In this document: positions 1 through 29,331 of the stretch, one piece after another
Layout of the letters: every line of letters starts with the position of its first letter
How positions within the stretch are numbered: position 1 is the first letter of the stretch
Source: a virus
Direction: 5' to 3' (one strand)
IMG/VR virus record: IMGVR_UViG_3300042868_011525
Coordinates: 1-29,331 of that record
DNA: 29,331 nucleotides
Translations under genes and position numbers: made by a program
Notes under the pieces: model-generated
Database searches by the model: none
Told to the model about the DNA's origin: nothing
The model's input: only the letters and a program-made list of their open reading frames with translations

Positions 1-530
1 TCGTCCCAAACCTTGTTTATGCTTCAGTCGGTTCAAACCATTGCCAATGGCGCGTGCAAAAGCAGGTCGTTGGCACGCCAACTGATGACTGGGGCGTGTT
101 TATTGGCAGGCAACTCGCGCGCCTCGCGCAAGAAACCAGCATGCCCATTCGCTTCTTTGAGCCAGCAACCCATGACGAATCTCTAACTCTTGACGTTTTA
201 GGCCACCGAATCGGTTTGATTCACGGCCACCAAGTAGCGCGCCCCGAAGGTCTGCCCGATTTCTGGCGCAAATCATCCTTTGGCAACAGCCCAATCAGCG
301 CAGCCCAGATTCTAGTCAGCGGCCACTTCCACCACCTGCGCGTCACAGAACTAGGAATTGATCAGTCAGGAGCATCACGCTTCTGGATTCAAGCCGCAAC
401 CCTAGACAACGGTTCAGGCTGGTACATGCGCACAAGCGGCGAAGATTCACGCGCAGGCCTTGTCGTCTTTAACGTTGAAAAAGGCAAGCCCTTCAACGGG
501 CGAGTGGACAAACTCATAGTTTGCGACTAG
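1..530 (+). CDS. Calcineurin-like metallophosphoesterase, C-terminal part (5' truncated)
   Basis: The frame is open from base 3, so the gene starts upstream of the window; the GTG at 54 is only an internal codon. Three pieces fit the di-metal calcineurin-like phosphoesterase fold in the right order: a SNHCQW segment at the place of the GNHE/D motif, GLIHGHQ in the middle, and SGHFHHLRV matching the GHxH metal-binding motif. Such enzymes hydrolyse phosphomono- or diesters (nucleotides, nucleic-acid ends). Its substrate here cannot be told. The N-terminal metal ligands (DxH) lie outside the window. The fold assignment is fairly sure; the biological role is open. Confidence 0.7.
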   Translation, partial: VPNLVYASVGSNHCQWRVQKQVVGTPTDDWGVFIGRQLARLAQETSMPIRFFEPATHDESLTLDVLGHRIGLIHGHQVARPEGLPDFWRKSSFGNSPISAAQILVSGHFHHLRVTELGIDQSGASRFWIQAATLDNGSGWYMRTSGEDSRAGLVVFNVEKGKPFNGRVDKLIVCD

Positions 531-559
531 GCTTTTCAGAGTTCGGGTAAAACCGACAA

Positions 560-630
560 GGGCTGACTGGAGTTGGGTTTTCGTTTCCCCCCTTCGTTCC
601 CCCACCGCAGTTCGATTCTGCGGCAGCCCA
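560..630 (+). other. tRNA-like remnant: acceptor stem plus T-arm, no anticodon arm
   Basis: Bases 606-622 form a perfect T-arm (CGCAG, loop TTCGATT, CTGCG) that matches the conserved GTTCRANYC box. The next seven bases GCAGCCC plus A630 pair in six of seven positions with GGGCTGA at 560-566, the exact geometry of a tRNA acceptor end. The 37 bases between the two parts contain a weak possible D-stem, but the pyrimidine tract 584-603 cannot form an anticodon stem. It is therefore not called as a functional tRNA. It may be a decayed tRNA or the 3' tRNA segment often kept in phage attachment sites; no integrase is visible to support the second idea. Confidence 0.35.
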
Positions 631-646
631 CCCAGAAGGGAGAGTC

Positions 647-814
647 ATGCCGACCTACGAATACCAATGCCCTGATTGCCAAACGGAAGAAACCGTTGTG
701 CGCCGCCTCAATGAAAAAGAAACCAAACCGCTCTGCGAATGTGGCAAAGCAATGGTGCGCGTCTTCGGTATAGCCGCAGTAACTTTCAAAGGATCAGGCT
801 GGGGCGGCAAGTGA
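647..814 (+). CDS. FmdB-family small zinc ribbon protein
   Basis: A 55-residue protein starting at an ATG behind a good ribosome-binding site (AGAAGGGAGAG). It opens with MPTYEYQCPDC, the hallmark of FmdB-type zinc ribbons. The zinc site is C8-x2-C11 and C30-x-C32, and the tail FKGSGWGGK resembles the usual FKGSGFY end of the family. These proteins are proposed regulators; no biochemical role is established. Its stop overlaps the GTG start of the cupin gene by four bases (GTGA), so the two are translationally coupled. The family call is confident; the function is unknown. Confidence 0.8.
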   Translation: MPTYEYQCPDCQTEETVVRRLNEKETKPLCECGKAMVRVFGIAAVTFKGSGWGGK

Positions 815-1146
815 TCGACAAACCTTGGGGCAACTACCGTATCCTTTCCGAAGGCTCGCCCTGCTGCGTCAAAATCCTAACCGTAAACCCACACCAACGG
901 CTATCTCTGCAAACCCACGACAAAAGAGCAGAAGCATGGTTCGCTCTGAGCGACGGGCTGGAAGCCGAAGTGGAAGGAATAAAGAAACCAATGCCTGCCT
1001 ACCACCGAATCTATGTAGGCGTAGGCGAAGCGCACAGGATCAGCAACCCAACCGACCAAGCAATCCAAGTCGTTGAACTGATGTTTGGCGTTTATGACGA
1101 GAACGACATTTTCCGTCTTGAAGACGACTACAAGCGTGTTCCCTAA
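811..1146 (+). CDS. Cupin-domain protein resembling the mannose-6-phosphate isomerase domain of ManC
   Basis: A protein of 111 residues from GTG 811, chosen because it gives a GTGA overlap with the preceding gene; the longer reading from 739 only runs through that gene. The sequence follows the C-terminal cupin of bifunctional mannose-1-phosphate guanylyltransferase/isomerases: a DKPWGNYRIL start, NPHQRLSLQTHDKRAEAWF (metal-binding strand pair), VGVGEAHRISNP, and an end in DIFRLEDDYKR. Free-standing members may isomerise or bind sugar phosphates. In this phage it could feed sugar modification, for example together with the glycosyltransferase at 11233, but nothing in the sequence proves that link. 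Confidence 0.75.
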   Translation: MIDKPWGNYRILSEGSPCCVKILTVNPHQRLSLQTHDKRAEAWFALSDGLEAEVEGIKKPMPAYHRIYVGVGEAHRISNPTDQAIQVVELMFGVYDENDIFRLEDDYKRVP

Positions 1147-1462
1147 GCCCTGCCTTACCTGCTCTCGCCTCACATCGCTAGGCAACTATTGCGCAACGCA
1201 TAAACAAGAACGCGACCAGCGCGAAGCACAACGCCAAGCAGACCGCCGCAGGGGTCGCACCCTTTACGCGTCAAAAGAATACAAGCAGGCCGCTGCCCTG
1301 ATCAAAGCCACAGCAACCCACTGCCACCTATGCGGCCAAGCGTTCACAAACCGCAACGAAATAACCGCCGACCACCTAGACGCAGGTAACCCAAACTCGC
1401 CGCTCGCTCCAGCACACAGAACTTGCAACTCATCAAGGGGCAACAAGCCACTCAGCAAATAA
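1136..1462 (+). CDS. HNH endonuclease
   Basis: 108 residues read from GTG 1136, which overlaps the end of the cupin gene by 11 bases; the ATG at 1085 would bury 62 bases in that gene. An N-terminal Cys cluster (CLTC, then C-x2-H) and a basic region precede the nuclease core: CHLCG, then ADHLDAG carrying the catalytic histidine, then AHRTCNSSRGNK with the second histidine and the asparagine. HNH proteins of this type sit near the terminase in many HK97-like phages and assist packaging. Here metK and a methyltransferase lie between it and the terminase. No strong ribosome-binding site is visible, so the exact start is uncertain. Confidence 0.8.
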   Translation: MFPKPCLTCSRLTSLGNYCATHKQERDQREAQRQADRRRGRTLYASKEYKQAAALIKATATHCHLCGQAFTNRNEITADHLDAGNPNSPLAPAHRTCNSSRGNKPLSK

Positions 1463-1480
1463 ACCCAACCCAACCCCAAG

Positions 1481-1517
1481 CCGTCCCCACCCGTCAATAT
1501 CGGGGGGCGGTTTTTTT
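1481..1517 (+). terminator. Rho-independent terminator after the HNH gene
   Basis: CCGTCCCC at 1481-1488 pairs over eight positions (one G-U) with the GGGGGGCGG segment ending at 1510, and seven T residues follow at 1511-1517. It closes the leftmost transcription unit and separates it from metK. Confidence 0.8.
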
Positions 1518-1555
1518 CTGCGCGGTGCAACTAAGACGAAACCCCGACCGCATTT

Positions 1556-1589
1556 TTTCGCGTATCGCCGCGAAAGTAATCGTTTTTTT
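1556..1589 (+). promoter_or_regulatory. Hairpin and T-tract in the metK leader
   Basis: TTTCGCG at 1556-1562 and CGCGAAA at 1569-1575 form a perfect 7-bp stem with a 6-base loop. Seven T residues follow at 1583-1589 after a 7-base gap. This may be a second terminator, an attenuator, or an operator just upstream of metK. The leader from 1518 to 1616 shows no convincing -35 box; TAGGCT at 1592-1597 is a possible -10. I could not fit a known SAM riboswitch to it by eye. Confidence 0.35.
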
Positions 1590-1616
1590 GTTAGGCTATT
1601 TTTCAAGGAGAACTAA

Positions 1617-2807
1617 ATGAAAAAGAACCTGCGCCTTTTCACTTCGGAGTCTGTAACTGAAGGCCATCCAGACAAACTCTGCGATCAGATAAGCGACGTG
1701 CTTTTAGATGCTTTGCTTGCGGCTGATCCTTCTGCGCGCGTTGCGATCGAAACGATGGTGACGACTGGGCTGGTTCACGTTGCTGGCGAGGTGACCACTT
1801 CGGCTTGGATTGACGTGCCTGCTTTGATCAGGGAAAAGATTCTTGAGATTGGTTATGACTCGTCACTGAAAGGTTTTGACGGGGCTTCTTGCGGCATCAG
1901 CGTTTCGATTGGTGCGCAATCGCCTGATATTGCTCAGGGCGTTGACGAGGCTTTTGACGCGTCGCAGGATGAGTTGGATTTACAGGGGGCTGGCGACCAA
2001 GGCCTCATGTTTGGTTACGCAACTGACGAAACCGAAAGCCTCATGCCTTTGCCGATTACTTTGGCGCATGCGCTCGCGGCTAGATTGACCCATGTGCGCA
2101 AGGCAGGGATTACGCCGCACTTGCGACCTGATGGAAAAACCCAAGTAACCATTGGTTATTTGAACAACGTTCCGAAAACAGTTGAAACAATCGTTATTTC
2201 TGCCCAGCACGCTGAAGATTATCCGCAGGAAAAGTTGCGTGATTTTATCCGCTTTGCGGTTATTGACCACGTGCTCGCTGATTACGATTGGTTGGATTTA
2301 TCAAACATGAAGGTTTTGATTAACCCAACTGGCCGCTTTGTTATCGGCGGCGCGCAGGGAGACGCAGGTTTGACTGGCCGTAAAATCATCGTCGATACTT
2401 ATGGCGGCATGGCGCGTCATGGCGGCGGCGCGTTTAGCGGCAAAGACCCGTCGAAGGTTGACCGCTCTGCGGCTTACGCAATGCGTTGGATTGCTAAAAA
2501 TGTCGTGGCGGCTAAGTTGGCAAGCCGCTGCGAAGTTCAAGTCGCGTATGCAATCGGAGTTGCAAAACCTGTCGGCCTTTACGTGGATACTTTTGGAACT
2601 TCAAAGATTGAAGACGCAACACTTGCAGAAGCGATTCTTGAAGTTTTCGACCTTCGCCCGAAGGCGATCATTCGCGACCTTGACTTGCTGAATCCGATTT
2701 ATTCAAAGACCGCGACGGGCGGCCATTTTGGTCGCGACATTTTTACGTGGGAAAAAACAAACAAGACTGAAGCCCTGCTTGCCGCAGTCGAAAAGAGAAA
2801 GAACTAA
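1617..2807 (+). CDS. metK: S-adenosylmethionine synthetase (methionine adenosyltransferase)
   Basis: A full-length 396-residue enzyme that makes S-adenosylmethionine from methionine and ATP. It carries the family landmarks: GHPDK (16-20) with the catalytic histidine, GAGDQG at 124-129 (ATP binding), and the phosphate-binding loop [19 protein letters not shown] at 269-287. All three domains appear present, with no frameshift or missing block. AAGGAG lies seven bases before the ATG. The stop overlaps the ATG of the methyltransferase by one base (TAATG), so cofactor maker and cofactor user are made together. Metabolic genes of this kind are uncommon in phages, and its origin is probably a host metK. 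Confidence 0.95.
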
Positions 2808-3991
2808 TGAAACTAGAAACCGTCGCCATTGCTTCGCTAACCAGCGATCCAAACAATGCCCGAAAGCATGATGAGAAAAACCTTGAAGCAATCATTGGCA
2901 GCCTGAAAACTTTCGGCCAGCGCAAACCAATCGTTATCTCTAGCGAAAGCGTCGTGGTTGCTGGCAACGGAACGATCGAAGCGGCTAAACGTTTGGGATG
3001 GGAAAAGATTGAAGTGGTTCGCGTTCCTGAAGATTGGACAGCCGACCAAATCAAGGCTTTCGCCTTGGCAGATAACCGCACCGCTGAACTTGCTTCTTGG
3101 AACGGTGAAGTTCTAACCGCTCAGTTGCGAGAGTTGGAGTTCGCTGGTTTTGAAGTTGCAGAGTTCGGATTTGAACCCGTAGAAATTGAATTCGACGCTG
3201 AAGAACTCAAGGATGAAATCCCCGAACTTCCAGAAGAGCCGCGTGCAAAAGTTGGCGATCTTTGGCATTTGGGTGACCATTTGCTTCTTTGCGGAGATTC
3301 GACCAGCGCGGCAAGTTACGAGAAACTTCTTGGTGATGGCTTCGCTGACCTGATCGTAACCGATCCCCCTTGGAATGTGAATTACGGGGCTGTTTCAAAA
3401 AACAATTCCCAAGGATACAAACCGCGCACAATCATGAACGACCACATGGGCGTTGACGAATGGCAAAGTTTCGTGTCTGGCTTCGTTTCAAACATGGCAA
3501 GTTTCTCAAAGGGCGGCTGCCCGATGTATCTCGTTATGTCGCCGCAGGAATGGCCTGTGATTGACGCAACGCTGCGCCAGCATGACTTTCACTGGTCAAG
3601 CACAATCATTTGGGCGAAGGATCGTTTGGTGCTTTCGCGCAAGGATTACCACACGCAGTATGAACCGATTTGGTACGGCTGGAACGGTTCAGCACCGCGC
3701 CTTGTTCAAGTTGAAGACCGCAAGCAATCCGATCTTTGGCAATTTGATCGCCCTTCGCGTTCTGATCTTCACCCAACCACCAAGCCTGTGGAACTTATCG
3801 TTCGAATGATTCAGAACAGCAGCAAGCGCGGCGACGTTGTTCTTGAGCCTTTTGCTGGCTCAGGGTCAACCCTTATCGCTTGCGAACAAACTGACCGCAA
3901 GTGCCGCGCCATTGAACTTGACCCGAAATACGTTGACGTGATTGTGAAACGATGGGAAACCCTTACTGGTCTTACCGCGACGGTTTCTTAG
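2807..3991 (+). CDS. DNA methyltransferase with N-terminal ParB-like domain
   Basis: 394 residues in two parts. Residues 1-100 are a ParB/sulfiredoxin-like domain (NNARKHDEKNLEAIIGSL, then VAGNGTIEAAKRLGW and FALADNRTAEL). From about 150 it is an N4/N6 amino-methyltransferase: catalytic DPPW at 186-189 and the SAM-binding motif PFAGSGST at 348-355. The order (motif IV before motif I) marks the beta class. The ParB-methylase fusion is common in phages and methylates adenine or N4-cytosine. No restriction endonuclease is adjacent, so protection of phage DNA from host restriction, or marking for packaging, is more likely than a complete restriction-modification system. The recognition site cannot be read from sequence. 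Confidence 0.92.
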   Translation: MKLETVAIASLTSDPNNARKHDEKNLEAIIGSLKTFGQRKPIVISSESVVVAGNGTIEAAKRLGWEKIEVVRVPEDWTADQIKAFALADNRTAELASWNGEVLTAQLRELEFAGFEVAEFGFEPVEIEFDAEELKDEIPELPEEPRAKVGDLWHLGDHLLLCGDSTSAASYEKLLGDGFADLIVTDPPWNVNYGAVSKNNSQGYKPRTIMNDHMGVDEWQSFVSGFVSNMASFSKGGCPMYLVMSPQEWPVIDATLRQHDFHWSSTIIWAKDRLVLSRKDYHTQYEPIWYGWNGSAPRLVQVEDRKQSDLWQFDRPSRSDLHPTTKPVELIVRMIQNSSKRGDVVLEPFAGSGSTLIACEQTDRKCRAIELDPKYVDVIVKRWETLTGLTATVS

Positions 3992-4200
3992 TGTTCACGC
4001 CGCTTGTTGGCGGCTGGGTGAAACTTGTTCGCGGCCACACCGTTGTTAACGGTTTTATCGTTGGCATTACGGAAACCCACATTGAAGTCGAAGGGATCGC
4101 GCCGCTACCCTTGAAAGAGTGGCCGATAATAATATGCAAACCACCAGAGGGAACGATTCCAAAAATGCGAGAGCAGGTGAATGATGGCTCAAATGGGTAG
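3991..4200 (+). CDS. Small protein of unknown function
   Basis: Sixty-nine residues if read from the GTG that overlaps the methyltransferase stop by one base (TAGTG). The same frame continues back to an ATG at 3952, giving 82 residues with a 40-base overlap. Neither start has a good ribosome-binding site; I prefer 3991 because tight stop-start overlap is the rule in this genome. The product looks like a short beta-rich domain (repeated VNGFIVGITETHIEVEG-like strands) with no cysteine or membrane segment. Its end overlaps the terminase small-subunit start. I do not recognise the family. Confidence 0.6.
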   Translation: MFTPLVGGWVKLVRGHTVVNGFIVGITETHIEVEGIAPLPLKEWPIIICKPPEGTIPKMREQVNDGSNG

Positions 4201-4633
4201 ACCGCCGAAGCCGACGGAGTTGAAAAGATTACAAGGCAACGCAGGCAAGCGCGCTCTGCCAAAAGAGGACAACCTGATTCTGCTCCCAGCAGCGCAGGGA
4301 ATCCCTGAGCCTTCACGCCCTTTGCTCAAGCATGGGCAAGAAATGTGGGACAGGATTTGGGGAACAGGCTACCTGTGGATTAGCCCAACCAGCGACTACG
4401 AACTTTGCCTAATGACTTGCGAGATGATCGACGAGCGTTGGAACTTGCGCGTCAAAGTTATGCAAAGCGAAGACGCGAAACTGCGGCGCGGCTTGCGCGA
4501 ACTTGACCGCGTCATTGTTTCCAATCTTTCGCTACTGGGCTTCAGCCCAACCGACCGCATGCGACTTGGCATCGCTGAAGTGAAAAAGCAATCAAGGCTT
4601 GAAGAACTTATGGCGCGAAAGGCGGCCAAATAA
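4181..4633 (+). CDS. terS: Terminase small subunit (P27-like)
   Basis: 150 residues; the N-terminus GRPPKPTELKRLQGNAGKR is the typical opening of P27-family small terminases. The rest is mostly helical, as expected for the oligomeric DNA-recognition subunit that loads viral DNA on the large terminase. Two start codons are adjacent (ATG 4181 and ATG 4184); GCAGGTGA directly upstream is better spaced for the second. The stop overlaps the large-subunit ATG by one base. Confidence 0.9.
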   Translation: MMAQMGRPPKPTELKRLQGNAGKRALPKEDNLILLPAAQGIPEPSRPLLKHGQEMWDRIWGTGYLWISPTSDYELCLMTCEMIDERWNLRVKVMQSEDAKLRRGLRELDRVIVSNLSLLGFSPTDRMRLGIAEVKKQSRLEELMARKAAK

Positions 4634-6156
4634 TGTGGCCACCTGCATGGCTAACCCCTGTCGATCCTGCCGCGATTGAAAGAGGCGACGGAGATTTCGC
4701 TGCCGATTTTGCAGAAACTTTCGGTTCGATTGGTAAAGACGGAGTTGCTGGTCGCGCTGGCACGCCGCTCAAAATCCGCGATTGGCAACGCGAACTTTTG
4801 CGCCGCCTTTACGCGCGAGACGAAGACGGCGGATACATTGCGTCTACCGCGCTAATCGGGCTTCCAAGAAAAAACGGCAAATCCGCGCTCGCTTCTTCCG
4901 CCATCGCTCTCTACTCGCTTTTCGCTGAAGACGTTCTTGGTGGAGAAATCGTGGTCGCTGCCGCTGAAAAAGAACAGGCACGAATTGTTTTCGGTGAAGC
5001 CAAGCGAATGATTGAAGCGACTGAACTTTCTCAGATTTGCGAAATCTATAAGGACAGCATTTACGTTCCTTCAACTTCCAGCGTTCTAAAAGTTGTTTCG
5101 GCCGAAGCCTATTCAAAAGAAGGTTCGAACCCTCACCGCATCATCATCGACGAGTTGCACGCCCACAAGAACCGCGACCTTTACGACGTTTATTCTTTGG
5201 CAATGGCTAACAGAGGCAAGATTGCGCAACTTGTTGCGATCACCACCGCAGGAACGCGCACCGATTCGACTGGCAAAGATTCGATTGCCTACACCGAATA
5301 CCAGCGCGGCCAGAAGATTGCGCGCGGCGAGATTGAAGACCCTTCGTTCTTTATGGCTTGGTGGGAAGCAGCGCAAGAAGCCGACCATGCAAATCCTGAA
5401 ACTTGGGCAATCGCTAACCCTGCGTTTGGCGATTTGGTTGCAGAAAGCGACTTTGCCTCAGCGGTGAAGAGAACCCCTGAAGCAGAGTTCAGAACCAAGC
5501 GTCTAAACCAATGGGTTTCAAGCCAGCAAACGTGGCTGCCTCATGGAACTTGGGATTCTTTGGCTGAAGATTTCGAATGGGATGAAGAAGACGAGTACGT
5601 TCTTGGCTTCGACGGTTCTTATTCCAGCGACTCAACTTCGATTTGTGCGGTTTCAATTCCGCAGGGCGACGAACTTCCAAAAGTGAAATTGGTTGCAACT
5701 TGGGAAAAGAACTTTGGCGTTGACGACGATTCTTGGCGCGTGCCAATCGCTGAAGTTGAAAACACGCTGCTTGAATGGTGCGCTCGTTACCCAAAGGTTC
5801 GCGAAGTCGCCTGCGACCCCTTCCGCTGGCAACGATCAATGGAAGCGTTGCAGGAGGCTGGCCTTCCCATCGTTGAATACAAGACTTCGTATCTTTCGCT
5901 AATGATCCCAGCGTCGCAGAAAGTCTTTGACGCGGTTGTTGAAAAGAAACTAATTCACGACGGAAACCCTGCGCTGGCTCGCCATCTAGACAACTGCGTT
6001 CTCAAAGTTGACGCAAAAGGCGCGCGCGTAACTAAAGAGCATGGAAACAGCCGCCGCAAAATCGACAACGCCATCGCCTTCATCATTGCGTTTGACCGCG
6101 CAACGCAGGGTAAACTTGAAGAAGAAGAACTGATTCCGCAGTTTTACGAATTTTAG
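4633..6156 (+). CDS. terL: Terminase large subunit (ATPase and nuclease)
   Basis: A 507-residue packaging motor. The ATPase half shows the deviant Walker A LPRKNGKS (77-84) and the Walker B RIIIDE (169-174), with a TTAGT coupling segment after it. The RNase H-like nuclease half starts at FDGSYSSDST (326-335), has CDPFRW in the middle, and ends with a conserved Asp in RRKIDNAIAF near residue 479. It moves DNA into the prohead and cuts the concatemer. Length and motif spacing are normal for HK97-like phages. Confidence 0.95.
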   Translation: MWPPAWLTPVDPAAIERGDGDFAADFAETFGSIGKDGVAGRAGTPLKIRDWQRELLRRLYARDEDGGYIASTALIGLPRKNGKSALASSAIALYSLFAEDVLGGEIVVAAAEKEQARIVFGEAKRMIEATELSQICEIYKDSIYVPSTSSVLKVVSAEAYSKEGSNPHRIIIDELHAHKNRDLYDVYSLAMANRGKIAQLVAITTAGTRTDSTGKDSIAYTEYQRGQKIARGEIEDPSFFMAWWEAAQEADHANPETWAIANPAFGDLVAESDFASAVKRTPEAEFRTKRLNQWVSSQQTWLPHGTWDSLAEDFEWDEEDEYVLGFDGSYSSDSTSICAVSIPQGDELPKVKLVATWEKNFGVDDDSWRVPIAEVENTLLEWCARYPKVREVACDPFRWQRSMEALQEAGLPIVEYKTSYLSLMIPASQKVFDAVVEKKLIHDGNPALARHLDNCVLKVDAKGARVTKEHGNSRRKIDNAIAFIIAFDRATQGKLEEEELIPQFYEF

Positions 6157-6163
6157 GAGCGCA

Positions 6164-6301
6164 ATGCTTTCCCTTATTTTGCAGGCTGGCGGTTGTCTAA
6201 TCGCAGCAATTGGGCTTGGCTTGGCTTGGCTTCCACTTGGCATTGTGGCTGCTGGCGTGGCTTTAGTTCTTTTTGGTCTAGCAATTGAGCGAGGTAAGTA
6301 A
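6164..6301 (+). CDS. Small two-helix membrane protein
   Basis: Forty-five residues from an ATG preceded by TTAGGAGCGCA. Nearly the whole chain is hydrophobic and falls into two helices (about residues 4-22 and 25-41) split by LAWLPLG, ending in a charged IERGK tail. The stop directly abuts the portal ATG, so it is part of the head operon. Small membrane proteins between terminase and portal occur in several actinophages, with no known function. It is supported by its tight position between two genes and a good ribosome-binding site. Confidence 0.65.
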   Translation: MLSLILQAGGCLIAAIGLGLAWLPLGIVAAGVALVLFGLAIERGK

Positions 6302-7636
6302 ATGCTTTCTAATCTTTTTGGCGAAACACGCGCCATCAGTTTTCAGTCAATGTGGGCTTCGAATGACCTGCCGCTAACTTCGACTGAATCTGGCGCGTTC
6401 GTTACTCAGGACAGCAGCCTAGAGATTTCAACGGTTTTTGCTTGCATCAATATGACGAGCGCAACAATTGCTGCGCTGCCAATCGACGCTTTTCAGCGCG
6501 TTGACGGAAACCGCGTGCCTTATCGCCCACGCCCAGAATGGGTGATCAAGCCAGACCTTGAATGCTCAAGGATTGAACACATTCAGCAAGTGATTGTTTC
6601 GCTGCTGCTTGACGGCAATGCTTTCATTCGCGTCTTCCGTAAAAAGGGCGCAGTTGTTTCGCTGGTTGCTCTTGATCCGACAAAGGTTCGCGTGGAACGC
6701 GTGGCCTTGGGTCGCCTACGCTACTTTTACCACGAGCAAGAAATTCCACAAGCGGAGATTCTCCACATTCGCGACATGGTTCGCGCTGGCCATGTTCGCG
6801 GCATCAGCCGAATCGACACGCTCAAAGAAGAACTTGGTCTTGCTTCTGCTTTGCGTTCTTTCGCGGCACGCTTCTTTGGTCAAGGCGGAACTGCTCAGTT
6901 GGCGATTGAAACCCCTAGCAACCTAACCGCTGAACAGGCTCGCGCTCTGGCCGATTCCGCAAACAACCGTCACGGCGGTTACCGCAAAGCCCACAAGACA
7001 ATGGTCGTATCAGGCGGCGCAACAATTAAAAAACTTGGAACTGATCCAAACGAAGCCCAAATGATCGAATCGCGTCGCTTGGCGATTGAGAACATTTGCG
7101 CAATCTTTAGCGTGCCACCAACGATCGTCGGCGTGACCGCTTCTGGCTCAATGTCTTACGCTTCGGTTGAGCAGAACTCGCTGAACTGGGTTCGCTTCGG
7201 CTTGCAGCCAATCATTCAAAAACTTGAAGAAGCATATTCAAGCCTGATCGAATACCAGCAGGCCTTCATTAAGTTCAACGTTGACTCTTTGCTTCGCGCC
7301 GATTACGCGACGCGCGTGAACGGTTATTCTTCAGCGTTGCAGGCTGGATGGATGAGCATTAACGATGTTCGCAACTTGGAAGACATGCGCCCAGCAGCAG
7401 GCGGCGACCAATATCGCGTTCCTTTGGCTAACGTGAACTTGTCGGCCGCTGATTTGACTGAGATGGACAAGAAGGTCGCTATGGCTCAGCGTTTGATTAG
7501 CGTCGGATTTGATCCAACTGAAGTTCTGCTTGCTTTGAAGTTGCCTGACATTTCGCACACAGGTGTTCCAAGTGTTCAGTTGCAGGCGGTTGCGCAGATT
7601 GATCCCGAAGCCCCAGAGAGCGTGTACAAGGCGTAA
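6302..7636 (+). CDS. Portal protein (HK97 type)
   Basis: 444 residues, the size of the compact HK97-like portals. Typical landmarks are an early segment on T-cell-like order (STVFACINMTSATIAALP), GNAFIRVFRKKG followed by LVALDPTKVRVER, an HIRDM segment, and the late RLAIENICAIFSVPP stretch ahead of the tunnel region. It forms the dodecameric ring at the head vertex through which DNA is packed and to which the connector binds. The stop overlaps the next ATG by one base. Confidence 0.93.
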   Translation: MLSNLFGETRAISFQSMWASNDLPLTSTESGAFVTQDSSLEISTVFACINMTSATIAALPIDAFQRVDGNRVPYRPRPEWVIKPDLECSRIEHIQQVIVSLLLDGNAFIRVFRKKGAVVSLVALDPTKVRVERVALGRLRYFYHEQEIPQAEILHIRDMVRAGHVRGISRIDTLKEELGLASALRSFAARFFGQGGTAQLAIETPSNLTAEQARALADSANNRHGGYRKAHKTMVVSGGATIKKLGTDPNEAQMIESRRLAIENICAIFSVPPTIVGVTASGSMSYASVEQNSLNWVRFGLQPIIQKLEEAYSSLIEYQQAFIKFNVDSLLRADYATRVNGYSSALQAGWMSINDVRNLEDMRPAAGGDQYRVPLANVNLSAADLTEMDKKVAMAQRLISVGFDPTEVLLALKLPDISHTGVPSVQLQAVAQIDPEAPESVYKA

Positions 7637-7899
7637 TGGCGGTAACTTCTGGGCAGCAGGTTGTTGGATTAACGGCCGTCCCTATCGACGGGGTTTCAAC
7701 TAATCCTTATCGCTTGCATTTCCACAACAACGACAACACCAAAAAAGTTTTCATTGGCGGCAGCGGCGTGACCGTTTCTAACGGGATGGAACTGGATGGG
7801 CATGGCATGTTGGAAATAACTGTCTCGCCAAACGAGCAGATTTTTGTGGTCTCTGATAGCGGCGACCACACAGTTTCATGGTTAAGGATGGATGTTTAA
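7636..7899 (+). CDS. Small beta-rich head-region protein, function unknown
   Basis: Eighty-seven residues coupled by TAATG to the portal before it and to the protease fusion after it. The pattern is a short beta sandwich: a polar RLHFHNND strand, KVFIGGSGVTVSNGMEL, then ITVSPNEQIFVVS and HTVSWLRM at the end. Small proteins of this kind lie between portal and protease in several actinophages. A capsid decoration or neck role is possible, but I have no direct evidence. Confidence 0.75.
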   Translation: MAVTSGQQVVGLTAVPIDGVSTNPYRLHFHNNDNTKKVFIGGSGVTVSNGMELDGHGMLEITVSPNEQIFVVSDSGDHTVSWLRMDV

Positions 7900-9257
7900 T
7901 GCCGTACTGGATTGCTGGCGAAGGAATGACCGCAGATTGCTCAGGCTGGGCAACTGTGAAAGAAGAGAACGGTGCGCTTGAAGTTTTGGGCTGCCATCAG
8001 TTGAAGCAAGACGCGATTGATCAGGCGATTGCCATCAGCCTTAGCGAAGGCGACGCGAATCTTTACAAGGGTGAGTATGGAAAGCGCGCAGCCGATGGCG
8101 CGCCAATCGTTATTTGTGACATTGACGACACCCTGATCAGCGGCGGCGAGCGCGTTGAGCGCGTTTACGAATACTTGCACGATTTAGACGCAGGCATTGT
8201 TCTTGTAACTGGCCGACCAGAATCCACACGCGCGAGAACCGAACAAGAACTTCAGCGGCTAGACATCGAATACAACAGCCTAATCATGAATGACGGTTCA
8301 ACAGCAAACAGCAACTCATTCAAAAAGGCGGCCGCCGCGAGCCTGCTTGAAACTTACAACGTCATTCTGGCGATCGAAAACAACCCAGACGCTCGTCGGG
8401 GTTATCGCGAATTAGGCATTGAAACTTTGTCGCCCAGCGATTTGCCTGAGCCTGCTCCAGACATGGAAGACGATGAAGAAAACGACGAAGAAATAATGCG
8501 TTCGATACAATTGAACCAATCGAAAGGTGAAGCGTTGGCAAAGATTGAAACACGCGTCTGGAATCAGAAACTTGAACTGCGCGAAGGCAGCGATGGCATG
8601 ACCTTTGAAGGTTACGCAGCCATTTGGGATTCGCCGTCTGAGCCGCTTCCGTTTACCGAAGTTATTCAGCGCGGTGCGTTTGCGAAAACTCTACGCGCTC
8701 GCAACGACATCAAACTTCTATGGAATCACGACAAGGGCGAAATCTTAGGATCGACCAGAGCAGGCACGCTCACCTTGATTGAAGACGAGGTTGGGCTTCT
8801 TGCTCGCGCAGTTTTCCCTGATACAACTCGCGGCCGCGATACTGCTGAACTGGTTCGACGCGGCGACGTAGATTCAATGTCATTCGGTTTTAGCGTTCCT
8901 TCAGGCGGCGACACTTGGTCGCAGGACGGAGCAACTCGCGTACTGAAATCGGTTCGGTTGCACGAGATCAGCCTTGTCGCATGGCCAGCCTATAACGCAA
9001 CGGCTGGAACGGTTAGCGTTCGCTCTTACGACGCAATCGCTTCGCGTGCAGCAGTTGACGCTGAAAGGCTGAGCGAAGCAATGCAGGCTTTTGAATCTGG
9101 CAACGATTTGACCAGCGAGCAAGCCGATTTGATTCGTTCGGTTCTTGATCAGGTCGCCCCGAAGGTCGAACAGGAGAAACAGGATGAAGCAAGTTCAGAG
9201 TTGCTCACAATCAAACGCAAGCAATTCGAGATGTTGCTCAAACAAATCGGATATTAA
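7899..9257 (+). CDS. HAD-type phosphatase fused to HK97-type prohead protease
   Basis: 452 residues from ATG 7899 (TAATG overlap, AAGGATGG upstream). Three parts are visible. Residues 1-58 are a small domain with WIAGEGMTADCSGW and a GCH. Residues 68-180 look like a HAD phosphatase: DIDDT at 74-78 (nucleophile and acid/base Asp), VTGRP at 103-107 with Thr104, Lys142/143, and ENNPDA at 160-165 as the metal site, similar to polynucleotide 3'-phosphatases. After an acidic linker (184-198) residues 220-380 are the prohead protease: GYAAIWD, His277 in LWNHD, and SMSFGF at 326-331. It matures the capsid; the role of the phosphatase part is unknown. An internal ATG (M200, base 8496) could make the protease alone. 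Confidence 0.88.
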   Translation: MPYWIAGEGMTADCSGWATVKEENGALEVLGCHQLKQDAIDQAIAISLSEGDANLYKGEYGKRAADGAPIVICDIDDTLISGGERVERVYEYLHDLDAGIVLVTGRPESTRARTEQELQRLDIEYNSLIMNDGSTANSNSFKKAAAASLLETYNVILAIENNPDARRGYRELGIETLSPSDLPEPAPDMEDDEENDEEIMRSIQLNQSKGEALAKIETRVWNQKLELREGSDGMTFEGYAAIWDSPSEPLPFTEVIQRGAFAKTLRARNDIKLLWNHDKGEILGSTRAGTLTLIEDEVGLLARAVFPDTTRGRDTAELVRRGDVDSMSFGFSVPSGGDTWSQDGATRVLKSVRLHEISLVAWPAYNATAGTVSVRSYDAIASRAAVDAERLSEAMQAFESGNDLTSEQADLIRSVLDQVAPKVEQEKQDEASSELLTIKRKQFEMLLKQIGY

Positions 9258-9375
9258 AACCGAACTTATTGCGATCCTAAAACCGCACGTTGGAGAATCT
9301 GACGCGGTCAAAATGGCGGAACTTATTTTTGGCCGCAACGAATCCTGCTGCTCAATAGAAACCCGTAACTTTTAG
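9184..9375 (+). CDS. Possible small protein overlapping the protease end
   Basis: Sixty-three residues in another frame, starting at an ATG with AGGAG seven bases upstream and overlapping the protease gene by 74 bases. The first 22 residues are serine- and cysteine-rich and look like a shadow of the protease frame. The last 40 (ELIAILKPHVGE, AVKMAELIFGRN) lie beyond the protease stop and look like real amphipathic helices. It could also be a short remnant. Support is the ribosome-binding site and the plausible second half only. Confidence 0.4.
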   Translation: MKQVQSCSQSNASNSRCCSNKSDIKTELIAILKPHVGESDAVKMAELIFGRNESCCSIETRNF

Positions 9376-9395
9376 GTTAGACTTTTATTAGGTTT

Positions 9396-9432
9396 CGTGT
9401 CAGCACAGCCTGCTCCTGTCGCGTGTCAGCAC
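9396..9432 (+). repeat. Direct repeat in the capsid-gene leader
   Basis: CGTGTCAGCAC occurs at 9396-9406 and again at 9422-9432, 26 bases apart, in the untranslated stretch before the major capsid gene. TAGACT at 9378-9383 could be a -10 box, but no clear -35 is seen. The repeats could be an operator or an mRNA feature controlling the most abundant virion protein. Confidence 0.5.
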
Positions 9433-9470
9433 CACAGAATCCATTAACCAAATCCAATCTAGGAGTCTAA

Positions 9471-10607
9471 ATGTCTGAGTTCATTAAGAACCAGCAGGAG
9501 TCCGTTGCAAACCTTGTTGAACAGGTTCGCGGCGTTCTCGCTGACGCAGAAGTTCGTGGCGGCCTAACCGCTGACGACTCTGCAAAGATTGAGCGCATGG
9601 AAGCAGACATTGCTGCTCGTGACGCTGCAATCGCAACTGCCAAGCGCATGGAATCACGCGCCGCTGAAGCCAGCGAAGCAATGGCAGGTTTCACCGCCCC
9701 TGTAAGTGAAGTCCGTTCAGAGGCAGACTGGTCGCTTCGCGATCTTTCGGTCGGTTCGGAGTTTGAGGCTCGTACCCTTGTGTCGGCTTCGGGAACTGGT
9801 GTTGTTGGAACTTCGTTCTACAACCAAGTTATTGAAGTTGCTCAGTCGGTTGCGCCGCTGCTTCAGTACGCTCGCGTAATTAACACCACTGGTGGTGACA
9901 ACCTACAAGTTCCTGTCTTGTCGGCTTACTCAACTGGTGCTATTGCCGCGCAGGGTTCAGCAATCTCGTCTTCTGACCCAACCATCACCAACATCACCCT
10001 TGGTGCTTACAAGTACGGTGTCCTTGTTCCAATCAGCAAGGAACTTCTTGCTGACGCGCAGGTTGACATTAACGCTCTTGTTGCACGCGAGGCTGGCAAG
10101 GCTATCGGTTACGCTGCTGGCGGTCACTTGACCACTGGTACTGGAACTACTCAGCCTTTCGGTATTGTTACGGGTGCTGGTTCGGCTGTTACTTCGGGAA
10201 CTGCTGGTCTATCGGCTGATGACCTGATTACCCTTCTTTACTCGCTTGACCCAGAGGTTCGCAACGACCCGTCGTTCGCTTACATGGTTTCACCGACCGC
10301 TCTGGCTGCAATCCGCAAGTTGAAGGACACCGCTGGAAACTACATTTGGAACGTCAGCAACGGTCAGGCTTCGATTCTTGGCTACAACGTTGTCGAAAAC
10401 GTTTCAATGCCAGCCCACACCACAGGCAACAAGTCGATCATTGCAGGCCGCATGACTGACTTTGTTGTTCGTCAGGCTGGCGGCATCAAGGTTGAGGTTA
10501 GCGATGACTATGGTTTCGCTAACGACCTTCGCTACTTCAAGGTAACCGCTCGTTTGGATTCCAAACTTGCTCTTGACAGCAGCGTGAAGTTCATCAAGCA
10601 GGCTTAG
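9471..10607 (+). CDS. Major capsid protein (HK97 fold)
   Basis: 378 residues. Residues 1-75 are charged and helical, like the delta scaffolding domain that the protease removes in HK97-type heads. The rest follows the HK97 capsid pattern: VVGTSFYNQVIEVAQSVAPLL, a P-loop-like QVPVLS segment, LVPISKELLADA, the GTGTTQPFGI insertion, and a C-terminal NDLRYFKVTARLD strand. TAGGAG stands before the ATG. The codons are strongly uniform, as expected of a highly expressed gene, and a strong terminator follows. Confidence 0.93.
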   Translation: MSEFIKNQQESVANLVEQVRGVLADAEVRGGLTADDSAKIERMEADIAARDAAIATAKRMESRAAEASEAMAGFTAPVSEVRSEADWSLRDLSVGSEFEARTLVSASGTGVVGTSFYNQVIEVAQSVAPLLQYARVINTTGGDNLQVPVLSAYSTGAIAAQGSAISSSDPTITNITLGAYKYGVLVPISKELLADAQVDINALVAREAGKAIGYAAGGHLTTGTGTTQPFGIVTGAGSAVTSGTAGLSADDLITLLYSLDPEVRNDPSFAYMVSPTALAAIRKLKDTAGNYIWNVSNGQASILGYNVVENVSMPAHTTGNKSIIAGRMTDFVVRQAGGIKVEVSDDYGFANDLRYFKVTARLDSKLALDSSVKFIKQA

Positions 10608-10627
10608 TTCCTTCTTGGTAAAAGGTT

Positions 10628-10671
10628 GACCCCCCGAAGTGCGTAGGCTTCGGGGGGTCTTCTCTTCTCCC
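10628..10671 (+). terminator. Strong terminator after the capsid gene
   Basis: A perfect 12-bp stem, GACCCCCCGAAG (10628-10639) with CTTCGGGGGGTC (10648-10659) and an 8-base loop, followed by a T-rich TTCTCTTCT. The perfect stem can also act for the minus-strand genes that end just to its right. Confidence 0.85.
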
Positions 10672-10701
10672 AGAAGGGGGTAGGGGGGGAAGTTTGTGCC
10701 G

Positions 10702-10893
10702 CTACTGTTTTTTAGCGGTCTTCTGAACTAGGTAGTTGTAAGCATCAAAGTTTGAAAAGTGGCGTGTGCCACCTGCTGGGCTGGTGACTGAAACTTTTTG
10801 GTTGCCGATCTTGTAAACCAAGTAGCCGCCGATGTTTACGGATGCGGCCATGCTGGCTGCCTTGAGCAGCGCGGCAATCTCGTTCTTGCTCAT
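10702..10893 (-). CDS. Small minus-strand protein of unknown function (island 1)
   Basis: Sixty-three residues. Start ATG overlaps the stop of the upstream minus-strand gene (TAATG) and has AGGTGG before it, so the two form an operon. The N-terminal half is an alanine-rich helix (EIAALLKAASMAASV); the second half (YLVYKIGNQKVSV, then SNFDAYNYL) resembles a small alpha-beta domain with a basic tail. No known motif. It belongs to a minus-strand insertion between capsid and glycosyltransferase genes. Confidence 0.7.
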   Translation of the reverse strand: MSKNEIAALLKAASMAASVNIGGYLVYKIGNQKVSVTSPAGGTRHFSNFDAYNYLVQKTAKKQ

Positions 10894-11087
10894 TATGCCA
10901 CCTGCGCTTCGAAGGAGGCGACCAAGTTTGCGTGGCGGCGGATTGTTGAGATTGCGTCTTCAAGTTTTGTGATCTCTACTAAAACCGTTTGCTTCTCGTA
11001 ACCGCGCTTAACGGTTTCAAGGTAACTCTCCCACTTAGCCTTGCGAGCCTCTAGGAACTCAATTGTTTCATTTAGGTTTTTTAGCAT
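10893..11087 (-). CDS. Small coiled-coil protein of unknown function (island 1)
   Basis: Sixty-four residues from the ATG at 11087, chosen because the conserved ACGAAGGG ribosome-binding site lies just before it; the longer frame to 11141 crosses the leader. Almost the entire chain is charged heptad-type helix (NLNETIEFLEARKAKWESYL, then VEITKLEDAISTIRRHAN). It is probably a dimeric coiled coil. It is the first gene behind leader copy 1. Confidence 0.75.
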   Translation of the reverse strand: MLKNLNETIEFLEARKAKWESYLETVKRGYEKQTVLVEITKLEDAISTIRRHANLVASFEAQVA

Positions 11088-11198
11088 TTCTGTTTCCCTT
11101 CGTTTTTTGCGCCCCTTTGGCGTGTGTCTAGTTTGCCACAAAATCTTCGATTTAGGTGCAACTTTGGCAAAATAAATGAACCGTTACCAAACCGTTAC
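11088..11198 (-). promoter_or_regulatory. Conserved promoter-leader module, copy 1
   Basis: Drives the minus-strand pair 11087-10702. Read on the minus strand it has two GTAAC half-sites (11194-11198 and 11183-11187, 11 bases apart), a -35 TTGCAC (11156-11161), a 20-base spacer, a -10-like CAAACT (11130-11135), then CTAGACACACGCC, a small CGCC/GGCG hairpin and ACGAAGGG. Its half-sites also face the divergent glycosyltransferase promoter. The spacer is two bases longer than in the other copies. Confidence 0.65.
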
Positions 11199-11209
11199 TT
11201 TGCTAAGAT
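11183..11209 (+). promoter_or_regulatory. Putative promoter of the glycosyltransferase gene with paired half-sites
   Basis: TAAGAT at 11204-11209 is a good -10 candidate 24 bases before the ATG. The direct repeat CCGTTAC-CAAA-CCGTTAC (11181-11198) occupies the position of the -35 region. A protein bound there would act directly on this promoter and on the divergent minus-strand one. Confidence 0.45.
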
Positions 11210-11232
11210 TTGAAGCAACGAGAGGAATCAAA

Positions 11233-12435
11233 ATGGGAAAATCAGGTAACCCTGCCAAGCAATCCCTGCGCGGCACAATCAGTTGGTATTCAAATAGCCC
11301 AACAATCCCGACGGGATACGGAACGCAAACCGCGCAAGTTGTTTCAAGAATGAAACGCGACGGGTTTGACGTTGCCTGCTTGAGCAACTTTGGAACTGAA
11401 GGCCTAGCGAATGAATGGGATTCGGGGCATGGCAAAGTAAAGGTTTACCAGCGCGGCGCAGACGTTTATTCAAACGACGTAATGTCGATGCATCACAAGC
11501 ACCACCGCGCTCAGCACCCGAACCAGAGCGACCTGCTAATCACGCTTTACGATGTTTGGGTTTTGCAAGCGGCTGGCCTTGATCAGTTACCAATTGCTTC
11601 TTGGATTCCGATTGACCACAACCCTGTGCCACCCAAGGTGGCGGCTTGGGCGAAGAAACCTAACGTCACCCCAATCGCCATGTCGCGATACGGGCAGCGC
11701 GCTCTGGAAGCCGCAGGGATAGAAGCCCATTACATTCCGCACGCGATTGAAACAGTTTTCAAACCAACCCCAACTTGGCAGGGCGTTCCTGTGCGTGAGT
11801 TCACAGGCTGGGGCGACAAGTTCGTTGTGGGAATGAACGGGGCTAACAAAGCGTCGGCAGGTTTCCACCGAAAGGCTTATGCAGAAAACTTTCAAGCCTT
11901 TGCTCAGTTTGCGAAGGATAAAGACGACGTGCTGCTTTACGTTCACGCCGATTGGATTGGCGCGTATGGGGGATGGAACTTGTCTGATCTCGCGCAAGCC
12001 TGTGGAATCCCAGCAGAGAAACTAATATTCGTTGACCCGATTGAGTACCGTTACGGGATCAGCGCGGAAAAGTTGGCGGCTCTTTATTCAGCAATGGACG
12101 TTCTGCTCTCTGCTAACTACGGCGAAGGTTTCGGCATCCCCCAGATTGAAGCGCAAGCCTGCGGCACACCGATTATCACGTCGGCTTCATGCGCTTCGCC
12201 TGAACTTGCTGGGCACGATTCCTTCATTGTTTCGGGGCAGAACTTTTGGGATGATCCACAAAAGTCATGGTTTCACGTTCCTTTTGTTCACGACATTCGG
12301 GCAGCCCTTGAAGCGGCCTATGAACGTGGGCGCGGAGAGTTTCCGAAGACGGTTGAATTTGCTCAGCAGTTTGACGCTGAAAAGGTTTACCAAGCGCATT
12401 GGTTGCCGCTGCTGAAAAAACTGCTGCCCCAATAA
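11233..12435 (+). CDS. GT-B fold glycosyltransferase
   Basis: 400 residues from ATG 11233, which has AGAGGA at the right distance; the longer frame from 11176 runs through the promoter. Features of group-1 (GT4-like) transferases: TGYGTQTAQVVSRM near residues 27-40, a central hinge, a donor-binding segment DVLLSANYGEGFG, and the E-x7-E motif in EGFGIPQIE followed by ACGTPII. It should transfer an activated sugar. Its place between capsid and connector genes suggests glycosylation of virion proteins, known from some mycobacteriophages; modification of DNA or of host glycans cannot be excluded. The acceptor is unknown. Confidence 0.88.
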   Translation: MGKSGNPAKQSLRGTISWYSNSPTIPTGYGTQTAQVVSRMKRDGFDVACLSNFGTEGLANEWDSGHGKVKVYQRGADVYSNDVMSMHHKHHRAQHPNQSDLLITLYDVWVLQAAGLDQLPIASWIPIDHNPVPPKVAAWAKKPNVTPIAMSRYGQRALEAAGIEAHYIPHAIETVFKPTPTWQGVPVREFTGWGDKFVVGMNGANKASAGFHRKAYAENFQAFAQFAKDKDDVLLYVHADWIGAYGGWNLSDLAQACGIPAEKLIFVDPIEYRYGISAEKLAALYSAMDVLLSANYGEGFGIPQIEAQACGTPIITSASCASPELAGHDSFIVSGQNFWDDPQKSWFHVPFVHDIRAALEAAYERGRGEFPKTVEFAQQFDAEKVYQAHWLPLLKKLLPQ

Positions 12436-12477
12436 CTGCGCGTTTGCTCCGTTAGAATAGATGAAGAAGGAGTTTTT

Positions 12478-13077
12478 GTGGCGATAACAAACGGATACGC
12501 GACGCTGGCTGAAGTCAAGGCTGGGTTGCGCATCAGCGATACCTTGGACGATTCGCTTCTTGAAATGGCTGTTGAATCTGCTTCGCGGCTGGTTGACGGT
12601 TATTGCGGCCGCTTCTTTTACAACGCTGGAACTGTGACGCGTATCTATACGCCAAACGACGTGCTTGTTGTCGATTTGGATGATTTTGTTTCGATTGCCA
12701 CGTTCAAATCTTCAACAAACGCTGACGGAACTTTTGACCAAACTTGGGCAGCGACGGATTACCAACTTGAGCCTTTGAACAATCTGGCCGACGGGATCGC
12801 TTTCCCTTATTACCGCGCACGCGCTGTTGGTGATTATCTTCTTACCACTTCGGGCGATGACGCAACTGTTCAGGTTGTTGGCGTTGCTGGCTGGTCGGCT
12901 GTTCCTGTTCAAGTGAAGCAGGCAACGATTATTCAGGCCATGCGTATCTTCAAACGTTTAGACTCGCCATTGGGCATCACCTTTGGCGAACTTGGAGCGA
13001 TGCGTGTCAGCACGCGCCTTGATCCTGATGTGGCTCAGTTGGTTGAACCTTTACGCCGAATTAGAAACGTTGGCTAA
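12478..13077 (+). CDS. Head-tail connector (gp6-like adaptor)
   Basis: 199 residues from GTG 12478 with AAGAAGGAG upstream. The opening ATLAEVKAGLRISDTLDDSLLEMAVESASRLVDGYCGR is the standard helical start of HK97 gp6/SPP1 gp15-like adaptors, which form the ring under the portal. A possible -10 box TAGAAT lies at 12453-12458. The stop overlaps the next ATG by one base. Confidence 0.85.
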   Translation: MAITNGYATLAEVKAGLRISDTLDDSLLEMAVESASRLVDGYCGRFFYNAGTVTRIYTPNDVLVVDLDDFVSIATFKSSTNADGTFDQTWAATDYQLEPLNNLADGIAFPYYRARAVGDYLLTTSGDDATVQVVGVAGWSAVPVQVKQATIIQAMRIFKRLDSPLGITFGELGAMRVSTRLDPDVAQLVEPLRRIRNVG

Positions 13078-13484
13078 TGGCTAACATCACAAACCTTCGT
13101 TCGGGAATCAAAACCAATCTGCAAACCATCACGGGCTTGCGCGTTGCTGACACCATCCCTGACCAAATCAATCCGCCCATTGCGCTGGTTGAGTTGCAGA
13201 CCGTCGATTTCGACAGGGCGATGCATCATGGAACAACCGCTTACAACTTCCGCGTGGTTGTTTTGGTTGCTCGCCAGAGCGAAAGAAGCGGCCAGAACAA
13301 ACTTGACGCGTATGTGGCTTCAACGGGTTCTGCAAGCGTTAAGTTGGCGATCGAATCAGACCGCACCCTTTCGGGCGCAGCCTTTGATTGTTTTTGCCAA
13401 GGCGTGACTTCTTACGGAGTGACTTCCGTAGGTGAGGTAAACTATTTAAGTGCAGAGTTTCAAGTGCTCGTTTATGCATCCTAA
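13077..13484 (+). CDS. Probable tail terminator / tail-completion protein
   Basis: 135 residues, coupled by TAATG to the connector gene. An N-terminal helix (NLRSGIKTNLQTI) is followed by PPIALVELQTVDFDRAM and FRVVVLVARQSER, then a C-terminal FQVLVYAS strand. This alpha-beta pattern and position (connector, this gene, major tail protein) fit the tail-terminator fold that caps the tail tube. The assignment rests on position plus general pattern. Confidence 0.65.
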   Translation: MANITNLRSGIKTNLQTITGLRVADTIPDQINPPIALVELQTVDFDRAMHHGTTAYNFRVVVLVARQSERSGQNKLDAYVASTGSASVKLAIESDRTLSGAAFDCFCQGVTSYGVTSVGEVNYLSAEFQVLVYAS

Positions 13485-13499
13485 AAGAAAGGCAGTCTA

Positions 13500-13907
13500 G
13501 TGGCGATTTTTGTGGCAACTGACTACAACGTAACAATCAATGGCGTGGATTACTCGTCTTATTTGACGCAGGCTGAATTGGCTGTTGAAGCCGATGAGGT
13601 TGAAACCACCACTTTCGGTTCAACTTATCGCACTCGCGTTGGCGGCCTAAAGTCTGGAAACGTAAGTTTTCAGTTCAATCAGGACTTCGCTGCTTCTGCT
13701 ATTGACGCGGTGTTCTTCCCACTTCTTGGCACGCAGGCAACCGTTGTGATCAAGCCGACTTCTGGTGCTTTGAGCAGCAGCAACCCGAAGTACACAGTCA
13801 ACGCGCTGGTCACCCAATATTCTCCGATTCAGGGCAACGTTGGCGATCTTGCAACGTTCTCAGTTTCTTGGCCTGTTAGCGGCACAGTTACTAGGGCTAC
13901 GGCGTAA
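13500..13907 (+). CDS. Major tail protein
   Basis: 135 residues from GTG 13500 with AAGAAAGG upstream. It reads like a small tail-tube protein: NVTINGVDYSSYL, VEADEVETTTFGSTYRTRVGGLKSG (the usual EVETTTFG region), then NPKYTVNALVTQYSPIQG and a final FSVSWPVSGTVTRAT. It lies directly before the tail assembly chaperone, as in most long-tailed phages. Confidence 0.88.
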   Translation: MAIFVATDYNVTINGVDYSSYLTQAELAVEADEVETTTFGSTYRTRVGGLKSGNVSFQFNQDFAASAIDAVFFPLLGTQATVVIKPTSGALSSSNPKYTVNALVTQYSPIQGNVGDLATFSVSWPVSGTVTRATA

Positions 13908-13909
13908 CC

Positions 13910-14152
13910 ATGAACCGCTGCCTACGCATCACTTTTATTGACGGGTCAATCGTTGAAGCCCCTGTCACCGCTTCAGACATTGTTGCTTTCGAATTCAAGT
14001 TTGAACTTGCGCTTGATCGAATTGAAAAGTTTGGTCACATTTGTTTCTTGGCTTGGCATTCGCAGAAGCGAACAAAAGCCACCGACTTGGACTTTGAGTC
14101 TTGGCTTGAGAGCGTAAACATTGTGGAGTTTGACGAGAACCCAAAAGATTAG
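13910..14152 (+). CDS. Tail assembly chaperone, short form
   Basis: Eighty residues, between the major tail protein and (after an insertion) the tape measure. It contains FEFKFELALDRIEKFGHICFLAWHSQKR, the typical helical core of the first chaperone product. Its last codons CCA AAA GAT TAG carry a CCCAAAA slippery site that allows ribosomes to continue in the -1 frame. The short form is expected to be the major product, helping tape measure and tail tube assembly. Confidence 0.85.
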   Translation: MNRCLRITFIDGSIVEAPVTASDIVAFEFKFELALDRIEKFGHICFLAWHSQKRTKATDLDFESWLESVNIVEFDENPKD

Positions 14153-14295
14153 TCGCGCTTGGTGAAACAAGCGAGCATTGGAACATCGCGAATCTAGCGG
14201 TTGCGACTGGTATCGCTCCCAGCGTTCTCCTGCAAGAATCTGACCGCATGCTTTATACGATGTGGATGGCCTTGCGAAGTCAGCGCGGCTTGTAA
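13910..14295 (+). CDS. Tail assembly chaperone, -1 frameshifted long form
   Basis: If ribosomes slip back one base on CCCAAAA (14140-14146), reading continues for 51 codons to the TAA at 14293-14295, giving 128 residues. The extension contains LGETSEHWNIANLAVATG, then APSVLLQESDRML and ALRSQRG, which is the usual second half of phage tail chaperones and has no start codon of its own. This is the same arrangement as lambda G/GT. The sequence of the extension is strong evidence; the slip itself is inferred. Confidence 0.85.
14140..14146 (+). promoter_or_regulatory. Programmed -1 frameshift slippery site
   Basis: CCCAAAA in the zero-frame setting C CCA AAA, an X-XXY-YYZ heptamer, two codons before the stop of the short chaperone. 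I did not find an obvious stable stem or pseudoknot right behind it. Confidence 0.8.
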
Positions 14296-14300
14296 GACTG

Positions 14301-14334
14301 AAGCCCCCAACCAATCGGTGGGGGCTTTGTCTTT
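14301..14334 (+). terminator. Bidirectional terminator at the end of island 2
   Basis: AAGCCCCCA (14301-14309) pairs with TGGGGGCTT (14319-14327), nine perfect pairs with a 9-base loop, followed by TGTCTTTT. It ends the tail chaperone transcript; in the other direction the A-rich left flank gives a T-tract for the minus-strand genes. Confidence 0.85.
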
Positions 14335-14343
14335 TGGCTGGGG

Positions 14344-14607
14344 TTATGCCAGCCCGTCGCGCTTCACGATGTGCAGGGCAACCTTGAGCGCGTCAATGGT
14401 TGGTTCTCCCTGTGGGGCGTAGTGGCTTGGCCATGCTGAAACCTTGACTGGGGCTGAGCCGAACTTTCCGTCTGATAGAACCCATGCAAGTTCTGGGGTC
14501 ATCGTGGTGGTGACACCAAACTGACGCTGCCAAATGTAAATGATCTCTAGTGCCTTGAGGTTTTGGCGGTTGCTCTTCTTGCTTACGCCTGTCTTGATTC
14601 TTGCCAT
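14344..14607 (-). CDS. Small protein of unknown function (island 2)
   Basis: Eighty-seven residues behind leader copy 2, start fixed by ACGAAGGGAAACGAAA before the ATG. The basic N-terminus (ARIKTGVSKKSNRQNLK) precedes a mixed domain with ALEIIYIWQRQFGVTT, ELAWVLSDGKFG and a C-terminal helix ALKVALHIVKRDG. It could bind nucleic acid, but there is no recognised motif. It is the last of four minus-strand genes inserted between chaperone and the 15742 gene. Confidence 0.72.
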   Translation of the reverse strand: MARIKTGVSKKSNRQNLKALEIIYIWQRQFGVTTTMTPELAWVLSDGKFGSAPVKVSAWPSHYAPQGEPTIDALKVALHIVKRDGLA

Positions 14608-14712
14608 TTTCGTTTCCCTTCGTTTTGCGCCTTTCTGGCGTGTGTCTAGTATCGCGTAAATGGATCAAAGACCGCAACTTGTGCCGCATCTTTTTTGTAA
14701 CGTTTTGGTAAC
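14608..14712 (-). promoter_or_regulatory. Conserved promoter-leader module, copy 2
   Basis: On the minus strand: GTTAC-like half-sites at 14708-14712 and 14697-14701 (11 bases apart), an A6 tract and GATGCGGC, -35 TTGCGG (14672-14677), an 18-base spacer containing TTTGATCC, -10 GATACT (14648-14653), then AGACACACGCC, a hairpin CGCC-AGAAA-GGCG and ACGAAGGG. Its distal end touches the stop codon of the upstream gene. Confidence 0.75.
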
Positions 14713-15071
14713 TAAATAAGGGACACTTTTTCCCACTTCGCGATAGCCACGTCAGGGTCTTGCGAATAATAGGCGGCGCACAAATCAATCAGCGTTTGAA
14801 TCTGCTTCTGATCAAGCCCAGCGTCGTGAGCCGCTTTGACGGACTCAGTTATCCAAGGCAAATCTGCGTCGAAGAAATGTTCGATGAGGTTGCGCCATAG
14901 CCTGCTGGCGTGAGGAATGTCCTGCTGGAGATAAAGGCCAGCGATCGCGGACATTTGAAGTTGCTCCACGAAGTCTTCCCCGAAGCGGTGTTCTAAATCC
15001 CAAACAGAATTTATGTCGTCGTTGAGCAGCGCGTCTTCAACTTCGATGGCTAGGTTTTTGATTGCTCCCAT
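14712..15071 (-). CDS. Helical protein of unknown function (island 2)
   Basis: 119 residues, mostly helical and acidic, with a run of short helices (NLAIEVEDALLNDDINSVW, then HASRLWRNLIEHFFDADLPW, AGLDQKQIQTLIDLCAAYY) that resembles a small helical-repeat bundle. A single cysteine and no membrane segment. AAAGG stands before its ATG, 12 bases behind the end of the preceding minus-strand gene, so it is the third gene of that operon. Confidence 0.7.
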   Translation of the reverse strand: MGAIKNLAIEVEDALLNDDINSVWDLEHRFGEDFVEQLQMSAIAGLYLQQDIPHASRLWRNLIEHFFDADLPWITESVKAAHDAGLDQKQIQTLIDLCAAYYSQDPDVAIAKWEKVSLI

Positions 15072-15083
15072 TTTGGTGGCCTT

Positions 15084-15416
15084 TCAGATTTCGTCGTTGT
15101 GTTCGATGTGGGTGGTTAGTTGGCTGGGGTCGCTGATTGGGGCGGCTGCGATTTCAATAACAACTTTTTGGCCGTATCGCCTTGTGAATGGGCGGCCTTC
15201 TTCGATTGGTGTCCATTCGATTTCAACGACTTCCCTTTCGATTCGGTTGCCGATGAATTGCCCTTCAGCGTCGTGGATTGCGATGGTGATGTCGCCGTTG
15301 AAGACTGCGGTTGCGCGGTAGTGGTATAAATCGGTGTGGCGTTTGTGCTCGTCGGCTTGGCGCATGATGTCACCGATTTTGATGGTGTCGGCGGTGGCGT
15401 TTTTGAAAGCGATCAT
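15084..15416 (-). CDS. Beta-rich protein of unknown function (island 2)
   Basis: 110 residues with mainly beta segments (YRATAVFNGDITIAIHD, then REVVEIEWTPIEEG, GQKVVIEIAAAPI) and a short N-terminal helix. Its ribosome-binding region CGAAGGGAAATCAAAATG repeats exactly that of the upstream gene, although the rest of the leader module is absent, so the translation signal was copied. Middle gene of the three-gene operon. I do not know the family. Confidence 0.7.
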   Translation of the reverse strand: MIAFKNATADTIKIGDIMRQADEHKRHTDLYHYRATAVFNGDITIAIHDAEGQFIGNRIEREVVEIEWTPIEEGRPFTRRYGQKVVIEIAAAPISDPSQLTTHIEHNDEI

Positions 15417-15443
15417 TTTGATTTCCCTTCGTTTGATCTTTCG

Positions 15444-15617
15444 TTATTCAGCGATGCAGAAAACAGTTTCGTAAACAACAACTTCGTAGAAGCCGTCGCG
15501 GTAAATGATTGTGATTGAATCGTCTTCTGGGAAGTGAGTGTTGATGAAGTTGAGTGCTGCTGCCTTGAAGCGGAAGGCCTTGATGGTGCTTTCACTTGTG
15601 ATTGCTTTGCTGGTCAT
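15444..15617 (-). CDS. Small protein of unknown function (island 2, first gene)
   Basis: Fifty-seven residues from the ATG at 15617, fixed by CGAAGGGAAATCAAA upstream; the longer frame to 15683 crosses the leader. It has an alpha-beta-beta look: SESTIKAFRFKAAALNFI helix, then DDSITIIYRDGFYEVVVYET strands and a cysteine near the end. Behind leader copy 3, it heads the operon 15617-14712. Confidence 0.7.
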   Translation of the reverse strand: MTSKAITSESTIKAFRFKAAALNFINTHFPEDDSITIIYRDGFYEVVVYETVFCIAE

Positions 15618-15722
15618 TTTGATTTCCCTTCGTTTTGCGCCTTTTTGGCGTACGTAAATCATCCCGTAGATCAAGCCCAGCATGCAACTTTTGCCGCATC
15701 TTTTTTATTACGGTTTTGTAAC
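15618..15722 (-). promoter_or_regulatory. Conserved promoter-leader module, copy 3
   Basis: Minus-strand reading: GTTAC and GTAAT half-sites (15718-15722 and 15707-15711, 11 apart), A6-GATGCGGC, -35 TTGCAT (15682-15687), an 18-base spacer with TTGATC, -10 GATGAT (15658-15663), hairpin CGCC-AAAAA-GGCG and ACGAAGGG. The half-sites lie between this promoter and the divergent plus-strand promoter at 15730. Confidence 0.75.
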
Positions 15723-15741
15723 GGTCGGCTAGACTAGAAGC
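15723..15741 (+). promoter_or_regulatory. Putative promoter giving a leaderless mRNA
   Basis: TAGACT at 15730-15735 ends six bases before the ATG at 15742, so transcription would begin at or next to the start codon. No ribosome-binding site is seen. Leaderless mRNAs with this spacing are common in Actinobacteria. The paired half-sites of leader copy 3 sit where the -35 box would be. Confidence 0.45.
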
Positions 15742-16428
15742 ATGCCCAAGAACGACGTGACCGTATACATTCCGACGTTTGTGCGCAACCGTTCTCAGTT
15801 TGGGATTGGGCAAAAAGACATTCTGGTTTCTGACATTCGCGATTTGCAGAAACGCTTGCGCGAGATCGACCCCGAACTGCGCAAGCAACTGGTGCGCGAC
15901 GCGAAAAGCGTGGGCAAGAAAGCCGACGACATTATCAAACCAGCGTTGCGAAGCATTCAGCCTTTGAGCGGCATGGTGAATCCGAACAACCAAGGCCGTA
16001 TGGCTTGGAATCGCCAGCAAGCCAAAACTGGCAAAAGCCTGCGCGCAGTTCGTCCTGATACGACGCAAGTTCAGTTTCGAACTTCAACAGGCGAAAGGGC
16101 GCGTAAGTCTGGGATTCAAACGACTAGCCTCGTTCGCGTTCGCGTTCTTGCCCCTTTGAGCGTCATCATGGACATGGCTGGTCGCGGCGGCGGCAGATAC
16201 TTCAACAAGGGTTACCAAAACTCAGGTTATACGCGACCGTTTATGCGCGACGGCAAACAGGTCAGGATGCGCCTAAACGGGCAGGGGCGCGGCATGATCA
16301 ATCAGTTGAACGCTTCAGCGTCGCGTTACGTTTGGCCTGCGATCGAATCGCGAAAGCCAATGCTTGAAGCCGAAGTTAAAAGCATCATTCAACGCTATGA
16401 AGTTATTGCTTCAAGGAGGTTCGCTTAA
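15742..16428 (+). CDS. Putative tail-region structural protein
   Basis: 228 residues, strongly basic, located between the tail chaperone and the tape measure. The N-terminal helix LVSDIRDLQKRLREIDPELRKQL and the end ASRYVWPAIESRKPMLEAEV (before a KSIIQRYE helix) recall HK97 gp10-like neck proteins, but the middle (GRMAWNRQQAKTGKS, GRGGGRYFNKGYQNSG) is not typical. Its position after the chaperone is unusual for a gp10 homologue. A structural role is likely; the exact role is not established. Confidence 0.65.
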   Translation: MPKNDVTVYIPTFVRNRSQFGIGQKDILVSDIRDLQKRLREIDPELRKQLVRDAKSVGKKADDIIKPALRSIQPLSGMVNPNNQGRMAWNRQQAKTGKSLRAVRPDTTQVQFRTSTGERARKSGIQTTSLVRVRVLAPLSVIMDMAGRGGGRYFNKGYQNSGYTRPFMRDGKQVRMRLNGQGRGMINQLNASASRYVWPAIESRKPMLEAEVKSIIQRYEVIASRRFA

Positions 16429-17747
16429 TGGCCATTATCGTTCCCGTCGCGACAAAGTTTGACGACTCAGGTTTGAAGAAAGCCAAGAAGGGCTTTGGTG
16501 GTTTTGGTAAATCGCTGAAGGGTCTTCTTGGTGGCGCGGCTATTGCGGCAGGCTTTGCTGCGATTACTGGGGCTTTGACGGACAGCGTTAAGGCTGCGGC
16601 TGCTGACGCGAAGTCGCAGAAACTTTTGGCTTTGCAGTTGAAGAACAGCACCAAAGCGACCAAGGCGCAGATTGCTGCCGTTGAAGATTACCTTGGCAAG
16701 TTATCCATGCAGGTGGGCATTCAGGACGACGAGTTAAGGCCAAGTTTTTCAAATCTTGTGCGCCAAGTTCCTAACGTCAATAAGGCTCAGAAAATGTTCA
16801 CGCTGGCTTTGGATGCTTCGGCCGCGTCTGGCAAGCCGCTGGGAACGATCGTTAATGCTTTGGGTAAGTATTACAACGGAAACAAAACTGCGCTCATTCG
16901 CTTGTTCCCTGAGTTGAAAAAGTCTTCAGACGCAATGGGTGATTTGGCGAAGTCAACTGAAGGCGCGGCTAAGGCGGCGGCTGATCCTTTTGCGCGTTTG
17001 GACGTTGCGGTTGGCGAGTTGAGCGAGCAGTTTGGTGCGAAACTTTTGCCCTACGTGATTCAGTTTGTCGATTACTTGACGGAAACCGTTGTTCCAGCCG
17101 TTTCGGATTTCTTGGAGGACGCGAGCAACCCAAACACCGACACAGGTAAAGCGTTCAAGCAAATTCAGATTGCGATTGTAGGCGAAGACGGAAAAAGCGG
17201 AGTTTACGGTGGCCTTCTTGCTATCGGTGACGCGTTTGCTACCTTCTTTTCTACTTTCTCAAGCAACGGGAATGCTCTTGACGGCATTGTGAAAGGCTTT
17301 GAACTTCTTTCTCTTAACATGGAGTCGGTCGCTTACTATCTTGCGAGCGTTATCGAAAGTCCTATTACTGGGTTCGCGGATCGAATTCAAAAAGGTTTAG
17401 AGTTTCAGCAAAGAGGCTTGGCAATCCTAAACCGCGAGTCGCTTTTTGGAAACGCTTATGACAATGTTGCGCCGAATCAGACAGGCACTTCGATTCGTGG
17501 CATTGAAAACTTTGCTAACGGCGGTGTGGTTATGCCGCGCGCTGGCGGAACGATTGCGCGCATTGGTGAAGCAGGTCAGCCTGAAGCGGTCATTCCTTTG
17601 GATCGGTGGAAGGCGATGGCTGGAGGCGGCAAGAGCGGCAGCACTTACAACATCACGATCGTTGGCGGCGGCGCAAATCTTGGGCAAACCGTTGTTGACG
17701 CAATCAAAGGCTACGAACGAACCAACGGTTCTGGCTGGAGGTCTTAA
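16428..17747 (+). CDS. Tail tape measure protein (short)
   Basis: 439 residues. Basic start (KKAKKGFGGFGKSLKG), then a hydrophobic AAIAAGFAAITGAL stretch at 35-50, long helices, and a C-terminal NGGVVMPRAGGTIARIGEAG with PEAVIPL, which is the usual end of tape measure proteins. At roughly 1.5 angstrom per residue it predicts a tail of only about 60-70 nm, short for a siphovirus. AAGGAGG lies before the ATG, and the ATG overlaps the upstream stop by one base. Confidence 0.88.
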   Translation: MAIIVPVATKFDDSGLKKAKKGFGGFGKSLKGLLGGAAIAAGFAAITGALTDSVKAAAADAKSQKLLALQLKNSTKATKAQIAAVEDYLGKLSMQVGIQDDELRPSFSNLVRQVPNVNKAQKMFTLALDASAASGKPLGTIVNALGKYYNGNKTALIRLFPELKKSSDAMGDLAKSTEGAAKAAADPFARLDVAVGELSEQFGAKLLPYVIQFVDYLTETVVPAVSDFLEDASNPNTDTGKAFKQIQIAIVGEDGKSGVYGGLLAIGDAFATFFSTFSSNGNALDGIVKGFELLSLNMESVAYYLASVIESPITGFADRIQKGLEFQQRGLAILNRESLFGNAYDNVAPNQTGTSIRGIENFANGGVVMPRAGGTIARIGEAGQPEAVIPLDRWKAMAGGGKSGSTYNITIVGGGANLGQTVVDAIKGYERTNGSGWRS

Positions 17748-20146
17748 TGTCTGTGCCTGTAACCAAGGTTGAGTTTGGTTTTACGCAATCGGGCGGTGCT
17801 TACGTTTATAACGACGTGACTGCTTACGTTCGTTCGGTCGAAACAAATCGCGGCCGCGCAAACAACTTTGATGTTTTTGACGCTGGTTCTGCGAGTATCG
17901 TTTTGGATAATCGGGGTCGCGAGTTTGACCCAACATATTTAACGCCTGTAACGAATCGCACCAATCTTGTAAAAAATCCGATTCCTTCAACTTCGGCTGC
18001 GGTTTCGCCGCAGGAATCGTGGTCGGTTATTAACAGAGGAACGGGCGGTGCTGGAACTACCACGCTAACCGCTGACGGGGCTTTGGATACGGTTACCACC
18101 GCTGCTTCAAGCATTGGCTATTCGTTCGGCGTGACAGGATCAAGCACCGCTGCGCGTATCCCTGTGACTGCTGGCCAAACTTACGCTTGCTCTTTTTACG
18201 CAACTTCAAGCGTTAGCGACCGCCGCCGCATGGGCGCAACTTTTTACGATTCTGGCGGCTCAAGCCTTGGCGAATTTACAGGCAACACCACCGCTTTTGA
18301 AGCAGGGATTGAAGCGCGAGTTACTGGAACTTTTACTGCTCCTGCTGGCGCGGTTTCCATGCGTATTTATGGTGGGCAAGTTACGGGTTCGGTCATCCGC
18401 CCTTTGGGTTCAACAATGTATTGGCGGCACGCGCTAGTTGAGCAAACCTCAACGGTTGGCGATTACTTTGACGGATCAGACGCAGACACCGCGAACGTTA
18501 CAAATTCTTGGTCGGGGACAGCGCAAGCGTCTTCAAGCCTGCAAGCAATCATTCCCAGCCTTTTCGGTGCTGAAGTAAAACCGCAAGCGGCGGTTCGAAT
18601 CACTAGCGGCAACGTGGTCATTTTTAGCGGCTGGGTAGATTCTTTCACTTTTGATTATCAGGTGGCCGCTGACGCAACAGTAACTTTTAACTGCCTTGAC
18701 GGAATCGCCCGTTTGTCGGTTGCGGAACTGAACGCGCACACGCCAGCCGCTGAAAAAACCGACGTGCGTATTGGCAACGTTTTGAGCCGTTCAGAAGTTG
18801 CTTGGTCAGCGACCGCGCGAGACCTTGACGCTGGCGTGATCACAGTTGGAACAACTCCTGTGGATCAGGGAACTTCGGCTTGGCAATATTTGTCGCAAGT
18901 TGCTGATTCGGAAGGCGGCGCGATCTTTATTGAACGCGGCGGCGACGTTGCTTTCAAATCTCAGCGCGAACCAATCAGCGACCTGACCGTTTATACGTAC
19001 CGTTACAACCGCTGCGTTATGCCTTCTTTTGAGAATGCAACGACAACGGTTGGCAGCGCAACTTGGCTTATAGGCGGCCGCACTTCAACTTACGCGAAGT
19101 TCCGAACCTATTCAGCGACTGAAGCAACTTTTACTGATCCTTCTGATTCAACTGGCGGCAGCATTACGGGTCACCGTTTCTATGATTCGACAAGCGGCCG
19201 CTGGGCGCAGAACGAAACTTACACCGTTTCCATTTGGGTTTACCAATCAGACATTAACGCTTCGAACGTTTACCTTTTTGCTGGCTCTGGCATTTTGGGT
19301 ATCGACGGAGATATGCAGGATGTCGTTGGAACTTCTGCTTCGCTTCGTGCTCCTGACGGCTGGGTTCAGTTGAGCGTTTCAATTACTCCTTCGCGCGCAA
19401 ATAAACCGTTGGCCATTTGGACGGCACGCGATTCGGGAACTCTTTATGCTGACGCGCTCCTGATCGAACCGTCGATTTACTTGGGGGAATATTTCGATGG
19501 AACAACGAAGCCTTCAAACACTTCAACGGTTACCTATTTCTCGTCTTGGACTGGCACAACCGATTTGTCGACTTCAACGCTTGAGATACAAACCGAATAT
19601 TCTGGCGAAGTTCCTTTTGCGATTTATTTTGATGATGCAGGGACGAACATTCCGTTTACGGGCGTTCAGTTAGAGTACGGGGCTGAATTCAATTACAACC
19701 GTATTGTGGTGGAGAACACCGCTGGAACGGTTACTGCGGTTGACGCAGCGGCTGGAACTGCTTATGGCGTGCGCACTTTTACGCAATCGAACAATCTTTC
19801 GAACACGCTGGCCGACGGAACAGCGGTTGCAAATTATCTTTTGGATTCTTACCGCGACCCTGACTACCATTTCCAATCGCTAACGACGGAACTGGCTGGG
19901 CTTTCGGCGGCTGATCAGGTTCAAGTTTTATCGACTGACATTTGGGATGCGGCTGACATCACTTATACGCCGTCGGCGGTTGGCAGCGCGTTGCACAGCA
20001 TTGAGCGCGTTGTTGGCGTTGGCCATTCGATAACTCCAGACCGCCATTTGGTTACTTTTCAGTTGTCTTCTTTTGGCTCGCGCTTTGTTTTGGATTCAAC
20101 AACAATGGGCGTTCTTGATCTGAGCCGCCTTGGTTCGCCGTCGTAG
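17747..20146 (+). CDS. Tail hub/minor tail protein with two carbohydrate-binding-like insertions
   Basis: 799 residues. The framework (1-70, 266-418, 613-799) looks like a tail hub: FDAGSASIVLDNRGREFDP, FSGWVDSF, TVTFNCLDGIARLS, and a C-terminal HSIERVVGVGHSITPD. Two beta-sandwich blocks are inserted, 71-265 and about 420-612. Each begins with a conserved R-x-N/C-x-V-x-N/P segment, has ADALLIEP or RHALVEQ-type ends, and finishes with YFDG followed by a WSGT/WTGT. This is the pattern of CBM-type jelly-roll domains on actinophage tails that are thought to bind cell-surface glycans. Coupled by TAATG to the tape measure. Confidence 0.8.
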   Translation: MSVPVTKVEFGFTQSGGAYVYNDVTAYVRSVETNRGRANNFDVFDAGSASIVLDNRGREFDPTYLTPVTNRTNLVKNPIPSTSAAVSPQESWSVINRGTGGAGTTTLTADGALDTVTTAASSIGYSFGVTGSSTAARIPVTAGQTYACSFYATSSVSDRRRMGATFYDSGGSSLGEFTGNTTAFEAGIEARVTGTFTAPAGAVSMRIYGGQVTGSVIRPLGSTMYWRHALVEQTSTVGDYFDGSDADTANVTNSWSGTAQASSSLQAIIPSLFGAEVKPQAAVRITSGNVVIFSGWVDSFTFDYQVAADATVTFNCLDGIARLSVAELNAHTPAAEKTDVRIGNVLSRSEVAWSATARDLDAGVITVGTTPVDQGTSAWQYLSQVADSEGGAIFIERGGDVAFKSQREPISDLTVYTYRYNRCVMPSFENATTTVGSATWLIGGRTSTYAKFRTYSATEATFTDPSDSTGGSITGHRFYDSTSGRWAQNETYTVSIWVYQSDINASNVYLFAGSGILGIDGDMQDVVGTSASLRAPDGWVQLSVSITPSRANKPLAIWTARDSGTLYADALLIEPSIYLGEYFDGTTKPSNTSTVTYFSSWTGTTDLSTSTLEIQTEYSGEVPFAIYFDDAGTNIPFTGVQLEYGAEFNYNRIVVENTAGTVTAVDAAAGTAYGVRTFTQSNNLSNTLADGTAVANYLLDSYRDPDYHFQSLTTELAGLSAADQVQVLSTDIWDAADITYTPSAVGSALHSIERVVGVGHSITPDRHLVTFQLSSFGSRFVLDSTTMGVLDLSRLGSPS

Positions 20147-20168
20147 AATTGATTAGAAAGAGAGAACG

Positions 20169-20780
20169 ATGAGTTACAAGACATGGGTTTCGGGTGAGGT
20201 TCTCACCGCGAGCGATTTGAACACGTATTTGATGCAGCAAAGCGTGCCGAACTTCGCAAGCATCGCTGAACGAGACGCTGCTATAACTTCGCCAGCCGAA
20301 GGACAATTCTGTTATGTTGCCGACCAAGACTCGTTCTTCGTTTATAACGGTTCATGGATCGGCTACGACAACGCTTGGAAATCTTGGACACCAACTTGGG
20401 CAAACGTAACCAAGGGAACGGGCGCGACGGAAACTTACGCCTATATGCGTTTAGGTAAGTTAGTGATTGCGCATGGCTCTTTGACTTTGGGAACAAGCGG
20501 CGCGGTGAGCGGCTCTGTTACGGTAACCATGCCAATCGCAACTTCGACTTCTTCGATTTCGACGACTGCTGGCGCGGCGTTCTTCTTTGATACTTCAGCG
20601 AGCGCAACGTTCCAAGGAACGGTTGACATCGCAGCCAATTCAACGACGGCCACGATTCGCGCGTCGGATTCTTCAACTACTTATCTTTCGCGAACCAACC
20701 TTTCCAGCACCATCCCTTTCGGTGCTGCGTTTGCTGTTGGTGACCGAATCGGTTTCAACGTTGCTTATCAGGTGGCCTAA
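20169..20780 (+). CDS. Tail fibre / receptor-binding-like minor tail protein
   Basis: 203 residues. The N-terminus MSYKTWVSGEVLTASDLN and then SIAERDAAITSPAEGQFCYV is the standard attachment segment of actinophage minor tail proteins. A linker with WTPTWANVTKG leads to a Ser/Thr/Ala-rich C-terminal beta domain (90-203), likely the receptor-binding head. AAAGAGAG stands before the ATG. As the last structural gene before lysis it is a good host-range candidate. Confidence 0.82.
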   Translation: MSYKTWVSGEVLTASDLNTYLMQQSVPNFASIAERDAAITSPAEGQFCYVADQDSFFVYNGSWIGYDNAWKSWTPTWANVTKGTGATETYAYMRLGKLVIAHGSLTLGTSGAVSGSVTVTMPIATSTSSISTTAGAAFFFDTSASATFQGTVDIAANSTTATIRASDSSTTYLSRTNLSSTIPFGAAFAVGDRIGFNVAYQVA

Positions 20781-20914
20781 TGAACAAGTTATTTATCTGC
20801 CAAAACTCTGAATGCTCACAGGCTGAAGTTGAGTTTGTTTTAACTGATCCGCAGCGACTAACCACTTGCGGTGGTTGCGGCCTGATTTTGGAAGGCTCAG
20901 CCGTCGATGAGTGA
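20780..20914 (+). CDS. Small zinc ribbon protein
   Basis: Forty-four residues, ATG overlapping the fibre stop (TAATG) and the next ATG overlapping its own end by eight bases. C7-x4-C12 and CGGC (C30-x2-C33) give a four-cysteine zinc site around a beta hairpin (EVEFVLTDPQRL). Function unknown. The tight overlaps on both sides make it a convincing gene. Confidence 0.75.
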   Translation: MNKLFICQNSECSQAEVEFVLTDPQRLTTCGGCGLILEGSAVDE

Positions 20915-21125
20915 TGACCGCCCAACAACCAACCAAGCGTTGCTTATCCGTTTAGAATCGCGTCTTGCTGTTATCGAATCAAAGATTGATTCCATTGCCG
21001 ACATTGAAGACCGCCTGCGTGAACTAGAAAAGGCGCGGTATCAATCGGCGTGGATAATCTCCATTTTGTCTTCCGCGCTCACCGCTGGTGTCGTGGCTAT
21101 GATCCTGCGCATTTTTACTAGTTGA
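20907..21125 (+). CDS. XhlA-like holin or lysis-associated membrane protein
   Basis: Seventy-two residues: charged coiled coil (11-43, LIRLESRLAVIESKIDSIAD and so on) followed by one membrane helix (47-70). This is the build of the haemolysin XhlA family, which works with holin and endolysin. It directly precedes the M23 peptidase, which supports a lysis role. Confidence 0.75.
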   Translation: MSDDRPTTNQALLIRLESRLAVIESKIDSIADIEDRLRELEKARYQSAWIISILSSALTAGVVAMILRIFTS

Positions 21126-21136
21126 TTGGAAAACCC

Positions 21137-21565
21137 ATGCCGAAATATGTTGAACCGTTCCCAGCCGCCACGCGCAACGATGTCTTTGGTGACTTGTCGC
21201 CTTATCGCGAAGGCAGGCCGCACAGAGGTCAGGACTGGTCTGTTCCTGAAGGCTCGCTGATCAAGGCGATGGGTTCGGGCGCGATCAAAGTTAACGAGTG
21301 GAGCGACGGGCTTGGCTGGTTTGTTATCCAATCGACCGACGCAGGTAAAAAGTTCATCCTTTACGCGCACCTGAAAGAAAAGCCAAACCTTTCAATCGGC
21401 AAGTTTGTGACCGCTGGCAAAACTGCGATTGGGCGAGTTGGGTCGACTGGCCGTTTCTCTACTGGCGCGCATTTACATTTATCGGTTGGAACGAAGCAGA
21501 ACGTTCACACGTGCGCTTACGATGACCTGATTGATCCGCTAGAACTTTTGAAGGAGTCAAAGTGA
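21137..21565 (+). CDS. M23 (LytM-type) peptidoglycan endopeptidase, endolysin
   Basis: 142 residues from the ATG; the frame is open to a TTG at 21122 without a ribosome-binding site. The zinc ligands are visible: H29-x3-D33 in HRGQD, and H112-x-H114 in GAHLHLS, the HxH signature of M23 peptidases. It should cut peptide cross-bridges of the cell wall. There is no cell-wall binding domain, and no signal peptide, so release depends on the neighbouring holin-type proteins. It could be a virion-associated enzyme instead, but the position between two membrane proteins favours lysis. Confidence 0.88.
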   Translation: MPKYVEPFPAATRNDVFGDLSPYREGRPHRGQDWSVPEGSLIKAMGSGAIKVNEWSDGLGWFVIQSTDAGKKFILYAHLKEKPNLSIGKFVTAGKTAIGRVGSTGRFSTGAHLHLSVGTKQNVHTCAYDDLIDPLELLKESK

Positions 21566-21843
21566 AAGATTGGTTGAAGCACGTCGCTGGCGTGGTTGTT
21601 GAGTTGGCTTGGCGCGGCTTTGGCGTGCTCTTGTTTATTGTTGGCACGTCGGCTGGTGTTGGCGCGATGGCGACGGGCGATCCTTTCATGGGTGTCCTGA
21701 TTGCTTGGTGGACGATCATGCTGGGCATTGTTGGCGCGATTGGTTATGCGATTGCAACGACTGGGCAGGCGAGCAAAGAAACGGTTGCTGGGGCTTCGCG
21801 TGACGCTGTTGAAAAAGCGAAGGCTGAGAGCGACAAGAAGTAG
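21562..21843 (+). CDS. Holin-like two-helix membrane protein
   Basis: Ninety-three residues from a GTG that overlaps the endolysin stop (GTGA) with GAAGGAG upstream. Two membrane helices (about 18-37 and 43-66) and a charged C-terminal tail rich in Lys, Glu and Ala. This is the normal build of small holins. It ends the late plus-strand transcript; a strong terminator follows immediately. Confidence 0.75.
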   Translation: MKDWLKHVAGVVVELAWRGFGVLLFIVGTSAGVGAMATGDPFMGVLIAWWTIMLGIVGAIGYAIATTGQASKETVAGASRDAVEKAKAESDKK

Positions 21844-21846
21844 CAG

Positions 21847-21877
21847 AAAACCCCCAACCGAATGGCTGGGGGTTTTT
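21847..21877 (+). terminator. Bidirectional terminator after the lysis genes
   Basis: AAAACCCCCA (21847-21856) pairs with TGGGGGTTTT (21867-21876), ten perfect pairs with additional CC/GG pairing inside the loop, and a T-run follows. The A4 on the left gives a T-run for the converging minus-strand gene. The core closely resembles the terminator at 14301. Confidence 0.88.
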
Positions 21878-21907
21878 GCCTTCCCCAAGAAGGGGAAAGG
21901 GGAAGTT

Positions 21908-22195
21908 CTACTTGCAGCAATCCTTTGGGCATTCGCCTTCGCGAATCCATTCAGGCTTTGCTTTTAGCATTTGCTTGATGTCTTCAAGGATAAACTTCCA
22001 AGCGAAGTGCGTGGTGTGGTCAACCATTCCGCTTAGGCCTGTTAGTCCTTCGTGCTGGTCGATGTGAACGAAGCCTTTGGGCAGGCCGATCGAATAGTCG
22101 CCCCAAGTCATTCCGTCGCGAGTGGTTAGAAAAGCGTCGAAATCAAAACCGTTTTCTTCAATCGCTGCTTCGACTTGCTTCTTCATTGTTGCCAT
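21908..22195 (-). CDS. Small protein of unknown function (island 3)
   Basis: Ninety-five residues behind leader copy 4, with ACGAAGGG before the ATG. It begins with a helix (MKKQVEAAIEENGFDFDAFL), continues with WGDYSIGLPKGFVHIDQHEG and a HTTHFAWKFILEDIKQML helix, and finishes in a short cysteine cluster (CPKDCC). The tail could bind a metal. No family recognised. It follows whiB on the same strand but has its own promoter. Confidence 0.72.
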   Translation of the reverse strand: MATMKKQVEAAIEENGFDFDAFLTTRDGMTWGDYSIGLPKGFVHIDQHEGLTGLSGMVDHTTHFAWKFILEDIKQMLKAKPEWIREGECPKDCCK

Positions 22196-22304
22196 TTTTT
22201 TCCCTTCGTTTTTAATGCGCGCCTCTTTGGCGTAGGTCTAGTATCTCGTAGGTCGGATCATGAATGCAACTTCTGTGGCAACTTTTATGTAACGATTTGG
22301 TTAC
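22196..22304 (-). promoter_or_regulatory. Conserved promoter-leader module, copy 4
   Basis: Minus-strand reading: half-sites GTAAC (22300-22304) and GTTAC (22289-22293), 11 apart, then ATAAAAG, -35 TTGCAT (22264-22269), an 18-base spacer with ATGATCC, -10 GATACT (22240-22245), then AGACCTACGCC, a hairpin CGCC-AAAGA-GGCG and ACGAAGGG. The half-sites overlap the last codons of whiB. Confidence 0.75.
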
Positions 22305-22576
22305 GCTTTTCGCATCAGTTCTTCGCGTTCCGAAGGAGTCAAGCCGCCCCAAATGTTGCTAACCTCGCCAGCAGCCAGAGCATAGGCTGCGCATGCTCGC
22401 TGAGCAGGGCAACGATTGCAGACAGCCTTGGCCGCAAGTTCTGTGAAACGGCGCGTTCCATAATCTGGGTAAAGTTCAGGGTCAAACATGTCAGGGTTTT
22501 GACGGCATTCGGGCGATCCAATTTCGTCGATTGCCTCGTTGAGTTCTTTCCAAAGTTTTATGCGCAACTGGGACAT
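22301..22576 (-). CDS. WhiB-family (Wbl) iron-sulfur transcription regulator
   Basis: Ninety-one residues with the four Wbl cysteines C24, C53, C56 and C62 (C-x28-C-x2-C-x5-C) that hold a 4Fe-4S cluster, followed by SNIWGGLT, the family's glycine turn, and a basic end. Host Wbl proteins bind the major sigma factor and alter promoter choice; phage WhiB proteins (for example TM4 WhiB) can block host Wbl action and superinfection. AAAGGAG lies before the ATG. It overlaps by 19 bases the end of the zinc-ribbon gene upstream, so the two form an operon. Confidence 0.93.
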   Translation of the reverse strand: MSQLRIKLWKELNEAIDEIGSPECRQNPDMFDPELYPDYGTRRFTELAAKAVCNRCPAQRACAAYALAAGEVSNIWGGLTPSEREELMRKA

Positions 22577-22737
22577 TTGGCTGCCGCTCCTTTGATGATC
22601 CAGCCGAAGATTCTGGCCATTCGGTTTGCTTCATAAAAAGTGATTGGTTGGTGCTCTTGGCGATCAATGAAGTCGCTCAGTTTGCTGGTGCAATAATCAC
22701 AGCGCAGGTCAACCTGCTTTTTATATTCGATTAACAA
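22558..22737 (-). CDS. Small zinc ribbon protein with TTG start, first gene of the whiB operon
   Basis: Fifty-nine residues starting at TTG with AAGGAG six bases before it. C13-x2-C16 in RCDYC and C55-x2-C58 in CPSC form a zinc site around a middle ARIFGWIIKG, a layout known from small actinobacterial zinc ribbons. It overlaps whiB by 19 bases. A good candidate promoter lies upstream. The function is unknown, but co-expression with WhiB suggests a regulatory partner. Confidence 0.72.
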   Translation of the reverse strand: MLIEYKKQVDLRCDYCTSKLSDFIDRQEHQPITFYEANRMARIFGWIIKGAAAKCPSCA

Positions 22738-22743
22738 TGTCCG

Positions 22744-22820
22744 CTCCTTGGGTTATGTTTTTGAATGTATCAGAAAAATGCCCTAATGTGAAAACGACCC
22801 AAACGAAAGAGTTCGGGTCG
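22744..22820. promoter_or_regulatory. Divergent promoter region with hairpin between whiB operon and exonuclease operon
   Basis: Minus strand: TTCACA (22787-22792), 17 bases, TACATT (22764-22769), leading to the zinc-ribbon TTG start. Plus strand: TTGAAT (22761-22766), 17 bases, TAATGT (22784-22789), leading to the recombination operon. The two overlap, so they should compete. At the predicted plus-strand mRNA 5' end, CGACCC (22795-22800) and GGGTCG (22815-22820) form a hairpin extended by AAC/GTT. Confidence 0.45.
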
Positions 22821-22855
22821 CTTCACAGCAACTTTCAACAGGAGAGGAAACTTAG

Positions 22856-23782
22856 TTGCCAATTACAATTTTACCCGTCGCGGAACACACGCAGGCTGCT
22901 TTTTTAGGGCTGCACCGAAACGGAAGTAAGGAATGGCACGCGGTTCGTGCTGAAGGAATCGGCGGTTCGGAGGTTGGCACGATTGCTGGCCTAAACAAAT
23001 GGGAGTCGGCTTTTACCCTTTGGGCGAAGAAAAGCGGTTTGATTCCTTCGGAGATTCCACAGTCGGAAGCGATGGAAGCAGGTTCAAGGCTTGAGGCTTT
23101 TGTTCTTGACTGGTTCGCTGAAGTGAATCCGTCTTTGCTGATCGAATCAGAGGTTGGCACTTTTGCTGGCGCGGCTGGCTGGGATCATGCAAACCCTGAC
23201 GCGATTTTTGTGGATGAGAACGGCGAGTGGGGATTGATCGAAGTAAAAACCGCGCGCTTTGAAGACGACTGGATTGTTCCCCCGAAAGGCGTTGACGGTG
23301 ACGCTTCTGGGATTCCTCGCAACTATCTTTCACAGGTGCAATGGTATTTGCGCATTATGGGCTTTCGGCAGGCGTATCTTGTGGTGCTTTTTGGCGGCCA
23401 GAAACTCCGTCAGTATCGGATAGAAGCCGACCCTTACTTGCAGCAGGTTGACTTTGAACTTGCTTCCAACTTTTGGGCTTGCTTGCAGGACGGGCAAAAA
23501 CCTGATTGGGATGGTTCGACCAGCACTTACGAAACGGTTCGCGCTTTGCATCCTGAGATCGATGATGAGGTTGTCGATTTGCCGACTGAGTTGGGGCGCA
23601 ATTATCTTCAGGCTTTGTTTGACGCGAAGCAGGCTGATTTGGTTATGCAGGGTTACAAGAACCAAGTTTTAGACTTTATGGGTCGCGCGAAGGCCGCCCG
23701 TATTGATGGCGTTGTGCGTTGCACGCGTCAAGCAGGCAGGAATGGGGCAGCCCCGTTTCTAGTAAATAAGGAGAGCAAGTAA
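22856..23782 (+). CDS. YqaJ-type viral exonuclease
   Basis: 308 residues from a TTG start with AGGAGAGG upstream. It is a PD-(D/E)xK nuclease of the YqaJ/lambda Exo type: GIGGSEVGTIAGLNKW near 34-49, Glu80 in SRLE, Asp115 in NPDAIF, and E129-V-K131 in LIEVKTA, then QVQWYLRI. It should resect double-stranded ends for recombination, together with the annealing protein that follows. Stop overlaps the next ATG by one base. Confidence 0.9.
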   Translation: MPITILPVAEHTQAAFLGLHRNGSKEWHAVRAEGIGGSEVGTIAGLNKWESAFTLWAKKSGLIPSEIPQSEAMEAGSRLEAFVLDWFAEVNPSLLIESEVGTFAGAAGWDHANPDAIFVDENGEWGLIEVKTARFEDDWIVPPKGVDGDASGIPRNYLSQVQWYLRIMGFRQAYLVVLFGGQKLRQYRIEADPYLQQVDFELASNFWACLQDGQKPDWDGSTSTYETVRALHPEIDDEVVDLPTELGRNYLQALFDAKQADLVMQGYKNQVLDFMGRAKAARIDGVVRCTRQAGRNGAAPFLVNKESK

Positions 23783-24288
23783 TGGCACGTTTCAATTTGG
23801 ATGATTACGCGACGGTGGATCAGCGGCTTGCGCTGCTTTTCGCTGAAAACCCGTCGGCTCGCATCGTCACAACCAACCTCACAACGCCCCAAGACCGCGC
23901 TGCTGGGGTTTGGGTGATGAAGGCGGAACTTTACCTGCTTGAAGACGGCCAACCGTTCCTGAAGTCAACAGGCCACGCGTTTGAGATCGACGGGCAGGCT
24001 GGCGCGAACCAAACCAGCGCGTTAGAAAACGCAGAAACTTCGGCGGTTGGTCGCTGTTTGATGTTGGCAGGCTATTCGGGAAACAAAAAAGGGTTAGCCT
24101 CGCGCAGCGAAATGGAAAAGGTTGAACGCGGCGTTATCCCGATTGGGCGCGACTGGATTGCTGAAGCCGCGCAGTTGAGCAACAAGGATGAATTGCGTTC
24201 GCTTTGGCAGGAGGCTCGTCGCGCGAAAGCCGCTGACACGATCCTTGCGAAGATTCAGGCGGTGGCTGATGAACTTCCAAACGCCTGA
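23782..24288 (+). CDS. Putative single-strand annealing protein
   Basis: 168 residues, coupled by TAATG to the exonuclease gene. It contains DYATVDQRLALLF, a strand-rich GVWVMKAELYL, and SALENAETSAVGR at 79-91 with the following LAGY, which is a frequent signature of actinophage recombination proteins next to an exonuclease. By position it should be the annealing partner. I cannot assign it to ERF, RecT or another superfamily by eye. Confidence 0.65.
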   Translation: MARFNLDDYATVDQRLALLFAENPSARIVTTNLTTPQDRAAGVWVMKAELYLLEDGQPFLKSTGHAFEIDGQAGANQTSALENAETSAVGRCLMLAGYSGNKKGLASRSEMEKVERGVIPIGRDWIAEAAQLSNKDELRSLWQEARRAKAADTILAKIQAVADELPNA

Positions 24289-24622
24289 TTCGATTATTGA
24301 TGAACTTGTTGCTATCCGAAGGGAAGCCGCGAAAGGGGTTGAAGCGTTGTTTGCCGCTGAAAAGGAACTTGCAGAACTTGAGTTGGCGTTTGATAAAACT
24401 AACGCTTTGGCTCTTTTGGGTGCGAAGGGAACGGTTGTGGATCGACAGGCGTTGGCTTTGCTGGAATCGGCGGAGGCTCGTGAACGTCGCGACATCGCTA
24501 GGGCTGTTGTCACGCGCGTCAAAACCAAGTTGCGAATGCTGAGCGAGCAGCAAATGTCGGTTCAAACGCAAGCGCGCATGGTTGAATTGACTTGGAAGAC
24601 GGCAGGTATCGGTGAACGTTAA
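24269..24622 (+). CDS. Helical protein of unknown function
   Basis: 117 residues from the ATG at 24269, overlapping the annealing-protein end by 20 bases; the longer frame from 24188 is a shadow. Almost entirely helical and charged (IDELVAIRREAAKG, FAAEKELAELELAFDK, RERRDIARAVVTRVKTKLR), probably a coiled coil. It is in the recombination operon and may be an accessory nucleic-acid factor; there is no recognised domain. Confidence 0.7.
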   Translation: MNFQTPDSIIDELVAIRREAAKGVEALFAAEKELAELELAFDKTNALALLGAKGTVVDRQALALLESAEARERRDIARAVVTRVKTKLRMLSEQQMSVQTQARMVELTWKTAGIGER

Positions 24623-24935
24623 AACTAGGCAGGCTTTGATTAAACGTGACCTTGGCCTTTGTTGGCATTGCGGCTCAAGCGAAGTGACTGTGCAGCACCG
24701 CGCCAATAGGGGCATGGGCGGTTCAAAACTGATGGATAACCCTGCAAACCTGATTTTGCTGTGCTGGTTCGTGAACTTTGAAATGGAAGCAAGCGACAAG
24801 AAAGCGCGAGAGGCTGAAGCGGCAGGTTGGAAGATCAGCAAGTATGCCGACCCCACTTCAATCACGGTTTGGCATCAGCCTTCGCAGGCGTGGTTTTTGC
24901 TGGATGACGCGTGGGGGCGTAATCTAGTCGTTTAG
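24612..24935 (+). CDS. HNH endonuclease
   Basis: 107 residues from GTG 24612 (ten-base overlap with the previous gene). HNH core: LCWHCG zinc pair, QHRANRGMGGSK with the catalytic histidine, and NPANLILLCWFVNFEMEA with the asparagine. The second zinc pair is reduced to a single cysteine (LCWFVN), as in a known actinophage subtype in which an isoleucine or valine replaces the other cysteine. Role in replication or recombination is unknown. Confidence 0.8.
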   Translation: MNVKTRQALIKRDLGLCWHCGSSEVTVQHRANRGMGGSKLMDNPANLILLCWFVNFEMEASDKKAREAEAAGWKISKYADPTSITVWHQPSQAWFLLDDAWGRNLVV

Positions 24936-24956
24936 AGAACCTTGGGAGAGGAATAA

Positions 24957-25358
24957 ATGCTTGAATGCCGACGTTGCGGAATCTTCTGCTACGGAGATTT
25001 TTGGGCTGAAGTCATTCTTGAATCTGGCGAAGAGATTCTTTGCACCGATTGCAAAAGAACCCCCCAAAAACAACTTCGCTATTTCATCGGGGATAACGTA
25101 TTTCAATGCCGCCCTTGGTTCGGGCAGATTGATGACGAAGGTTATCCCGTCGATGTTCATGGCGTTCAATTCACAGGCAAGCGTTCAGTTTGCGGCTTTC
25201 GCGATTGCGTGGTCGCAACTCATCGCCCCGACATGATCAGGCACAGCGTCAAAATCAATCGTTTGATGGCTGAGCGCGAGTACGAGCCAACTGAAGAACA
25301 GTTAGAACGTGCTCTTCAGAAGGCATTCAAGTTTTTTCAAGAACAGGAGAAAAAATGA
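24957..25358 (+). CDS. Zinc-finger-like protein of unknown function
   Basis: 133 residues with AGAGGA before the ATG. C4-x2-C7 and C29-x2-C32 suggest a zinc ribbon at the start; further cysteines (FQCRPW, VCGFRDC) lie in the middle. The end is a charged helix EPTEEQLERALQKAFKFF. Its stop overlaps the initiator gene by four bases (ATGA), so it belongs to the replication operon. Confidence 0.72.
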   Translation: MLECRRCGIFCYGDFWAEVILESGEEILCTDCKRTPQKQLRYFIGDNVFQCRPWFGQIDDEGYPVDVHGVQFTGKRSVCGFRDCVVATHRPDMIRHSVKINRLMAEREYEPTEEQLERALQKAFKFFQEQEKK

Positions 25359-25963
25359 GCGTTGAAGTTATGGCTTGGGTTTTCAAGAACTCAAAAGCAA
25401 GCCCAGCGGCAAAGTTGGTGCTTTTGGCCATCGCAGACCACCAAGGAGAGCGTGGAGCGTGGCCTTCAGAGAGAACGCTTGCGCGCGCTTGCAACATGAG
25501 CGAAAGGTCGGTTCGTCGAAAGATTGCCGAACTTGTCGAACTTGAAGAGTTGGAAGTTATCGTAAATGCAGCCCCGATTGAAGGCCAATACAAATCAAAC
25601 CTTTACTGGGTCAGGGTGGCCAATTCTGGCAATCAGGGTGGCCAAAATGGGCAGGCAGGGCGGACAGATTTGGCAGGCAGGGTGGACAACGTTGGCCACC
25701 AAACCATTAAGAACCATAAAAGAACCTTTAATCAAGATTGGAAGCCAAGCGAAGAGTTGACCAAATGGGCGTTGGAAACAAACCCCGATTTGCAAATTGA
25801 GACTGAAACCGCGAACATGGTTGACTACCTGCTTGCCAGCGGAAAAGCAGCAGCGGTAAAAGATATGGACGCGCGGTTTAGAACTTGGGTTCGCAACAGC
25901 GTCAAGTTTCAAAAACCTAAAGTTAAGGAGGAATACGTGAAGTTCTTTGGTGATCGCCTGTGA
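25355..25963 (+). CDS. Replication initiator-like protein with winged helix-turn-helix
   Basis: 202 residues. The first 80 form a helix-turn-helix domain: KASPAAKLVLLAIADHQ, WPSERTLARACNMSERSVRR, then KIAELVELEELEV, as in phage O-type and DnaD-type initiators. Residues 86-115 are a Gly/Gln/Asn-rich linker whose DNA holds the 22-base repeats described separately. The C-terminal domain (120-202) has LTKWALETNPDLQIETETANM and FRTWVRNSVKF, the usual helicase-loader region. The next gene is the helicase, matching the lambda O-P layout. Confidence 0.82.
   Translation: MSVEVMAWVFKNSKASPAAKLVLLAIADHQGERGAWPSERTLARACNMSERSVRRKIAELVELEELEVIVNAAPIEGQYKSNLYWVRVANSGNQGGQNGQAGRTDLAGRVDNVGHQTIKNHKRTFNQDWKPSEELTKWALETNPDLQIETETANMVDYLLASGKAAAVKDMDARFRTWVRNSVKFQKPKVKEEYVKFFGDRL
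25612..25699 (+). repeat. Four 22-base iterons inside the initiator gene
   Basis: Repeats begin at 25612, 25634, 25656 and 25678, always CAGGG followed by Y/T-GG-M-CA and a later TGGCA/GGGCA block; spacing is exactly 22 bases each time. Copies 1 and 2 share their first 12 bases (CAGGGTGGCCAA). Since 22 is not divisible by three the protein reads each copy in a different frame, so selection must be on DNA. Confidence 0.8.
25612..25740. other. Predicted phage replication origin
   Basis: The four iterons are followed by an AT-rich stretch (25701-25740, 29 of 40 bases A or T) suited to strand opening. The whole element lies in the linker of the initiator gene, just upstream of the helicase gene. 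This copies the plan of the lambda origin, where iterons inside gene O are bound by O protein. The binding of this initiator to these repeats is inferred. Confidence 0.65.
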
Positions 25964-27228
25964 ACATTGAAAGCGCGCTGATTGGTGCGGTGCTATTAAA
26001 TTCGGGGCGCAACCTTGATGAGTTGACGGTTCGCCCTTCAGACTTTGATGATCCACGCCACGTTCAGATTTGGACAAAGTTTTTAGAGAACCACGCCCAA
26101 GGCAAGCCTTGCGACACGCTTTCGATGATTACCGAACTGCCGAAACTGGCTGATTTGTTTCACCAAGCAACCAGCGACGCGCAATCTCCGTCTTCGGCTG
26201 CGTTTTATGCGCGAAAAGTTTACGAGTCTTCAATGCGCCGACAACTGAAGTCTGCTGGTTACGCTCTTGTGGATTTGACCGACGCTGATGATCCTGAAGC
26301 AATGCTTGAAGCAGCCTACGGCCGTTTAGATTCAGTCGCTGAGCAGGAGCAGGTCGATGAAGTCCATTTTGTTAATGATTTCTACGGCGATTATTTTGAG
26401 CAGGTTGGCAAGAGGCAATTCCATTCAAGTTCAGGAATCAAGCCCTTGGACGATTTGCTGAACGGCTTTCGCGCTGGCGGCCTTTACATTATTGGTGCGC
26501 GACCAGCCACAGGCAAAACTGTGGTCGGTTTGCAGTTGGCTTTTGGGTTGGCTCGCAACGCTAACTCTTTGCCAAACGGTGAAAAGGCTGGCGCGGTTGC
26601 GTTTCATTCTTTGGAAATGTCGCGGAATGAACTTTTGAATCGTTTGACTGCGCAAGTTTTTGACATCCCTTTGGATCGCTTGGAACGCGGAATGGTATCC
26701 GCTGAAGAAAAAAGGATGATTGAAAGTCAAAAGCATGAGATTCTGCGAATGCTAACGATCAATGACCGAAGCAATCAAACGGTTGCTTCCATCAGGCGAT
26801 ACGCTCGTTCAGTTATTCGGCGCGGCGTTCCACTCAAAGCAATCGTGGTCGATTATCTGGGGCTGATTGGTGACGTTCAGGCTTCTTCGCGTTCACGCTA
26901 TGAGGCGATGACTTTGGTTTCTGGCCAAATGAAAGCGTTGGCTAAGGATTTGAACGTGCCCGTCATTTGCCTCGCTCAGTTGAATCGAAACGTTGAAGGG
27001 CGCAAAGATTCCGCGCCTGTGATGGCTGACCTGCGTGATTCTGGTTCGATTGAGCAAGACGCTGACGTGGTCATGCTTTTGCACCGCAAAGCCCAGCAGC
27101 ACGCGGTTGACGACCACATTTTGAACGTTCTGCAAATCATCGTTGCCAAGAACAGGCATGGCCAAACAGCAGGCTTGGAGTTCTTCTTTGAAGGTGCTTT
27201 CAGCCGAATCAGCGAAGCCAAACGTTAG
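25960..27228 (+). CDS. DnaB-type replicative helicase
   Basis: 422 residues from GTG 25960 (GTGA overlap). An N-terminal helical domain (ESALIGAVLLN and FYARKVYESS) precedes the RecA-like motor: GARPATGKT (179-187), Walker B IVVDYLGL (295-302), CLAQLNRNVEGRKD and DLRDSGSIEQDAD as in DnaB, then VAKNRHGQTA. It unwinds the fork as a hexamer and would be loaded by the initiator upstream. Somewhat shorter N-terminal domain than host DnaB. Confidence 0.92.
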   Translation: MNIESALIGAVLLNSGRNLDELTVRPSDFDDPRHVQIWTKFLENHAQGKPCDTLSMITELPKLADLFHQATSDAQSPSSAAFYARKVYESSMRRQLKSAGYALVDLTDADDPEAMLEAAYGRLDSVAEQEQVDEVHFVNDFYGDYFEQVGKRQFHSSSGIKPLDDLLNGFRAGGLYIIGARPATGKTVVGLQLAFGLARNANSLPNGEKAGAVAFHSLEMSRNELLNRLTAQVFDIPLDRLERGMVSAEEKRMIESQKHEILRMLTINDRSNQTVASIRRYARSVIRRGVPLKAIVVDYLGLIGDVQASSRSRYEAMTLVSGQMKALAKDLNVPVICLAQLNRNVEGRKDSAPVMADLRDSGSIEQDADVVMLLHRKAQQHAVDDHILNVLQIIVAKNRHGQTAGLEFFFEGAFSRISEAKR

Positions 27229-27237
27229 GCTAATCAT

Positions 27238-27510
27238 GTGTTTTCGTTTGCTCAGTGCGTCAGGTGCGGCTTCCGTTGGGAGATCGCAGCAAAACGCAAC
27301 AACATGCAAGCGAAATGTGAGTCGTGCAAAACCGCGCGGCGCACAGAAATCTACTACGACGGTGAACCCTGCTTTCCTTGGCAGGGCGAGTTTGATCAAG
27401 ACGACAACCCGATTCTGGACGGCGTTTTGTATCTCGCTGGGGCACGCTTGTGCCAGCACAGGGACTGCTGTAACGTTAACCACGTAGTTTTTATTGAGAG
27501 GAAAAAGTAA
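27238..27510 (+). CDS. Cysteine-rich zinc-binding protein
   Basis: Ninety residues from GTG 27238. C7-x2-C10 and C27-x2-C30 make an N-terminal zinc ribbon. The end, GARLCQHRDCCNVNHV, has the C-x-x-R-x-C-x-N-x-x-H pattern found at the end of HNH_3-type nucleases, although the catalytic first half of such a nuclease is missing. It may be a DNA-binding relic or a new combination. No strong ribosome-binding site is visible; an ATG two bases upstream opens a different, implausible frame. Confidence 0.65.
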   Translation: MFSFAQCVRCGFRWEIAAKRNNMQAKCESCKTARRTEIYYDGEPCFPWQGEFDQDDNPILDGVLYLAGARLCQHRDCCNVNHVVFIERKK

Positions 27511-27840
27511 ATGTCGTTAAACATCATTCTGGATGAAGTCACCGTCATCGGTTTCGTCAACAAGGCTCTGGGTGAAAAAGGTTTTGAACTTGCTCGCCCG
27601 ATTCGCGTCAAGAACGAAGCAACTGGCGAATGGGAAACCAAAGGTTCAAACTATTTCAAAGTCTGGTTCGATCCACGAGCAGTTGAAGGTTTTCAGCAGG
27701 CACGAGTAACTGGCCGCTTGAAGATTTGGGAGTCAGAGTATGAAGGCAAAACCCGTCTAGAACTTCACCTAACCGCAACCAGCGTTGAAGAGTTTACGCG
27801 CGAACCAAAACCAGCAGCAGTCAGCGACGCGCCTTTCTAA
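27511..27840 (+). CDS. Probable single-stranded DNA-binding protein (OB fold)
   Basis: 109 residues with AGAGGAAA before the ATG. Beta strands (NIILDEVTVIGFV, NYFKVWFDPRAV, ARVTGRLKIWESEYEGKTRLELHL) follow the OB-fold pattern of SSB proteins, and the end VSDAPF resembles the acidic SSB tip (DDIPF) that binds partner proteins. Its place between helicase and RusA fits. It is more diverged than usual SSB. Confidence 0.65.
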   Translation: MSLNIILDEVTVIGFVNKALGEKGFELARPIRVKNEATGEWETKGSNYFKVWFDPRAVEGFQQARVTGRLKIWESEYEGKTRLELHLTATSVEEFTREPKPAAVSDAPF

Positions 27841-28001
27841 TGTGGTCGACGATTTTCGCGTGGGCAATCGCAACGCTGCTTTGGGTTTTATCTTTGCAGG
27901 CTGATGACTTTGCTCTCGCGATTATCGGGCACATTGCTTCGTTCTGGTTTCTTTTTGCTGGCTTGATCGCAGCGTACAACCATGAGCGTCAAAAGCCTTA
28001 G
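27840..28001 (+). CDS. Small two-helix membrane protein
   Basis: Fifty-three residues, TAATG overlap with the SSB-like gene and a 20-base overlap with rusA. Two hydrophobic helices (about 3-20 and 24-46) and a charged NHERQKP end. It lies among replication genes, where a membrane protein is unexpected. Function unknown. Confidence 0.6.
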   Translation: MWSTIFAWAIATLLWVLSLQADDFALAIIGHIASFWFLFAGLIAAYNHERQKP

Positions 28002-28401
28002 TTTCCGCGTTCAGGGCGCACCAATAGGCCAAGGATCAATGAAGCACATCGGTCGCGGCAGGATGATCCCGTCGAACAAGAAAGACCTTGATGCTTGGCG
28101 TTCAGCCATCGCGCTCGCGGTCAAAGAGGAATGGTTGCGACTTGGCGATGTGGTCAAGTTTGATCAAGCGGTTAGCCTTGAAGTCAAGTTCTGCATGCCG
28201 CGCTCAGCCGCCGCGAAAAAAAGAAAGCACCCAACAACGCCCTACGACTTGGATAAGTTGTGTCGCGCGATTGGTGACGGGATCAGCGTCAACATAGATT
28301 TGGTCGCTAACGATTCGCAGATTTGTGAACTTCGCGCGGTGAAGGTTTTCGCAGACGACTGCATTTTTGGGGCGCATGTGACCGTTACCGAATTGTTATA
28401 A
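27982..28401 (+). CDS. rusA: RusA-type Holliday junction resolvase
   Basis: 139 residues. RusA features: early QGAPIGQGSMKH, then the acidic core PYDLDKLCRAIGDG with D89, D91 and D99, and D111 in LVANDSQI. RusA resolvases cleave four-way junctions made by recombination and replication; phages often use them to prepare DNA for packaging. One Asn of the DIDN motif is Lys here (DLDK), seen in other members. Its last 18 bases carry the start of leader copy 5. Confidence 0.88.
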   Translation: MSVKSLSFRVQGAPIGQGSMKHIGRGRMIPSNKKDLDAWRSAIALAVKEEWLRLGDVVKFDQAVSLEVKFCMPRSAAAKKRKHPTTPYDLDKLCRAIGDGISVNIDLVANDSQICELRAVKVFADDCIFGAHVTVTELL

Positions 28402-28489
28402 AAAACCCTTAGTTGGTTGTTGCATTGTTTGCTTGATCAATGGCAAACTACTACCAAGCCAAGAAGGGCGAAAAACGAAGGGTAACGAA
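28384..28489 (+). promoter_or_regulatory. Conserved promoter-leader module, copy 5 (plus strand)
   Basis: GTTAC (28384-28388) and GTTAT (28395-28399), 11 apart, then A6, -35 TTGCAT (28420-28425), an 18-base spacer with TTGATC, -10 CAAACT (28444-28449), a small GCC/GGC hairpin (28458-28469) and ACGAAGGG before the ATG at 28490. The only copy on the plus strand; it starts the accessory genes at the right end. Its half-sites overlap the end of rusA. Confidence 0.72.
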
Positions 28490-28870
28490 ATGGTAACGAA
28501 CTACAAGGTGCGCATCAATCCAGCACCAGCCGATTATTACCGCAGCAACGACATCCCAAACATGCCAGACCATGCAGGCACTTGGATTATGTCAGCGGAA
28601 CAACTCAACTATGTGCGCGACATCATTTGCCAAGATTTAGAACGCTGGCTTCTTGAGCCAAGCGAATGGCAAGACCGTAACGAGATCGCCGCATGGCGCA
28701 GACAGATCGCGAACCTTATCAATGCAAAGCCGACCGAAGAAGAGGTTGCCCCACCTGCCAAGCGCGAAGCGACCATGAACAAACTGCGCGAGCGCGAAGA
28801 ATTTATGGAGAGAGAAATTGACCGCATGCTTGAAGAAGCCTACGCCAGCGGCAAGTTGGTTAAAAAATGA
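28490..28870 (+). CDS. Protein of unknown function behind leader copy 5
   Basis: 126 residues from the ATG fixed by the conserved AAGGG; the longer frame to 28433 runs through the leader. The first part (NYKVRINPAPADYYRSNDIP, then GTWIMSAEQLNYVRDIICQD) looks globular; the end (MNKLREREEFMEREIDRMLEE) is coiled coil. No domain recognised. The stop overlaps the next ATG (ATGA). Confidence 0.75.
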   Translation: MVTNYKVRINPAPADYYRSNDIPNMPDHAGTWIMSAEQLNYVRDIICQDLERWLLEPSEWQDRNEIAAWRRQIANLINAKPTEEEVAPPAKREATMNKLREREEFMEREIDRMLEEAYASGKLVKK

Positions 28871-29145
28871 GCGCGCAAATCCAGCACGACGCGCTGATCA
28901 TCGCGCGATCAATCAAAGAAGCCCACGACGCTTGCTTCTGGGCGAAACGATCAAGCAACCTCGTAATGCGCGACACCTACCAGCACCGCCACGCCGATTG
29001 GCTGGCGCACGCTAACAAGGCCATCGAAGAATGGAACGCGCGGTACGCCGACGCGCCAGAGCGCGACACCTTGTCTTGGTTCAATTTCATCGAAGGCAAA
29101 CACGAACGCGAAGTCTGGGCGTTCCTTACGGGAAAACTCGCATGA
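28867..29145 (+). CDS. Helical protein of unknown function
   Basis: Ninety-two residues, four-base ATGA overlap with the previous gene. Rich in Ala, His, Trp and charged residues; helices DALIIARSIKEAHDACFWAKR and HADWLAHANKAIEEWNARYA, then SWFNFIEGKHEREVWAFLTG. No motif identified. The next gene overlaps its stop (ATGA). Confidence 0.7.
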   Translation: MSAQIQHDALIIARSIKEAHDACFWAKRSSNLVMRDTYQHRHADWLAHANKAIEEWNARYADAPERDTLSWFNFIEGKHEREVWAFLTGKLA

Positions 29146-29297
29146 TCCGCGTCGCCTTCTTCATCGCTACGTTCCTTGGCCTTGGCATAGCAGGCACTTG
29201 GTTCATCGAAACTTTCCCCACCGCGACCCTGATCATCATCCTTGCTGCTTTTGCTGCGGCTTGGCTTGGGGCTTTGGCTTGGGTTTGGAAACGCTGA
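29142..29297 (+). CDS. Small two-helix membrane protein
   Basis: Fifty-one residues from the ATG in an ATGA overlap; the longer frame from 29031 is a shadow of the previous gene. Two membrane helices (about 3-21 and 27-48) and a basic WKR end. Similar in build to the membrane proteins at 6164 and 27840, though not obviously related. Confidence 0.65.
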   Translation: MIRVAFFIATFLGLGIAGTWFIETFPTATLIIILAAFAAAWLGALAWVWKR

Positions 29298-29331
29298 TGG
29301 CTGGCAGGCACGTGTATCGGCGCACGCCTCA
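29297..29331 (+). CDS. Start of a further gene, cut by the window end
   Basis: An ATG overlapping the previous stop (TGATG) opens a frame of 11 codons (MAGRHVYRRTP) that runs off the window. The tight overlap matches the style of the other genes; too short to identify. It does not join in frame with the partial gene at base 1. Confidence 0.4.
   Translation, partial: MAGRHVYRRTP

Follow-up and report, generated by a model that had tools for sequence, protein, structure and literature searches.

The window analysed here, a linear 29,331-bp IMG/VR record of viral DNA, very probably carries a phage replication origin at 25611-25740, within the linker-coding part of the phage's own initiator gene. 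This assignment is based on a set of tandem repeats, the conservation of these repeats as DNA, the order of the surrounding genes and the predicted domain layout of the initiator.

Results

A tandem array in the linker of the initiator gene

The initiator gene lies on the plus strand at 25355..25963 and encodes a protein of 202 residues. It matches PF13730 (HTH_36) above the Pfam cut-off (E 5e-13) and PHROG families annotated as replication initiation / O-like; RP-C was matched below threshold and PF04492 was not matched. The next gene, also on the plus strand (25960..27228), encodes a DnaB-type replicative helicase (PF03796, E 7e-68; PHROG 19), which is the probable loading partner of the initiator. 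Both the helix-turn-helix host protein and the DnaB-type helicase beside it had been proposed in a first-pass annotation made from the sequence alone, and both were recovered here by profile search. Genes for a RecE-like exonuclease and RusA are also found near this locus.

An AlphaFold (AF2) model of the initiator (mean pLDDT 67) predicts a winged helix-turn-helix domain at residues ~1-86, a disordered linker at 89-123, where pLDDT is below 50 throughout, and a helical C-terminal domain at ~133-184. The first 93 residues gave structural matches with Z scores of 8-10 to winged helices, among them those of LexA, of the DnaD N-terminal domain (2v79) and of the initiator entry 4pt7. These matches are generic and indicate the fold of the domain and not its function. 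The family profile had no match among PDB sequences.

The residues encoded by the array are those of the unstructured linker 89-123 in this model. Repeat searching identified four 22-nucleotide copies on the plus strand, spanning 25611-25698 with spacings of exactly 22, 22 and 22 and with 68-77% identity to the first copy. The first two copies, at 25611..25632 and 25633..25654, both contain the core GGGTGGCC (at 25614 in ORF phase 1, and at 25636 in phase 2); the third, at 25655..25676, has the core GGGCGGAC at 25658 (phase 0), and the fourth, at 25677..25698, has GGGTGGAC at 25680 (phase 1). TRF reported the array with a period of 22, 3.9 copies and a score of 86, the highest for any array in the window. 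The period-22 self-match score of the gene, 31.0, exceeded the maximum of 16.4 reached at any period in 2000 codon permutations, and the maximum of 15.8 reached at period 22 in 2000 synonymous shuffles that kept the protein. A self-match scan of the whole window found no segment scoring above 12 except the array and its 44-bp harmonic. Dyad symmetry within the 22-bp iteron is only partial, with 6 of 9 pairs matching in the consensus. The four repeats with an exact 22-base period that the first-pass annotation had seen in the linker were confirmed, with the start moved from 25612 to 25611.

We also looked for other marks of an origin. No DnaA boxes (TTWTNCACA) were found in the window. GC skew, suggested earlier as a check, showed no turn at the array (1 kb, 0.127 on the left and 0.107 on the right), a comparison that is confounded by the one-way orientation of the neighbouring genes, and we dropped it as an origin mark.

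The repeats are conserved as DNA

Two scans of IMG/VR yielded 72 loci, of which 63 are non-redundant genes, and all 63 relatives carry 3-5 copies of the core at the same position in the linker. Position, copy number and core are retained in initiators down to ~37-40% protein identity. The spacing of the cores is mostly 21 bp (in 146 intervals) or 22 bp (in 20); the window's own clade has the 22-bp period, most relatives have 21 and some mix 21 and 22.

Core copies in the 63 genes fall in frames 0, 1 and 2 in 220, 17 and 6 cases, respectively. In 11 genes, including those of the window's clade (L001-L004, L039 and L040), the same DNA motif is read in more than one frame, and in this clade as well as in L014, L015, L021, L065 and L069 a single DNA core read in several frames gives rise to unrelated peptides. 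Codon choice is equally constrained: every Gly-Val-Thr tripeptide in the 63 relatives (189/189) is encoded by GGG GTG ACA, whereas elsewhere in the same genes GGG accounts for just 14% of Gly codons, GTG for 28% of Val codons and ACA for 29% of Thr codons. Across the 130 copies with 21-bp spacing, CAGGGGTGACA is nearly invariant, A-GGGGTGAC-A is invariant and a C precedes it in 119; this C and the first and last A around GGGGTGAC lay outside our search pattern. In 1.04 Mb, counting both strands, the long motif TCAGGGGTGACA was seen 119 times inside arrays and a single time outside them. Furthermore, synonymous change is depleted over the array and the AT-rich region that follows. Among codons for the same residue, 1 of 38 in this part differed from the relative L002, compared to 45 of 147 in the remainder of the gene (Fisher p 1e-4), and 4 of 37 compared to 61 of 143 differed from L003 (Fisher p 2e-4).

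These sequence comparisons strongly support the view that the repeats are maintained as DNA and that the linker peptide is a by-product, because reading frames shift, codons are locked and synonymous change is lost in the relatives. The first-pass annotation had reached the same view from a period that is not a multiple of three; its conclusion, including the by-product peptide, agrees with the frame shifts and codon locking, but the 22-bp period itself is not essential, as most relatives have 21. It had also named relatives that keep the protein linker and lose the 22-base period as evidence against the idea. The comparison gave the reverse, with the protein linker and even the period changing while the DNA core is kept.

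Among 65 family genes, the residues RRK in the recognition helix accompany the core GGGTGG[AC]C in 6 of 6 cases, and [QKM]RD accompanies GnnGTGAC in 59 of 59. This pairing in the sequences is consistent with an initiator that reads its own iterons, and it may reflect a single evolutionary event. Altered cores (GATGTGAC and GAGGTGAC) with unchanged placement were seen in the relatives L041, L067, L042, L057, L066, L073 and L074, which could be useful for mapping the protein residues that set iteron specificity.

A second array in the AT-rich stretch

Immediately beyond the iterons, 25700..25740 (plus strand) is 71% AT, compared to 49% for the window, and is a probable DNA-unwinding element. Its best 40-mer ranks 34 of 29,291, so the stretch is AT-rich but not unique in the window. 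An AT-rich stretch of about 40 bases had been recognized before; what had been overlooked is that it holds more than a biased composition. It contains a second array on the plus strand, with AACCATTA at 25702..25709, AACCATAA at 25712..25719 and AACCTTTA at 25723..25730, giving the pattern AACC[A/C]TTA every 10-12 bp in several frames. Neither strand of the window has a triple AACCNT cluster other than the one at 25702.

The relatives carry 1-4 AACC copies 3' of the last core, mostly as AACCATTA or AACCCTTA. Their spacing is 11 or 12 bp in 86 of 104 intervals, and in 44 of the 63 genes the first copy lies 23 bp past the point where the last core starts. As for the iterons, several reading frames are used (81/70/16). 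When codons were redrawn with the peptide kept, 67 AACC copies were expected (maximum 87) compared to the 167 observed, and the AT content of the downstream region was 0.541 compared to the actual 0.615. The orientation is one-sided, with 190 AACC and one GGTT in the downstream segments of the relatives. Within the open-access PMC literature searched, the AACC element appears to be new, and among the literature matches listed for AACCATCA none concerned phage origins.

In-gene arrays in other PF13730 initiators

Cultured phages with PF13730 initiators have arrays within the gene too. These vary widely in sequence and in period, which is, for example, 25 bp in Arthrobacter phages Arielagos and Laila, 24 bp in C72C1 and 14 bp in EBPR podovirus 2. 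Behind several of these arrays come repeats of the AACCATC type.

A blind DNA scan of IMG/VR for GAACCATCA-N2-4-GAACCATCA, which was not a census, returned at least 113 loci with an ORF of at least 80 residues. At least 93 of these have a helix-turn-helix in the ORF, and a significant tandem array lies upstream in 89 of the 93 listed. Among the matches listed, spacings of 11, 12 and 13 bp occur 37, 52 and 4 times and frames 0, 1 and 2 occur 71, 14 and 8 times. In the viral contigs L084-L203 the pattern is mostly found in a helix-turn-helix initiator gene just past a tandem array; it could act as a bait for in-gene origins.

We also drew a sample blind to the motif; it consists of PF13730 matches from genomes belonging to the same phyla as three bacterial loci (actinobacterial, clostridial and pseudomonad). 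An in-gene array scoring above all 60 codon shuffles was present in 60 of the 93 initiator-type genes; periods of 21-24 account for 43 of these 60 arrays and periods that are not multiples of three for 24. Pairs of AACC 10-14 bp apart were found in 33 of the 93 genes, compared to a mean of 13.2 (maximum 20) with redrawn codons, and GAACC pairs in 24, compared to 6.2 (maximum 11); GAACC repeats at helical spacing therefore recur in PF13730 initiators of other phyla. Pairs of GGTT, AAGG, CCAA or TTGG showed no excess in this sample (n=93). The association of AACCNT pairs with arrays was not significant in the sample (10 of 60 genes with an array, 2 of 33 without; Fisher p 0.20), and because of this we regard the AACC element as a feature of a subset only. 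Within the open-access PMC literature, the evidence for frequent in-gene arrays in PF13730 initiators also appears to be new.

Discussion

The gene-internal arrangement of an origin is itself already known, from lambda gene O and from the pSK41 and pPR9 rep genes. Lambda gene O, like the window, has four iterons midway along the initiator gene, with an AT-rich stretch behind them and, next, a gene that recruits the helicase (annotation; PMC7466680). The first-pass annotation had called the locus lambda-like. The relatives strongly support this for an in-gene iteron origin kept at the DNA level, but the two initiators are not homologous by Pfam, since lambda O belongs to PF04492 and the window's protein to PF13730. 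The lambda iterons also differ in sequence and are spaced 20/24/23 instead of 22/22/22, no AACC repeats follow them, and the next gene in lambda is that of the loader P where the window has the helicase.

Plasmids and other phages offer further parallels. In the staphylococcal RepA_N plasmid pSK41, an N-terminal winged helix-turn-helix binds four Rep boxes in the centre of rep, and the encoded centre is a dispensable linker (PMC5703833). The hybrid rep of pPR9 encodes an N-terminus of the pfam13730 type, and the rep region is able to replicate autonomously (PMC5703833). In our analysis the match of its helix-turn-helix to PF13730 fell below the Pfam cut-off, and the gene carries an internal array of repeats, with units measuring 15/30/45 bp, and lacks helically spaced AACC pairs. 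Both systems differ from the window in being plasmid-borne and in having a Bac_RepA_C C-terminus. Phage P1 oriL lies inside repL, and synonymous changes in its AT-rich part impair replication (PMC9948254); this origin is likewise within an initiator gene, but the initiator is of a different family. In RK2 oriV, iterons stand beside an AT-rich region with short repeats of its own, of which the initiator binds one single strand (PMC4081077). Unlike the window, RK2 has its origin outside the gene and a Rep_3-type initiator. The RK2 13-mers are not known to be related to AACC in sequence.

At the window's locus, iterons lie in the initiator's own coding sequence, the repeats are conserved as DNA and an AT-rich element adjoins them. 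From these features we infer binding by the gene's own product, melting, single-strand contact and helicase loading, as follows. The N-terminal winged helix of the initiator would bind the four 22-bp iterons, which recur every two turns along a single face of the DNA helix, and the iteron-bound assembly would open the adjoining AT-rich stretch. The AACC[A/C]TTA repeats, in one orientation and about one helical turn apart, would most likely offer the initiator contacts specific to one strand of the opened DNA; this step takes as its model RK2 TrfA, a protein that binds one strand of repeated 13-mers (PMC4081077). The helicase from the next gene could then be loaded at the opened stretch.

We considered whether the repeats might instead serve mainly in regulation, as an in-gene operator or roadblock or in titration and handcuffing, with replication starting elsewhere. 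The initiator's winged helix-turn-helix resembles LexA and MarR-type folds, and plasmid iterons also serve in copy control, which would fit such a role. However, the array is 250 bp downstream of the start codon and not at a promoter, the AT-rich AACC element at a fixed distance is unexpected for an operator, and the window has no second iteron-like array; we regard this explanation as improbable. Slightly less credible still is the idea that the array has no relation to the initiator and is a signal for recombination or packaging, or else a product of recent slippage. The nearby RecE-like exonuclease and RusA would be in keeping with recombination, but retention of the array's position, copy number and core down to ~37-40% initiator identity argues against it, as do the PF13730 initiators of other phyla, where this position is occupied by different repeats.

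A role at the level of the protein, in which a tandem peptide linker provides flexibility or protein contacts and the DNA repeat is its consequence, might be suggested by the 21-bp period and regular SGVTxxx peptide repeat of many relatives. The unrelated peptides made from one core in the window's clade and in the five other relatives named above, the 189 of 189 locked codon triplets and the loss of the period-22 score upon synonymous shuffling make this explanation extremely unlikely. We rejected it on the frame shifts and codon locking, and for the window's clade it is refuted.

An origin inside the initiator gene accounts for odd repetitive linkers that are otherwise annotated as protein features. 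It also provides a pointer, from sequence only, to origins in uncultured or unstudied phages and in prophages whose initiators are of the PF13730 type, where in most cases no origin is marked. We tentatively suggest, as a possibility somewhat short of even, that PF13730 initiators across several phyla share a two-part in-gene origin, with family-specific iterons read by their own winged helix and, in the opened region, a (G)AACC[A/C]T[T/C]A element that they have in common and that recurs at helical spacing. If so, peptides of the type T-I-x-E-P-S-x-E-P-S would be by-products of the AACC DNA element, and both parts could serve, by sequence alone, to locate origins in thousands of phages and prophages. 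Were the AACC element a single-strand or unwinding signal common to these initiators, it would form a shared second recognition code alongside the fast-changing iterons.

Other features of the window concern the host and biology of the phage. A gene for a WhiB-family regulator, a family typical of actinobacteria and their phages, lies at 22301-22576 on the minus strand, opposite to most of its neighbours, and argues for an actinobacterial host. A first scan of genome contigs with the family alignment gave zero relatives, and for this reason the host is assigned from the WhiB gene only. At 1617-3991, a gene for S-adenosylmethionine synthetase directly overlaps one for a DNA methylase (N6_N4_Mtase, with a weak match to ParB_N), which suggests that the methyl donor for DNA modification is provided by the phage itself. 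Close to the left end of the record, at 739-1146, is a mannose-6-phosphate isomerase-type (cupin) gene (PF01050).
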